The notes under the pieces: generated by a model | Databases searched by the model: none | Told to the model about the DNA's origin: nothing | Seen by the model: the letters and a program-made list of their open reading frames with translations, nothing else | Shown: piece after piece, positions 1-57,087 of the stretch | How the letters are laid out: every line of letters begins with the position of its first letter | Numbering within the stretch: position 1 is the first letter of the stretch | Origin: Hyphomicrobiales bacterium | Lineage (GTDB): Bacteria; Pseudomonadota; Alphaproteobacteria; Rhizobiales; HXMU1428-3 | Assembly (NCBI GenBank): GCA_017640685.1 | Contig: JAEPQF010000001.1 | Coordinates: forward strand, 17,015-74,101 | Direction: 5' to 3' | Length of the DNA stretch: 57,087 nt | Position numbers and translations under genes: made by a program

Positions 1-159
1 AGTTGTTCTTTATTGAGGGAGGTGATGATTTTAGCTTTTCTTCTCGGGAGTTAGCTTGTTTTTAATGTTCGCTTCGTGCTAAATCCACATTGCTATTAAC
101 CTTTATGTTGTTCATAACGTTATTAGTGGTGTTTGAGATGAGAGGGTGGGGCGGCATAT
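1..159. other. Window-edge spacer upstream of murE
   Basis: No gene can be supported here. In related genomes the gene before murE is ftsI (penicillin-binding protein 3); a short open frame closes near base 16 and another near base 54, either of which could be its last codons, but there is too little sequence to decide. The stretch ends with a G-rich segment (GAGGGTGGGG) that can serve as the murE ribosome binding site. Confidence 0.4.
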
Positions 160-1626
160 ATGAAATTATCTGAACTAATTGAAGGGTTTAGTGGGCCTGA
201 TGTTGAGATAACTGGGCTTACGGCTGATAGCCGCGAAGTTGAGAAAGGCTTTCTCTTTGCAGCTTTGCCAGGCGTTGCTGTTGATGGGGCTAAGTTTATT
301 GACCAAGCTCTTTCTCAAGGAGCAGTTGCCGTTTTAACTCATGAAAAATTTAATGGGGCTTTACCCGAGCATATTCCTTTGTTGCTGCAATCAGACCCGC
401 GTCTTGGATTGACCGAATTGGCTGCCCGATTTTATGCGCCGCAACCTGATTTAATTGTTGGGGTGACAGGCACCAATGGGAAAACTTCTGTTGCCAGTTT
501 TGTGCGGCAGATTTGGGAGCAGATTGGTATTGATGGGGCTAGTTTGGGGACGATCGGGGTTGTCTCTAAATTGGGTGAGACAAAACTTGCCCATACAACA
601 CCTGACCCGGTGACCTTGCATAAGGCATTGAAAGAGTTGGCAGATCAAGGTGTTGATCATTTAGCGCTTGAGGCTTCTAGCCATGGGTTGGCGCAGCGCC
701 GGCTTGATGGGGTCAATTTTACTGCGGCAGCTTTTACGAATATAACTCGTGATCATTTGGATTATCATGAGACATTTGAAGCTTATTTTAATGAAAAGAA
801 GCGGCTTTTTTCTGAATTATTGGGTGAGAATGGCATTGCGGTGATTGATGCTGATGCGCCGGGTGCTGGTGGCATTATTGAAGTTTGTGAAGCACGGCAT
901 ATTAATGTGATGACCATTGGTGAAAAGGGGCGTTATTTACATCTTAAAAAATGTGAAATTGATGGGTTTTCGCAAAAATTGACTTTGGTTCATCATCGAG
1001 GCACTTCTGAAATTCATCTTCCGCTTGTTGGAGACTTTCAGGCGAGTAATGTTCTTGTAGCTGCAGCTCTAGTGGCAGCGGGGGGGATTTCTATTCTTGA
1101 GATTTTGCCGGTTTTGGAAAAATTAAAAGGGGCAAAAGGGCGTTTAGAGCTGGTTGGCAGCAAAGAATTTTCAACTGCTGACGGAGGAGCTGTATCAAAA
1201 AAAGCGCCAGTTTTTATAGATTATGCCCACACGCCTGATGCTTTGGAGACAGCGATTGAAGCTTTGCTTCCCTATAAAAAAGGTAAGTTGCATGTTGTCT
1301 TTGGATGCGGCGGTGACCGTGACAAGGGCAAGCGACCAATGATGGGAGAGATTGCGAGCCGTTTGGCTGAGTGTGTTTATGTAACAGATGATAATCCACG
1401 AGGGGAAGATGCTTCTGTCATTCGATCAGAGATTATGGCAGGTGCTTCAGGAGCTGAAGAGATTGGAGATCGGGCTCAAGCTATTCAAACAGCGGTCGCT
1501 GCATTAAGCCCTGGTGATATTTTGCTTGTTGCTGGCAAGGGGCATGAGACGGGGCAAATTGTCGGCTCTGAGATACTTCCCTTTTCTGATCATGAGGCTG
1601 TTGAAGCTGCGCTTCAAGGGAACTGA
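160..1626 (+). CDS. murE: UDP-N-acetylmuramoyl-tripeptide synthetase (MurE, meso-DAP adding)
   Basis: Cytoplasmic Mur ligase that adds the third amino acid to UDP-MurNAc-L-Ala-D-Glu using ATP. The ATP-binding loop GTNGKTS lies near residues 103-110, the central domain carries the HxxAxEASSHGL-type segment, and the C-terminal domain has DNPR near residue 408, the motif known to select meso-diaminopimelate over lysine. The length of 488 residues is normal. The ATG has a GAGGGTGGGG tract upstream. It is the first complete gene of the dcw cluster; murF follows after a 48-base gap. Confidence 0.97.
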   Translation: MKLSELIEGFSGPDVEITGLTADSREVEKGFLFAALPGVAVDGAKFIDQALSQGAVAVLTHEKFNGALPEHIPLLLQSDPRLGLTELAARFYAPQPDLIVGVTGTNGKTSVASFVRQIWEQIGIDGASLGTIGVVSKLGETKLAHTTPDPVTLHKALKELADQGVDHLALEASSHGLAQRRLDGVNFTAAAFTNITRDHLDYHETFEAYFNEKKRLFSELLGENGIAVIDADAPGAGGIIEVCEARHINVMTIGEKGRYLHLKKCEIDGFSQKLTLVHHRGTSEIHLPLVGDFQASNVLVAAALVAAGGISILEILPVLEKLKGAKGRLELVGSKEFSTADGGAVSKKAPVFIDYAHTPDALETAIEALLPYKKGKLHVVFGCGGDRDKGKRPMMGEIASRLAECVYVTDDNPRGEDASVIRSEIMAGASGAEEIGDRAQAIQTAVAALSPGDILLVAGKGHETGQIVGSEILPFSDHEAVEAALQGN

Positions 1627-1674
1627 TTTGGGCCTTCGGGCATTGTAAAGCAAGCGGGGATTGGATGTAAGTCA

Positions 1675-3138
1675 ATGGAATGTTTATGGACAGTTGGTGA
1701 GATTGCTGAGGCCGTTCGAGGGAATATTCAAGTTCTTGGCGTTGATGCTCAACATGTAGAACTTCAAGGGACTGAAACTCAAGAGATTAACAGTGTTTCA
1801 ATTGATAGTCGGACATTAGACAAAGACGCACTTTACATTGCTATACAAGGAGTTAGTCAGGATGGGCACGCTTTTGTGCGGGCCGCTTTTGAAGCGGGTG
1901 CAAAAGCTTGCTTGGTCTCTCATGATTTTGAATTAGATGCCTCTGAAGTGGCTGATGGCTCTGATGGGCTTCTCATTCGCGTTGAAGATACGTTTAAAGC
2001 TTTGCAAGATTTAGGGATCGTTTCTCGCAAACGTTGCTCTGGTAAAATCATTGCGGTGACGGGAAGTGCTGGCAAGACGGGGACGAAAGAAGCGCTACGT
2101 GTGATGTTTGAAAAGCAAGGTCGCACACATGCATCTGTTAAGTCTTTTAACAATCACTGGGGCGTTCCGCTTACATTAGCGCGGATGCCACGGGACACAG
2201 AATTTGGTGTTTTTGAAGTGGGGATGAACCATGCGGGGGAAATCTCGCCGCTTTCCAAATTCATTCAACCACATATCACTTTGATTACAACTGTGGCGCC
2301 CGCTCATATTGGGCATTTTTCTAATGAAGAAGAAATTGCTGATGCCAAGGCTGAAATTTTTGATGGCTTGGTTGAAGGGGGCGCTTGTCTTTTGCCGGCA
2401 GATAATCGTCATTTTGAGCGACTGAACAAAAGAGCTGAGCAGGCCGAGGTTCAAAATATCTATAGTTTTGGGCACTCTGCAGAGGCGGAAGTTCGATTAA
2501 GTTCTGGTGAGTTTGGGGTGTCGCGAAGTTTTGTTAAAGCTGATTGTTTTGATGAGGCGATTGATTTTGAGATCTCTATCCCAGGTGAGCATATAGCGCT
2601 TAATTTTTTAGGGGCACTTGGGTGTGTGAAATTAGCTGGATGTGATGTGGCTGAAGGGGCAGAAGAGCTTGGCAATTTGGTTGCTCCGCCAGGGCGAGGT
2701 GTGCGTCATCAGCTAAGCTTAAAAGATGATGAGCTAAGCCAAGTTTTGCTGATTGATGAGAGCTATAACGCTAACCCTCCTTCAATGGAAATTGCGCTTA
2801 AAAATTTAAGTGCTTTACAGGATGATACATATTGCCGCCGTATTGCAGTTTTAGGGGATATGTTAGAGCTTGGGAAACATTCTGAAATGTATCACCGTGA
2901 AATTGCACCATTAATTGCTTCACTAGATGTGGATTTGGTTTTTGCCTCTGGTGAAATGATGGAACATATGTTTAATGAGTTACCAGAAGCAAAAAGAGGG
3001 GCATTTGCTTTCAATTCTAAAGATCTTATCGCACCTTTAGAAGAAAGCTTGCAATCTGGTGATGTGTTGATGATAAAAGGGTCACTTGGGAGTGATATGG
3101 GCTCTATCGTCACAGCTTTATGTGAAAAATATAAATAA
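1675..3138 (+). CDS. murF: UDP-N-acetylmuramoyl-tripeptide--D-alanyl-D-alanine ligase (MurF)
   Basis: Adds D-Ala-D-Ala to the UDP-MurNAc tripeptide, the last cytoplasmic Mur ligase step. Visible features are the N-terminal substrate domain, the P-loop GSAGKTGTKE near residue 129, the NNHWGVPLTLA segment typical of MurF, and the C-terminal ligase domain with the DESYNANPPSM motif. At 487 residues it is slightly longer than the Escherichia coli enzyme, as is common in alphaproteobacteria. The ATG at 1675 follows GGATTGGA, a plausible ribosome binding site. It sits between murE and mraY, as in the conserved dcw order. Confidence 0.97.
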   Translation: MECLWTVGEIAEAVRGNIQVLGVDAQHVELQGTETQEINSVSIDSRTLDKDALYIAIQGVSQDGHAFVRAAFEAGAKACLVSHDFELDASEVADGSDGLLIRVEDTFKALQDLGIVSRKRCSGKIIAVTGSAGKTGTKEALRVMFEKQGRTHASVKSFNNHWGVPLTLARMPRDTEFGVFEVGMNHAGEISPLSKFIQPHITLITTVAPAHIGHFSNEEEIADAKAEIFDGLVEGGACLLPADNRHFERLNKRAEQAEVQNIYSFGHSAEAEVRLSSGEFGVSRSFVKADCFDEAIDFEISIPGEHIALNFLGALGCVKLAGCDVAEGAEELGNLVAPPGRGVRHQLSLKDDELSQVLLIDESYNANPPSMEIALKNLSALQDDTYCRRIAVLGDMLELGKHSEMYHREIAPLIASLDVDLVFASGEMMEHMFNELPEAKRGAFAFNSKDLIAPLEESLQSGDVLMIKGSLGSDMGSIVTALCEKYK

Positions 3139-3176
3139 TAAACCGTAAAATACTCAATGAATGAGGGAACTATTCG

Positions 3177-4265
3177 ATGTTATATGAGTTGGTGAGCTTT
3201 TCAGACCAGTTTGGCGCGTTTAACGTTTTTCGTTATATTACCTTCCGTACTGGCGGGGCCATCATGACGGCGCTTTTGTTTGTGTTTTTGTTTGGGCCGA
3301 GTTTAATTAAAAATTTGCGTGTGCGTCAGGGCAAGGGACAACCTATTCGTGAAGACGGGCCGCAGCGCCACATTTTGGAAAAACAAGGCACGCCGACCAT
3401 GGGCGGTTTGATGATTTTGGCGGCCGTTTTTGTTTCTACAATTCTTTGGGGCAATTTACGTAACCCTTACGTTTGGGTTGTTTTATTTGTGACGCTCTCT
3501 TATGGGCTCATTGGTGGCTATGATGACTATTTGAAAGTGGCTAAGCGCACAACAGATGGGTTTTCAGGGCGAGTTAGATTAGGCTTAGAATTGCTTATTG
3601 CTGCTCTTGCTTGCACAATTTTCATGTCGTTTGGTAAAGAGCCTTTTTCAACAGCAATTACGGTGCCGTTTTTCAAAGATATTTTGATCAATTTTGGATC
3701 AGTATTTTTTATTTGCTTTGGTGCTATGGTTATAGCTGGCGCTGGTAATGCGGTTAATTTAACCGATGGACTTGATGGTTTGGCGATTGTGCCCGTGATG
3801 ATTGCGTCTGCAACTTTTGGTGTGATTGCTTATTTGGTGGGACACGCGACTTTTTCGGATTATTTGCAAATTCATTTTGTGCCAGGTACCAGTGAGTTAA
3901 TGGTGCTTTGTGGGGCGCTTGTTGGCTCTGGTCTTGGCTTCTTGTGGTTTAATGCGCCGCCTGCCATGATTTTCATGGGGGATACAGGCTCATTGGCACT
4001 GGGCGGAGCGCTAGGGGCCATTGCTGTTGCCGTGAAGCATGAGCTGGTGCTTGGTATTGTTGGTGGTTTGTTTGTTTTAGAGGCCGTTTCTGTGATTGTG
4101 CAGGTGGCTTCATTTAAACTTACTGGCAAGAGGGTGTTTCGAATGGCGCCATTGCACCATCATTATGAGCAAAAGGGATGGGCGGAACCAACGATTGTGG
4201 TTCGCTTTTGGATTATCGCGGTGGTGCTTGCGCTTATTGGGCTTAGCACTTTGAAATTGCGTTAA
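3177..4265 (+). CDS. mraY: Phospho-N-acetylmuramoyl-pentapeptide transferase (MraY)
   Basis: Polytopic inner-membrane enzyme that transfers phospho-MurNAc-pentapeptide to undecaprenyl phosphate, making lipid I. The active-site segments are all present: GGYDDYLK near residue 115, [10 protein letters not shown] near 194, and MAPLHHHYE near 322. About ten hydrophobic segments alternate with cytoplasmic loops, and 362 residues is the family length. GAGGGA precedes the ATG. A strong intrinsic terminator follows directly, which is unusual within a dcw operon. Confidence 0.97.
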
Positions 4266-4283
4266 TTTAATAAAAGCTTTTTT

Positions 4284-4325
4284 AAGCGAGTAATGTGAGA
4301 GGAAAAAACATTACTCGCTTTTTGT
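4284..4325 (+). terminator. Intrinsic terminator after mraY
   Basis: A 13-base stem (AAGCGAGTAATGT paired with ACATTACTCGCTT) with an 11-base loop is followed by a T run. It separates murE-murF-mraY from murD onward, so murD is probably served by read-through or by its own promoter in the remaining ~50 bases. Confidence 0.85.
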
Positions 4326-4375
4326 TTATGTACTTAGAGTATTAATGACTAAAACTATGACTAGGTGCTTCGGCT

Positions 4376-5857
4376 ATGATTCCCATTACAGTTTATAAAG
4401 ATAAAAATGTCGCATTGTTTGGGTTGGGTATTACTGGTTTAAGCGCGGCTGGGGCTTTAAAGGTTGGAGGCGCCAATGTTGTTGTGTGGGATGAGAACCA
4501 AAGTCGTTGTGAGACAGCGTCAGATGCAGGGTTTGATGTTGTTGATCTAAATGAGGCTGATTGGTCTCAATTTGATGCTTTGTTATTGTCGCCCGGCGTT
4601 CCGCTTACTCATCCTGAACCTCATTGGACTGTTAAAAAAGCGCAGGCAGCTGATGTTCCCATCATTGGTGATACAGAGTTGTTTTTTGAAGAGTTTTTGC
4701 ATCGCGGTGAGCGTGACCGAGTTTTAGTCATTACTGGAACGAATGGGAAATCAACAACCACGGCTCTTACCACTCATATTTTGAAAGAAGCTGGTGAAAC
4801 GGCTGTTATGGGGGGGAATATTGGGCTTGGTGTTTTAGATATGCCTGATTTTGCTGCTTCAGAGAGTGAAGATGGCAAGATTTATGTTTTAGAGCTTTCT
4901 TCTTATCAAATAGATTTAACGCCTTCTCTTTGCCCAACTGCTGCGGGGTTGTTGAATATTTCCCCTGATCATATTGACCGTCATGGAACAGTTGAGAATT
5001 ATGCTAATGTGAAGGCTAAAATATTTGCGAACTTAGAAAAAGAAAACCTTGCGGTCATTTCTTTTGATGATTTCTATTGCCAACAAATTGCGCTGAATTT
5101 ATCGACCAAAAGTGAAGTGCTTTTTGTGAGCTCGACACCTTCAATTGAAAATGGTGTGGTCATTGAAGAGAGCGGTTTTTCAATAGTCAAAGATACTGAA
5201 GTTGTGCGCCAAGTTGATTTGAGAAGTGCGCCGCATTTGCGTGGTAAACATAATATGCAAAACGCAGCGTTTGCAGTTTTACTTGCGCTGAAAGTTTCGG
5301 GTGATTTTGAAGGTTTGCTTAAGGGATTGATTAGTTTTCCTGGTCTTGATCATCGTATGCAACAAGTTGCGACTTTAACGAGAAGTTCTGAAGCTCAAAA
5401 TTTAGAGCGGCGGCTATTGTTTGTAAATGATAGTAAGGCAACGAATGCCGAAGCTAGCGAACAAGCTTTGAAAAGTTTTAATGAGATTTACTGGATTGCG
5501 GGTGGTGTTGCAAAAGAGGGCGGTATTAATGGGCTTGCGTCTCATATGAAAGGTGTTCGTCATGCATGTTTAATTGGCGAAGCTGCTAAAGAGTTTTCGA
5601 AAACTCTTGATGAAGTTGGTGTGCCTTATGATGTTTGTGTGGACATGGAGCGGGCTGTGAAAAAGGCGGTTGAAGTGGCATTGGGGAATGCGGCAAGTGG
5701 CACTGATACCACTGGCACTGGTTCTGAGGCGGCTATTTTACTTTCTCCTGCTGCTGCAAGTTTTGATCAATATCCTAATTTTGAAATTCGTGGTGATGCG
5801 TTTAAAGATATTGTTCGATCAATTGATGGTGTTTCCATGGGTGAAACACTTGTTTGA
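4376..5857 (+). CDS. murD: UDP-N-acetylmuramoyl-L-alanine--D-glutamate ligase (MurD)
   Basis: Adds D-glutamate to UDP-MurNAc-L-Ala. The N-terminal Rossmann-like domain begins with the FGLGITGLSAA segment, the P-loop GTNGKSTTT lies near residue 121, the middle domain has the NISPDHIDRHG segment, and the C-terminal domain contains the NDSKATN motif. Its 493 residues are somewhat longer than the ~440 of E. coli because of loop insertions, including a Gly/Thr-rich one near residue 445. It lies downstream of the mraY terminator and 19 bases before ftsW. Confidence 0.96.
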   Translation: MIPITVYKDKNVALFGLGITGLSAAGALKVGGANVVVWDENQSRCETASDAGFDVVDLNEADWSQFDALLLSPGVPLTHPEPHWTVKKAQAADVPIIGDTELFFEEFLHRGERDRVLVITGTNGKSTTTALTTHILKEAGETAVMGGNIGLGVLDMPDFAASESEDGKIYVLELSSYQIDLTPSLCPTAAGLLNISPDHIDRHGTVENYANVKAKIFANLEKENLAVISFDDFYCQQIALNLSTKSEVLFVSSTPSIENGVVIEESGFSIVKDTEVVRQVDLRSAPHLRGKHNMQNAAFAVLLALKVSGDFEGLLKGLISFPGLDHRMQQVATLTRSSEAQNLERRLLFVNDSKATNAEASEQALKSFNEIYWIAGGVAKEGGINGLASHMKGVRHACLIGEAAKEFSKTLDEVGVPYDVCVDMERAVKKAVEVALGNAASGTDTTGTGSEAAILLSPAAASFDQYPNFEIRGDAFKDIVRSIDGVSMGETLV

Positions 5858-5876
5858 ATTTAAAGAGGCTTGATTT

Positions 5877-7001
5877 ATGGTTTTGTCACGATCCGAGCGG
5901 AGCCATTTAACTGAATGGTGGTTTACTGTCGACCGGACAGTGCTTGGACTGGCTTTGTTATTATTGGCGGTTGGCATTGTGATGTTGCTTTCTGCAAGCC
6001 CGCCTGTTGCCATGCGAAAAGATTTGCCGCATTTTTTCTTTGTTCAAAAGCAACTGATATTTGCCGTTTTTGGTTCTCTTATTTTATTTGCTGTTTCAAT
6101 TCTTAATCCATCTAATATTAGGCGTCTTGCGTTAGCGCTTTTTGTCTTATCGCTCATTTCTATGGTTGGGATTTTGTTGTTTTGCCCGGAGATTAACGGG
6201 GCACAGCGCTGGATTAGGCTTTCTGGTGTTTCCATTCAACCTTCAGAAATTTTAAAACCAGCTTTTATTGTTTTAACAGCGTGGGCTTTTTCTGAAGGGG
6301 TGAAGAGAAGCGATGTGCCCGCTCATGGGGTGGCGATAGGGTTTTATGTTGTCTCTGCTTGTCTTTTGATTTTACAACCTGATTTTGGTCAAACGCTCCT
6401 TTTAACTGCGACTTGGGTTGGTATGTTCTTTCTTGCTGGATTGGCTTGGGGGTGGGTGATGTTTTTCTTCTTAGCTGGTGTTGGAGCGTTGTTTCTTGGG
6501 TATCAATTTTTACCACATGTCACCGCGCGGATTGACCATTTTCTTGACCCATCTGGTGAGAATTATCAAATAGCTCGTGCTTTGGAGGCGTTTCGCCAAG
6601 CTGGTTGGTTTGGTCGGGGGCCAGGTGAGGGAAGTTTAGCAGAGCAATTTTTACCCGATGCGCATAATGATTTTATTTTTGCGGCGATTGCCGATGAGTT
6701 TGGCGTGCTAGCTTGTATTTTTTTGTTGATGATTTATGCAGGGATTGTGTTTCTTTCTCTTAATCGGGCAAAGGAAATGAAGGATCCCTTTGTTCGTTTT
6801 TCTGTTTCTGGGCTGATGCTTCTTTTTGCGCTACAAACTTCAATTAATATGAGTGTGAATTTAGGCCTTATTCCAGCCAAGGGCATGACTTTGCCGTTTA
6901 TCTCCTATGGCGGGACATCTTTGATTGGGACGGCTCTTTTGCTGGGGATGACACTTGCGTTAACGCGGCGGCATCCGTTAAGTACGTCTCGCAGATTGTG
7001 A
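5877..7001 (+). CDS. ftsW: SEDS-family lipid II polymerase / division protein FtsW
   Basis: Multi-spanning SEDS protein that polymerises septal glycan together with its class B penicillin-binding protein. About ten hydrophobic segments are visible, with the NGAQRWIRL and PSEILKP segments in the first half, the DFIFAAIADEFG region, and the conserved C-terminal SYGGTSL near residue 342. Position between murD and murG identifies it as FtsW rather than RodA. The length is 374 residues. Confidence 0.95.
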   Translation: MVLSRSERSHLTEWWFTVDRTVLGLALLLLAVGIVMLLSASPPVAMRKDLPHFFFVQKQLIFAVFGSLILFAVSILNPSNIRRLALALFVLSLISMVGILLFCPEINGAQRWIRLSGVSIQPSEILKPAFIVLTAWAFSEGVKRSDVPAHGVAIGFYVVSACLLILQPDFGQTLLLTATWVGMFFLAGLAWGWVMFFFLAGVGALFLGYQFLPHVTARIDHFLDPSGENYQIARALEAFRQAGWFGRGPGEGSLAEQFLPDAHNDFIFAAIADEFGVLACIFLLMIYAGIVFLSLNRAKEMKDPFVRFSVSGLMLLFALQTSINMSVNLGLIPAKGMTLPFISYGGTSLIGTALLLGMTLALTRRHPLSTSRRL

Positions 7002-7097
7002 TGCTTTGAGCGCGACATAATGAGAAAAATTTAATCATTTGTTTTTGTGAGTTTGATTTTTAGATTTTAGGTTTTGGCACATAAGGGTTTTTGAGTT

Positions 7098-8207
7098 ATG
7101 GCAAAAAAAAGGGTTTTGTTGGCAGCTGGTGGTACTGGTGGGCATTTGTTCCCCGCGTTTGCTTTAACTGAAGAATTGAAACGACGTGATGTTGAGGTAC
7201 ACATCGTCACCGATGAGCGGGTTGATGTTATGGCTGGTAATAGTCCGGCTGATGAAATGCATGTGGTGCCCTCTGCCACAATGAAGGGGAAAAACCCAAT
7301 AGCACTTATGAAAACAGCGCTTACCCTTGGGCGTGGTGTTATGGCGGCGCGGCGTTTGCTTAAAAAAATCAATCCTGATTTTGTGCTTGGATTTGGGGGG
7401 TACCCGACATTTCCACCATTAATTGCAGCGGGTCAATTGGGAATTAAAACGGGGCTTCATGATCAGAACGCAGTGATGGGGCGGGCCAATAAGATGTTGG
7501 CCAACAGAGTTGATGTGATTGGCACTTCATTTCCGGATGTGAAATATCTACCTGAGGGGGCAAAAAATAAGGTTCGATTAACGGGGAACCCTGTTCGCGA
7601 TAAGGTTTTAGCTGTTCAAGATGTTGCATATCCCGCTTTAGATGCTAGAGCCTTGGCTGAAGGGGCGCAAAAATTTAAAATCTTAATTTTTGGAGGGAGC
7701 CAGGGAGCGCGTTTTTTCTCTGACTTTTTCCCAGCTGCCTTTGCTGAACTTGAAGAGGAAGTTCGGTCTAAGCTTTCTATTGTGCAACAATGCCGAACCG
7801 AAGATTTAGACCGTGTGAGTGCGCTTTACGAATATTCAGGGATCGAGGCAAAATGTGAGGCTTTTTTCGAGGATTTACCGCGTGAAATGAGCGAATCTCA
7901 CCTGGTTATTTCACGATCTGGTGCATCTACAGTGGCAGAATTGGCAGTTTGTGGGCGTCCTGCCATAATGGTGCCGCTTCCGCATGCGTTGGATAATGAC
8001 CAGCTTTTAAACGCGAAAATGCTTGAAAATGCTGGTGCAGGTTGGATTTTAGAGCAAAAAAACATCACAATGGCTGGGTTTCATAAGCAATTGTTAGGGT
8101 TTTTAGATGATCCACAGAGCTTGAAAAATGCTGCGAATGCTGCCAAATCGGTGGGGAATGCAGATGCGGTGGTAAAATTGGCTGATTTAGTGCTTGAATC
8201 AGTTTAG
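7098..8207 (+). CDS. murG: Undecaprenyl-PP-MurNAc-pentapeptide GlcNAc transferase (MurG)
   Basis: Peripheral membrane GT28 glycosyltransferase that converts lipid I to lipid II. The N-terminal GGTGGH loop (residues ~11-16), the GFGGYPTFP segment, the second glycine-rich loop GGSQGA near residue 198 and the UDP-GlcNAc-binding SRSGASTVAEL stretch are all present. Its length is 369 residues. Its stop codon lies inside a perfect 16-base palindrome that is followed by a T run. Confidence 0.97.
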   Translation: MAKKRVLLAAGGTGGHLFPAFALTEELKRRDVEVHIVTDERVDVMAGNSPADEMHVVPSATMKGKNPIALMKTALTLGRGVMAARRLLKKINPDFVLGFGGYPTFPPLIAAGQLGIKTGLHDQNAVMGRANKMLANRVDVIGTSFPDVKYLPEGAKNKVRLTGNPVRDKVLAVQDVAYPALDARALAEGAQKFKILIFGGSQGARFFSDFFPAAFAELEEEVRSKLSIVQQCRTEDLDRVSALYEYSGIEAKCEAFFEDLPREMSESHLVISRSGASTVAELAVCGRPAIMVPLPHALDNDQLLNAKMLENAGAGWILEQKNITMAGFHKQLLGFLDDPQSLKNAANAAKSVGNADAVVKLADLVLESV

Positions 8208-8226
8208 GGTCTAGACCCTAGTTTTT
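8205..8226 (+). terminator. Perfect palindrome overlapping the murG stop, then T run
   Basis: TAGGGTCTAGACCCTA is a perfect 16-base palindrome that starts with the murG TAG stop and is followed by GTTTTTTG. It could act as a small terminator hairpin or, because it has no natural loop, as a symmetrical protein-binding site. The same core, GGGTCTAGACCCTA, recurs near 27701. Confidence 0.5.
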
Positions 8227-8343
8227 TGTTGCTCGTTATGTTGCTTTATAGATTAAGTTTTTGTTTGTATTTATGGTGCCGCACGACTAGACCTAATGAG
8301 TTAACAATATAGAGTTTTTTGTTTGCGCTTTAGATGCACTTTT

Positions 8344-8387
8344 AGATGTGGCTTTAGTTTCCCACCAGAAACCGCCACAAAGCATCT
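8344..8387 (+). repeat. Hairpin repeat B, copy 1
   Basis: Outer stem TGGC/GCCA, bulge TTTA, inner stem GTTTC/GAAAC and loop CCACCA, embedded in a further arm AGATG/CATCT. It sits between murG and murC. The left arm of a second element (GCGCTTTAGATGC) lies just upstream at 8325-8337, with GCATC after the hairpin, so copy 1 looks as if it sits in the loop of another copy. Confidence 0.7.
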
Positions 8388-8400
8388 GAGTTTTTTAGTT

Positions 8401-8430
8401 GCGCTTTAGATGCCCACAAAGCATCCGCGC
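8401..8430 (+). repeat. Hairpin repeat B, copy 2
   Basis: Outer stem GCGC/GCGC, bulge TTTA, inner stem GATGC/GCATC and loop CCACAAA. The 15-base left arm TTGCGCTTTAGATGC is repeated directly at 8323 and 8399. The copy ends 18 bases before the murC start and contains the spurious upstream ATG at 8410. Confidence 0.7.
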
Positions 8431-8448
8431 TATATTGAGGGATTTTAT

Positions 8449-9870
8449 ATGCGACTGCCTTTGGATATTGGCTCTTTACATTTTGTTGGCATGGGTGGCA
8501 TTGGCATGAGTGCCATTGCAGAGATTTTGCTGAGCATGGGGTATCAGGTTCAAGGTAGTGACATGAACAGAAATGCGAATGTTGAGCGTTTGATCTCTAA
8601 GGGGGCGAAAGCTTTTATTGGCCATGAAGCCAGGAACGTTGAAGGAGCGTCTGTTGTTGTTGTTTCTTCTGCGATTAAACATGATAATCCTGAACTTGTT
8701 GCGGCGAGACAAGCTGGAATACCAGTTGTTTTGCGCGCGGAAATGCTTGCTGAGCTAATGCGGCTTAAATCTTCAATTGCGGTAGCTGGCACACACGGCA
8801 AGACCACGACAACGTCTTTGATTTCAACGGTGCTTTGCGCTGGGCAAATTGACCCAACTGTGATTAATGGCGGGATTATTGAAGCATTTGGTTCAAATGC
8901 TCGCATTGGTCAAGGAGAGTGGCTGGTTGCTGAAGCTGATGAATCTGATGGCAGCTTTTTAAAACTCCCGGCTCAAGTTGGCATTATAACCAATATAGAC
9001 CCTGAACATATGGAGCATTATGGGGACTTTGATGGGGTTAAAGCAGCGTTTAAACAATTTGCTCTGCAAATTCCTTTTTATGGGTTTACCCTCGCCGGCA
9101 TTGACCACCCTGTTGTAAAAACATTGGTTGATGACCTGCAAAGTGATGAGAGTTTAACCTCTAAAAAAATTCTTACCTATGGCTCAGTTGCAGGTGCTGA
9201 TATTCACCTTGTGAATTGTGTGCCTGGTTCTGGTGAGCTTTCATTTGATCTTGAATTTTCAGACAATATGCGTGGTGGCTCTCAAACCGTAACCGGCTTC
9301 AAATTGCCAATGCCGGGGCATTATAATGCTTTGAATGCGGCAGTTGCTGTAGCGGTGGCTCATGAAATTGGCGTTGAAATTTCAGATATTCGTGATGGGC
9401 TTGCTGGGTTTTCTGGTGTGAAGCGCCGCTTTACACATGTCGGATCAGTGCAAAATTTTGATCTCTATGATGATTATGCACACCATCCGGTGGAGATTAA
9501 TTCTGTTCTTGGGGCATCAAAATCTTCAACCAGTGGGCGGGTGATTGCGATTATGCAGCCGCATCGTTATTCACGGTTGCAGTGTCATTTTGATGAGTTC
9601 AAAGAATGTTTTGATGATGCCGATATAGTCATTATGGCGCCGGTGTTTGCAGCCGGAGAAGACCCGCTTGAAGGATTTGATCATCAAACTTTGGGGGCAG
9701 GTGTTGCAGCGCGGGGGAATGATGTTCGTTATGTTCACCACTCGAGTGAATTAGCACCCATGTTGAGTGAAATTGCAAAGCCTGGTGATCTTATCATTGG
9801 TTTAGGTGCTGGGAGCATTTCTAGCTGGATGCATAATTTACCGAATGAGCTTAAGGAAGTTGCGGCTTAA
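8449..9870 (+). CDS. murC: UDP-N-acetylmuramate--L-alanine ligase (MurC)
   Basis: First Mur ligase, joining L-Ala to UDP-MurNAc. The N-terminal GMGGIGMSAIAE loop, the P-loop GTHGKTTTT near residue 114, the NIDPEHMEHYGD segment and the DDYAHHPVEI segment are diagnostic. The ORF track opens at 8410, but that ATG lies inside a hairpin repeat. The ATG at 8449 is preceded by GAGGGA at good spacing and leads straight into the conserved N-terminus, so I chose it (473 residues). Confidence 0.96.
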   Translation: MRLPLDIGSLHFVGMGGIGMSAIAEILLSMGYQVQGSDMNRNANVERLISKGAKAFIGHEARNVEGASVVVVSSAIKHDNPELVAARQAGIPVVLRAEMLAELMRLKSSIAVAGTHGKTTTTSLISTVLCAGQIDPTVINGGIIEAFGSNARIGQGEWLVAEADESDGSFLKLPAQVGIITNIDPEHMEHYGDFDGVKAAFKQFALQIPFYGFTLAGIDHPVVKTLVDDLQSDESLTSKKILTYGSVAGADIHLVNCVPGSGELSFDLEFSDNMRGGSQTVTGFKLPMPGHYNALNAAVAVAVAHEIGVEISDIRDGLAGFSGVKRRFTHVGSVQNFDLYDDYAHHPVEINSVLGASKSSTSGRVIAIMQPHRYSRLQCHFDEFKECFDDADIVIMAPVFAAGEDPLEGFDHQTLGAGVAARGNDVRYVHHSSELAPMLSEIAKPGDLIIGLGAGSISSWMHNLPNELKEVAA

Positions 9871-10056
9871 GCGCTTAGCTTGAGGATTTGTTATTTTGCG
9901 TTCTATTTTTATTAATTTGATTTCTGTCATTGTTCTTAGTGTCTTAGTTCTATTCAGTGTTTAATTCAGTTTGATTATCAAAGATTTTATATTGTTTGGA
10001 TTGTTATATTTTTTGTGATCATTTTTCTAAATGATCACTTTCCGATTTGGAGATTT

Positions 10057-11001
10057 ATGGTGTTTGAAGATTATTTAGAGCGCTTTCAAGAGGCGATGCC
10101 AGAGCTAAGAGGGCGGCTTAAGGCGAATTCGCTGATGTCGGAGATCACCTGGTTTCGGGTTGGGGGGCCGGCACAGCTTTTATATACGCCAGCCGATGAA
10201 GCAGATCTCTCATATTTCATGAAAAATAAACCGGTTGATTTGCCGATTACTGTGATTGGGCTTGGCTCGAATTTATTGGTGAGAGATGGCGGTATACCTG
10301 GCATTGTTGTGCGCTTGGGGCGCGGTTTTAACTCGATTGAAGCTTTGGGTGACAATAAAATTAAAGTTGGAACCGCTGTTCCTGATATGAAATTAGCACG
10401 AGCAGCGGCTGAGCACGGTGTTGCAGGGCTGAGTTTCTATAGGGGGATTCCAGGTTCTATTGGTGGGGCGTTGCGGATGAATGCCGGTGCGCACGGTGGT
10501 GAAACCCGTGATTATTTGGTAGAAGCGCGCGCGGTTGATTATGAGGGGAATATTCACACCTTTTCAGCTGAGGAAATGGGGCACACTTACAGGAATTGTG
10601 CACTTCCTTATAATTTCATTTTCACTGAGGCTATTTTTAAAGGTCAGCCAGGTGAGAAAGATGAGATTGAAAAGGCCAATGCTGAGGTTGTGGCTTATAG
10701 AGAAGAAAAGCAACCTGTGAAAGATAGAACTGGTGGTAGCACATTTAAAAACCCGCCTGGACATAGTTCTTGGAAACTCATTGATGAAGCTGGACTTAGA
10801 GGCTTTAAAATTGGCGGTGCTAAAGTTTCTGAAAAACATTGTAATTTCTTAATCAATGAAGGGGATGCTACAGGAACGGATTTGGAAACACTTGGTGAAA
10901 CTGTTCGCAAGCGTGTTTTTGAAAAGAGTGGTGTAAAATTAGATTGGGAAATTAAACGTTTAGGCGTTGCCGACGTTATGGGAGAGGATTTGGCGCAATG
11001 A
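10057..11001 (+). CDS. murB: UDP-N-acetylenolpyruvoylglucosamine reductase (MurB)
   Basis: FAD enzyme that reduces UDP-GlcNAc-enolpyruvate to UDP-MurNAc with NADPH. The FAD-binding GLGSNLLVRDGG lies near residue 67, the YRGIPGSIGGALRMNAGA block near 127, and the catalytic serine region GGSTFKNP near 226, which fits the shorter type II MurB. The track begins at a GTG at 10015. The ATG at 10057 has GGAG five bases upstream and fits the family N-terminus better. Its TGA overlaps the ddl ATG (ATGA), implying translational coupling. Confidence 0.95.
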   Translation: MVFEDYLERFQEAMPELRGRLKANSLMSEITWFRVGGPAQLLYTPADEADLSYFMKNKPVDLPITVIGLGSNLLVRDGGIPGIVVRLGRGFNSIEALGDNKIKVGTAVPDMKLARAAAEHGVAGLSFYRGIPGSIGGALRMNAGAHGGETRDYLVEARAVDYEGNIHTFSAEEMGHTYRNCALPYNFIFTEAIFKGQPGEKDEIEKANAEVVAYREEKQPVKDRTGGSTFKNPPGHSSWKLIDEAGLRGFKIGGAKVSEKHCNFLINEGDATGTDLETLGETVRKRVFEKSGVKLDWEIKRLGVADVMGEDLAQ

Positions 11002-11921
11002 TTGATGAAAATGCTCACGTTGCGGTTTTAATGGGTGGCTGGTCTGCAGAGCGGGAAGTGAGCCTTAGCAGCGGTAAAGCGTGTGCTAAAGCGCTTCGAG
11101 AAGAAGGTTTTACAGTTACTGAAGTTGATATTGAGCGCAATATTGCCACGGTTTTAGAAGAACTAAAGCCTGATGTTTGCTTTAATGCGTTGCATGGACC
11201 TTTTGGGGAAGATGGCTGTATTCAAGGCATTTTGGAAGTTTTGAACATTCCTTATACTCACTCTGGTGTTCTGGCGTCTTCAATGGCGATGCATAAAAAA
11301 ATCGCTAAAGAGATTATTGGGGGGGCTGGTGTTCCTGTTGCGGGGGATAAAGTGGTCAAACGCGGGGAAGCGGCTTTAGGTCATTTAAAATTACCTCCTT
11401 ATGTTCTAAAACCGATTGCTGATGGTTCGAGCTGCGGGATTTTTATTGTGAAAGATATGGATACCCCGCCTCCAGGAAGTGATATTCTTGCGGCTGGCGC
11501 TGAAGATGATGACATGCTTATTGAAGAGTTTGTTGAAGGTCTGGAGCTGACATGTGGTGTTTTGGGAAACAGGGCGCTTGATGTGACTGAAATTCGCTCT
11601 GAGGCACATGAATTTTATGATTATGATGCTAAATATGCACCAGGCGGTTCACAACACATCATTCCTGCGGAAATTTCACCAAATATTTACCAATTCATAC
11701 AGAAATGGACTCTAACGGCCCATAATGCTCTTGGGTGCCGCGGCGTGAGCCGTGCTGATTTTAGATATGATGAGAAGAAAGATCTTCTTGTATGTCTTGA
11801 AGTGAACACTCAGCCTGGCATGACAGCGACCTCTCTTTTGCCTGAAATGGCTGAAAAAGCTGGTTGGAGTTTTAATGAGTTGGTGCGCTGGATTTTGGAG
11901 GATGCATCTTGCAATCGATGA
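10998..11921 (+). CDS. ddl: D-alanine--D-alanine ligase (Ddl)
   Basis: ATP-grasp enzyme that makes the D-Ala-D-Ala used by MurF. The N-terminal VLMGGWSAEREVSL, the FNALHGPFGEDG segment, the ATP-grasp lid region and the metal-binding CLEVNTQPGMT near the C-terminus are present. Its 307 residues match the DdlB type found inside dcw clusters. It overlaps murB by four bases and ftsQ by thirteen, so the three are probably co-translated. Confidence 0.96.
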   Translation: MIDENAHVAVLMGGWSAEREVSLSSGKACAKALREEGFTVTEVDIERNIATVLEELKPDVCFNALHGPFGEDGCIQGILEVLNIPYTHSGVLASSMAMHKKIAKEIIGGAGVPVAGDKVVKRGEAALGHLKLPPYVLKPIADGSSCGIFIVKDMDTPPPGSDILAAGAEDDDMLIEEFVEGLELTCGVLGNRALDVTEIRSEAHEFYDYDAKYAPGGSQHIIPAEISPNIYQFIQKWTLTAHNALGCRGVSRADFRYDEKKDLLVCLEVNTQPGMTATSLLPEMAEKAGWSFNELVRWILEDASCNR

Positions 11922-12880
11922 TGAATAGAGGGAATTCAAAGACTTCTGAAGCATCTGTTTCAGAGAGCCTCCCTTCTATTGGTTGTTATGTTAAAGATGA
12001 ATATGCTGAAGAATATCATATTGCGCCTTCATCTGAGCGCTATATGCCGCAAACGTCCAAAAAGACTTCTTTTGGGCGTTTTTGGTTTGGACTGATTGTT
12101 TTCCTCATTATTGCAGTTGGGTTGTTTTTTGGCTTTAGGCGCCATATTCCGGATGATTTTTCTGTAGTTGCGATTGTTCAGGATTATGGCCAACGGCTTT
12201 TCTCCATTGTTCAATTCCCTATAAAAGAAGTTCATATCGCAGGGCATAAATATACAAAAGAAAGAGCCATTGTTGAACGTTTGGGGGATGTTTGGGATCA
12301 ATCTCTTGTGTCATTAAATACGTTTGAAGCACAAAGAAAAATTGAAAGTTTGCCTTGGATTTTAAAGGCTGATGTGCAGCGTGTTTTTCCGCATGGTTTG
12401 AATATTTATGTGGAAGAGCGTGAGCCGATTGGCCGTTTTGTGACGCTTTCAGGGACTTATGTTTTTGATAAGCTTGGGGTGATTATTCAAAAGGTAAAAG
12501 TTGGCTCTCATTTTGAACTTCCTATTTATGAGGGCCGAAAAGCGCCACAATCCGCGAATGAGCTGCGCGAAATTTTGACAAAATTTGATGATTTACAACC
12601 TCTCATAGTTCGGTTTCAAAGGGTTGATCAACGTCGTTGGACTTTGATTTTACATAATGAAATGAAAGTTTTGTTGCCGGAGAATAGACTAGAGGGGGCT
12701 TTAAGTCGGTTGCGGGCGTTGCAAGCTCAACATAATATTTTAAACCGCGAATTGGCGCATATTGATTTGCGGCTTGGGGATCGGATAACCTTGCGACCGA
12801 AAAAAAGCAAAAAAATCAAAATATTTTCAAGAGATGAAGATTTTTCTGTCGGTAAAACGGCTGATCAAGATAAATTATAG
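11909..12880 (+). CDS. ftsQ: Cell division protein FtsQ
   Basis: Bitopic division protein linking the FtsA/FtsZ ring to periplasmic partners. The N-terminal cytoplasmic part (~52 residues) is followed by one membrane segment near residues 53-74 and a POTRA domain around 107-175 (VHIAGHKYTKERAIVERLGD region, then the WILKADVQRVFP strand). The C-terminal tail is lysine-rich. A TTG at 11909 has GGAGG seven bases upstream and is the likely start; ATGs at 11918 and 11921 are alternatives. It overlaps the end of ddl. Confidence 0.93.
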   Translation: MQSMMNRGNSKTSEASVSESLPSIGCYVKDEYAEEYHIAPSSERYMPQTSKKTSFGRFWFGLIVFLIIAVGLFFGFRRHIPDDFSVVAIVQDYGQRLFSIVQFPIKEVHIAGHKYTKERAIVERLGDVWDQSLVSLNTFEAQRKIESLPWILKADVQRVFPHGLNIYVEEREPIGRFVTLSGTYVFDKLGVIIQKVKVGSHFELPIYEGRKAPQSANELREILTKFDDLQPLIVRFQRVDQRRWTLILHNEMKVLLPENRLEGALSRLRALQAQHNILNRELAHIDLRLGDRITLRPKKSKKIKIFSRDEDFSVGKTADQDKL

Positions 12881-12948
12881 TTTGTTCTTCCCGTTTCTGG
12901 GATAATGTTTTCTCGCGAAATGATTTTTAAACGGAAAGTTGATGCACT

Positions 12949-14349
12949 GTGTTTGGGCGCTCGAAACAAGCCAGTAAAATGGGCTCTACTGTTGCGGTAA
13001 TAGACCTTGGAACCACGAAATTCACCTGTTTGATTGGGGAATGGGTTGATGGGGCTATGCCTGTTGCTCAGTCTGGCCCGCTTTCAAACTCATTTGCTAA
13101 TGGCGCTCGTTCAACTGATGAATTAGGGCCTGAGGGGTATGGAGGGCGTGAAGGGACTGGATCACGCCCGCTCGGTTCTGTTTTACGTATAATTGGATAT
13201 GGGCATCAGCGCGCACGAGGGATGAAGGCTGGTGTGCTTATTGACTTGGATGCCGCTGAAAATGCTGTGCGTGATGTTGTTAGCCAGGCTGAGAAGATGG
13301 CTGGTCACAGGGTTGAGAATGTTGTTGTTTCTGTTTCTTGTGGGCGGCTGCAATCGTTGAATTATACCACCAGTGTTCGATTAAATGGGCATGGTGTTCG
13401 TCCGTCTCATATTGATGAGGTTATGGTGGCAGGGCGTGATTATGCGGCGGAAGATGGCCGTGCTTTATTGCATCTTATGCCACTTGGTTACACACTTGAT
13501 GAAGCAACAGGTGTTGTAGATCCCATTAATATGGTTGGTGATCTATTGGAGCTCGATCTACACGCGGTGACAGCTGATATATCTCCTCTTAAAAATATAG
13601 CTCTTTTGCTTGAGCGGTGCCATTTGCGGGCTGCTCGTATTATGGCGACTTCTTATGCGAGTGCGCTGGCTGTTGCTGACCTGAGTGAAATTGAGCTTGG
13701 AACGACCGTGATTGATATTGGCGGTGGCACCACAAAGCTTGCGCTTTTTGCAAATGGTTATTTTGTTCATTCTGATGCCATTGCAATTGGGGGAGACTTA
13801 ATTTCCTTTGAAATAGCTCAGGCTTTGAATTGTCCTTTGCAAGAGGCTGAGCGTATTAAGGTTCTTTATGGCTCTGCGTTTTCAGCGGGGATGAAGCTGG
13901 AAGGAACTGATTGGGACAAGCCAATTCAATATTCCATCGTTGGTGAGGGGCAAGTGACAGAAGGTCAGATTAGTGCCGCGCAACTGGCTGATATAATCAG
14001 GCCGAAAGTGCAGCATATTTTATCTTTGGTTATGGATCGCCTTAATAACAGCGGTTTTGGCGGGCATTCTGGGCAAAGATTGATTCTCACTGGTGGTGGC
14101 AGTCAACTCAATGGGCTTGCTGAGTTTGCTTCTGAGATTTTTTCTAAGCCGGTTCGGTTGGGCGCACCACCAGCTATTTCAGGTTTGCCACCAGAAATGT
14201 TAGGTGGCGCATTTTCTAGCTCTATTGGCTTGTTTGAGGCTTTGCAACGTTATGATCTGGCTGATGAGTTTACTATGAAGGTGGCAAGAGGGCAGCATCA
14301 GGGTGGATATTGGTCACGTATGGGAACGTGGCTGAAAGATAGTTTTTAA
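12949..14349 (+). CDS. ftsA: Cell division protein FtsA
   Basis: Actin-like ATPase that tethers FtsZ to the inner membrane. The phosphate-1 motif AVIDLGTTKF lies near residue 16, the phosphate-2 motif VIDIGGGTTKLALF near residue 255, and the adenosine motif ILTGGGSQLNG near residue 380; the tail (SRMGTWLKDSF) resembles the membrane-binding amphipathic helix. GTG start at 12949, with an in-frame ATG at 12979. Odd: a Gly/Ser-rich insertion of about 40 residues between GEWVDGAMPV and the SVLRIIGYG strand in subdomain 1A. Confidence 0.95.
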   Translation: MFGRSKQASKMGSTVAVIDLGTTKFTCLIGEWVDGAMPVAQSGPLSNSFANGARSTDELGPEGYGGREGTGSRPLGSVLRIIGYGHQRARGMKAGVLIDLDAAENAVRDVVSQAEKMAGHRVENVVVSVSCGRLQSLNYTTSVRLNGHGVRPSHIDEVMVAGRDYAAEDGRALLHLMPLGYTLDEATGVVDPINMVGDLLELDLHAVTADISPLKNIALLLERCHLRAARIMATSYASALAVADLSEIELGTTVIDIGGGTTKLALFANGYFVHSDAIAIGGDLISFEIAQALNCPLQEAERIKVLYGSAFSAGMKLEGTDWDKPIQYSIVGEGQVTEGQISAAQLADIIRPKVQHILSLVMDRLNNSGFGGHSGQRLILTGGGSQLNGLAEFASEIFSKPVRLGAPPAISGLPPEMLGGAFSSSIGLFEALQRYDLADEFTMKVARGQHQGGYWSRMGTWLKDSF

Positions 14350-14428
14350 TAGTTGCAATTGATTTTAGCATTTAATGGGCCGAATCAGTTACCATAGGGA
14401 TGTGCTTCCTTATGAAGCGGGGAAACAA

Positions 14429-16759
14429 ATGAGTTCAAATGTCCATAATTTTCATGAATTGCGCCCACGCATCATTGTGATGGGTGTTGGTGGTGCTGGT
14501 GGCAATGCGGTTAATAATATGATCGCATCTGGGCTGCATGGCGTTGAGTTTGTTGCGGCAAACACAGATGCGCAAGCGCTTTCCACTTCTGGTGCTGATG
14601 TTCGCTTACAGTTAGGGGTTAACCTAACTGAAGGGCTTGGTGCTGGCTCTAACCCTGAAATTGGGGAAGGTGCTGCCGAAGAAGTTATGGAAGAAATGAA
14701 AGAACTTCTTTCTGAAGTTCACATGATTTTCATTGCTTGTGGTATGGGCGGTGGCACAGGAACTGGTGCAGCCCCTGTTATTGCTCGGATTGCCCAAGAG
14801 CTTGGTGTTCTGACTGTTGCTGTTGTCACAAAACCTTTCCAATTTGAAGGGCAGCGCCGGATGCGCATTGCTGAAACTGGTATTGAGCAGCTTCGCAAAT
14901 ATGTGGACACGATGATCGTTATTCCCAATCAGAATTTATTCCGTCTTGCTAATGAGCAAACAACATTTGCTGATTCTTTCTGTTTAGCTGACTCTGTTTT
15001 GAATTCAGGTGTTGCTTGTGTCACTGATCTCATCATGAAAGAAGGATTGATTAATCTCGATTTTGCTGATGTGAAAACCGTGATCACTGAAATGGGCGCG
15101 GCTGTAATGGGCACGGGTGTTGCTCATGGTGAAGGGCGAGCACGAAAAGCGGCTGAAGAAGCAATTTCCAATCCTTTGATTGATGATATTTCACTTGCTG
15201 GTGCTAAGGGCTTGTTGATTTCCATTTCTGGTGGGCAGGATATGACGCTTTTTGAAGTGGATGAAGTGGCTAGTCGAATTCGACAAGAAGTTGATCAAAA
15301 TGCAAATATTATTGTTGGTGCGACGTTTGATGAGCAATTAGAAGGCTATTTGAGAGTTTCTCTTGTAGCTTCCGGTCTCAATCGAGGCCATCCAGAATCT
15401 ATGCATATTGAAGCTGATCGCCGCCGTATGGAGATTGATGCTGAAATAGAGCAAAATACACTTGGCCTTAATGAGCGGTTACAATCCTTAGAAACGTCAT
15501 CTGAAAACAATGTTTCGCAAACTGGTGAACAAAGGATTCCTCAAAACGATCCTTCGCTTCAGGCCGTTAATGGTCGTATGCGTCCTCAAGGACCACAAGG
15601 TGGACCTGTTTCCCATGCTGTTGCAGGTGCTGCTGTAACTGGTGGTGTGAATGAAGGACAACAAAGAGGTGGGCCTTCGCCTCAAAACGCTTCAGTGAAC
15701 CAAGCTGATGGCCGTGGAAATGTGAAAATTGTAAATAAGCCGCCGCGCTTTATGTCTCCTGATAGTGACGGTGGTTATTCGCCACCAGCTACACCGGGAT
15801 CACGCGATCGTATGCAGGGTGAGGCGATGACTGACCCGATGACGGGACGTGAATTTGTAGCAGGAGCACCGCAAACAATCAATCGCTCTATGCGCCGGAT
15901 GCCGAGCATGGAAGATTTGCCAATTACAGGGCAAAATCAATTGCGTGCTTACAAGGCACCTGAGGGACAATTTAAAGAGGCTGAACCTAAGAAAAAGGGT
16001 GGCTTTTTTAGTCGCTTAACTGGGCGTAACCGCAAGCAAGAAGAAGTTGCTTCTGAGACTTCTGAAGAGATTGTTCATCAGCCATCTATTGATGAATACG
16101 CTTTTGGTGATGGTTCTATTCATAATGAGGGGCAAGTTCCTCATCAGTATAATAAACCCGTTCAAGAAGCAGGCCCTGCTAGAGACCAACAGCCCTCTTT
16201 TCAAGAAACTGAGCAAAACTCTTATATAAACCAAGGTGGTGTTGCTCAAGGTAGTGTTACACAAGGTGCTGTGGTTCGAGATCCGCATCTGCCACAAAGA
16301 GAGAATGGTGTTTTGCCTTCTGATCAGCCTATGGGAGCACCTCATAAGCCTCAGCCGCCTTCAAGAGATGTTGTTTCTTCTTCTGATGGAGAGGTACGGA
16401 ATAATGTACCTCCACAAGGAGCTTACGACCGACATTTAATGAAAAAACAGGGTATTCCTAAAGGGACCGCAGATAAGGCTAGCGATAAGCAAGCTCCTAA
16501 AAGTGACTATGATCTAAGTATGGAGGAGCATTATAAACAGCATCCTTCTGCTAGACCGGAAACAATCATGTCTGAACATGATGGTGTGAATAATGAGGGC
16601 AGGGCTGGTCAAGAGTGGGTTCCCTCAAAACCTGAAACACCTGCTGAGCGTTATCCGACTTTAGAGCTTAATAAATCTGGCGTTGGTAATATTCCTCTTG
16701 ATGAAGAAGAAAATATCGCTGATATCCCTCCTTTTCTTAAAGAGAAACGCAAAGGGTGA
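14429..16759 (+). CDS. ftsZ: Cell division GTPase FtsZ with very long linker
   Basis: Tubulin-like GTPase that forms the Z-ring. The GTPase core shows [13 protein letters not shown] near residue 15, the signature [13 protein letters not shown] near 106 and the T7 loop [11 protein letters not shown] near 205. The core ends near residue 343. About 410 residues of Pro/Gln/Gly-rich linker follow, then the conserved C-terminal peptide ([10 protein letters not shown]) that binds FtsA and other partners. The total of 776 residues is far above the usual 350-600. The upstream ATG at 14375 lacks a ribosome binding site; the ATG at 14429 follows GCGGGG and leads into the usual alphaproteobacterial N-terminus. 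Confidence 0.96.
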
Positions 16760-16806
16760 TTTTTAAAGCTGAGTTTAGCTGCACTATTTTAATTTGAAAC
16801 AAGCTT

Positions 16807-16834
16807 AAGCGGAGACATTGTCTCCGCTTTTTTT
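16807..16834 (+). terminator. Intrinsic terminator after ftsZ
   Basis: AAGCGGAGAC/GTCTCCGCTT stem with a 3-base loop followed by a run of T. It closes the murD-ftsZ transcript, so lpxC must have its own promoter. Confidence 0.9.
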
Positions 16835-17727
16835 ATAGGCTCTGTTGCTCTATTTTTAGGCGAATCAATTAACCAATTTTAGTTTCTGTTTCATATTTAT
16901 AACATTTCAACAGTAGTTTTATGAAACTTTAGGCGATTTTTTCGTGTTTTTTTCTTTCTTTTCAGTGTGTTAACGAGTTGGTAACAGACTGTAAGAAACC
17001 GTGATTTGTATGATTAATCTTCTCTATAGTAAGGTTTCTTTAATGATGGCCATAGGCTTGATTATCTTAAGGTTAGATTACTGATTAATTTGATTAATCG
17101 CGTTGTCATCAAAGCTTTAAGATTAGTTGTTTGTAACTCTCTAATTGAGTTTGTGTCTCGATTTAAGATGAACTTAAATTATAAAAATGGTTTTAAGTTT
17201 GATCTTGAGTGAGGCTAAAGTTGAAAGATTTAAAATTTATCCTTTTGATGGAGAATTTTAATCAGAAGCTAAAGAACTTAAAGTTGTTACAGTTTTGAAA
17301 TCTGATTTTATAATTTAGAAGTCTGGTTTCACAAGATTGTAACTTTGAGATTTTAGAAACTCTGGACCATGATAAAAATATAAACATGGTTTCCGCGTTT
17401 CATAAGCTGATCTGGGTAAAAATATACCTTTTAGGTGTTTTGCTTATATAGGAAGTTTTACCTGGTCTGAAGATTGATACTCAGATGTGAGTGAGTGTTG
17501 ATTGTTAAAATTGAGAGAGCTTGTTCTCTAGGTTTTATTTTAAGACCACTGATTAGGTATCAGAGATTAGAAGATCGGACAGCAGTCAGGTTTATGGAGG
17601 GGGGCTCCGAATAGCTAGTTGGACTTAAAATTTTTAAAACTTAGTTTTTTAAGAAAGTTAAGATTTTAAAGATAATATTTTAAAGTTCCCATGCGTTCTG
17701 GATGTCTAGAGAAGACAGGGTAAATTA
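16835..17727 (+). other. Long AT-rich non-coding leader between ftsZ and lpxC
   Basis: About 0.9 kb without any credible ORF on either strand. It is rich in short repeats of the type TTAAAG, GATTAAT and TTTTAAA. At 16970 there is TTAACGAGTTGGTAAC, which resembles a CtrA half-site pair (TTAA-N7-GTAA against the known TTAA-N7-TTAA); GATTAATTTGATTAATC lies near 17083. The region could hold the lpxC promoter and a long 5' untranslated leader, but no riboswitch class was recognised. Confidence 0.5.
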
Positions 17728-17741
17728 GAGGGTATACTCTC
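17728..17741 (+). promoter_or_regulatory. Possible RBS-sequestering hairpin before lpxC
   Basis: GAGGGTATACTCTC folds as a 5-base stem (GAGGG with CUCUC, including one G-U pair) and a UAUA loop. It contains the only plausible ribosome binding site (GAGGG) and touches the ATG directly. This would restrict translation initiation of lpxC. Confidence 0.4.
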
Positions 17742-18707
17742 ATGGGTAATTCATATGTTGGAGCGAAACAAACCACGCTCAGTCAATCTGTAGTTATGAC
17801 TGGTGTCGGTGTTCATTCAGGAGCTCCGGTTTCTATCACTCTTCATCCGGCTGATGCCGATAGCGGAATTAACTTCTCTGTTTTAAAAGATGGCAAGGAA
17901 GTTGAAATTCAAGCGCATTGTGATTTTATTAAAAACCTTACACTTTGTACAATTTTAGGCTCAGACTGTGGCGCCATGGTGGCGACTGTTGAGCACCTTA
18001 TGTCTGCGCTTCGCGGACTTTCTATTGATAATGTTCTTGTTGAAATTGATAATGGCGAAGTTCCAATTATGGATGGTAGCGCCATGCCTTTTGTTCGCGC
18101 GATTGAGGAAGTTGGTTTAAAAGACCTTGATGCACCGCGTACATTTATCAAAGTTTTGAAACCAATTCGTGTTGAAGAAAATGGCTGTTGGGGTGAATTG
18201 CTTCCTTACAATGGCTTTAGACTTGATGTTGAAATTGATTTTGACACACCTGTTATTGGACGTCAGAGATTTTGCTCTGATATGAACCCAGGGGTGTTTC
18301 GTGAAGAACTAGCTCGTGCTCGGACATTTGGCTTTATGGAGCAAGTTGAGGGTTTGTGGGCTGCTGGTCGTGCTTTAGGCGCTTCCTTAGAGAACACTGT
18401 TGCTATTGATAAAGATAAAGTTTTGAACCGCGAAGGGCTTCGCTTTGATGATGAATTTGTTCGTCACAAGGCTCTTGATGCTGTTGGCGATTTGGCCTTA
18501 GCTGGTTCTCCTTTGCTTTGCTCTTATAAATCATATCGTGGTGGTCATGCTTTGAATGCTAAAGCAATTTCCACTCTTTTAGCTGATAAAGATGCTTGGA
18601 CGAAGGTTTCTGTACCTGCTGTGCCTGCCTCTGTTGTTGAACATCATGGTGATGGGCGGGGGGCTGCCGTCCTTTCTGCTGCTAATTTTGCTGCAGATCG
18701 GAGTTAA
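17742..18707 (+). CDS. lpxC: UDP-3-O-acyl-N-acetylglucosamine deacetylase (LpxC)
   Basis: Zinc deacetylase for the committed step of lipid A synthesis. The GVGVHSG motif near residue 24, the zinc ligand region TVEHLMSAL near 83, the DGSAMPFV segment near 110, and the HKALDAVGDLAL motif near 247 supply the metal ligands and catalytic residues. Length is 321 residues, normal for the family. Position after ftsZ is conserved across Proteobacteria, but here a long leader and a terminator separate the two genes. Confidence 0.97.
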   Translation: MGNSYVGAKQTTLSQSVVMTGVGVHSGAPVSITLHPADADSGINFSVLKDGKEVEIQAHCDFIKNLTLCTILGSDCGAMVATVEHLMSALRGLSIDNVLVEIDNGEVPIMDGSAMPFVRAIEEVGLKDLDAPRTFIKVLKPIRVEENGCWGELLPYNGFRLDVEIDFDTPVIGRQRFCSDMNPGVFREELARARTFGFMEQVEGLWAAGRALGASLENTVAIDKDKVLNREGLRFDDEFVRHKALDAVGDLALAGSPLLCSYKSYRGGHALNAKAISTLLADKDAWTKVSVPAVPASVVEHHGDGRGAAVLSAANFAADRS

Positions 18708-18760
18708 TCGAGTGTTTTCAAACACTTTTGATTAAATATATCATTGATTTTGTTCATCTT

Positions 18761-18794
18761 AAAAGACAAGTACAGAAATGTACTTGTCTTTTTT
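18761..18794 (+). terminator. Intrinsic terminator after lpxC
   Basis: AAGACAAGTAC/GTACTTGTCTT stem with a short loop, followed by TTTTTT. A smaller inverted repeat (GTGTTT/AAACAC) lies just before it at 18711-18727. Confidence 0.9.
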
Positions 18795-18798
18795 CTTG

Positions 18799-18867
18799 GC
18801 GCTTCAAGTTGCCATTTTATAATAGGCCTTGAGGTTTCCCACAAGAAACCGGCCCAAGCAACCGTGC
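18799..18867 (+). repeat. Nested hairpin repeats B, copy 3 inside an outer copy
   Basis: The inner copy at 18825-18854 has outer stem GGCC/GGCC, bulge TTGA, inner stem GGTTTC/GAAACC and loop CCACAA. It lies in the loop of a second copy whose arms are GCGC-TTCAA-GTTGC (18799-18812) and GCAAC-C-GTGC (18858-18867). This is the clearest nested case in the window. Confidence 0.7.
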
Positions 18868-18875
18868 TTTTTTTG

Positions 18876-18930
18876 GCGCTTTTGGTTGTTTTTTTATTGA
18901 GACTTCAGGTTTTCTGGCAGAAAACGGCGC
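18876..18930 (+). repeat. Degenerate nested hairpin repeat B
   Basis: A GACTTCA arm, stem GGTTTTC/GAAAAC and loop TGGCA lie between GCGCTTTTGGTTG and GGCGC arms. It has the same design as the neighbouring nested copy but is decayed, and the loop no longer matches CCAYNA. Confidence 0.5.
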
Positions 18931-19192
18931 AAGCATCAGCTGAACACCCCTACTGTGTTTGTGTTTTAGATATCTCTTGGGATTTAACTGTATTCACTTG
19001 ATTGTTAACCAGAAATTGACACAAGTCAGTGAACCAGGCGAAATATCTATTTTCTCACTAGGGAAAATGTGTAAATTAGACACGCTATTAAGTAATTCTT
19101 TAAAAAAAATTCTAGAACTGTCCAAATGCGCTAAAAAGTCATATAATTGGGCATAGAATCTCCACATTCCTGGCTTCTTTTGTGAAGCTGTT
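18931..19192. other. Spacer before the small ORFs upstream of bamD
   Basis: No recognised gene. ORF-track frames at 18744-19001 and 18959-19156 cross the terminator or repeat arms and show no protein signature or good ribosome binding site. A promoter for bamD could lie here. Confidence 0.4.
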
Positions 19193-19297
19193 ATGAAGGA
19201 AATTTCTAATTTATGCTTGAGATACTCACTTATGAGATGCTCATTTGTGAGATGTTCACTTTTAAGGTGCTCACTTTTTAGGTGCTCAATTAGCTGA
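19193..19297 (+). CDS. Candidate 34-residue peptide with five RCS pentapeptide repeats
   Basis: ATG at 19193 opens a 34-residue frame (MKEISNLC, then repeats LRYSL, MRCSF, VRCSL, LRCSL, FRCSI, S). The DNA is a 15-base tandem repeat, five copies at 19219-19293. In this frame the Arg codons vary synonymously (AGA/AGG), as do most Cys codons (TGC/TGT), and all five Ser codons are TCA. A weak GAAG lies upstream. An overlapping frame from ATG 19213 (22 residues, stop 19279-19281) has a better AAGGAAA ribosome binding site, so either frame, or neither, may be translated. Confidence 0.35.
   Translation: MKEISNLCLRYSLMRCSFVRCSLLRCSLFRCSIS
19219..19293 (+). repeat. 15-bp tandem repeat, five copies
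   Basis: Five contiguous 15-base units resembling GAGATGCTCACTTTT (19219, 19234, 19249, 19264, 19279). The unit length is a multiple of three, so reading frame is kept through the array. Confidence 0.85.
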
Positions 19298-19309
19298 CAG
19301 GATTTTTTT

Positions 19310-19393
19310 ATGAGGCTTTTGGCTATAAGTCTGGTATTAATCGGTTTATTAGTCCTTTGCCTATTTATTTTTGGTTTTTCTCTTTTCCTTTAG
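19310..19393 (+). CDS. Candidate 27-residue single-span membrane peptide upstream of bamD
   Basis: ATG at 19310 preceded by AGGA at spacing 7 opens a 27-residue frame: a charged start (MRLL) followed by an almost wholly hydrophobic stretch ending GFSLFL, enough for one membrane span. Its TAG stop merges with the GGGGGA ribosome binding site of bamD, whose ATG is nine bases on, suggesting coupled translation. It is too short for the ORF track. The function is not recognised; it may be a leader peptide or a small membrane protein. Confidence 0.45.
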   Translation: MRLLAISLVLIGLLVLCLFIFGFSLFL

Positions 19394-19402
19394 GGGGATT
19401 TT

Positions 19403-20311
19403 ATGTTGACGCTTAAGCGATTTGCTTTTGTTTTTGTCATTTTATTTACAGCTTCATTAGGTGGTTGTTCTTCTTCGCCTTTGTCAGATGTTGGGTCTTC
19501 TGTTAGCTCTTTAGGGGGCTGGTTTGGCGGCGATAAGAAAGAATTTCTTGACGCTGAGAAGGTTGAGCCTGCTGCAAAGCTATATAGTGAGGCTGATCAA
19601 CTTCTTACTTCAGGTAGTTATGAGAATGCCGCGAAGAAGTTTGAAGATGTTGACCGTCTTCATCCTTATTCTCCATTAGCGCGCCGCTCGATTGTTATGG
19701 CGGCTTATTCAAACTATAAGGGTGGCAAGTACCCTGAAGCGATTGCTGGTGGTAAACGTTATGTGGCGTTGCATCCAGGGACGAAAGAATCAGCTTTAGC
19801 ACAGCATGTGATTTCAATGTCTTATTTTGATCAAATCGCTGATCCGAAGCGAGATCAAAAACGGACAAAAGATGCGCTTAAATCTTTAGAAACATTGGTG
19901 CGTCGGTATCCGAATAGTCGCTATGCATCTGAGGCGAAGAACCGGATCCGTGTGGCACGAGATGTTTTGGCGGCAGCTGATATGAATGTTGGTCGTTATT
20001 ATTTGAACCGTAAGAACTATTTGGCTGCGATTAACCGGTTTAAGTCTGTGATTAAGAATTATCAAACAACGCAGCACGTTGAAGAAGCTTTGGCGCGGAT
20101 TGCTGAGGCCTATATGGCGCTTGGTATTGCATCTGAAGCACAGACCGCTGGTGCGATCTTAGGTCATAACTTTCCGAATTCGCCGTGGTATAAAGACACT
20201 TATGCCTTGTTAAAATCTGGTGGGTTGGCGCCGCGCAATAATTCAGGGTCTTGGCTCTCTAAAACTTGGAGAAATACAGTCAACGCAGCTAAGAAGCTGA
20301 ACCCAATTTAA
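19403..20311 (+). CDS. bamD: Outer membrane assembly lipoprotein BamD
   Basis: Lipoprotein of the BAM complex that folds and inserts outer-membrane beta-barrels. The signal peptide ends in the lipobox LGGCSS with the lipidated Cys near residue 22. A run of TPR-type helices covers residues ~55-280 (YSEADQLLTSGSYENAAKKF as the first unit). Its 302 residues are usual for alphaproteobacteria, which have a longer C-terminus than E. coli. GGGGGA provides the ribosome binding site. Related genomes usually have recN after it; here ligA follows directly. Confidence 0.95.
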   Translation: MLTLKRFAFVFVILFTASLGGCSSSPLSDVGSSVSSLGGWFGGDKKEFLDAEKVEPAAKLYSEADQLLTSGSYENAAKKFEDVDRLHPYSPLARRSIVMAAYSNYKGGKYPEAIAGGKRYVALHPGTKESALAQHVISMSYFDQIADPKRDQKRTKDALKSLETLVRRYPNSRYASEAKNRIRVARDVLAAADMNVGRYYLNRKNYLAAINRFKSVIKNYQTTQHVEEALARIAEAYMALGIASEAQTAGAILGHNFPNSPWYKDTYALLKSGGLAPRNNSGSWLSKTWRNTVNAAKKLNPI

Positions 20312-20338
20312 ATTTAATATTTAATTTTAAGTTTTTAT

Positions 20339-20377
20339 ATGCCTCGCAGGTTTGATTATCGCCTGCGGGGCATTTTT
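20339..20377 (+). terminator. Intrinsic terminator after bamD
   Basis: ATGCCTCGCAGG pairs with CCTGCGGGGCAT around an 11-base loop and is followed by TTTTT. Confidence 0.85.
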
Positions 20378-20492
20378 ATTGGTAGATCTGCTTTTAAAAA
20401 GCTCTGTATATCTTTTGGTTAGTGAGCTTTGTTGCGATGCTTTCATTTTCTCTTTTTTGGAAAAATGCTATTCATTCAAAAATAATAATTAA

Positions 20493-22615
<2,123 letters not shown>

Positions 22616-22616
<1 letters not shown>

Positions 22617-22640
22617 TTTTTTAGTTCGTAAACTAAAAAC
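22616..22640. terminator. Small palindrome after ligA
   Basis: GTTTTTTAGTT/AACTAAAAAC with a CGTA loop lies directly after the ligA stop. It could terminate both ligA and the convergent aminopeptidase gene, but the stem is short and AT-rich. Confidence 0.4.
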
Positions 22641-22651
22641 TTACTTGTACG

Positions 22652-22789
22652 CTCCGGGATTGATCCGGGCCCCACCTATTTAAAAGATGATAGTAAAAAA
22701 CAATTCATAGATCCCGAAAATTTTCTCACATCACACCCTGATAAAACCATGAGCCAAGCCATTGGATCCCGAGTCAAGCCCGGGATGAC
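22652..22789. repeat. Inverted pair of GC-rich palindromes (CCGGG-TTGA-CCGGG type)
   Basis: CTCCGGGATTGATCCGGG at 22652-22669 and, in inverse orientation, a GGATCCCGAGTCAAGCCCGGG unit ending near 22789 are two copies of one palindrome, CCGGGNTTGANYCGGG. They flank about 95 bases of AT-rich sequence between two convergent genes. Palindromes of this look recur in many alphaproteobacterial genomes. Confidence 0.65.
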
Positions 22790-22834
22790 ATTTCATTTGT
22801 TTCTTTGATTAGGTGTTTTTGTTTTTAATGGAAG

Positions 22835-24694
22835 CTAAGCTTTCTCAGATGTCTTTTTCGGTTCTGGTTTAATTGGATTGGTCGCCGCTTTTAACCACGT
22901 TTTTACTGGCCCTTTCAGCTCGGGGCTGAGGGTTTTGTATACGGTGCGATGGTAGTTGTTTAGCCATTTGAGCTCACGTTTGTTTAAGTATTTGCAATCG
23001 ATCAAGTGACGATCAAATGGGGCAAGCGTTAAAGTTTCGAAATGCATCATCGGGTGTTCGCCGCCGGTAATCTCTTCTGGCTCGGTTACCAAAATTAGAT
23101 TTTCTAATCTGATGCCGTAAGCGCCTTCTCTATAATACCCAGGTTCGTTGGAGATGATCATACCAGGCTCGAGGGGAACAGTGGCACGCCTTGAAATACC
23201 TTGTGGTCCTTCATGAACGGAGAGAAAACTACCTACCCCGTGGCCGGTGCCATGAGCAAAATCGAGCCCGGCTTGCCACAAAGGCGCTCGCACCAGTGGG
23301 TCCAGATCAACACCTCTGGTGCCTTTGGGAAAATAAGCTGTTGCTAAGTTAATATGAGCTTTGAGGACCAATGTGTAATGACGGCGCATGGGACCTGTTG
23401 GTTTGGTTGTTGGTGCATCAATGGCAACAGTGCGGGTGATGTCTGTAGTGCCGTCTTGATATTGCGCGCCAGAGTCGACTAAGTACATATCGCCCATATG
23501 AAGGTGCCGGTTGGATTGCTCACTTACACGATAATGAACTATAGCGCCGTTGGGCCCGCTACCTGAGATGGTTTCAAAGCTGATGTCTTTTAGTGCGCCT
23601 GTTTCCTTGCGGAAATTTTCAAGAGCCTTGGCGCTATTGATTTCATCAAGTGAGTTATTAGCAGCATTGTCTGATAGCCAATGAAGGAACTTGGTAACCG
23701 CCACACCATCGCGGATATGGGCTTGGCGAGACCCTTCAATTTCAGCTTTGTTTTTTTTCGCTTTCGGGAGGGCGCATGGATCATCACCTCTGATGATTTC
23801 AGCTCTTGCTGAGCGCAGGGTTTGGTAAATGGCGCTGTTAGTCCTTGTTGGGTCAATCAACACTTTTTTGAATTTAGATCCTAAGAATTTAAGACGATCA
23901 TCAAATGTTTGCGGATTTAACAACCGAGCATTGGCAGTGATTTGCTCAGCTGCTCTTGTGCCGAGACGATCTGATTTTAAAAAGAGCTCTGGCTTTGCCT
24001 GGCGGTGAATGATGGCATTGGCTAACATAATGGGTGTGTGTCTGATGTCACTACCGCGAATGTTAAAAAGCCAGCAGATTGATTCAGGAGCAGTGACGAC
24101 AAAGGCATCGCACTCTTTGTCTTTTAATTGTGATTGAATAAGTTCTATTTTTTCACTTGTTTCCTGACCAGCATATTTTTTCGGATGAGATACTACTGGA
24201 TTTTCTGGAATAGCTGGCTGATCTTCCCAGATTTCATCAACTGGATTATTGGTGACTGAGATGAGTTTTGCACCGGCCTTTTCTATAACTTCTAAAAAAG
24301 TCTCATAGGCTTTGACACTATGTAGGGTTGGGTCGATGGCGATTTTTTGTCCGCGCTTTATTTGCTTACCAAGCCATTGAGACGGGAGTTGCTCTGTTAT
24401 TGGAACTGGTGTGATGACTTTTAAATCTACTTCATTTTGAACTTGAAGTGTGTATCTTCCATCAATGAAAATGGCTGCTTTGTTACTTAAAATAATGGCT
24501 TGGCCTGCCGAGCCTGAAAAACCGGTGAGCCACAGCAAGCGCTCATCATGTGGGGCGACATATTCGTTTAAATGTTTATCACTGCGAGGGAGAATGAGGC
24601 CGTCAATCTTTTGTTTTTTTAAAAGGTCACGTAAATTTTTGATGCGTTCGGCGCAATGTTCTGGTCCGCCGCGATTTTCATAAGATTGGAACAT
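22835..24694 (-). CDS. pepP: Aminopeptidase P family protein (M24 metallopeptidase)
   Basis: Cytosolic Xaa-Pro aminopeptidase of the long, three-domain type: two creatinase-like N-terminal domains followed by an M24 pita-bread domain and a short C-terminal extension. Dinuclear metal ligands are visible as VDSGAQYQDGTTDITRT (two Asp), GTGHGVG (His), SNEPGYYREGAYGIRLEN (Glu), and a last Glu in the LENL region. Its 619 residues match the ~600-residue eukaryotic-like forms common in alphaproteobacteria. The ribosome binding site is weak (AAAGAAAG). It is convergent with ligA. Confidence 0.93.
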   Translation of the reverse strand: MFQSYENRGGPEHCAERIKNLRDLLKKQKIDGLILPRSDKHLNEYVAPHDERLLWLTGFSGSAGQAIILSNKAAIFIDGRYTLQVQNEVDLKVITPVPITEQLPSQWLGKQIKRGQKIAIDPTLHSVKAYETFLEVIEKAGAKLISVTNNPVDEIWEDQPAIPENPVVSHPKKYAGQETSEKIELIQSQLKDKECDAFVVTAPESICWLFNIRGSDIRHTPIMLANAIIHRQAKPELFLKSDRLGTRAAEQITANARLLNPQTFDDRLKFLGSKFKKVLIDPTRTNSAIYQTLRSARAEIIRGDDPCALPKAKKNKAEIEGSRQAHIRDGVAVTKFLHWLSDNAANNSLDEINSAKALENFRKETGALKDISFETISGSGPNGAIVHYRVSEQSNRHLHMGDMYLVDSGAQYQDGTTDITRTVAIDAPTTKPTGPMRRHYTLVLKAHINLATAYFPKGTRGVDLDPLVRAPLWQAGLDFAHGTGHGVGSFLSVHEGPQGISRRATVPLEPGMIISNEPGYYREGAYGIRLENLILVTEPEEITGGEHPMMHFETLTLAPFDRHLIDCKYLNKRELKWLNNYHRTVYKTLSPELKGPVKTWLKAATNPIKPEPKKTSEKA

Positions 24695-24708
24695 ATTAAA
24701 CTTTCTTT

Positions 24709-24743
24709 AGATGCTCCTTCGGTTGCCCATAAGCAACCGTCGC
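24709..24743 (+). repeat. Hairpin repeat B, copy 4
   Basis: Inner stem GGTTGC/GCAACC with loop CCATAA, preceded by a TCCTTC bulge-like segment and weak outer arms (GATGC ... GTCGC). Confidence 0.6.
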
Positions 24744-24828
24744 TGTTACCTACAGACTTTAGAGCAAATTAAATTGATGTTTTATTTTTACATCTAGGGC
24801 CAACATCACTTCTGCGCTGGCGCTTCGC

Positions 24829-24899
24829 CATGTCCCTCAGCCTGGATCCGGTTGCTGGTGGACAACTGAAGGACAAAAAAGGCAAGGCTCCTTCTTCGT
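24829..24899 (+). repeat. Module C, copy 1, containing an inverted repeat B
   Basis: Starts with a small GGCG/CGCC hairpin and CATGTCCCTCAGCC, and ends with GGCTCCTTCTTCGT. Its centre (24847-24873) is a reverse-strand copy of hairpin B: on the minus strand it reads TCC, TTCA, GTTG, a TCCACCA loop, CAAC, GGA. It shares its ends with module C copies near 26010 and 55972. Confidence 0.65.
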
Positions 24900-25021
24900 A
24901 TGATTAGGCCTAAATAAGATACCGTTTTTTCTAGTGTCGTTTAATTGGAGTTAGTTTATCTATTTTCTAGTCTACTGATAGTTGTTTTTTTATAAACACC
25001 ATAAATAAAAGATAAAACATC

Positions 25022-25927
25022 TTATCCATTTTTGTGGAACAAGCTTGTTGTCCATTCGTCGATTAAATCTGTTTTGAGATGAGTGAGGCCTTCGGCTTCA
25101 TAGGCCTTTATGACATCGGCCGACTGAACATCTAAAATACCTGATAAAAGAAGCGTGCCATTTGGGGCGACGGCTTCTGCGACCTTTGGGGCCATGGCGA
25201 TGAGTGGTTTGGCGAGGATGTTGGCAATCAGTAGATCAAATGGCGCACAAGCCTGGATCTTTTGATCATTTAAACCATCACTGCAAATATGAGTGATTGA
25301 TGCTTGATCTGATTTCTCAGGCCTATTGAGCTCATCATTAGTTTTGGCGACCTCTACTGAGATTGGATCAATATCACAAGCGATGATGTTGGCTTGCTTG
25401 AAAACTTTAGAGGAGGCGATGGCTAATATGCCAGAGCCCGCACCAAGATCGAGAATGTTTTTGGGGTTGAGAGTTTCGCTAAGTTCACTGATAGCCTTAA
25501 GGCACCCTTCTGTTGTGCCGTGATGAGCGGTACCGAAGGCTTGCGCGGCATCGATGAGAATTGGATAAGGCTCGTTTTTGGCCTTGTCACTATCATGACT
25601 GCCGTGAATGAGAAAGCGTCCTGCACGCACAGGTTTTAAACCTTTTTGAACGTGAGAAACCCAGTCGATATTTTCGACTTTAGAAATTTCTAACTCATAG
25701 TTCTCTGGTGAAAAACCCAAAATATTTGATATTTGCTCCACAATATTTGCTTTATCTGGCTCGCTTTCATAGTGAGCTGATGTTGTCCATCTATCTTCGT
25801 TTTTGTTTTCTTCAAAGTGGCTAACGGCTGTGGGTTCTGGATATATATTTTCCAACAAGTCAGCTATGCCGTCATTGATTGATTTTTCAGCACGGATGGT
25901 GAGTTGATAAAGTTGTGTCTCAGTCAT
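25022..25927 (-). CDS. prmA: Ribosomal protein L11 methyltransferase (PrmA)
   Basis: SAM-dependent methyltransferase that trimethylates ribosomal protein L11. The C-terminal Rossmann domain contains the SAM-binding motif DLGAGSGILAIAS near residue 160, the ACDIDP acidic loop and the NILAKPLIAMAP segment of motif IV; the N-terminal part is the substrate-recognition domain. I place the start at the ATG at 25927 (MTETQLYQL) rather than the GTG at 25951, which lies within repeat module A; GAGAAAAGAG precedes it. The length is 301 residues. Confidence 0.93.
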   Translation of the reverse strand: MTETQLYQLTIRAEKSINDGIADLLENIYPEPTAVSHFEENKNEDRWTTSAHYESEPDKANIVEQISNILGFSPENYELEISKVENIDWVSHVQKGLKPVRAGRFLIHGSHDSDKAKNEPYPILIDAAQAFGTAHHGTTEGCLKAISELSETLNPKNILDLGAGSGILAIASSKVFKQANIIACDIDPISVEVAKTNDELNRPEKSDQASITHICSDGLNDQKIQACAPFDLLIANILAKPLIAMAPKVAEAVAPNGTLLLSGILDVQSADVIKAYEAEGLTHLKTDLIDEWTTSLFHKNG

Positions 25928-25944
25928 TTTGGCTTTTCTCTTTT

Positions 25945-26083
25945 CTCTCACGGGCTATTCTGCCGTTGAAGCGGCAGGCCCTCCGAGGTGCGGCGCAACG
26001 CGCCGGACGCCCTTGGCGTCATGTCCCCCAGCCTTATGCCAGTTGCCATTAGTAACTGGCATAAGGCTGGGCTCCTTCTTCGT
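25945..26083 (+). repeat. Composite palindromic repeat, modules A and C
   Basis: Module A (25945-25988): CTCTCACGGGCTATTC, stem TGCCG/CGGCA, then GGCCCTCCGAG. Next comes a CGGCG/CGCCG hairpin, then a GACGCC/GGCGTC hairpin, then module C: ATGTCCCCC, a perfect 15-base stem (AGCCTTATGCCAGTT) with a loop containing CCATTA, and GCTCCTTCTTCGT. It fills the spacer between prmA and the DUF3754 gene. The same A-to-C order recurs at 55867-56023. Confidence 0.75.
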
Positions 26084-26117
26084 AAAGAGGGGACTGACTC
26101 TTTTTTATGCTTTCATT

Positions 26118-27575
26118 TTACAGTGCAGCAGTTTTTAAAGCACCGCGCCATAATCTGTGGAGTTGTGATGAGGCTCGGCTGGGTGGTAACACTTTATAGC
26201 TGCCATCATCGGTTTTTTCAACCAAGCCATCTCTTAGCAAACGACTAAAGCCATCTTCAAGATCGAAATTAATATCAACTCCGAATTCTTTTTGTAAAAA
26301 CAGCTCAATATCAGCTTTTGCTGTGCTTAGGTTTGTGCCTTTGTCTTTGTTGCGGACAAGGTAATTATAAAGAAGTAATTCTTCTTTGATGTCTTCTTCT
26401 TCAGCTCTGTCAACAAGCAGTGTGAGAACGCCGCGATTGTTGGCGAGATTATGGAAATAAAGATTTTGCGCGAGTGTCATCATATATTCGTTGCGTTGAT
26501 GGAAGACCTTAGTGACTTGGCGCACAAGAAGACCAATGATGCCGGCTAGAGATGTGAGTAATACAAGCGGGTTTAAAGCGGCTGCCGTGATACCAAGGAT
26601 TAGTTTCGGAATTGCTGTTGCTAAGCCTGCGATGGTGCCACCACCTGCTGTGAGGCCGATTTTTAATTTGTCGAGCAGTTTGAACTCGACCTTTGTGTTT
26701 GGGAACATCATCTCTAGGTCGTCTTGAGGGATGTTTTTAAAAAGCTTTAAATAGATGAAATCACTGGTCACGCCATCAGGTAGCATTTTGCGATTTTTCT
26801 TCACTAGCTTTTCAGCTTTTTTATGGGTGAGTTCGTCTCGTAACATGATCTGATTGATCATTTCTTCTTCAGGTTTTAATTTCAGCGCGACAAAGAGGCG
26901 TTGGAAAATCGGGGTCTCTACGCCTTTCTTTCTAAGGTAAAGCCATTTCCAATCTCGATATTCAACGATTTTACTACCGGCACCTCTGAAATAAATCACA
27001 ACATCATCAAAGGCATCTAAATCTACATGGAGACGCAGGCCATATGGACTGTCTGAGGTGAGAAGAAGGTCTAAATCTTTTTGAGTGACTTTTTCATAAT
27101 TGGCGGATTCTAGGAGATCACCTAAATGTTCCATTAGGTTATGGCGCATTTTTAGAAGTTGGACGGGAGTGAACTCCATGGCTCTTACCGTGTCTCTATC
27201 TGGACTAAAGGTTAGGTAAGATTGTTTTAACGCAGTGAGGCGAGAGCGGTAAGATTGGTGGCGCCAGGCATCTAGATAATCCATGAAGGTTGAGGCATGT
27301 TCATACTCGCCTTCTGCCCAGCTTTCTGGTCTTTTCAAATAATCTAAGATGGCTTGACGTGAGACAGGAATAAAGCGCTCTTTTTCTGGGCCATCAATGG
27401 CGGTTAGGCCTTCTTTGACGATTTTTTTTGGGTATTTGCGCTCTGTGCGTTCTTTATTGCGTGCATCAGCACTAGAGGGGCGAAAGAGGTTATAAAAGCG
27501 TTTAAAGCCTTTGATCTTTTGTTCAGATTGGGCTGTAGGCTGGTTTTCGCCTAACGCTATTTCCCCGTTACTCAT
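26118..27575 (-). CDS. DUF3754 (TMEM143-like) membrane protein
   Basis: 485-residue protein whose central region (YFRGAGSKIVEYRDWKWLYLRKKG near residues 195-215) matches my recollection of the DUF3754 family, which includes mitochondrial TMEM143. Two adjacent hydrophobic segments around residues 300-350 (IAGLATAIPKLILGITAAAL and the PLVLLTSLAGIIGLL part) form a probable membrane hairpin. The N-terminus is basic and the C-terminal ~80 residues resemble a winged-helix-like module. GGAGTAAGG is the ribosome binding site. The biochemical function is unknown. Confidence 0.75.
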   Translation of the reverse strand: MSNGEIALGENQPTAQSEQKIKGFKRFYNLFRPSSADARNKERTERKYPKKIVKEGLTAIDGPEKERFIPVSRQAILDYLKRPESWAEGEYEHASTFMDYLDAWRHQSYRSRLTALKQSYLTFSPDRDTVRAMEFTPVQLLKMRHNLMEHLGDLLESANYEKVTQKDLDLLLTSDSPYGLRLHVDLDAFDDVVIYFRGAGSKIVEYRDWKWLYLRKKGVETPIFQRLFVALKLKPEEEMINQIMLRDELTHKKAEKLVKKNRKMLPDGVTSDFIYLKLFKNIPQDDLEMMFPNTKVEFKLLDKLKIGLTAGGGTIAGLATAIPKLILGITAAALNPLVLLTSLAGIIGLLVRQVTKVFHQRNEYMMTLAQNLYFHNLANNRGVLTLLVDRAEEEDIKEELLLYNYLVRNKDKGTNLSTAKADIELFLQKEFGVDINFDLEDGFSRLLRDGLVEKTDDGSYKVLPPSRASSQLHRLWRGALKTAAL

Positions 27576-27609
27576 AACCTTACTCCGCTTAACTCTATTT
27601 GCCTTTGTT

Positions 27610-27670
27610 GCGCTTCAGTTGTTTTTTTAAAGGCCCTTCAGGTTTCCCACCAGAAACTGGCCTTAACGCG
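27610..27670 (+). repeat. Hairpin repeat B, copy 5, nested in a degraded outer copy
   Basis: Inner copy 27632-27662: outer stem GGCC/GGCC, bulge CTTCA, inner stem GGTTTC/GAAACT and loop CCACCA. It sits between GCGC-TTCA-GTTG (27610-27621) and TTAACGCG, the arms of an older copy. Confidence 0.65.
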
Positions 27671-27700
27671 ACTACGCTTTATTACGTAATTAAAAAAAAG

Positions 27701-27714
27701 GGGTCTAGACCCTA
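27701..27714. promoter_or_regulatory. GGGTCTAGACCC palindrome
   Basis: Symmetrical 12-base palindrome followed by TA, the same core as at the murG stop. On the minus strand it precedes a run of eight T and lies about 125 bases upstream of the DUF3754 start, so it could be an operator or a weak terminator. Confidence 0.4.
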
Positions 27715-28005
27715 ACTATATTGCTGAATTTGTTGAAAATATAGCGAAAAACTCACAACAGATAAGCAGCAAAATTGGTGTAAATTAAGCCTTGTTTATA
27801 ACTTTTTGGGGGAAGCAGTGCAATTAAACTAGCAAAGGATAGGGTTAATTTGGAGGATTAAGGGAGAGAGCGTTGCATTTTTGTTGTTCTCCAGGAATTT
27901 CAAATATTTACTTTGAGCTTAGTGCAGTGCTGTTGCTTGCTTTGATATTTCATTTCTTTTAAAATTATAGATCAAACAGATCTATTGCTAGCTCATGAGA
28001 GTTTT

Positions 28006-28881
28006 ATGCTCAAAATTATACTTAGTTTGTCAATTGTAGTGGCGGTTTTAATGTCTCTTTATGAGTACAAAATAGGTGGCCCTTATGATGGTTATCCCTC
28101 ATTGTGGAAAAATTTACAAACTGAGGAGCAAGGCTGTAAAGAGCTAGATGCTCTTTCGCTCAAAGAGCGTCAACATGCATTAAGAGGTAATAGTCCTAAA
28201 GAGGCTTGCGAGATATTATTTTTTGAAAGCCGTAAGATTAACTCAGTCTCTACTTTTTTAATTGCTACTCAGTTTGAAGCTTACAAAAACCATTTAGCAA
28301 AAAATGAATGTTTACAAGCGGAGCAGGTTTTATGGGGGCGTTATAAAGCCGCCTATCCTGGTACACCAAAAGTCGATTTTTTGAAAACTTATGATAGGCC
28401 GCGGGTAAGGTGGAGACATTTTGTATTAACCAAGCAAGTTCCAGAGGTTTTTTTCTGCATTCATAGAAAAAGCTATGAAACCAATCAGCAAGAGATTTTA
28501 AGCAATAATCTAGTGACACGCCCTGTAAGAGATTTGTTTAAGCCCCATTATGTTAAGTCGGATAGTCAATTTGTAAAGGAACGGAACCAAAGTTTGATGC
28601 TTATTGCGCATCTAGCAAGATTGGATTTTGCACCAGCTCAGATCTACATTTTAGAACAATCAAAAAAGGGGAATGTCTTTACTCTTTTGCCTTCCGAGCA
28701 ATATCGTTTGTTAAAACGTCTTGAGATGTTGGGTAATCTACCGGAGACTCTAAAGGATGAGTTTGTAGAGGCAAGAGACAAGCTACCCATGAGTGAAGTT
28801 CAAGAATTAGAAAAACAATTGACTAATTATAGTTTTTTTCTTATTTCATCCATGCCAACAATGGTGAGTGAGAAGAGGTGA
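28006..28881 (+). CDS. Uncharacterised protein with N-terminal membrane anchor
   Basis: 291 residues, not recognised. Residues ~3-18 form a single hydrophobic span or uncleaved signal; the remainder is a charged, helix-rich soluble part with four Cys (GCKE, EACE, NECL, FFCI). The track starts at a TTG at 27985; the ATG at 28006 has GAGAG upstream and is preferred. The gene is AT-rich compared with the core genes around it. It is convergent with the coiled-coil gene that follows after 4 bases. Confidence 0.6.
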   Translation: MLKIILSLSIVVAVLMSLYEYKIGGPYDGYPSLWKNLQTEEQGCKELDALSLKERQHALRGNSPKEACEILFFESRKINSVSTFLIATQFEAYKNHLAKNECLQAEQVLWGRYKAAYPGTPKVDFLKTYDRPRVRWRHFVLTKQVPEVFFCIHRKSYETNQQEILSNNLVTRPVRDLFKPHYVKSDSQFVKERNQSLMLIAHLARLDFAPAQIYILEQSKKGNVFTLLPSEQYRLLKRLEMLGNLPETLKDEFVEARDKLPMSEVQELEKQLTNYSFFLISSMPTMVSEKR

Positions 28882-28885
28882 ATAT

Positions 28886-29290
28886 TTAACATCCTAAATT
28901 GCTTCTTTCATTCTCAATTTGGCGCATTAAATCTCTTTGAATATATTGAATTTGTTCAACTTCTTTCAATATTTGTTTTGCTTCTTCAATATCTCGTTTT
29001 GTTGAAGAGATCTGATCTTCTAACTTTCGTTTTCTACTTTTCAATTGAGCAATTTGGCCTGCTGACACTATACCTATTGCTCGACCACCAACAAAACCGC
29101 CTACTTCGAATGCGCCCAATTGAACATTGATCTGGGTTATTTCGTATTCATATCCAGATATGTTTCCATTGCCGGACGAAATTGTATTCTCTGCATCTGT
29201 TTGACGAATTTTAGCAGCATTTAGTTTAATATTGGCTGCGCGAAACTCATTGTTTAAATTTGAGCATATTTCGCGGTTTGATTTATGCAT
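28886..29290 (-). CDS. Small coiled-coil protein with Gly-rich segment
   Basis: 134 residues, not recognised. Residues ~1-45 and ~80-132 are heptad-like and highly charged (for example KSRKRKLEDQISSTKRDI), flanking a short glycine-rich hydrophobic stretch (GGFVGGRAIGIVSAG) near residue 65 that could insert in a membrane or pack as a hairpin turn. TTAGGAG lies about nine bases before the ATG, which supports expression. There is no signal peptide. Confidence 0.5.
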   Translation of the reverse strand: MHKSNREICSNLNNEFRAANIKLNAAKIRQTDAENTISSGNGNISGYEYEITQINVQLGAFEVGGFVGGRAIGIVSAGQIAQLKSRKRKLEDQISSTKRDIEEAKQILKEVEQIQYIQRDLMRQIENERSNLGC

Positions 29291-29489
29291 ATTTTCAAAC
29301 TCCTAACTTGTTATTTGTTAGAAGTATGATGGATACTCACTTAACGGGGATAAGTTTTAGAGCTTTCCAGGTCAATTCCAATGTTGTTCTTCAGTGGCAA
29401 TGAAACTTTTTTAACACTTATATTTGAGAATTGCTTGACTTTTATTACTCTGGTTGGCAGTTTTTTGTTCTGTTTATTGGGGGAATTGT

Positions 29490-29942
29490 ATGTTGTATCG
29501 TATTATATTTGTTTTTCTTGTTGCTATTTTTGGTCTTACTGGTTGTCAAACAACCAAGCAGCCATCTGCAGAGATGATTGCTAAGTTGCAGGGGGGGAAG
29601 ACAAAAGTTGTTCTGTATGGATTTTGTGTTCCTATGGACCATCTTGTCAAAACAACTTTGGTAAGACACTCAATTACCTTTTCAGTAAATGGTAAAAGAA
29701 TGGGGACAATGAAAAGTTGCAGTTATAAAACTTTTACAGTTCCTTCTGGTTACTGGAACTCTCATTATGCACAACCTTTAGCGATCCCTGTTCCCTTAGG
29801 ACATATGACTTTTGAACCAGGTAAAACTAAATACATTTATATGCGACCTGCTGGATATGGCAGTTTTGAGGCTATTTCGGTGAGCAAAGCTCAGGCTGAT
29901 AAAGGTATTGCTGATATCAAGAAAATTGGTCAGGTTTTTTAA
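29490..29942 (+). CDS. Lipoprotein, DUF2846-like
   Basis: 150-residue secreted lipoprotein: hydrophobic signal sequence followed by the lipobox LTGC (Cys near residue 20). The C-terminal part has the layout of small beta-rich lipoproteins of the DUF2846 kind (VNGKRMGTMKS, then a pattern of strands ending IYMRP). The track starts at 29454; the ATG at 29490 has GGGGGA upstream and starts the signal peptide, so it is preferred. It is convergent with pcrA. Confidence 0.6.
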   Translation: MLYRIIFVFLVAIFGLTGCQTTKQPSAEMIAKLQGGKTKVVLYGFCVPMDHLVKTTLVRHSITFSVNGKRMGTMKSCSYKTFTVPSGYWNSHYAQPLAIPVPLGHMTFEPGKTKYIYMRPAGYGSFEAISVSKAQADKGIADIKKIGQVF

Positions 29943-29976
29943 TTAGATCACTTTAAGCCAATTTCACTTTTCACAA

Positions 29977-32319
29977 TTAGTGACGCTCCACAAAACTCGC
30001 CTTCACCTTTTTAGAGCTGGCTTTTTCGAAGTTGATGTACAGGGTGTCGCCGTTGATCTCAGCTATTTCGCCATAGCCAAATTTTTGGTGGAAGATGCGC
30101 TCGCCGACCTTAAAATCTGTCGTCACTGTTTTTTTCGCAATGACTTTGCCTTCGATTGTTTTGGGGCTGCGGGCGTTATTGAAATTGGCTGCTGATTTTC
30201 TGTTGTAGTTTTTGGCAGCTTTGGCTGTGCTGCTTGGGTTTCGCTCGTAATTTTGTGGCATGTTTTCAAAGCGAGAGGTGGTTTCAAAGCGAGACGTAGC
30301 ATAGCCACCGAAATTGCCCATTTGTTCAATCACTTCAATGTTTTTCTCGGGCAGTTCATCAATGAAGCGCGATGGTGGCTGGGTGACCCATGAGCCGTGG
30401 ATGCGGCGGTTTTGGGTGAAGCTGATGTGCGAGTTTTTCTTAGCGCGTGTAATACCGACATAGCCCAAGCGGCGCTCTTCTTCTAACCCTGCTTTGCCTT
30501 CTTCATCCAAAGAGCGCTGGTGGGGGAACAAACCTTCTTCCCATCCGGGGAGGAAAACCGTGTCGAACTCAAGGCCTTTTGCTGCGTGCAGGGTCATCAG
30601 GTTAACGCGGTCGCCATCGCTATCAGCGTCGGCATCCATCACGAGTGAGACATGCTCCATAAAGCCGGCCAAGTTTTCAAACTCGCCCATATAGCGAATT
30701 AATTCTTTTAAGTTCTCTAACCGTGTTTGGGCTTGTGGGCTTTTGTCCTTTTGCCACATTTCTGTGTAGCCGCTGTCATCAAGGATTTGCTCAGCGAGTT
30801 CTGTGTGCGGTGTTGTCTCGAGAAGCGAGCGCCAATGGCCAAAGCGCTCAATGAGAGCTCGCAGTGAACCTCTTGGTTTTGGGCGCAATTCGCTTGTGTC
30901 AACAATCTCCATAGCTGACTCAAAGAGGGAAATGCCTCTGGCTCGTGCATGATGATGGAGAACTTCTAGCGTGGCGTTGGCTAAGCCGCGCTTGGGCGTG
31001 TTGATGATGCGCTCGAACTTCAAGTCATTGGCTGGGTTGAGGACAACATCGAAATAAGCGCAGGCGTCCTTAATCTCCATGCGCTCATAGAAGCGCGGGC
31101 CGCCGATGACACGGTAAGGCAGGCCTAAGGTGACAAAACGGTCTTCAAAGGCGCGCATTTGAAATGAGGCGCGGACTAAAATGGCGATTTCGTTTAGAGA
31201 ATGCCCTTTGGTTTGCAGGGCTTCTATTTCATCACCGATGGTGCGGGCTTCTTCGGCGTCATCCCACACACCTTTGAGGGTGACTTGGTCGCCTAGACCA
31301 TCCTCGGTGTGCAGGGTTTTGCCTAAGCGGTCTTCATTGTGAGCTATGAGGCCTGAAGCGGCAGCTAAGATGTGGCCGGTAGACCTGTAATTGCGCTCAA
31401 GGCGGATGGTTTTGGCGCCTGGGAAGTCTTTTTCAAACCGAAGGATGTTATCAACCTCGGCACCGCGCCAGCCGTAAATGGCTTGGTCATCATCACCCAC
31501 ACAGCAGATATTACCGGTTCCTTGAGCGATGAGGCGCAACCACATATATTGGGCGACGTTGGTGTCTTGATATTCGTCCACCATGATGTATTTGAAGCGA
31601 CGGTGATATTCTTTCAAAATATCTGGATTATTGCTAAGAAGTTTGTTCATCTCCAAGAGTAGATCGCCGAAGTCTACGGCGTTGAGTTCTTTCAAGCGTT
31701 TTTGATAGTCTGCATAGAGTTTGACGCCGCGCCCTTCAGCGAATTGACCGCGCTCATTTGAGGGGACTTTTTCTGGTGTGAGGCCTCTATTTTTCCAACC
31801 GTCGATAATGGTAGCGAGGCGGCGAGGCGGCCAGCGTTTTTCGTCTATGTTTTCAGCTTTTAAAAGCTGCTTTAAGAGACGCAAGCTGTCGTCAGTATCA
31901 AGAATGGTGAAGTTTGATTTTAAATCTGCCATCTCTGCGTGACGGCGCAGGATTTTCACGCCGATAGAATGGAAGGTGCCGAGCCATGGCATGCCTTCAA
32001 CCATGCCGCCAATCATGGAACCGATACGGTTTTTCATTTCTCTTGCGGCTTTGTTGGTGAAGGTGACGGCGAGAATTTCATTTGGTCTGGCCATGCCAGT
32101 GCTGAGAATATGACCAATGCGAGTAGTTAGAACGCGTGTTTTGCCAGTGCCAGCGCCAGCGAGGATGAGAACAGGGCCTTCAGTTGTGAGAACGGCTTCT
32201 GCTTGCTCCTCATTTAACCCATTTAAGTATGGCGGCGTGTTGGGCGGGGCGATATTGCCTCTGGCGCGCTCTGAAAGAGGCACTTTTTGAGTTGGGGCTT
32301 TGGCGTTGTTCGATGACAT
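29977..32319 (-). CDS. pcrA: UvrD/PcrA-type DNA helicase
   Basis: Superfamily 1A 3'-5' helicase used in repair and fork maintenance. Walker A GAGTGKTRVLTTRI (near residue 55), motif Ia TFTNKAAREM, motif II VDEYQDTN, motif III GDDDQAIYGWRGA, motif IV RLERNYRS, motif V LMTLHAAKGLEFD and motif VI GYVGITRAKK are all readable. The C-terminal ~50 residues (VGERIFHQKFGYGEI) form the Tudor-like domain that binds RNA polymerase in PcrA/UvrD. The length is 780 residues. The segment before the Tudor domain is low complexity and Asn/Arg-rich. Confidence 0.95.
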   Translation of the reverse strand: MSSNNAKAPTQKVPLSERARGNIAPPNTPPYLNGLNEEQAEAVLTTEGPVLILAGAGTGKTRVLTTRIGHILSTGMARPNEILAVTFTNKAAREMKNRIGSMIGGMVEGMPWLGTFHSIGVKILRRHAEMADLKSNFTILDTDDSLRLLKQLLKAENIDEKRWPPRRLATIIDGWKNRGLTPEKVPSNERGQFAEGRGVKLYADYQKRLKELNAVDFGDLLLEMNKLLSNNPDILKEYHRRFKYIMVDEYQDTNVAQYMWLRLIAQGTGNICCVGDDDQAIYGWRGAEVDNILRFEKDFPGAKTIRLERNYRSTGHILAAASGLIAHNEDRLGKTLHTEDGLGDQVTLKGVWDDAEEARTIGDEIEALQTKGHSLNEIAILVRASFQMRAFEDRFVTLGLPYRVIGGPRFYERMEIKDACAYFDVVLNPANDLKFERIINTPKRGLANATLEVLHHHARARGISLFESAMEIVDTSELRPKPRGSLRALIERFGHWRSLLETTPHTELAEQILDDSGYTEMWQKDKSPQAQTRLENLKELIRYMGEFENLAGFMEHVSLVMDADADSDGDRVNLMTLHAAKGLEFDTVFLPGWEEGLFPHQRSLDEEGKAGLEEERRLGYVGITRAKKNSHISFTQNRRIHGSWVTQPPSRFIDELPEKNIEVIEQMGNFGGYATSRFETTSRFENMPQNYERNPSSTAKAAKNYNRKSAANFNNARSPKTIEGKVIAKKTVTTDFKVGERIFHQKFGYGEIAEINGDTLYINFEKASSKKVKASFVERH

Positions 32320-32628
32320 TTGTGGGGTTTTCTCAGCTTATCGTCTTTATAGATTCTTGAGGGTCAATCTATCGGAGTTTTATGGGAAAAAAAAGGAGAG
32401 GGGGCTAATAGACGTGCTTATTGAGGCCAAAAGGGGAGGTTATCCACTTTTGGGTTGAGTTGCGTGGTTAAAGTGAGGTTTTTTAGCTCTTTAGTGGCTT
32501 TTGGAATGAGAATGGATTTATTACGTCTTTTTAACTTTACTCTTTCATAGATTTTGCCCAATCTTGTTTTGATTTATGTGTTTAACACTGTGGAATTATT
32601 CAAAGAATTTGAGGAAGGCTGGGTTAAA
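32320..32628. other. Divergent spacer upstream of pcrA
   Basis: About 300 bases holding the promoters of pcrA (minus) and the small secreted-protein gene (plus). No repeat copy, terminator or known regulatory motif was recognised. Confidence 0.4.
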
Positions 32629-32955
32629 ATGCGCGTTTTATTTGTACTATCGATTTTTTGTTTTGGTGCTTTGGTATCTTCAAATGTTCATGCTTACCAA
32701 GGAATGGAAAAAGATTTTGCAACTTGCACACAAGGCAGTGGCAAGGTGTCCAACACTCAGATTGTTAAGGCTTGTACGCAGTTGATTGATAATGCTGTGA
32801 AGCATAATTCTTTAACGGGCTACTTCTTTGCATTGCGTGCAATAGCGAACACTGACAAGGCAAGCAATTGCCGGGATGCTCGCCAAGCCATGAAACTGCT
32901 TGATAACCCTAAGCTTATTGAGCACACGAAACAGTTGATTAAAATCAACTGCTAG
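32629..32955 (+). CDS. Small secreted Cys-containing protein
   Basis: 108 residues. A clear signal peptide (MRVLFVLSIFCFGALVSSNVHA) is followed by a helical domain with four Cys (TCT, ACT, NCR and the C-terminal INC), consistent with two disulphides in the periplasm. The pattern 'C ... IVKACTQLI ... FFALRAIA' resembles the TPR-like repeats in small alphaproteobacterial secreted proteins. GAGGAAGG lies upstream of the ATG at 32629; the track's earlier start at 32554 lacks one. The function is unknown. Confidence 0.55.
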   Translation: MRVLFVLSIFCFGALVSSNVHAYQGMEKDFATCTQGSGKVSNTQIVKACTQLIDNAVKHNSLTGYFFALRAIANTDKASNCRDARQAMKLLDNPKLIEHTKQLIKINC

Positions 32956-33009
32956 GAGCGTATAGGGCAAACACTTTTCACTCTAGCTCAAAAAATTCTC
33001 AAGAGAGAT

Positions 33010-33345
33010 TTATTCCACTATGATCTTGCCGCTCATTGAAGGGTGGAACATGCAATAATAAGCGTATGTGTCTGCTTTTTCGAAAGTGACGACTTCACTC
33101 TGGTCTTTTTGAAGCTCTCCACTTTCAAACCTGCCGTCTGTGGCAGAGGCCGTGTGGGGGGCGCTGTCTTTATTGATGAATTTGACTTTGTCGCCTGCTT
33201 TGATGGTGAGGATTTTGGGACTGAATTCCATGCCTTTGATCTCAACTGTATGTTCGGCAGCGATGGCACTATTTGTATATGTGCTGCTTAAAGTTAAAAA
33301 CAGACAAAAAACAGCAAAAAGAGACGATAGTTTTTTTAATAGCAT
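33010..33345 (-). CDS. Cupredoxin (plastocyanin/amicyanin-like) protein
   Basis: Periplasmic type 1 blue-copper protein. A signal peptide ends near AIAA, followed by an ~85-residue beta-sandwich. Copper ligands can be assigned: His in SAPHTA, and Cys, His and Met in the loop YYCMFHPSMSG. It may carry electrons or bind copper. AAGGAAG precedes the ATG at 33345; the track's longer form from 33396 is less likely. It is the last gene of a minus-strand block of probable metal-related genes. Confidence 0.85.
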   Translation of the reverse strand: MLLKKLSSLFAVFCLFLTLSSTYTNSAIAAEHTVEIKGMEFSPKILTIKAGDKVKFINKDSAPHTASATDGRFESGELQKDQSEVVTFEKADTYAYYCMFHPSMSGKIIVE

Positions 33346-33512
33346 TTTACGCTTCCTTATAAAATTCAAGAACAACATTTTATAAACTGCAAGCACTGGG
33401 CCAGATAGCGAAATGCGTGGATTGTTGTTTGATTTCAGTTAGGTAGGCGTGAATTGGGTTTTGACCACAAGTTGATTTGAGGTAGGGATGATTGTTTTTT
33501 GTGCGATCTATC

Positions 33513-34568
33513 TCATTGTTTAGCCGAGAGTTCTGTGAGCATGTGCCATAGTTGACCAAATTTTTCACGTGCCTTTTCACGGTGAGTTTTATATTGAACG
33601 TGTTCGGAGGGCTTTGCATCCGGTCTTAATTCAATTGAAAACAGGGCGCTGATTTCATTTGGGACAAAGGAATAGCGTACATCAATAATGCGGTTTGAAT
33701 TTTTTGGATCAAGCGCAGTAAAACCATTACTAAAATGAGTAAAGCGGGTTATGTCTTTGGCTTGTTGAGTGTCGCCTTTTAGCCAGGGGAAGTCCTCTTT
33801 GACGTTTAATTTTGAAACTGATGTTCCCTCGTACACTCTTGGTGCAATTCCAACGCGCATTGCATCAATAAAAAAGCTATCTTTGGTTTCATAAACACTT
33901 TTCCAAACAAGGATGTTTGCAAAGCTGGGCTTTACCTCAAGCCGTATTGGCTTATGACCGCGTTGCATTGCTAACTCGCTAGCAATTTCTCGTGCATTTT
34001 GATGTTGCCACCAGCCTGCCCCTAAATAAATGAGCGCCCAAGCCAGGCCAAGACGGGCCCAAAGCACATTGTTTCGCAGCGCTGCTACTAAGACAAATAA
34101 CCCTAATGGTACTGTGAAAAGAGGATCTATGATGGAGATTATGCGCCAAGAATAGCGTGTTTCATCAAAGGGCCAAAGGAGCATCGTGCCATATGAAGTT
34201 GTTGTGTCTAAAAGCGCATGTGTTGCATAGCCAAGGGTACAAAAAGCGACTGTTTGCCAAAATTGCAGATGCCATCGCTTTCTGAAAATTCCATGTGCTA
34301 AAAGTGCTATAATAAAACCGCCTAGCGGTATAAAAATGAGCGAATGTGTGAATTGTCGATGATACTCAAGAAACAATAGCGGATCTGTTTTGGAATATAT
34401 TAGAACATCAAGATCTGCTGCCATTCCGCCAATCATCCCTAAGAAACCAGCGAGAAGAACTTGGTATTTGCTATGGGTGGTGGGTTTAGCAGATTTTGCA
34501 GATGTTGATTTAGCTATTGTGGATTGAGGTAATGCGGCACCCAGCATACCTTGTGTTAGTGGATCCAT
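33513..34568 (-). CDS. Metal-dependent hydrolase, YdjM-like membrane protein
   Basis: 351-residue polytopic inner-membrane protein of the YdjM (LexA-regulated, putative metal-dependent hydrolase) family. It begins MDPLTQGMLGA and has conserved acidic and His positions in membrane segments (GMAADLDVL, FLEYHRQFTHSL, THALLDTTTSYG), which resemble a metal site. About four to five membrane spans lie in the first ~190 residues and a soluble domain follows. The molecular role is not established. Confidence 0.8.
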   Translation of the reverse strand: MDPLTQGMLGAALPQSTIAKSTSAKSAKPTTHSKYQVLLAGFLGMIGGMAADLDVLIYSKTDPLLFLEYHRQFTHSLIFIPLGGFIIALLAHGIFRKRWHLQFWQTVAFCTLGYATHALLDTTTSYGTMLLWPFDETRYSWRIISIIDPLFTVPLGLFVLVAALRNNVLWARLGLAWALIYLGAGWWQHQNAREIASELAMQRGHKPIRLEVKPSFANILVWKSVYETKDSFFIDAMRVGIAPRVYEGTSVSKLNVKEDFPWLKGDTQQAKDITRFTHFSNGFTALDPKNSNRIIDVRYSFVPNEISALFSIELRPDAKPSEHVQYKTHREKAREKFGQLWHMLTELSAKQ

Positions 34569-34766
34569 AACATTCCATGATTGTTTAGCTGGTGAATGAC
34601 AGCGTTAGACATATAGGATACAATATACTCTTCCTTAGAACGACCGGCAACCAAGCAAATTTCTTCGAAACAACAGTGGTTTATTTGTTAATTTACTGCC
34701 TGGTGTTTAGAAAAAAGAGAGGCCGCAAAATTAATTACGACCTCCCTGGCTTTATTGTCCCTTAGC

Positions 34767-35390
34767 TTAATAAGTTTGAATGAGTTTGTCGTAATCACCG
34801 CGGATTTGGAGAATGATGGTAACATCTTTTTTGTCGCGGTTTCGCCAGAACCAACCGTGTTTTCCATCTCTTGGTGCTGTAAAAGCTCCTTCGGCGCCTT
34901 TCTTGCCACGCCCTTTTTCATAGCTCACTTCACCACTTGCTCCATCGCCATGAAAGTCGTAATTGATGCGGCCATTTTCTGCTCTCCATTTATATTCAAT
35001 GGCTTGGCCTTTTTTCATGATGAGTTTCCACTCGATGCCTTTGCCTGGTTTTAGGGTGAAGCTTTTTTCATCCTTCCAGTTTTCTTCTTTTGTTTTAGCT
35101 TCTTCAGCATGAGCGGTGCTGATAAAAAGCTTGAAAAGAAAAGATTGCTGTTTTGCGGCAGCATCTTTCTTTCGATCTTCTTCTGCTTCTTTTTCGAGCT
35201 GAGTTTTGATCTCTCCCATTTCGGTTAGGCCGATGACGCGCCCGATGCCTGTTGGATCTATGGCATATTCTGCAGGAAGCACAATGGTGACTAAGATCAC
35301 CATTGCAGAAATAAATGCAATGAAGGTTGAACGAAGGAGCTGACCGGTGCTTGGCAAGTCTTCCATGTTTGGTTTTTGTGTGTTGTACAT
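34767..35390 (-). CDS. Transmembrane anchor protein (HupE-linked family)
   Basis: 207 residues. The N-terminus is cytoplasmic, one membrane span lies near residues 23-43, and a periplasmic domain follows with a charged linker rich in Lys/Glu/Ala (~70-110) and a beta-rich C-terminal part containing an EWKLIMKKGQ segment. The family is often annotated just as 'transmembrane anchor protein' and found beside HupE-like genes, as here, where hupE is 17 bases upstream. AAGGAATAAGA is the ribosome binding site. The two proteins probably act together. Confidence 0.7.
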   Translation of the reverse strand: MYNTQKPNMEDLPSTGQLLRSTFIAFISAMVILVTIVLPAEYAIDPTGIGRVIGLTEMGEIKTQLEKEAEEDRKKDAAAKQQSFLFKLFISTAHAEEAKTKEENWKDEKSFTLKPGKGIEWKLIMKKGQAIEYKWRAENGRINYDFHGDGASGEVSYEKGRGKKGAEGAFTAPRDGKHGWFWRNRDKKDVTIILQIRGDYDKLIQTY

Positions 35391-35407
35391 TCTTATTCCT
35401 TAGAAAA

Positions 35408-36136
35408 TTAGTTTGAGAGTAGATAGCCGCTGATCTGATATCCCATCAGTAGGAAACCAGCGGACATCATGATGATGTTGGCTGTGTAAGCTTGGTGCCA
35501 AAAACCGAGTGTGCGGCGCCAGAACCCCATGAGGATTAAGATCAAAGCTAATGCCAGGATTTGTCCGAGCTCGACACCAACATTGAAGGCAAGCAAATTG
35601 GCCAATAGCCCTTCTTCTGAAATTTCATATTCAAGAATTTTGGTAGCAAGACCAAGCCCGTGAAAGAGGCCGAAAATTAATGTGGCGGCTTTCGTGTTGG
35701 GCTGGAGCCCAAACCAACGTTGATAGGCGCCCACATTATCTAGTGCTTTGTAAACCACGGACAAGCCGATGATGGCGTCAATGATATAAGCGTTTACATT
35801 CCAGCCAAAATAGACACCAGCTAACATGGTTGTTGAGTGCCCGATGGCAAATAGGCTGACATAAAGAGCGACGTCTTTCATCTTATAAAGAAAGAAGACA
35901 ACGCCAAAAAGAAACAGGATGTGATCATAGCCTGTTATCATATGTTTGGCGCCAAGATAGGCAAAGGGAATTAGATTAACCCCCCAAATTTCCTGGACAT
36001 AGCCTGCATCACCTGCAGTGATGTTATGAGCAGCGACACTATTTATCATTAGGAATAGCGTAGCCGCAGTGATGAGGAGGACAGACGTCATTTGCCTTAT
36101 GGACAAAATGCGCCCGCACTCATTTATCAAGTGCAT
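35408..36136 (-). CDS. HupE/UreJ-family membrane protein
   Basis: 242 residues. A signal sequence (ending near SVAA) is followed by six or seven membrane spans with the family's His/Asp motifs inside them: GYDHILFL near residue 68, AIGHSTTM near 97, and FGLFHGLG near 157. HupE/UreJ proteins are nickel or cobalt permeases or accessories of hydrogenase and urease; neither enzyme is encoded here, so the transported metal is not known. GGAG precedes the ATG at good spacing. It is followed directly by the anchor-protein gene. Confidence 0.8.
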   Translation of the reverse strand: MHLINECGRILSIRQMTSVLLITAATLFLMINSVAAHNITAGDAGYVQEIWGVNLIPFAYLGAKHMITGYDHILFLFGVVFFLYKMKDVALYVSLFAIGHSTTMLAGVYFGWNVNAYIIDAIIGLSVVYKALDNVGAYQRWFGLQPNTKAATLIFGLFHGLGLATKILEYEISEEGLLANLLAFNVGVELGQILALALILILMGFWRRTLGFWHQAYTANIIMMSAGFLLMGYQISGYLLSN

Positions 36137-36198
36137 AGAAACTTCTCCAGCTCTAATTTTTAAATTTTAATGATCAATATTTTTATTTTGAAGTTTGA

Positions 36199-36603
36199 TT
36201 AGGCACGCGGAGGGGGATCTTGCAGAAAAAGAGCTGCTAGTTTGATTGGTGGGAACCGTCCTTTGCTTTCAAGGAACGGTAGTTCGAGAAGGGCTGCATA
36301 TGGCGGCGCTATCATGACGACAGCGCTGTGGTCATGGTCAATATTATCATGTGCGTGACCGTGCAATAGCCAATAAAAATCTTCAAAGTGGTTATGAAAG
36401 TCAATATGGGAGTGCCCATGCTCTGAGACTAAATGTTCTTTATGTTCTGTGAATTCGACATGTTCACTGAATTCGACAAGGTTAGCTGGGTTATGGGAGA
36501 GAATATTCACCATCGACATATGAATGAGAGAGGCACATAACAATAGAGGCAGGAATAGAGAAAATTTCTCTTTCGCTTTCATTTTTGTTTTTATGAAAAG
36601 CAT
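36199..36603 (-). CDS. His-rich, membrane-anchored putative metal-binding protein
   Basis: 134 residues. One hydrophobic segment near the N-terminus is followed by a His/Glu/Asp-rich stretch (EHGHSHIDFHNHF and HGHAHDNIDHDH), then a Pro-rich tail ending DPPPRA, as in several small proteins that accompany metal transporters. I chose the ATG at 36603; a TTG at 36624 and an ATG at 36582 are alternatives and none has an ideal ribosome binding site. It is 63 bases upstream of the hupE-like gene on the same strand, so they may share a transcript. Confidence 0.6.
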   Translation of the reverse strand: MLFIKTKMKAKEKFSLFLPLLLCASLIHMSMVNILSHNPANLVEFSEHVEFTEHKEHLVSEHGHSHIDFHNHFEDFYWLLHGHAHDNIDHDHSAVVMIAPPYAALLELPFLESKGRFPPIKLAALFLQDPPPRA

Positions 36604-36737
36604 TCTCTTTTGCCTGTTTATCAATCACTCACACTTCGTTTCTAATCTGCCAGTAGTTTGGACAAATAGCAAGTTGGTTTGCTCTTTGTCTTGTGCCACT
36701 TTTGTATCGGTTCTTGGATGTTTTTGTTATTTTATAA

Positions 36738-38459
36738 TTACTTATGCTCTTCCTCATGGGCATGAATAAGTGATTTGTTGTAGGCATTGAGGGCGGCTAA
36801 ATGAGTGGCGTGGCCTAAGATTTGGTGGTTATGTTTGTCTATGATGACAGGTAATTTCTCTTTGCCGCTTTGGTCGAATTTGCGCAATGCAATTTCGATG
36901 CTGTCATTTAAGTGCAAGTTGGCAGGGTATTTCCCGTCTTCATCAGGTTCGAGTTGAGTAGGCTCTGTTTCACGGTTTTCTTCTGAACTCTCTTCATTTT
37001 CTTCAATAGGTTTATAAAAGTCATCGACGGTGAGAGTTTGGGCAATTTGTTTGTGAGGCCCTGCAAAGAGGAATAGCCCCCTTGTTGAGAGTTGCCAATG
37101 AAAGAAGCTCATGCCTAATACGGCATTAGAAAGAGCGGTTGAGATAGAAACGGTGACAAGAAGAGCGATTGTCATTTCATAACCGCCGGTTAGTTCAAAT
37201 ACGATAAGAGTTGTTGAGATGGGAGCGCCTAGAATGGCTGCTGCGACACCGCCCATGCCGAGGATGGCATAGAGCCCGTCACTTGAGGCAGTGCCCGGGA
37301 ATAGTGCTGCCATGATGAGGCCAAAAGCGCCACCAGCACAAGCACCGAGATACAATGAAGGAGAGAAAACGCCGCCTCCAAAGCGAGAGGCTAGAGTGAT
37401 GGAGGTGGCGATGATTTTTGCAAACAATAATGAAAGTAAGAGGGTGAGGCTTAAGTTTTGTTTTAAGGCGTTGTCTGTTGTGTCATAACCGACACCTAAA
37501 ACTTCAGGGAAAAACACAGCAATACTCCCCACTAAAATACCGCCTATTATAGGCCGGGCCCAGATCGGGATGTCATAACTCCAAGCTAAGCGCTCAGTGG
37601 TGGACATGCTTAATTGGAATAAAATTGAAATAAATGCTGCAAAAAGCCCCAAGGCTGCAAAAGCCGGGAACTCCAGATAAGAGGAAATTGAATAATCTGG
37701 AATGAGGAAGGCTGGGTACTCGCCAATTGTGAGGCGAACGATGATTGTGCCAGCGACACTGGCCAGGACAACGGGCACGAAAGCACTTAAGGCATAATGA
37801 GCTAAGATAACTTCATGAGCAAAGAGAACGCCGGCGATGGGGGCATTAAATGAAGCGCTTACAGCTGCAGCTGCTCCAGATGCTAAAAGGATGCGCCGAT
37901 GAGCGTAGCTTAACTCTGATGCTCTTGAAATGAGAGATGAAAGTGTTGCGCCTAAATGGACAACAGGCCCTTCACGGCCAGCACTTCCTCCAAAGCCGAG
38001 ACTGATTGCTGAGATGAGTGCGCTTAGTAAGCCTGTTTTTAAATCTATGTGAGATCCTTTAATTGCTTTTGCTTCTATAACATCAGCGACTGCGTGAGCG
38101 CGCTTGCCAGGCATTAAATGGTGAAGGATTTGACCAACGATTATACCGCCGATGATGGGGGCAAGGAAAAATATATATTTGGGTGTGGTTTGAAAGAGAT
38201 TTCCGATTTGCTCACTTGCTGAGCCAAGCCAGAGCCATTGGATGGCACCTATCATATGACGGAACAGAACTGTGGCACAGGCAACGCAAATGCCAATAAG
38301 GAGGGCTACTGACCAAAGAAAGAAATCTTTATTTTTAACGAAGCTGCTGAGATGAGGTGCAATGCGGTCATAATATAATTCGTTATAAAGAGGCTTTAAG
38401 CTCCTTGATTTGTATTTGAGCGCTAATTTTAATTTTTTTATTATTTCTGAGTGTTTCAT
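36738..38459 (-). CDS. ClC-family chloride channel/antiporter with C-terminal CBS region
   Basis: 573 residues. Typical ClC membrane domain: the gating-glutamate motif GREGPVVHLGA near residue 167 and GGGVFSPSLYLGACAGG near 363 are clear. The first selectivity motif, GSGIP in E. coli ClcA, is replaced by a MPGKRAHAV segment, so ion selectivity and mechanism cannot be assumed. After an acidic linker (EENEESSEENRET) there is one CBS-like module (NLHLNDSIEIALRKFDQSG) and a His/Glu tail. GAGAG precedes the ATG. Confidence 0.88.
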   Translation of the reverse strand: MKHSEIIKKLKLALKYKSRSLKPLYNELYYDRIAPHLSSFVKNKDFFLWSVALLIGICVACATVLFRHMIGAIQWLWLGSASEQIGNLFQTTPKYIFFLAPIIGGIIVGQILHHLMPGKRAHAVADVIEAKAIKGSHIDLKTGLLSALISAISLGFGGSAGREGPVVHLGATLSSLISRASELSYAHRRILLASGAAAAVSASFNAPIAGVLFAHEVILAHYALSAFVPVVLASVAGTIIVRLTIGEYPAFLIPDYSISSYLEFPAFAALGLFAAFISILFQLSMSTTERLAWSYDIPIWARPIIGGILVGSIAVFFPEVLGVGYDTTDNALKQNLSLTLLLSLLFAKIIATSITLASRFGGGVFSPSLYLGACAGGAFGLIMAALFPGTASSDGLYAILGMGGVAAAILGAPISTTLIVFELTGGYEMTIALLVTVSISTALSNAVLGMSFFHWQLSTRGLFLFAGPHKQIAQTLTVDDFYKPIEENEESSEENRETEPTQLEPDEDGKYPANLHLNDSIEIALRKFDQSGKEKLPVIIDKHNHQILGHATHLAALNAYNKSLIHAHEEEHK

Positions 38460-38726
38460 TGTGCTCTCAAATATTTGTCGAAATCGCCTTTTTTTCGTCC
38501 TATTGATCTTTGTTCAAATTTATGACTGAAATAAATGATAATGTTGTAATTTGTGCTGTAGATACAGTACCTTTTTATTATTAATGCAAAATTATTTGCT
38601 GATTGGAATATTGTTAGACATTTCAGCTCATTTTATGCTCAGTTGAATGGTGTTTTCGCTGTTTTTGCTAAATTTTTAGTCATGGACTGTTTTAGTAAAT
38701 GATTGCCGGTTTTAAGGAATAGGGCC

Positions 38727-41700
38727 TTGAATAATCTACTTACTGCCATTGCAGCCTTTATGATTTTGGTTTTAACCGCTTTATTTACGGTTCCGTTATT
38801 AATTAATTGGGATGATTATCGGTCTGATTTTGAGGTGCGCCTTACTGAGATTATGGGCACTAAGGTTGAGCTTGATGGTGGTTTGAATGTGCGTCTTTTG
38901 CCGGCTCCCTTTGTGCGGGCAGAAAATTTGCGTATTGGAGAAAGTGGAAAAGGGGGGAAGCCTGTTCTTGAAGTTAAGGAACTTACCCTTTGGGTTGCTG
39001 TGCCGCCCTTATTAAAAGGTGTTGTTGAGGCCAGCACAGTTTCACTTGATAGCCCAAAGCTTCTTTTGCTTTTTGATAAAAATGGGAGACCGTCTTTTGA
39101 TGTGGGATCCAAAGGGATACAAAGCAAAAGTAAAAGGGCTAAAGTTAAGCAAAGAGAAGTTGTTCAAGAAGCTGCGATTTCTGGCTTTCAATTGAGCCCG
39201 AATTTGATTTCTCTTCGCAATGTTAAAATTAAAAATGGGTCATTGCATTTACAGTCGATTTCTCAATTGAAGGGCAAGAAAAGAGGCGCTTTAACTTCGA
39301 AAGTTCGTTCTTTTGATATGGAGAACATTGATGGGGTTCTCTCGGCCATTACTTTGACAGGGCCGTTTTATTTCAATGGGAAATATTTAAGTCAGGATGC
39401 GCCTCATTTTATTCGTTTAGCTGTTGGGGAACTTGCAAAAGCTTCAGCGGATAAGAAAACTCTGCAGTCTGTTTTTCCCGTTCAGGGCAAAGTGACTACG
39501 CCTAAATATGATCAGCAAATTGAATTTGATGGGCAAGTTGGTACCAAAGGTGGCGCTTGGTTTGCTAAAGGGGCTTTAAAGGCTGGTTTAGGGCGGTTTG
39601 GCACACCTTTACAAACGAATATACAAAAAGCTCAGAACGAAGAGACACAAAATGATGATAACTCTAATAAGGTTGAGGTGACGGGGGCTAAAGAAGCACA
39701 AAAAGTTTCTCAGAAAAAAAATCAAATTGCTGGTTTGAATGGGACAGGTGATCAGGTTTTTCTCACTTCTAAACTGCATGTGCGCTCTAATGAAGCTAAG
39801 TTGACGGATATTTTAATTCGCACAGGAAATTTGGCGAGACCGCAAACTGTGCGTGGAAACATGCAAATTAACTGGAGTGATGAGTTAACTCTTACTGGTA
39901 TGGCGAATGGCCAAGTGATTGATTTGAACTCTGCACTTGGTGGGGGGGCACTTACTGCTCGTGTATTGGGTGGTGGTAAAGTGGCTCAAGGTTTACCACT
40001 TGCTTCATCTCTTTACGTTGCCCCTGGTGTTGGACTTTCTAAGCTAAATGATTTGCTATTAAGCCAGGCTAGATTTTTTGAGCGTATCGATTTTTCTGCC
40101 AAGGTTGCTCAAATCTATTTAGGTTATGGAGATGTGCGTGATTTTTCTTTGGACGTTAAAGGGCGCGGTGGACGTATTCGAGTTGATGATTTATCTGGTC
40201 GCATGGCGGGGAGCACGCGGTTAAGTGTCAGTGGTGATTTTTTAGAAAAAGATGATGGTGCTTCTTTTAATGGGGCGCTTTATTTGCGTGGTCTTCAGTT
40301 TCATGAATTTTTGCGCTGGGCTGTTCCTTCTTATAAAGGAGATCATAAATTTGGCCGCGGGAAATATATGCTCTCTGGTGGTATCGTTTCTGAAGGGGAA
40401 GCGCTTTATTTAAACGGTCTTCAAGGGGTGCTTGGCCGCTCTTCTTTGCGCGGAGATTTGTCTTATCTCAAGGAGAGTAAAAAAAGCGGACAACGCCCTG
40501 CTGAAATGCGGCTCTCTCTTCGCTCTGGTCCTTTAAGGATTGAGGATTTAGTCGGCGAAGCCATTGATTTGAAAGATTTTGAACAGGAGTTTGCTAAAGT
40601 TTTTAACTCTCAAACGCCTCAAACTTCTAAAGATAACCAAGGGGCGTCAATTCATAGTGTGATTGACCTTTCGGCTCAAAAAGTGATTTTCAATGATAGT
40701 GTTCAGAAAGATGTTCGTCTTGTTTGGCGAAATGAGAAAGGGCGTTCTTTTGTTGAAAGTTTGACAGGTGTTAGCGAGCAGGGGCTGAAGTTAATTTACG
40801 AAAATGGACAAGCTGATCTGTCTCAAAAAGATATAGCGTCTTCTTCGACAACAAGTGGAAAGATGCGCCGGGATAAATTTTTTATCGAGGTTTTGAATGA
40901 GGCTGCCTTAAAAGAGCTGATGGGCATCTCTGGTTTAGATAAAACTTATAAGATTTCAAATGTTATTGGAGATGGGTTTTATCCACTCAATTTTGGTGTC
41001 CGGCGGGATATATCTGAGGATTTTACGCACTATCGATTTGATGGACAGATGGGGGGAAGTGATACAGCTTTTTCTGTTTCTATTCCATTTGAGGGGGCTG
41101 ATAAGCGCCCTGGTGTGATGACTATTCTTGGTGGCATGGAGGGTGCTGATGGTGCTCAGTTGGCGGCAAAATTTTTACCGTTTTCAATCAAAAAACGTGT
41201 TGATGGAAATAATTTGGGGGCTTCCAAAGTTTCTTTTACGGCAAGCGGGACGGGCAAAGACGGATTTCAGGGCCAAGTTAAATTTTCAAATAAGATTTTG
41301 TCAGCGAGCTATGAAGGGCAATTTTCTTTAAATGAAACTGATATTACTTCAGATGGTGAAGTGCTTATTAGTTCAGCTAAGGCGCGTGATGCTCTCTCGA
41401 TGTTTGGCCTGGGTAATTTAGGGGCAGCAGTTTCTCAATCAGGTGATCAGCAGAGTTTAAAAGCAAAAGCGCAATTTTCTAAAGTTCAAAATGGTTTTGC
41501 ATTGAGTGATTTGAAAATTGCCCTTGGTGATACTCAAATTGTGGGGACAGGGCTATTTGAGGAAAAAGATGGCCAACCTCGTTATCGTTTGGCTTTGGCA
41601 ACAGAGCGGCTTGATTTTAAGAATTTACTAGGGGCTTTGCAAAAACAATCAGCTGATTTTGGCGGACGAGGTGAAGTTAAGGTAGCGCGTTTGGAGACCA

Positions 41701-42770
41701 ATAGTAATAAGTCTGATGGAGCAACTCATCTTCTTAGAAGTGTTTGGTCTAATCAGAAGTTTGCTCTTGGATCTGAGGGTGGAACACAAACGGAAAATGG
41801 AAAAGATAGCTTAGGTGTTGGTGACTTTTCTATTCGGGCAAGTGAGTTACTTTTTTCTGAAAAATTAAGTTTAGCTGATGCGACAGTACGCTGGCGGGTC
41901 CATCCGAATTTTATTGAGATTGTTAAGATTGAAGGCAAAAGTTTGGGTGGTGTTTTTAAAGCGTCTGGTACTCTTAGAGAACGAGGTGAGGTTTACAATT
42001 TAAATGGCACTGTATCTTTAGAAAAAGGCCAGCTTGAAGAGATTGGTGCTGCTGAAGAAGCGAATTTAGGAACAGGTGAGTTTTCGTTTAACCTATCACT
42101 GAGTGGTTCAGGAAAAACGCCAGAAGCGCTTGTGAAGAGTTTGATTGGTGAAGGGTTTGTTAAGCTTAGTGATGGGGCTTTGCGCCAGGTGAACCCTTTG
42201 GTTTTAAGCCAGGTGGCAGAGCGTTTTTTACAATCTGAAAATGGTGATGCTCAGCAATTAAAAACAGATTTAGCTTTGCTTGGTGAGCAAGTAAAACCAT
42301 TAAAATTTAGCTCTCTTGACCTTGGGTTGCGATTGCTTGATGGGGCCGTGAAAGTGCGGCAAAAGGATTTTGGTATTCGCCCTGGTGTCATTGGATTGAA
42401 AGGGGAGTTGAATTTGGTTGACCTTAGTTGGTTTGGTCGATGGTCTATTCAACCTCAGCCGCGCAAATCAATTGGGAAAGTGCCTGGAGTTGTTCGTGAT
42501 GTTAAGGGGAATTTTCAAACCGTTGCTGGTTTTCAATCTAAGTTAGATGTGAATGAGTTTGAGCGATTTTTAACTCTGAAACATAAAGAAAGAGAATTGA
42601 GAACTTTAGAAAAAATCAGGCTTGAGGAAGAAGCGCGCCGCTTGGCTGAAGAACGCCGCCGTGCAGAAGAAGAGCTGAGAAGAATAAATGAAGAAAAAGC
42701 TCGGTTGAAAGCTGAGCAAGAAAAGTTTGATAATTTGAACCGGACTGAACTGCCGCCTTTGCAGCAGTAG
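38727..42770 (+). CDS. Large AsmA-family envelope protein
   Basis: About 1347 residues. An N-terminal membrane anchor (LTAIAAFMILVLTALFTVPLLI) and the family segment INWDDYRSDFEVRL are followed by a long beta-rich periplasmic region, with an AsmA C-terminal-like domain near the end (GEGFVKLSDGALRQVNPL). AsmA/TamB-like proteins are thought to bridge the periplasm for lipid transport. The tail is a charged coiled coil (EEARRLAEERRRAEEELRR). A TTG at 38727 follows AAGGAATAGG and is the likely start; the track uses a TTG at 38703. It stands alone on its strand. Confidence 0.85.
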   Translation: MNNLLTAIAAFMILVLTALFTVPLLINWDDYRSDFEVRLTEIMGTKVELDGGLNVRLLPAPFVRAENLRIGESGKGGKPVLEVKELTLWVAVPPLLKGVVEASTVSLDSPKLLLLFDKNGRPSFDVGSKGIQSKSKRAKVKQREVVQEAAISGFQLSPNLISLRNVKIKNGSLHLQSISQLKGKKRGALTSKVRSFDMENIDGVLSAITLTGPFYFNGKYLSQDAPHFIRLAVGELAKASADKKTLQSVFPVQGKVTTPKYDQQIEFDGQVGTKGGAWFAKGALKAGLGRFGTPLQTNIQKAQNEETQNDDNSNKVEVTGAKEAQKVSQKKNQIAGLNGTGDQVFLTSKLHVRSNEAKLTDILIRTGNLARPQTVRGNMQINWSDELTLTGMANGQVIDLNSALGGGALTARVLGGGKVAQGLPLASSLYVAPGVGLSKLNDLLLSQARFFERIDFSAKVAQIYLGYGDVRDFSLDVKGRGGRIRVDDLSGRMAGSTRLSVSGDFLEKDDGASFNGALYLRGLQFHEFLRWAVPSYKGDHKFGRGKYMLSGGIVSEGEALYLNGLQGVLGRSSLRGDLSYLKESKKSGQRPAEMRLSLRSGPLRIEDLVGEAIDLKDFEQEFAKVFNSQTPQTSKDNQGASIHSVIDLSAQKVIFNDSVQKDVRLVWRNEKGRSFVESLTGVSEQGLKLIYENGQADLSQKDIASSSTTSGKMRRDKFFIEVLNEAALKELMGISGLDKTYKISNVIGDGFYPLNFGVRRDISEDFTHYRFDGQMGGSDTAFSVSIPFEGADKRPGVMTILGGMEGADGAQLAAKFLPFSIKKRVDGNNLGASKVSFTASGTGKDGFQGQVKFSNKILSASYEGQFSLNETDITSDGEVLISSAKARDALSMFGLGNLGAAVSQSGDQQSLKAKAQFSKVQNGFALSDLKIALGDTQIVGTGLFEEKDGQPRYRLALATERLDFKNLLGALQKQSADFGGRGEVKVARLETNSNKSDGATHLLRSVWSNQKFALGSEGGTQTENGKDSLGVGDFSIRASELLFSEKLSLADATVRWRVHPNFIEIVKIEGKSLGGVFKASGTLRERGEVYNLNGTVSLEKGQLEEIGAAEEANLGTGEFSFNLSLSGSGKTPEALVKSLIGEGFVKLSDGALRQVNPLVLSQVAERFLQSENGDAQQLKTDLALLGEQVKPLKFSSLDLGLRLLDGAVKVRQKDFGIRPGVIGLKGELNLVDLSWFGRWSIQPQPRKSIGKVPGVVRDVKGNFQTVAGFQSKLDVNEFERFLTLKHKERELRTLEKIRLEEEARRLAEERRRAEEELRRINEEKARLKAEQEKFDNLNRTELPPLQQ

Positions 42771-42801
42771 ATTGCATCGAATTAATATCATAAAAACAAA
42801 T

Positions 42802-42852
42802 AAAAAAGCCTTTCCTTTAAATGATTGATATATTTAGAGGAAAGGCTTTTTT
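42802..42852. terminator. Bidirectional intrinsic terminator between asmA-like and RHH genes
   Basis: AAAAAAGCCTTTCCT and AGGAAAGGCTTTTTT form a 15-base stem with A and T tracts on both sides, placed between two convergent genes. Confidence 0.9.
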
Positions 42853-42856
42853 AATA

Positions 42857-43084
42857 TTAGCTGGTTGCTAATTGATTGCGGTAATATTGCAAAATGTAAA
42901 TGCGAATGGTGCTGGATAGCCCCGCTTCACCTCTTGTTTCGTCGATAATTTCAACCAATTCTGAAATGGATTTGGTTTGCTTGTTAGCGATATCATTGAG
43001 AGCTGACCAAAAAGCGTCTTCAAGTGATATGGAGGTACGGTGTCCTTTTAATGTGAGAGATCTTTTTTTGGGGATGTCTTGCAT
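42857..43084 (-). CDS. Ribbon-helix-helix domain protein
   Basis: 75 residues. Small protein of the ribbon-helix-helix type common in alphaproteobacteria: a beta strand (GHRTSISLEDAFW) followed by two helices (ALNDIANKQTKSISELVEIID and a second near TIRIYILQYYRNQL). Expected to be a DNA-binding regulator, target unknown. The ATG at 43084 is preferred to the TTG at 43090. It follows fumC on the same strand; the pairing with fumC and sspB is seen widely in Rhizobiales. The DUF4169 gene that often lies between is absent here. Confidence 0.8.
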   Translation of the reverse strand: MQDIPKKRSLTLKGHRTSISLEDAFWSALNDIANKQTKSISELVEIIDETRGEAGLSSTIRIYILQYYRNQLATS

Positions 43085-43151
43085 TTCCAACTTTTTAAAT
43101 TAACTCCGGGGAAGTGGTTAAAGGTTAAAGTTTGCGATTATAAACATAGTT

Positions 43152-43209
43152 TTTGGCTCAAGCATTTTCAAATTTGAGATACTTCTCTTAATCTGTTGCT
43201 TGAGCCAAA
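43152..43209 (-). terminator. Long inverted repeat after fumC
   Basis: TTTGGCTCAAGCA and TGCTTGAGCCAAA form a 13-base stem with a 32-base loop, immediately after the fumC stop. There is no true T tract in the minus direction, so it may protect the 3' end rather than terminate. Confidence 0.6.
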
Positions 43210-43218
43210 TCATTCTCT

Positions 43219-44607
43219 TTATTTGGGGCCAATCATGTCTTCTGGGCGAACGATGGCATCAAATTCTTCCGATGTAACAAAGCCTAAATTCAAAGCTTCT
43301 TCTTTTAGTGTTGTTCCATTTTTATGAGCTGTTTTGGCTATTGTTGTGGCATTATCATAACCTATTTTAGGAGCCAGAGCTGTTACCAACATAAGCGACC
43401 GGTTCATCAATTGTTTGATTTGCTCTGTATTTGGTTTGATGCCGACTATGCAATTATCAGTGAATGAAATGGAGGCATCGCTGATAAGTTGAATTGATTG
43501 AAGTAAGTTATAAGCCATCACTGGTTTATATACATTCAGCTCAAAATGACCTTGGCTACCTGCAAAAGTGATTGTGGTGTGATTTCCCATGATTTGTGAG
43601 GCTACCATTGTAAGGGCTTCACATTGAGTTGGGTTGACTTTACCCGGCATGATAGATGAACCCGGCTCATTTTCAGGCAGGCTTAATTCACCAAGGCCAG
43701 AGCGCGGGCCTGAACCAAGAAGGCGAATGTCATTTGCTATTTTAAAGAGGCTTACTGCGATGGTATTTAAGGCGCCTGACATTTCTACAAAAGCATCATG
43801 AGCAGCGAGCGCTTCAAATTTATTAGGTGCTGTGATGAAATCTAGGCCAGTGATATTTGCTACATGACTAGCAAATTTAACGGCAAAATCAGGTTTTGCA
43901 TTGAGACCAGTTCCAACGGCTGTTCCGCCTTGAGCAAGGGCATACATTCTTGGAAGTGCATTTTCTACGCGTGCAATGCCATTTGCGATTTGTGCTGCAT
44001 AGCCAGAGAATTCCTGGCCTAAAGTTAGCGGTGTGGCATCTTGGCAGTGCGTGCGGCCAATTTTGATGATGTCGTTCCAACTATTAGCTTTTTCGTCCAA
44101 AGCTTTATGAATATGGTTCAACGCTGGGATTAGAGATTTATGGATTTCCTCTACAGCTGCGATGTGCATTGCAGTTGGAAATGTGTCGTTTGAGCTTTGT
44201 GAGCGGTTAACATGATCATTTGGGTGAACGGGTGTTTTGCTGCCAATCGTGCCACCTAGAATTTCAATGGCTCTGTTTGAAATAACCTCGTTGGCGTTCA
44301 TGTTTGATTGAGTGCCAGAGCCTGTTTGCCAAACTACAAGTGGGAAATGATCGTTTAATTTCCCATCAATAACATCATCAGCAGCTTTTGCTATTGCATC
44401 TGCTAATTCAGCTTCAAGATTATCTAAATCTTTGTTACTTAGGGCCGCTGATTTTTTTACAATGCCTAATGCTCTGATTAATGATTTTGGCATGGTTTCG
44501 ATGCCAATTTTAAAGTTACCAAGTGAGCGCTGTGTTTGGGCTCCCCAATATTTGTCACTTGGGACATCTAGGGCGCCGAAGCTATCTGTTTCTGAGCGAG
44601 TTGACAT
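43219..44607 (-). CDS. fumC: Class II fumarate hydratase (FumC)
   Basis: Iron-independent fumarase of the TCA cycle, cytosolic homotetramer. The family signature [15 protein letters not shown] near residue 315, the [13 protein letters not shown] active-site segment near 97, and the [11 protein letters not shown] segment near 138 are present, and 462 residues is the usual length. AAGGAG with ideal spacing precedes the ATG. It lies 402 bases downstream of sspB on the same strand. Confidence 0.97.
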
Positions 44608-45009
44608 TGAAATTTCTCCTTTTGATAGGACCTGAGTAAATGCTCTTGTTATTAATCTCCAAAATTGATTGAAACTGAATGTTTTGGCATGTCTCTATAT
44701 GAAGAAAATTTTGACATGGCTTTGGGCGTTATTCACATGCAGTTGACCTCTCCATATTGTGCAATTGGCACTAAGGAGATGTTGTATAAAGGTTTTGTTG
44801 GAAATCACCCCATTGAATAGAGGGAAATGATCAGAAAAGCCATAGGGATTTCGTGAAAATGAGTAAAAAAATTTATTTTTTTCTCATAACATTCATGAAA
44901 ACATATATTTTGGGGTAAAGATTGCTCAAAAAGAACTCTTATTTCAACAACAATGGCTTTTCACATTTTGTTGAAAATTAAGATTAGCTATTAAAAATTG
45001 ATTGAAAAT
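44608..45009 (-). other. Spacer between sspB and fumC
   Basis: About 400 bases with no ORF. It carries the fumC promoter region and the sspB 3' end. It is AT-rich; no hairpin repeat B, terminator or RNA gene was recognised. Confidence 0.4.
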
Positions 45010-45666
45010 TTATTTGTTTTTGCGAAAGGCGTCGAGTGAAACAATCTCAGCGCTGTCATTTTCGGACAGGTCTGCTTGTTCTTTATCCTCTGTGCTTTCT
45101 TCATTTTCGATGGGAAAGTTGGGAATTTCTTCTTCTATGTTTATTTCAGTATCAACAGCGGTATTGGGTGAAAAATCAGGTTCAACTGATTGGCCAAATT
45201 GACTGACATCTTCCATCGGCATTTTATGAAACGGATTGTCGCCATTATCAGTTTGCATTTGCCAGTGTTCTTCAATGAAACCTGATTTATCTTCAACAGC
45301 TTCTGGTCTTTGGGTTTGATCGAATTGAAGACCATAAGGAACTGATGGGTCGAAAAACACTTTTACCGCGCTATATGGAATGACCAATAGTTCTGGAATG
45401 TTTGAGAATGAGAGACGCACTTCGAAGTAGTCATCTTCAACTTTTAAATCCCAATATTGATGTTGCAGCACAATTGTCATTTCTTTTGGGTATTGCGCTT
45501 TTATACGGTTAGAGATTTTAACGCCTGGGGCTGTTGTATGAAAAGAGATGTAAAAATGGTGCTCGCCAGGAAGCCCTTCTTCTTTCACTTGCTTTAGAAC
45601 AGAATGGACAACGGAACGAAGAGCTTCTTTTGCTAAGTTTTCGTAATTGATTGTTTGACCGTTCAT
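45010..45666 (-). CDS. sspB: ClpXP adaptor protein SspB
   Basis: Binds the ssrA tag on stalled-translation products and delivers them to ClpXP. The conserved N-terminal domain (NYENLAKEALRSVVHSVL, GLPGEHHFYISF, PKEMTIVLQHQYWDL, SAVKVFFDPSVPYGLQFD) binds the tag; a long acidic linker and a short C-terminal peptide rich in hydrophobic and basic residues (EIVSLDAFRKNK) match the ClpX-binding tail. I chose the ATG at 45666 because homologues begin here (218 residues); the track starts 17 codons earlier. The tmRNA gene lies directly upstream on the same strand. Confidence 0.93.
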   Translation of the reverse strand: MNGQTINYENLAKEALRSVVHSVLKQVKEEGLPGEHHFYISFHTTAPGVKISNRIKAQYPKEMTIVLQHQYWDLKVEDDYFEVRLSFSNIPELLVIPYSAVKVFFDPSVPYGLQFDQTQRPEAVEDKSGFIEEHWQMQTDNGDNPFHKMPMEDVSQFGQSVEPDFSPNTAVDTEINIEEEIPNFPIENEESTEDKEQADLSENDSAEIVSLDAFRKNK

Positions 45667-45768
45667 GACCGGCAAGGCCTCTTTCTTTTGGTGACTAAAA
45701 CTATATTTATAATTCAATTTAAACAGAAATAGAGCCCATTTGATAGATATTTATTCTGTTTAAAGAAT

Positions 45769-45796
45769 GGAGAGCTTCTGTTGCCCGGTGCTCTCC
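45769..45796 (-). terminator. Hairpin at the 3' end of the tmRNA coding piece
   Basis: GGAGAGC/GCTCTCC stem around a 14-base loop, followed on the minus strand by ATTCTTT. Probably the end of the ssrA transcript or of its coding piece. Confidence 0.5.
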
Positions 45797-46204
45797 AAAC
45801 CGCGCCTAGTCAGGCTTAATTGACTAGGAGTTTTATTTCAGTGCACATCACCGCTTACTAAGCAGCTTGAGCAACTGGAGCATAGTTGTCGTTTGCAACT
45901 AATGTAATGGTCCGATACCGGTGGTACCATGCCGAGCGAAAGACCACCCTTTACACCCTCGTCGATCCTATTTCGCCCCCATCAAAAACAGGCTAGCCTG
46001 TTTGTAATTCGTTTTGTGCTTGCCTTTAGGTTTTTTGTTTGAACCCATTAATCTTAGGCTTGCACTTAAATTACTAGCGGCCTTGCCAGCTTTTGGTGGA
46101 GGCGCCGGGTACCGCCCCCGGGTCCGAATGGTTTATTACGATGACAGTTTATCGCCATAGCGGAAATTCTCCCGCAACCTCAATATAGTGCAGCTCCATG
46201 GCAA
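45769..46204 (-). ncRNA. ssrA: Circularly permuted two-piece tmRNA (ssrA)
   Basis: Rescues stalled ribosomes and tags the nascent chain. As in other alphaproteobacteria the gene is permuted: on the minus strand the acceptor piece comes first, ending ...CGCCTCCACCA at 46094, then an intervening segment (45981-46093), then the coding piece beginning GGGGGCG at 45980. GGGGGCG and CGCCTCC form a 7-pair acceptor stem with a G-U at position 3, the alanine identity. The tag frame runs 45896 to 45858: resume codon GCA, peptide ANDNYAPVAQAA, then TAG-TAA. The outer 5' end near 46204 is estimated. Confidence 0.93.
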
Positions 46205-46386
46205 AAAAAAGGGTTTGTTTGTCAAAAGGGTAACTGAATGGTTGAAATTATTTGGAAAACTGACAATTTTTCTCATTTCAAGCAATTTGCCCACTGAGTG
46301 AGCCTAACCTTTTGTTACCAGTAAGCTTGGGGATTGGGCGGGAAAAAGCCTAGACCTATTTGGAATTTTAAGCCAAAACAGAGGGC

Positions 46387-47193
46387 ATGAAACAATATCT
46401 TGATTTACTTGCGCTGGTTGCTAATGAGGGGACTACGCGTGATGATAGAACGAAAACAGGTACTCGCAGTGTATTTGGCCATCAGATGAGGTTTGACCTT
46501 TCTGAGGGGTTTCCTGTTTTAACGACGAAAAAATTACATTTAAAGTCGATCATTCATGAATTGCTTTGGTTTTTAAAGGGAGAGACGAATATCTCTTACC
46601 TTAAAGAGCATGGTGTTTCAATTTGGGATGAATGGGCTGATGAAAATGGTGACCTTGGCCCTGTTTATGGCTCGCAATGGCGATCTTGGCCAGCGCCTAG
46701 TCAAGAAGATCCTAATCGCACAATCGATCAAATTGAACAGTTGGTGACTTCTTTAAAGACCAATCCTAATTCACGACGTCATATTGTTAGTGCCTGGAAC
46801 CCAGCTGAGGTTGACAATATGGCATTGCCGCCGTGCCATTGTTTGTTTCAATTTTATGTGGCGGATGGGAAGTTGTCTTGCCAGCTTTATCAAAGGTCTG
46901 CCGATGTTTTCTTAGGTGTTCCTTTTAATATTGCGTCTTATTCCTTGCTCACCATGATGTTGGCTCAAGTCGTTGGTTTAAAGCCGGGTGATTTTGTGCA
47001 TACTTTAGGTGACGCTCATCTATATCTTAATCATATTGAGCAAACAGAATTGCAACTTACTCGGACGCCCAAAACACTTCCGGTTATGAAGATTAATCCA
47101 GAGGTGAAAGATCTTTTTGAGTTTAAATATGAAGATTTTGAACTTGTCGGTTATGAAGCAGATCCGACGATTAAGGCACCGATTGCTGTTTAA
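46387..47193 (+). CDS. thyA: Thymidylate synthase (ThyA)
   Basis: Makes dTMP from dUMP with methylene-tetrahydrofolate, yielding dihydrofolate. The catalytic Cys lies in [11 protein letters not shown] near residue 150, RTGTRSVFG near residue 22 binds phosphate (here KTGTRSVFG), and the [17 protein letters not shown] block follows near residue 175. Length is 268 residues. GAGGGC precedes the ATG. The dihydrofolate it produces is recycled by folA, encoded next. Confidence 0.97.
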
Positions 47194-47284
47194 TTTGGTG
47201 TTTTAATCTTGGCGTTGTTTTGGGCGGTGCTTTGATTGTTTTCTTAACGATGTTTATTCAGAATTATTAAAAAGGGTAAGGGCA

Positions 47285-47791
47285 ATGGATGTTTCATTTG
47301 TTGTAGCTGTTGCGGAAAATGGCATTATTGGAAACAATAATGAATTGCCTTGGCGCCTTCCCTCTGATCTCAAACGATTTCGCAAACTTACCATGGGGAA
47401 ACCAATTGTGATGGGAAGAAAGACATTTCTTTCCATTGGAAAGCCTCTTGATGGGCGGGCGAATATTATATTGTCGCGGGATAAGAGTTTTTCAGCGGAA
47501 GGTGCTTTTGTTGTTGATAGTGTTGAAGCAGCTTTAGAGCTAGGGCAGGAAAAAGCCGAATTGTCAGGCGCTGATGAAATCATGATTATTGGTGGTGCTG
47601 AAATTTATGCTGCCTTTATGCCTCATGTTACTCGCTTATATTATACTCTGGTTCACGCAGAGCCTTTAGGAGATGCATCGTTTCCTTTAAATGATTTTTC
47701 AAACTGGAAGGAAATTAGCCGTGAACTGGTTAAAGCTGGCCCTAAAGATAGTGCTGACTTTAGTAATATTCTTTATGAGAAACTTTCTTAA
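47285..47791 (+). CDS. folA: Dihydrofolate reductase (FolA)
   Basis: Reduces dihydrofolate to tetrahydrofolate with NADPH. The N-terminal VVAVAENGIIGNNNELPWRLPSDL contains the substrate-site Asp, the VMGRKTFLSIG segment binds NADPH, and the IIGGAEIYAAFM segment is the conserved glycine pair region near residue 102. Length is 168 residues. It sits 91 bases downstream of thyA and is probably cotranscribed. Confidence 0.96.
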   Translation: MDVSFVVAVAENGIIGNNNELPWRLPSDLKRFRKLTMGKPIVMGRKTFLSIGKPLDGRANIILSRDKSFSAEGAFVVDSVEAALELGQEKAELSGADEIMIIGGAEIYAAFMPHVTRLYYTLVHAEPLGDASFPLNDFSNWKEISRELVKAGPKDSADFSNILYEKLS

Positions 47792-48011
47792 AAACTCTCC
47801 CGTTAATCACAAAAACTCCCAAAAACCTCTTTTTGAGCAGTAAAACTGGACTAAAGTTCTGGTTTTATGTGTGTTTTATTGCGTTTCATGGTTGATCATC
47901 TGTTAACGAATTAAGTTTATCCTTTCGGTAGTATTTAACCTGCTTTCAGTTTTGAACTGGGGTGGAAAGAAAAGATACAGTTTAATTTTATTGCAATTCA
48001 GGGGTGGATTA

Positions 48012-49484
48012 ATGGGTGTGCAATTATTAGTGGATGAAGCTGTTGGTTTAGATGTTTCGGATGAGACAACGCATGGCCAAAATGGGCCAAAAGATGCGGC
48101 TAAGTTAGAGGCAGTTAAACAAGCCTTTGACGTGTTAAGTACGAGAGTTAGTCATTTAGGTTTGGATATTGCCGAAGCTTCAGGAACAATTGAGGGGATT
48201 GCAGACCGCTCATGTGCTGATAAAGAAGAATTTTTGAGTTTTATTGAAAAGATTAGAGAATTGCGTGCGGTTAATGATGAAATCGCAAAAGAAATCCAGC
48301 ATTCAAGTGAAATTGCTCGTGGTGCTAACCATGAGATGATGGCATCTCAAGATACGGTTTCTACAACAGTTGATAAAATTTCCGGTCTTGTTGGTTCTGT
48401 TGAGAAAATTCAATCTGCGATGACAACTATGAGTTCGTCGCTTGAGAGTGTTGGAAATATTGCAGGTGTAATTAACGGTATTGCTAAACAAACGAATTTG
48501 CTAGCGCTGAATGCGACGATTGAAGCAGCGCGTGCTGGTGAGGCTGGTAAAGGTTTTAGTGTTGTAGCGAGTGAAGTGAAAGCGTTGGCAGGTTCAACCT
48601 CTCAAGCAACAGCTGAAATTGAAGAAACACTAGAAGAAATAAAAAATGGTTTCTCGCAACTTAGCCAGCAAAGTGATGATGCAACATCAACTGCAAGTGA
48701 AGTTGAAAAACAAGCTGCTATGTTTACCGAGCTTCTCAATGGCTCTTCTCAATCTCTCTCTGAAGTGGATGATGCGACAGATCAAATCTCGATGCGTATG
48801 TCGAGTGTGATTGATATTTGCAGTGGTATTCTTTCTTCCGGTGATGTGGTTTCAGCTAATGTTGATCAAGCAAATGAAGCGTTGCATGCTGTTTCTAAGA
48901 AAATGAGCCAGGTTTGTGACTCAGGTGACGAACTTGTTGTGATTGCGGCGTCACACGATGCAGCTATTTCAGATACTGACATCATTAATTACACAAAAGA
49001 TGGTGCGAAGGAAATTTCTCAAATTTTTGAAGCTGCTATTCAAAGTGGGCGAATTCAAGTTTCGGATTTGTTTGATCGTAACTATCAAGAAATGCCGGGA
49101 ACTAACCCTGTACAGTATTTGACAAAATTTACTGAGTTTACGGATGAAGTTTTGACGCCTTTGCAAGAGCGTTTACTAACAAAAAATGATCATATTGCAT
49201 TTTGTGCAGCAGTTGATGATAAAGCTTATTTGCCAACGCATAATAAGAAGTTCTCTCAACCTCAAGGGGATGACCCGGTTTGGAATGCAGCGAATTCACG
49301 TAATCGTCGGATATTTGATGATAAAACGGGTAGCCGATCAGGCGCGAATACGAAAGATGTTCTGTTGCAGACTTATTTACGTGATATGGGCGGCGGGAAT
49401 TTCGTCGTGATGAAGGATTGCTCGGCGCCAATTTGGGTGCAAGGGAAGCATTGGGGTGGGTTTAGAGTTGGTTACAAACCTTAG
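48012..49484 (+). CDS. Soluble methyl-accepting chemotaxis-type protein 1
   Basis: 490 residues without any membrane span. The signalling domain has the classical hairpin tip ([22 protein letters not shown]) near residues 155-180 and flanking heptad-rich helices (~75-330). The C-terminal ~100 residues form a separate domain with motifs GDDPVWN, NRRIFDD, RDMGGG and HWGGFR, of the type found after the signalling domain in some chemoreceptors and likely sensory. The ATG at 48012 with GGGTGG upstream is preferred over the track's TTG at 47952. A close paralogue lies downstream; no che genes are nearby. Confidence 0.88.
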
Positions 49485-49557
49485 AATTATTATCTTTTAT
49501 GATCTGATTTCGTTATCAGAAGTTTAAACTTCACTATCAAACTTATTTATATTTTTT

Positions 49558-49590
49558 AAGCGAAGCTTTTACTAAGGCTTCGCTTTTTTT
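49558..49590 (+). terminator. Intrinsic terminator between the chemoreceptor genes
   Basis: AAGCGAAGC/GCTTCGCTT stem around a 10-base loop followed by a run of T. The two chemoreceptor genes are therefore separate transcription units. Confidence 0.9.
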
Positions 49591-49760
49591 GTTAATCGAT
49601 TGTTTCTCCTGTTAAAATTTACTTTTCTCTCATTCTGTTCTCATTTCATTTTTATTTTTATAGATTTCATCGGGCTGGTCGTTCCTGAAATGGAAGGTAA
49701 TTTTTGGTTAAGACCTTGTCATTAGCCTTTTTATTGCTTGATCTTTAGGGGGATAATCAG

Positions 49761-51218
49761 ATGTCTGAGATTTTAAAAAAGAGTGATGTAACCTCTATTA
49801 ATGAGGGTGCGAATTCTTGCTTTGTTGAGGATGATCGCTCTGATGTGATGGAAAGCCTTAACCAAATAGGTGAAAATTTAAGCCGGGTTGGGCTTGACGT
49901 TGCGGTTTCTGCTGACGTTGTTCAAGAGATTGCGGCGACGGCAAAAAAGGATGTTCAGCAATTTTCTGTTTTTGTTGAGCAAATTTCTGACCTCAAACAC
50001 ACGACAACAGAAATTTCAGATAATATTTCAAAAGCAAAATCAGTAACCCATGATGCGAGCCAAGAGATAACTGCTTCACAGAGTACGGTTGTTTCAACGA
50101 ACGAGGAAATTTCAAACTTAATTGAAGCGGTACGAGAAAGTGAAGCGCGTTTGGTCAAGTTAAATGAAGCCCTTGAAAGTGTTGGTAGCATTACAAATGT
50201 TATTAATGGGATTGCGAAACAGACGAATTTACTTGCTCTTAACGCAACGATTGAAGCGGCGCGCGCTGGGGAAGCGGGTAAAGGGTTTAGTGTCGTTGCG
50301 AATGAGGTTAAGGCGCTTGCCTCTTCTACTTCAGAAGCCACCATGCAAATTGAAGAAACACTTGGAGAAATCAAAACAGGTTTTGATTTGTTAAATGTGA
50401 CAAGTGAAAACACTTCAAAAACAGCGTTAAAGGTACAAAATTGCTCAGGCACATTTAGTGACATTCTTAGCAAGGTTTCTGAGGCTATGGAAACAATCGA
50501 TTTAACAACGGGTGTTATCGACCAACAAATGACGACAGTGAATTCAACGTGTCATGATTTTTCTGAGAATTCGACGGAAATGGCTTTGAATATGCAGAAT
50601 TCGAGTGAGAAATTAAACGATGTTTCTCAATCTATGCGGCATGTGGCTGATGAAAGTGACAAGCTTGTTTTGCTTTCTGTTATGAACGGAACCAATAAGG
50701 ATGAAGCGGCTATTATTCACAAAGCAACTATGGCTGCTGAACGTGTGGCAGTGCTCTTTGAAGACGCTGTTTCTTTAAATGAACTAACTGAAGAAGATTT
50801 GTTTGACCGAGAGCATGAACTTGTTCCAAATACTGATCCTCAGCAGTTTATTGCAAAATTTACTGATTTTAGTGATCAGAAAATTTCTCCATTGATTGAG
50901 GAAATTGTGTCAAGTGATGAGCGAATAGCTTGGTGCGCAGCAACAGATAACACTGCTTATATTGCAACTAATATTAAGAAAGTTTCGCAACCTCAAGGGG
51001 ATGACCCCATTTGGAATATGGCAAATTGTCGTAATCATCGTTATTTTAGTGATTTTACTGGAATACGGGTTGCTAAGAACCAAGAACCTTTATTGTTGCA
51101 AACCTATCAAAGAGACATGGGGGGTGGGGTTTTTGTCCCCATGAAAGATATTAGCTCGCCTATTTTTGTGAATGGACGTCATTGGGGTGGGTTTCGAATA
51201 GGTTATACCCCTGATTAA
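49761..51218 (+). CDS. Soluble methyl-accepting chemotaxis-type protein 2
   Basis: 485 residues, same layout as its upstream neighbour: a variable N-terminus, long helices, the hairpin tip ([22 protein letters not shown]) near residues 150-170, and a C-terminal domain with GDDPIWN, RDMGGG and HWGGFR. The N-terminal ~40 residues differ most from the first copy. There is no membrane span and no methyltransferase-binding tail motif of the NWETF type. A GGGGGA tract precedes the ATG. The pair probably arose by tandem duplication and then diverged. Confidence 0.88.
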
Positions 51219-51588
51219 GCCCCTAAATTAATTAGTGAAGAAATTTGTTTCTTTTAAATTAATTTTTCCTGAATTCTTGTGTTAACTGACTTCAAATTCT
51301 TATTTGTGTTTTCTTTTTCTCCGCCCATTGCATTCACTTCATTCGACTTTTATAACATTAAGCTAAGAAAATTACCTTTTGAGGGGAAAGATTGACGTTT
51401 TCTCCTCATAAAGCTGCTTTTTTGGGGTTTAAATCTTTAAGTTTCTTCCTAAATTAGTGCATATGGATAATTTTTGGCAAAAAATGAAATTGTTTGTTTT
51501 TTTGCCGTTATGTTTTCTTTAATGTTTGGCGCTTTAATTTGAGCGTTCAAACTTTATGATCTTGTCAATAACATTGTAGGAAATAAGC
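51219..51588. other. Spacer upstream of hflK
   Basis: About 370 bases, AT-rich, no ORF or repeat recognised. It must hold the promoter of the hflK-hflC operon. Confidence 0.4.
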
Positions 51589-52716
51589 ATGCCTTGGAGT
51601 GGTCAGAACGGCAATAATGGTGGTCGAAATGGTGGTGGTGATGGACCGTGGGGGCCTCGCAATCGAGGTGGCGGTAACCAGCAACCGGATATAGAAGAGC
51701 TTTTTAAAAAGAGCCAAGATCGCTTAAAACGCGCCATACCAGGTGGTGGCAATGGTAAATCTGGTGGTCCGAGTGGTCCAATATTTTTCCTATTTATTGC
51801 TGGTTTGGCCGCTATTGTTGGCTGGCTTGCTTTCACAGTAAAGGTAAATCCTGACCAAGTTGGCATTGTTACGCAATTTGGCAAATATAACCGTACTTTG
51901 ACTGAAGGTTTGCATCTTCGTTTTCCAAGCCCGGTTGAGCAAATTTATTTAATTCGTCCTAATTTTGCGCAAAAGATTAATATTGGTGGAACGCGTGATT
52001 TCACTTCTGGCCGTGGGTTTGGCAACAATACGTCGTCTGATCGTAATGCAAGCATGATGCTCACCGGTGATAATAATATTGTTGATGTGCAATTTACCAT
52101 TCAGTGGAACATTAAGGACGCCAAGAAGTTTCTTTTTAATGTTGAGCGCCCAGCTAAAACAGTTCGTGAAGTGGCTGAAAGCGCTATGCGTGAAGTGGTT
52201 GGGCAGAAAACACTCAATGAAGTTTTAAACAAGAACTTTGATCAGAACCAAGATCAGGTTCAAACTTCTATGCAGCGAACTTTAGATGAATATGATTCAG
52301 GTATTAATGTTCGTGAGGTTGTTATTGGCAAGCCTGACGTGCCAAATGAAGTTATTAAAGCTGTGAACGATGTGGAAGCGGCGAAACAAGATAAAGAACG
52401 CCTCATACAAGAAGCCAGAGCCTATATTAATAAGGTCGTGCCTGAGGCACGTGGTGCTGCATCTCGTATTACGCAAAAGGCTGAGGCTTATAAAGCGCGT
52501 GTTGTAGCGGAAGCTCAAGGTGAGGCTGAGCGTTTTAAATCAATTTACTCAGAATATAAGAAAGCTCCTGAGGTGACGAGAGAACGGCTTTATATTGAGA
52601 TGATGGAGCGGGTTTTCTCTGGCACGGATAAGATTATTCTTGATAATGATGGCAAGTCTGGTGGTGTTGTGCCCTACCTTCCATTGAATGAATTAAATAA
52701 GAAACCAGCAAGATAG
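51589..52716 (+). CDS. hflK: FtsH-associated SPFH protein HflK
   Basis: With HflC it forms the large periplasmic SPFH complex that restrains the FtsH protease. A Gly/Asn-rich cytoplasmic N-terminus (~60 residues) is followed by one membrane span near residues 64-84, an SPFH domain (VNPDQVGIVTQFGKYN onward), and a long helical tail (VEAAKQDKERLIQEARAYIN). The length is 375 residues. TAGGAA lies upstream of the ATG. hflC begins 11 bases after its stop. Confidence 0.95.
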   Translation: MPWSGQNGNNGGRNGGGDGPWGPRNRGGGNQQPDIEELFKKSQDRLKRAIPGGGNGKSGGPSGPIFFLFIAGLAAIVGWLAFTVKVNPDQVGIVTQFGKYNRTLTEGLHLRFPSPVEQIYLIRPNFAQKINIGGTRDFTSGRGFGNNTSSDRNASMMLTGDNNIVDVQFTIQWNIKDAKKFLFNVERPAKTVREVAESAMREVVGQKTLNEVLNKNFDQNQDQVQTSMQRTLDEYDSGINVREVVIGKPDVPNEVIKAVNDVEAAKQDKERLIQEARAYINKVVPEARGAASRITQKAEAYKARVVAEAQGEAERFKSIYSEYKKAPEVTRERLYIEMMERVFSGTDKIILDNDGKSGGVVPYLPLNELNKKPAR

Positions 52717-52727
52717 GGAGAGATCTA

Positions 52728-53594
52728 ATGCGTGCATTTTTTAGCTTTTTGGTAGTTCTTGGCATTGCAGCCGTGGTTCTTGCCTATTTTTCATTATTTA
52801 CCGTTCATCAAACGCAAAGAGCCATGGTTTTGCAACTTGGTTCTGTTCAGAAAGAAATTTCAGAGCCTGGGCTTCATTTTAAAATTCCTTTTGTCCAAAA
52901 TGTTGTTTATTTTGACAAGAAGCTTTTGGAAGTTGATGTGCCATCTCGTGAAATTCTAATTGCTGGTAAAAAACGGATTATTATTGACGCGTTTGCTCGA
53001 TATAAAATTACTCAACCGTTGGAATTTTATAAAAATATTGGGTCTCGTTTGCAGTTTGACAGTCGCTTGTTTGACTTTGTGAACGCCTCTTTCCGTCAGG
53101 TTCTCTCGGGTGCAAGTCTTGATGATATTGTTCGCGATAAACGTAAAGAACTGATGGTTGAGGTGACGAAGATCGTGAAGCAGAAAGTTCAACCCTTTGG
53201 TGTTGAGGTTGTTGATGTTCGTCTTAAACGAGCTGATTTGCCACAACAGTTGGAACAAAATGTTTACACTCGTATGAAGCGGGAACGCCAACAGGAAGCG
53301 GCGACTTATCGTGCGGAAGGTGAAGAAGAGTCGATTAAAATTCGTGCTGAAGCTGACCGTACTGTGATTGAGCTGAAAGCTGAAGCGACGAGAAAATCTG
53401 AGATTATTCGTGGTGAAGGTGATGCGGAACGCAACAGCGTTTTTGCTGATGCCTTTAACAGAGACCCGAAATTCTTCGCTTTTTATCGCTCTATGCAAGC
53501 TTATGAGAAAGGCCTTGCTTCAGGTGATACACGGCTTGTGATTACTCCTAAATCAGAATTCTTCAGATTTTTTAACAAGCCGAGTGGTGAATAA
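52728..53594 (+). CDS. hflC: FtsH-associated SPFH protein HflC
   Basis: Partner of HflK. N-terminal membrane anchor (residues ~4-24), then an SPFH domain beginning near FTVHQTQRAMVLQLG, and charged helices with Ala/Glu-rich repeats (RQQEAATYRAEGEEESIKIRAEADR). Its 288 residues are normal for the alphaproteobacterial form. GGGAGA is the ribosome binding site. It ends in FFRFFNKPSGE. The pair is followed directly by a DUF2065 gene and degP, an association shared with many Rhizobiales. Confidence 0.95.
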   Translation: MRAFFSFLVVLGIAAVVLAYFSLFTVHQTQRAMVLQLGSVQKEISEPGLHFKIPFVQNVVYFDKKLLEVDVPSREILIAGKKRIIIDAFARYKITQPLEFYKNIGSRLQFDSRLFDFVNASFRQVLSGASLDDIVRDKRKELMVEVTKIVKQKVQPFGVEVVDVRLKRADLPQQLEQNVYTRMKRERQQEAATYRAEGEEESIKIRAEADRTVIELKAEATRKSEIIRGEGDAERNSVFADAFNRDPKFFAFYRSMQAYEKGLASGDTRLVITPKSEFFRFFNKPSGE

Positions 53595-53611
53595 GGAGAC
53601 TTGGTTATTTG

Positions 53612-53806
53612 ATGTTTGATTTTTTAATGGGAATTGGTTTTGCCTTTGTTATTGAAGGGCTTATTTGGGGCCTTTTCCCGCGTCAAATCACCAAAGTTGT
53701 TACCGAACTCATTAAAATGGATACTATGGCCCTGCGTTATTTTGGCGTGGGGTCTTTAGCGCTTGGTGTGGGGATTATTTGGTTTGTACAGCAAATAAGG
53801 GTTTAA
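53612..53806 (+). CDS. DUF2065 small membrane protein
   Basis: 64 residues with two hydrophobic segments (FLMGIGFAFVIEGLIWGLF and FGVGSLALGVGIIWFV) separated by a short charged loop. Size, topology and location after hflC match DUF2065 (YjeT-like) proteins, whose function is unknown. AAGGAG lies upstream; the track's TTG at 53609 is one codon earlier. The position suggests a link with HflKC or FtsH, but this is inferred from context only. Confidence 0.8.
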   Translation: MFDFLMGIGFAFVIEGLIWGLFPRQITKVVTELIKMDTMALRYFGVGSLALGVGIIWFVQQIRV

Positions 53807-54142
53807 ACTCTTTGTGAGCTTTGTTTTTAATTGCTTGTTTTGCCTTAAAATACCCTCACTATATAGATTATAAAGGTTTCGATAATTATAGGACTTTGAT
53901 CTGGTATCTTTGTTTTTGAAGCTTATATATTATGATGTTAAAGCGGATTTATTATAAGCTCTGGTAACAGTGTTTAAAGACTTTCGAATTTTGAGTTTCA
54001 AACATTTGGGTGTAAATTAAAAAAGCACTCACTTTTACTTTAAGTGGCTTTTAAGAGGTTAGTTAAAGTTTTTCATGATGGAAGCCAATGTGATCATGTA
54101 ACTTTGGTATTTTTTCATCCGGTTCTTTCAGGGAGAAATGCG
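53807..54142. other. Spacer upstream of degP
   Basis: About 335 AT-rich bases separating the DUF2065 gene from degP. No terminator hairpin or envelope-stress promoter could be assigned. The track's longer degP frame extends into it from 54044, but without a ribosome binding site or conserved sequence. Confidence 0.4.
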
Positions 54143-55732
54143 ATGGTTCGCAACCGTTCAGATTTTATAGCACAAGAACAAAAGGCTCGTTTGATACGCG
54201 CTAATAATAAAAATAGAGCTGTTGCACTTGCTCAGACAAAAGATGCTCATTTCTCTCGATTTGTAAGAGATGCACTTATTCTTTTTGCAATCACATTATT
54301 TGCTTTGTCAGCTTTAATGATTGGCAAAGCAAATGCCAAGGAAACTCAGGATAGAACCTTAGCTGACTTGGCTGATAGTTTGCAAAATGCGGTTGTTAAT
54401 ATTTCAACCAGCCAGAAGGTTAAATCTAACTTTAACAAAAGAGGTGCTCCTGGGCGCCCACCTCAATTGCCTAAAGGTTTGCCGTTTGAAAAATTCTTCA
54501 AGGATTTCTTTGACGAAAATAAGCGGAATAATAGAGCGCAACGGGTAAGCTCACTTGGATCTGGCTTTGTGATTGATACTAGCGGTTTGATTGTGACCAA
54601 CAACCACGTGATTAAAGGCGCGGATGAGATTTTTGTAAATTTCGTTGATGGCACGAAACTGAAAGTTGATAAGGTTCTTGGTGTTGACGCTAAAACTGAT
54701 TTAGCGCTTCTTAAAGTAACGCCTAAAAAACCACTTTCTGCTGTGCCGTTTGGTAAATCATCTGAAGCTCGGGTTGGTGATTGGGTGATGGCGATTGGTA
54801 ACCCGTTTGGCCTTGGTGGTACTGTGACGGTTGGTATTGTTTCAGCGAAAGACAGAGATATTAACTCAGGCCCTTATGATGAGTTTATTCAAACTGATGC
54901 GGCGATTAACAAAGGTAACTCTGGTGGCCCGCTTTTCAATATGAAGGGTGAAGTGATTGGTGTTAACACAGCGATTATCTCGCCTTCTGGTGGGTCAATT
55001 GGCATTGGTTTTTCTGTGCCTTCAGACACAGTTGTGAATGTTGTTGAGCAGCTTAAAAAATATGGTGAGACACGTCGTGGTTGGCTTGGTGTTCTCATTC
55101 AAAAGGTTACGCCTGAAATTGCTGAAGGCTTTGGTATGGTGAAAGCTGAAGGTGCTTTGGTTTCTCGCGTGACCAAAGGTGGCCCTGCTGAAAAGGCTGG
55201 GTTTGTGCCGAGTGATATTATCTTGGAATTTGATGGGCATTATGTGAAATCTTCTCGTGAACTGCCAAAGATTGTTGCATTAACTCCTGTTGAGAAAACA
55301 GTTGATGTGAAGTTGCTGCGCCAGGGTAAAGAAGTGACCGTTAAAGTGAAAATTGCTCGTCTTGAAGCGGCTGAGAAAAATAACCCTGAACTTGCTGGTC
55401 GCGCTCAACCTGACAAGCCTGTTGAAAGTTCTGTTCTTGGCATGACACTTTCTAACATTACGCCAGCTCTTCGCCGTCAATATCGTTTGGATGCGAAAAC
55501 TAAAGGTGTTGTTATTACGAAAGTTGCGCCTGGTAGCCGTGCTGCTGAAAAGGGACTTCGTCCTGGTCATGTGATTGTTGAAGTTATGCAAGAGCAGGTT
55601 TCTACAGCTGATCAAGTTGTTAAGAGAGTTGAAGCTTTAAAGAAAACAAATAAGAAGAATATCATCTTCTTCATTGCGCGTGGTCGCGGTGAATTTGGCT
55701 TTGTTGCTTTGCCTTCTAACCCTGCGGGTTAG
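54143..55732 (+). CDS. degP: Do/DegP-family periplasmic serine protease
   Basis: 529 residues. Uncleaved or cleaved N-terminal membrane segment near residues 43-62, then a trypsin-like domain with catalytic His (TNNHVIKG, near 155), Asp (KTDLALLKV, near 186) and Ser (GNSGGPLF, near 259), followed by two PDZ domains (~313-400 and ~430-529). It degrades or refolds damaged envelope proteins. The ATG at 54143 follows AGGGAG; the track starts at 54044. Its last codons (AACCCTGCGGGTTAG) are part of a 61-base tandem repeat that runs on after the stop. Confidence 0.95.
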   Translation: MVRNRSDFIAQEQKARLIRANNKNRAVALAQTKDAHFSRFVRDALILFAITLFALSALMIGKANAKETQDRTLADLADSLQNAVVNISTSQKVKSNFNKRGAPGRPPQLPKGLPFEKFFKDFFDENKRNNRAQRVSSLGSGFVIDTSGLIVTNNHVIKGADEIFVNFVDGTKLKVDKVLGVDAKTDLALLKVTPKKPLSAVPFGKSSEARVGDWVMAIGNPFGLGGTVTVGIVSAKDRDINSGPYDEFIQTDAAINKGNSGGPLFNMKGEVIGVNTAIISPSGGSIGIGFSVPSDTVVNVVEQLKKYGETRRGWLGVLIQKVTPEIAEGFGMVKAEGALVSRVTKGGPAEKAGFVPSDIILEFDGHYVKSSRELPKIVALTPVEKTVDVKLLRQGKEVTVKVKIARLEAAEKNNPELAGRAQPDKPVESSVLGMTLSNITPALRRQYRLDAKTKGVVITKVAPGSRAAEKGLRPGHVIVEVMQEQVSTADQVVKRVEALKKTNKKNIIFFIARGRGEFGFVALPSNPAG

Positions 55733-55745
55733 AAGTTTTTTAGCT

Positions 55746-55776
55746 GTGCTTCAGGTTGCCCATAAGGCAACCGCAC
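55746..55776 (+). repeat. Hairpin repeat B, copy 6
   Basis: Outer stem GTGC/GCAC, bulge TTCA, inner stem GGTTGCC/GGCAACC and loop CATAA. This is one of the most regular copies in the window. Confidence 0.8.
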
Positions 55777-55806
55777 TTAACCCTGCGGGTTAGAAGTTTT
55801 TTAGCT

Positions 55807-55837
55807 GTGCTTCAGGTTGCCCATAAGGCAACCGCAC
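55807..55837 (+). repeat. Hairpin repeat B, copy 7
   Basis: Identical to copy 6 and placed exactly 61 bases later as part of the tandem duplication. Confidence 0.8.
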
Positions 55838-55866
55838 TTAACCTTGCGGGTTAGAAGGTTTATTGT

Positions 55867-56023
55867 CTCTCACGGGCTATTCCGCCGCTATAGCGGCGGG
55901 CCCTCCGAGAGGCGGTGTTTTTTTATGCTTCAGTTGCCCACCCATGCAACCGCACTAACACCGGTCTTTGCTGGCGCTGTGCCATGTCCTTCAGCCCTAA
56001 AAAGGGCTGAACTCCTTCTTTGT
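55867..56023 (+). repeat. Composite palindromic repeat, modules A, B and C
   Basis: Module A (55867-55910): CTCTCACGGGCTATTC, palindrome CGCCGCTATAGCGGCG, GGCCCTCCGAG. Then hairpin B copy 8 (55926-55954: TGC, TTCA, GTTGC, loop CCACCCAT, GCAAC, C, GCA). Then module C (55972-56023): a TGGC/GCCA hairpin, CATGTCCTTC, stem AGCCC/GGGCT, CTCCTTCTTTGT. The A and C ends match those at 25945-26083 while the stems differ. Confidence 0.75.
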
Positions 56024-56163
56024 GCAAATAGATTTATAATAATTATATTACTTTTGAAGTTTCAGTTGATGCCTTTCGTTGTAGCCTCGGTTGACTAAGG
56101 AAGCTTGCTCTATGTCCTGTTTCTAACTTGGTAGTGATTATTTTTCGTTCATTCAATTCTATT

Positions 56164-56200
56164 AACCCAGTGGTCATTTATTTGGTTGCTGGGTTTTTTT
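56164..56200 (+). terminator. Intrinsic terminator
   Basis: AACCCAG/CTGGGTT stem with an 18-base loop followed by seven T. Presumably the end of the degP transcript, after the repeats. Confidence 0.75.
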
Positions 56201-56307
56201 ATATGATTTTTGTTAATCTTGCTTTCGTTCTGGATTATGAGAATTTTCAAGATAGGTGTATAGTTGTTTTGGGGTAATGAGGCCGCTCTTTGAGTAAGGA
56301 GTTGCTT

Positions 56308-56655
56308 ATGAGTTATTTTCAAAATAATTTTTCTGTTTTCTATAAAGTGGCAATGGCTGGTTTTGTTGCTCTTTTTTTCTTTTCATTAAATTCGCCTGCA
56401 TTTGCTGATCGACCAGATCGGTGTTTTCACAAACATTATAATAATAAATCGACTTGTAAGGCTGGTATTCGTGGGAAAAAATGCACGGATGCAAAGGGAA
56501 ATAAGGGGAAGTGCGTGCAGAACAGCTCTAAGTGTTATTGCAAAATTTACAAAAAGAAAAGCAAGAACAAAGAGCTTATTGACCTTGGGGTTGATGTTGG
56601 GATTTCAATTTTAAAATCTAAAAAACACAAAAAACATCATAAACACCATGATTGA
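56308..56655 (+). CDS. Secreted Cys-rich cationic protein with Lys/His tail
   Basis: 115 residues, not recognised. The signal peptide ends near SPAFA. The mature part is very basic and has six Cys spaced C-x10-C-x8-C-x9-C-x6-C-x-C, ending in a CYC pair, then a Lys-rich linker, a short hydrophobic stretch (LIDLGVDVGISIL) and a tail of Lys and His (KKHKKHHKHHD). Three disulphides are likely in the periplasm or outside. TAAGGAG with good spacing supports the ATG at 56308. The tail suggests metal or anion binding. Confidence 0.65.
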   Translation: MSYFQNNFSVFYKVAMAGFVALFFFSLNSPAFADRPDRCFHKHYNNKSTCKAGIRGKKCTDAKGNKGKCVQNSSKCYCKIYKKKSKNKELIDLGVDVGISILKSKKHKKHHKHHD

Positions 56656-56657
56656 TT

Positions 56658-57087
56658 TTATGGTGTTTTGGTTTCATGAATAACCAGTTGTGGGAATGGA
56701 ATTTCCAGCTCATGGGTGTTGCAGGCTTCAATCATGAGTTTGGTTAATTCAGCTTCCAGGTCTTCATATTTAGGGGCGACATTGCCTTTGAAATCAGCTT
56801 CTATTTCATAATCGATGGATGAGGGGCCAGCGCCTAGAACTTCAACTTCCACATTTCTAATATTGTCTTTGCCAATATATTTGCTGATGCCAGATTCGAT
56901 ATGCGTTCTTAGCTTGCTTGGAATTTCAATTGTGGCTTCTTTTTGATGTTTATAGGAAATGCCAAATTCAAGTTTGATGCGAAAGCCCGTTGAGAGGTTG
57001 CGTAATTTTGCGTCGAGAAAATCTGTTGTTTTGAAAGTTATTCTTGCCCCGCCTAGTTCGATGAGTTGAACAAGCTCAGGCGTTTGA
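56658..57087 (-). CDS. Probable MscS-family mechanosensitive channel, C-terminal part (cut by window end)
   Basis: Only the last ~142 residues are in the window; the frame is open through base 57087, so the ORF-track start at 56852 is artificial. The visible part reads ELVQLIELGGARITFKTTDF, then LRISFG-like strands (FRIKLEFGISYKHQ), a helix, and a C-terminal alpha/beta region ending LEIPFPQLVIHETKTP. The 'I-P-F-P-Q' ending and the overall order fit the cytoplasmic domain of MscS-type channels. It is convergent with the Cys-rich protein gene, two bases apart. Confidence 0.5.
   Translation of the reverse strand, partial: QTPELVQLIELGGARITFKTTDFLDAKLRNLSTGFRIKLEFGISYKHQKEATIEIPSKLRTHIESGISKYIGKDNIRNVEVEVLGAGPSSIDYEIEADFKGNVAPKYEDLEAELTKLMIEACNTHELEIPFPQLVIHETKTP

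Follow-up and report, generated by a model that had tools for sequence, protein, structure and literature searches.

Dispersed hairpins with fixed replication polarity in a genus of Hyphomicrobiales: probably a non-autonomous REP-like mobile element that prefers hairpin loops

A set of small intergenic hairpins recurs in the window (the whole stretch of 57,087 nucleotides analysed here), with one loop and one bulge kept while the stems differ, and this raises the question of what is being maintained, a folded RNA, a folded DNA or a mobile unit. An initial annotation had listed nine such hairpins and proposed a selected structure, as DNA or RNA, that might be a mobile REP-like element. All nine are present in the window sequence, and a covariance model (R1), run with filters off, recovered 9/9, with E values from 1.9e-14 to 0.0021 (the weakest at 24704-24743). 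A pattern with free mismatches, applied to the window alone, was uninformative (29 matches against 23 expected). No Rfam family matches the hairpin; the only models above gathering score in the window are those of tmRNA, and a permuted two-piece alphaproteobacterial tmRNA gene lies at 45766-46214 on the minus strand. The hairpin copies of the window and the repeats that host two of them are as follows.

8329..8390, plus strand: host hairpin of copy 1, a same-family copy whose loop contains copy 1 (fold of 8323-8398).
8340..8377, plus strand: hairpin copy 1, a T-rich tract and TGGC/TTTA/GTTTC/CCACCA, nested; R1 42.2 bits, E 2.8e-10.
8392..8430, plus strand: hairpin copy 2, GCGC/TTTA/GATGC/CCACAAA; R1 56.1 bits.
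18816..18854, plus strand: hairpin copy 3, GGCC/TTGA/GGTTTC/CCACAA; R1 36.0 bits.
24704..24743, plus strand: hairpin copy 4, with an imperfect outer stem (GCTCC..GTCGC type); R1 19.4 bits, E 0.0021.
24846..24883, minus strand: hairpin copy 5, the sole minus-strand copy of the window; R1 41.4 bits.
27624..27662, plus strand: hairpin copy 6, GGCC/TTCA/GGTTTC/CCACCA; R1 30.2 bits.
55737..55776, plus strand: hairpin copy 7, GTGC/TTCA/GGTTGCC/CATAA, the first of a 61-nt tandem repeat; R1 52.2 bits.
55798..55837, plus strand: hairpin copy 8, the second of the 61-nt tandem repeat; R1 52.2 bits.
55863..56022, plus strand: repeat family B, hosting copy 9, a multi-hairpin repeat TCTCTCACGGGCTATTC...CTCCTTCTTTG.
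55916..55955, plus strand: hairpin copy 9, inserted in the repeat B hairpin CGGTGTT..AACACCG (7-bp stem; fold of 55905-55968); R1 41.1 bits.

The unit measures ~38 bases (36-40 nt) and is laid out as T tract, outer stem, TTYA, inner stem, CCCAYNA, inner stem', an optional C and outer stem'; copy 1 folds by itself at -11.1 kcal/mol. The bulge, loop and stem design first described is borne out, with three refinements. First of all, the two sides of the internal loop are unequal: the 5' side is TTYA, and with an inner stem of 5 bp a single unpaired C faces it on the 3' side. Second, the innermost pair of the outer stem is C-G in nearly every copy. Third, the column profile places a T tract within the unit, at about -12 to -8 from CTTCAG; a T run of at least 4 lies upstream of 177/271 copies as against 15/271 just downstream, and these tracts vary. 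The 3' boundary is the outer stem itself, past which the profile shows no conservation. In a 50-row alignment, 99.8% of cells pair and the covariation score is 0.49 against 0.10 when shuffled, with three outer-stem pairs taking several Watson-Crick types; these rows were pre-chosen as paired, and the unbiased test lies in copies picked solely by their 5' half and loop, whether or not their stems pair. Among the latter, 83/127 copies with 6-base loops and 94/127 with 7-base loops form at least 4/5 outer-stem pairs, where shuffling reaches no more than 46 and 67, respectively, and the inner stem is retained in 221/254 against a shuffle maximum of 197. The covariation claimed for the stems is thus strong also in copies chosen without regard to pairing, and for the dispersed family the proposal that the folded structure is under selection is supported.

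The genome-wide search suggested with that proposal finds far more than a few copies. In the genome of origin (G000, a 3.5-Mb draft in 230 contigs, with the window on contig 111; several of its relatives are MAGs), a motif fixed on the 5' half and loop only has 113 exact matches, the reversed-pattern control having 0, and a fuller motif has 152, with 0 for its control in all 61 genomes searched. That fuller motif occurs 1 to 198 times per genome in the eight congeners and is absent from the 53 genomes searched outside the genus. Copy number varies within the genus: R1 finds at least 182 copies in the genome of origin, and for the seven other members the counts are at least 171, 164 and 163 (among G002, G003 and G004), at least 134 (G007), 40 (G005), 36 (G006) and 3 (G001), the high counts being lower bounds and the lowest coming from a 95%-complete genome. 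In a second family of the order the hairpin is patchy, occurring in 15/38 genomes with up to 74 copies (G313); the copy-bearing G313, G256 and G321 have sister genomes with none, and order-wide it includes sequences of 57-67% GC that keep the TTCA bulge and a CCCACNA loop. Named records with the same hairpin are Hyphomicrobiales MAGs labelled Methyloligella, Rhodomicrobium and Hyphomicrobiaceae and one Filomicrobium chromosome; together with the alphaproteobacterial tmRNA, they put the window in an uncultured genus of Hyphomicrobiales. As to a phage origin, IMG/VR gave no match.

The copies are intergenic and dispersed; in the window, copy 2 lies directly 5' of a murC-like gene. In gaps between co-directional genes, 66 copies are antisense to both neighbours and 38 sense, and convergent gaps hold 41 copies, divergent gaps 18. 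In the high-GC genome G256, one copy (L189:1475-1525) sits in a stretch that by eye resembles a biotin-carboxylase reading frame, and an insertion inside a gene is possible there. Elsewhere in the window, adjacent related genes at 47952-49484 and 49761-51218 (repeats 1731 nt apart, 71-76% identical) suggest a tandem gene duplication.

What sets the orientation of the copies? Within 1.05 Mb of sampled sequence, part of which was picked for containing hairpin copies, 218/223 model hits share the majority strand of their contig and 5 lie on the other. Among the first 100 matches listed for G002, minus and plus copies number 47 and 3 on contig 1, 18 and 1 on contig 2, and 0 and 31 on contig 3. Neighbouring copies within 200 nt share their orientation, head-to-tail, in 55 cases and oppose each other in 1. 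At four-fold sites, G exceeds C on the favoured strand in 9/9 contig samples and likewise in the window. By the usual convention the G-rich strand is the lagging-strand template, to which hairpin orientation thus appears to be tied, the fork direction being read from GC skew only; motifs marking rRNA or ribosomal genes, sought for fork direction, were absent from the sampled stretches, and GGGNAGGG octamers were dropped as a polarity marker, being too scarce and themselves dependent on GC skew. Replication polarity is apparent in the long contigs of the second family too. Genes, unlike the hairpin copies, are split about evenly between the strands, and the window copies at 24704 and 27624 stay on the plus strand amid minus-strand genes. 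Orientation tracks replication and not transcription, and the hairpin therefore probably acts as DNA rather than RNA; of the two options that the initial annotation had left side by side, the first gains and the second, lacking a link to transcription, does not.

An RNA hairpin selected in transcripts, be it an sRNA, an attenuator or part of a terminator, would fit the intergenic placement and the combination of covarying stems with a constant loop that is typical of RNA. However, orientation is set by the contig and not by neighbouring genes on their evenly used strands, the T tract lies on the 5' side, so that the hairpin is no terminator, and an Rfam match is absent; we regard this explanation as very improbable. 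Near-perfect polarity in the genus, its appearance in the second family and the constancy of loop and bulge would also be expected of a chromosomal functional site spread by selection, for example a lagging-strand hairpin serving a replication or segregation protein (a polar sequence, like those of primosome assembly). Against such a site speak the mere 3 copies of a 95%-complete congener, the patchy distribution and the fact that copies interrupt each other and other hairpins, which makes it quite unlikely. We consider it probable that the hairpin is a non-autonomous REP-like mobile element, inserted as single-stranded DNA into the lagging-strand template with a preference for hairpin loops; the mobile REP-like character proposed at the outset is thus likely. 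A caveat to insertion as the source of the strand bias is that selection could account for part of it.

Residence in hairpin loops, which the first reading had missed, is seen at 8340-8377, 18816-18854, 27624-27662 and 55916-55955, each lying in the loop of another hairpin. Copy 1 is framed by the host arms TTTAGATGC (8329-8337) and GCATCTGAG (8382-8390), and its locus has orthologous nested forms in G002 and G003; copy 3 is nested between the GTTGC and GCAAC arms of another family copy (about 18798-18866), and copy 6 in a decayed copy (about 27610-27674), with orthologous nested forms in G002 and G004. Copy 5 sits within a repeat B remnant, CCCTCAGCC..GGC..CTCCTTCTTCG, and an ortholog of copy 7 exists in G004. 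Flanking stems of 7 bp or more surround 19/332 distinct copies, as against 3.5 with shuffled downstream flanks (maximum 11) and 2 with flanks displaced by 30 nt; with own-family hosts removed, the count is 13/199 against 1.2 shuffled (maximum 4). The host loops belong both to the same hairpin family and to the unrelated repeat B. About 90% of the copies have no detectable flanking stem, and loop insertion explains a minority of copies unless host hairpins decay quickly.

Repeat B is a multi-hairpin intergenic repeat of the genus (TCTCTCACGGCTATTC..CTCCTTCTTCG), present at many loci, with a T-rich 5' end and a covarying first hairpin; its copy at 55863..56022 is 85% identical across 53 nt to window positions 25941-25993. 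It shows the same replication polarity as the hairpin (22/23) and probably represents a further mobile repeat of this type.

Filled and empty sites are found between species at the same locus. In one pair, G004 has CCAAGCGCTT(TTTATAGTGGCAC..CCGTGCTGAA)GCGCTTGG, with the insert in brackets, where G003 has CCAAGCGCTTAAGGCGCTTGG, and the unique flanks match; another locus is filled in G004 and empty in G002. The first hairpin of repeat B reads CCAAGCGC-TTATG-GCGCTTGG when empty and CCAAGCGC-(TTTTTTGTGGCACTTCAG...CCGTGC)TTAA-GCGCTTGG when filled, with seven filled cases. A clean 37-nt insertion lies in the T run of a third repeat (L138 vs L039); this repeat, which hosts hairpin copies, has the form GTTTTAGCGTTCC..CCTAAAACCGGTATCCACTTT..GGCGGAACGC (L138:300-380 reverse strand, and L039). 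The compared junctions revealed no fixed target-site duplication or target-site rule, as they disagree on length and are ambiguous by 2-5 nt.

Tandem duplication through slippage explains some of the hairpin clusters, and one could go further and have the replication machinery do all of the copying, switching templates or slipping from hairpin to hairpin in lagging-strand gaps, with no dedicated enzyme. Tandem arrays with a spacing of mostly 30-69 nt, a single host loop in which G002 has one 32-nt unit more than G004, the strand bias, the variable T tracts and the failure to find a transposase all agree with this. Near-identical units at unlinked loci and in the unrelated repeat B, however, would need long-range copying with fixed ends, and we give the idea little credence as a full account.

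If the hairpin is, as we favour, a non-autonomous mobile element, which enzyme moves it? Our searches covered Y1 (PF01797) and Y2 (PF04986) transposases and reverse transcriptases (RVT_1). For Y1, G000, G001, G005 and G006 gave no hit and G002, G003 and G007 sub-threshold hits only, and PF01797 is absent from the second-family genomes G201, G256, G289 and G059, the first two of which are copy-rich. Within the genus only G004 exceeds the cut-off, with two Y1 genes. These RAYT-like genes (L133:1451-2125 and 5011-5676) are flanked by AATTACGGTGACAGT repeats and form a separate REP-type system. The link to a RAYT or TnpA-Y1 transposase that had been suggested for the hairpin is thus unsupported, Y1 being missing from its own genome and from most relatives rich in copies, and a different repeat flanking the Y1 genes of G004. 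An IS91/ISCR-type Y2 transposase was rejected, since within the genus it has a single partial match, in G004, and does not track copy number. Retroposition was considered because the variable T tract is an A tail on the opposite strand; it was rejected as well, RVT_1 occurring only in G000 and G005 and being absent from G002 and G004, so that a reverse transcriptase is not general to copy-rich genomes. No transposase was seen beside two tandem arrays, whose neighbours read as ordinary genes.

Against a classical REP/REPIN system whose mover, a RAYT (TnpA-REP), has since been lost from these genomes speak the absence of Y1 from G000 and from the copy-rich G201 and G256 and its sub-threshold state in G002. 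The hairpin does resemble REPs in size, extragenic placement and copy number, the bulge matters for recognition of E. coli REPs, which are single-strand substrates (PMC8266576), and G004 does carry two Y1 genes. But those genes are flanked by AATTACGGTGACAGT repeats instead, the foot of the hairpin has neither a GTAG nor a CGTC tag, and neighbours lie head-to-tail by 55 to 1 and not as inverted pairs; a lost RAYT is thus unlikely. The mover is not an intact Y1, RAYT, Y2 transposase or reverse transcriptase common to the high-copy genomes, and it may have been lost, have diverged, belong to a different class or be the replication machinery.

For the non-autonomous element that we favour, movement as single-stranded DNA at the fork is suggested by IS608-type elements, which insert likewise into the lagging-strand template (PMC6006769), and the constant bulge and loop may be the handle of a protein. 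The strand would fold once exposed single-stranded on the lagging-strand template, and a putative protein would recognise the bulge and loop of the folded hairpin. The element would then be inserted, in single-stranded form, where the template is unpaired, with the loops of already folded hairpins as the main sites; the most accessible targets would be other copies, giving rise to nested and head-to-tail clusters. That this amounts to a new kind of single-strand transposition, in which an uncharacterised enzyme puts a hairpin of less than 40 nt into lagging-strand hairpin loops and nesting accumulates with fixed polarity, is a possibility that we put forward tentatively. REP-like repeats are common in bacteria, and outside RAYT systems their mobility lacks an explanation. 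With its many copies, its filled and empty sites, its preference for hairpin loops and its near-absolute replication polarity, this family makes the mobility of enzyme-less palindromes testable, and it points to folded DNA single strands at the fork as possible targets in themselves.

Among known systems, small mobile hairpins for which no enzyme is known include the double-hairpin elements of fungal mitochondria and the palindromic elements of Rickettsia; these inhabit different genomes. The REP/RAYT systems (GTAG REPs, with their REPINs and BIMEs) share with the hairpin a length of 20-40 nt, a bulged palindrome and an extragenic location, and the hairpin, like them, is a short extragenic palindrome with over 100 copies. 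In E. coli, REP recognition takes place on single-stranded DNA (PMC8266576). The hairpin differs in that its 5' foot shows TTYTT in the column profile, with the GTAG tag absent, and in its lack of a RAYT, its strict replication polarity and its nested insertion in hairpin loops; REPINs and BIMEs are inverted, whereas hairpin pairs within 200 nt are in the same orientation (55 vs 1). The CGTC REPs of alphaproteobacteria share the bacterial class and are likewise short high-copy palindromes, with stems of 8-9 bp, loops of 4-5 nt and a terminal CGTC tag, mostly in head-to-head dimers (PMC3733652); the hairpin, on the other hand, carries its TTYA internally between two stems, pairs head-to-tail and lacks the terminal unpaired CGTC tag. 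IS200/IS605 elements (IS608, ISDra2) insert as single-stranded DNA into the lagging-strand template and are recognised by their end hairpins (PMC6006769). The hairpin has the corresponding orientation, as judged by GC skew, and its insertion in that manner would be an analogous event, only inferred here; it contains, however, no gene and no pair of end hairpins, and a Y1 transposase is missing from most of the genomes. IS1397, ISKpn1, IS621 and ISPsy8 insert in REP sequences (PMC1525189) and are thus also mobile elements aimed at a short palindrome, but they are kilobase-sized and have transposases, while here the inserted unit is a hairpin of less than 40 nt and several hairpin families are targeted. 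In the open-access literature we found no description of a hairpin of such size inserting into the loops of several hairpin families. In its behaviour the hairpin resembles a REP or a minimal IS200/IS605 end, yet its lack of a GTAG or CGTC tag and of a RAYT, and its neighbours, which are not inverted, set it apart from the REPs.

Follow-up and report, generated by a model that had tools for sequence, protein, structure and literature searches.

Three adjoining minus-strand genes in a 57,087-nucleotide stretch of DNA from a Hyphomicrobiales bacterium (the window) encode a His-rich protein, a permease of the HupE/UreJ family and an anchor protein, and they raise the question of what such a permease does at a site where, as the original prediction had noted, neither urease nor hydrogenase is found among the open reading frames of the window. 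The prediction took the trio for a metal module serving some other client, and this is right insofar as the genes lie outside any urease or hydrogenase cluster; acquisition for another client fares poorly, as the relatives of the trio are linked to exporters and sensors. We consider it likely, with a probability of about 0.7, that the trio is a mobile stress cassette for nickel/cobalt (divalent metal), present here as an orphan copy.

Anatomy of the gene trio

The His-rich protein (134 aa) is encoded at 36199-36603, the permease (242 aa, PF13795) at 35408-36136 and the anchor protein (207 aa) at 34767-35390, all on the minus strand, confirming the three genes that had been predicted. Their frames are intact and co-directional, have ribosome-binding-like sequences, and form a single unit closed by an intrinsic terminator after the anchor gene (34716-34747, minus strand; a 13-pair stem followed by TTTTT). 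The GC content of the cassette is not distinguishable from that of its surroundings.

The first gene product matches no family and is a small, putatively secreted or membrane-anchored protein consisting of an N-terminal hydrophobic segment, an HGHSH...HGHAHDNIDHDHS core and a C-terminal DPPPRA tail, with its 15 His residues falling mainly within HGHSH, HGHAHD and DHDHS. In at least 64 of 78 related loci (from the best 80 of 286 stretches), hupE is preceded by a His-rich small open reading frame with a similar core, the remaining counts being due in part to wrong reading frames picked by the script; the tail of these counterparts mostly reads ERPPR or DRPPR. On a Klebsiella ncr plasmid (L116:10378-10749 and 10812-12544), the interval from the cassette to ncrA encodes another small His-rich protein that ends in an RPP tail, along with a methyltransferase-domain protein and a hypothetical protein.

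A short HupE/UreJ-2 permease

Against PF13795 (HupE_UreJ_2) the permease scores 180.9 bits (E=1.8e-53, cut-off 24.5), and it comprises a signal peptide and about six to seven membrane helices. Its AF2 model is helical (pLDDT 84) and gave no significant PDB match in a fold search; a PDB sequence search with the HupE and anchor profiles likewise returned nothing significant. Its identity to 56 cassette HupEs is 59-72%, and about 80 columns of the alignment (A2) are invariant, among them those of the histidines H37, H65, H72, H100 and H159. All 76 scorable cassette HupEs have a signal peptidase-like site, mostly A-x-A, that is followed at once by a His; in the window protein the sequence pattern predicts cleavage after VAA, which would make His37 (codon at 36026-36028, minus strand) the mature N-terminus. 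The HX5DH motif (H65-MITGY-D71-H72; 35921-35944, minus strand) falls in invariant columns and is probably the metal path, metal transport by this protein being putative.

Canonical HupE/UreJ proteins, the nickel permeases linked to hydrogenase or urease, belong to PF04955 and carry the motif FHGX[AV]HGXE. The cassette HupE has the HX5DH motif and an FHG stretch in common with them; however, the window protein matched PF13795 only, with neither a PF04955 match nor the FHGX[AV]HGXE motif, and its second motif reads FHGLGLATK where the PF04955 protein of its own genome has FHGHAHGTE. Canonical HupE/UreJ genes moreover cluster with hydrogenase or urease, whereas those of the cassette stand outside such clusters.

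Another parallel is offered by the anglerases, in which Ang-1/Ang-2 domains are fused to HupE/UreJ-2 and the fused protein binds metal via an N-terminal His, for which metal capture and import have been proposed (PMC12537917). Anglerases and the cassette HupE both combine a PF13795 permease with a His right after the signal peptide cleavage site, but the window protein has too few residues for an Ang domain, since only 32 residues separate its cleavage site from the DH motif compared with 133 and 185 in two long relatives from the order. The cassette also differs from anglerases in having separate His-rich and GOLD-like partners and in being linked to exporters. Among genomes of the order, the anchor accompanies the short HupE type and not the long types.

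A GOLD-like domain in the anchor protein

Homologues of the third protein are annotated as "transmembrane anchor protein", and it has no Pfam or NCBIfam match. It is predicted to consist of a membrane helix (residues 15-42), a long helix (55-85) and a nine-strand periplasmic domain, in an AF2 model with a pLDDT of 87 overall and of about 98 across most of the C-terminal domain. Foldseek matched this predicted model to 7rrm, 5gu5 and 5azw (E ~1e-5); the best PDB folds for the outer domain are p24/TMED GOLD domains, with 7rrm (E=1e-5) reaching a TM-score of 0.81 by target at an rmsd of 1.9 A. Fold search and conservation together delimit a GOLD-like beta-sandwich at residues 107-206 (34773-35072, minus strand), in which H147 is invariant and H178 nearly so. 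The outer-domain fold and the order outward from the membrane (membrane helix, long helix, GOLD) are those of p24/TMED proteins, from which the anchor protein differs in being bacterial, in having its membrane helix at the N-terminus and in sharing only 10-14% identity. The window protein does not match the GOLD sequence profile (PF01105), and a weak EMP24_GP25L match occurs in only 1 of 58 anchor family members (E=0.009); since sequence profiles do not confirm GOLD, we treat this as a fold resemblance and not as shown homology. The protein is confidently predicted from its model to be more than an anchor, with a GOLD-like beta-sandwich as its outer part. Two related loci, L041 (8688-9350) and L079 (8712-9299), have a second anchor-like gene directly after the first.

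Conservation of the cassette and linkage to metal-resistance genes

Querying with the anchor protein retrieved 286 related stretches; the analysis used the 80 best matches, a sample skewed to Rhodobacterales. In 79 of these best 80 loci the gene immediately upstream of the anchor gene is hupE, the exception being located at a stretch end, so the trio is a real unit, as had been proposed. The cassette occurs in many Pseudomonadota, and tblastn located the anchor gene on 390 plasmid records, with Klebsiella and Enterobacter accounting for about half.

Using probe genes taken from annotated plasmids, we counted metal genes near the cassette in the same best 80 of 286. A CsoR/RcnR-family sensor is present at 57 loci, where by our own estimate chance would give about 0.5 sensors among 80 such stretches at one or two per 4 Mb genome, and an NreB/NcrA-like MFS pump at 52; RcnA, a P-type ATPase and CzcA follow with 15, 12 and 9 loci, respectively. 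At least one of sensor, MFS pump, RcnA and CzcA accompanies the cassette at 63 of the 80 loci, and a [NiFe]-hydrogenase large subunit at none. The other 17, several on short stretches, have no such neighbor, and those inspected are mostly surrounded by unrelated genes, one of them by a TniQ transposition gene and a multicopper oxidase.

Examples come from annotated plasmids. The Klebsiella and E. coli copies lie about 2.5-5 kb from ncrA-ncrB; in K. pneumoniae ncrA, ncrB and ncrC start ~5 kb beyond the cassette, and the E. coli region is comparable. The Acinetobacter cassette is immediately downstream of CzcCBA, the P. aeruginosa anchor gene is near CzcCBA, and in Sulfitobacter and Paracoccus the cassette is divergent from a metal-sensing repressor. 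The sister group of the window HupE and anchor (SH-aLRT 93) is made up mainly of Roseobacteraceae/Paracoccaceae cassettes, most of which have both a sensor and an operator.

A palindrome of the type TATCCYCC..GGRGGATA was found upstream of the cassette in 42 of 79 loci (from the best 80 of 286), compared with 0.2 in mononucleotide shuffles, and is mostly located in the divergent gap between sensor and cassette; at locus L007 it is present with no sensor found nearby. Such a C-tract/G-tract form is typical of RcnR/DmeR-like sites. The region upstream of the window cassette contains no RcnR/DmeR-type operator-like palindrome, the only C-run in the scan of the window being inside the His-rich coding region, and no convincing Zur/NikR/Fur-like palindrome was seen by eye in the window. 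There is also no CsoR/RcnR-family sensor or pump near the window cassette.

The ncrABC, nirABCD and nre determinants, with their NcrB, DmeR and RcnR-type sensors, are the known systems to which these loci connect: relatives of the cassette lie divergent from them or a few kb away and have the C-tract/G-tract palindrome in common with them, while the trio itself includes neither pump nor sensor and the window copy stands alone. The ncrABC genes confer nickel resistance on Enterobacter and E. coli K-12, with NcrB as negative regulator (PMC8545094). In Sphingobium ba1 the most nickel-induced gene is IL54_0275, which encodes a HupE/UreJ-domain protein in a cluster with NreB and an RND system; its authors called this induction counterintuitive for a permease and suggested a role in sequestration (PMC5557971). 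The domain position in IL54_0275 (33-185) appears compatible with the short HupE type, and a Sphingopyxis locus (L073) has a gene content similar to that of the Sphingobium cluster. We found no publication describing deletion or expression of this cassette on its own.

Nickel enzymes, sensors and other permeases of the host

The absence of nickel enzymes holds for the window and does not extend to the genome, in which other contigs encode hydrogenase: a full-length [NiFe]-hydrogenase large subunit is on contig C81 (737 bits) and further hydrogenase-like matches are on contig C176. The genome also encodes CobN (B12 synthesis), a NicO-family protein and, on the 9.4-kb contig C30, a pair of overlapping PF04955 HupE/UreJ genes (L132:4558-5774, G000) with no urease or hydrogenase genes recognized on that contig. 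The proposed search for urease, hydrogenase and cobalamin genes was thus positive for [NiFe]-hydrogenase and CobN and essentially negative for urease, which returned a partial match of 24 bits only. A nickel enzyme as client of the trio was rejected on these grounds, urease being essentially absent and the hydrogenase being unlinked and present also in genomes of the genus in which no cassette was seen.

The only PF02583 sensor gene of the genome adjoins a CDF-type transporter gene on another contig (C178, L120:1471-2783), preceded by the C-tract site ATATACCCCCCTATA. Named from sequence, this sensor and the His-rich transporter would be a dmeRF-like pair; a stretch of unread bases splits the transporter gene. 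A search for an NreB homologue in the host genome, run with no positive control, found none.

The probable insertion site in the same genus

Among seven genomes of the genus, five encode the full [NiFe]-hydrogenase. A PF13795 gene is present in five of the seven as open frames of 373-497 aa and is missing from two, and none of the seven has an open frame of short-HupE size; the two long PF13795 genes that are readable lack the cassette signature and an anchor.

The trio was noted earlier to be flanked by a cupredoxin and a ClC channel, which is accurate as to position. Three same-genus genomes keep the order AsmA-like gene to ClC, followed by a cupredoxin in two and a UvrD-type helicase gene in two. 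The gap that the cassette and a YdjM-like gene fill in the window holds other genes or none in these genomes; at L159 the helicase gene directly follows ClC. Because relatives within the genus have different or no genes in this gap, the cassette is most simply a local insertion, and because they keep the flanks without it, the flanks carry no functional message; ClC and cupredoxin were ruled out as functional partners, ClC being kept without the cassette in all three and cupredoxin in two. No repeat borders of 25 nt or longer surround the insertion in the window.

In one same-genus genome (G033), a metallo-beta-lactamase-fold-like gene has been inserted into this gap between two copies of the 3' end of ClC (134 nt, 90%; L157:6636-6769 and 8031-8164), which makes the gap an insertion hotspot with a possible repeated border. 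In this genome the variable gap also holds a gene that, going by its sequence, encodes a caspase-like peptidase (L157:8823-10070). Beside the cupredoxin gene of the window, a small secreted-looking protein is encoded at 32554-32955 that is conserved in two same-genus genomes.

Proposed function and alternatives

Defense against excess metal fits the locus better than acquisition does because its relatives occur with nickel/cobalt sensors, exporters and an RcnR/DmeR-type operator. In most of these relatives, a CsoR/RcnR-family sensor would derepress its regulon at nickel/cobalt excess, together with NreB/NcrA, RcnA and CzcCBA pumps. Periplasmic metal would be held and organized around the short HupE by its two partners, the secreted His-rich protein and the GOLD-like protein tethered to the membrane; HupE is the one whose mature N-terminal His would face the periplasm. 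The complex would keep metal out of the cytoplasm or move it from there, lowering the free metal load. The host copy would have lost, or never had, a local sensor, pump and operator. The trio, its linkage, the operator-like site, the conserved His behind the signal peptide site and the predicted fold come from the analysis, whereas we infer that a complex forms, which metal is handled in the host, that the direction is export or sequestration, and whatever the orphan copy may do.

HupE relatives tested elsewhere import nickel, according to papers cited in PMC12537917 and PMC10142276. Regulation points instead to export or sequestration, since import would be self-defeating if, as it appears, the sensors that control the exporters and derepress on nickel or cobalt also control the cassette. 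It is improbable that the His-rich and GOLD-like proteins capture nickel or cobalt for import through the short HupE to supply hydrogenases or B12, even though the host has a [NiFe]-hydrogenase and CobN, metal capture and import have been proposed for fused Ang-HupE/UreJ-2 proteins (PMC12537917) and R. leguminosarum HupE is cited in the same paper as a nickel importer: a canonical PF04955 pair exists on C30, same-genus genomes with the full hydrogenase have the long PF13795 frames described above, and the relatives (best 80 of 286) are exporter-linked and never accompanied by a hydrogenase large subunit.

Import might still be reconciled with the regulation if the permease admitted a little nickel for a fast repressor response while its partners buffered the periplasm, and the importer character of HupE relatives and the divergence of the cassette from a sensor gene in most loci would suit such a helper; but no CsoR/RcnR-family sensor stands beside the cassette in Acinetobacter, in other RND-linked loci or in the window, making this the least likely of the alternatives. 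Nor do we think it likely that the host copy is a decayed or neutral remnant, acquired and now of no function. The variable chromosomal spot, the missing local regulator, pump and operator, and the seven same-genus genomes with no short-HupE-sized frame would all agree with this, whereas three intact frames with their conserved His residues, ribosome-binding-like sequences and a terminator would not be expected of one.

We suggest tentatively, and with rather more doubt than conviction, that the trio is a distinct, uncharacterized periplasmic metal complex, a "split anglerase" in which a separate His-rich protein and a p24-like GOLD scaffold stand in for the capture domain and the HupE-type permease works on the export or sequestration side of nickel/cobalt homeostasis, the module being mobile on chromosomes and plasmids, including those of clinical Enterobacteriaceae. 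Its parts are of known kinds, and their combination is apparently little studied, widespread and plasmid-borne. HupE/UreJ proteins are usually annotated as nickel importers for hydrogenase or urease, and the cassette is tied to nickel/cobalt export regulons; if the cassette acts in resistance, many "nickel uptake" annotations would have the direction reversed, and plasmid metal resistance would include a common but little-studied component with a testable anatomy.
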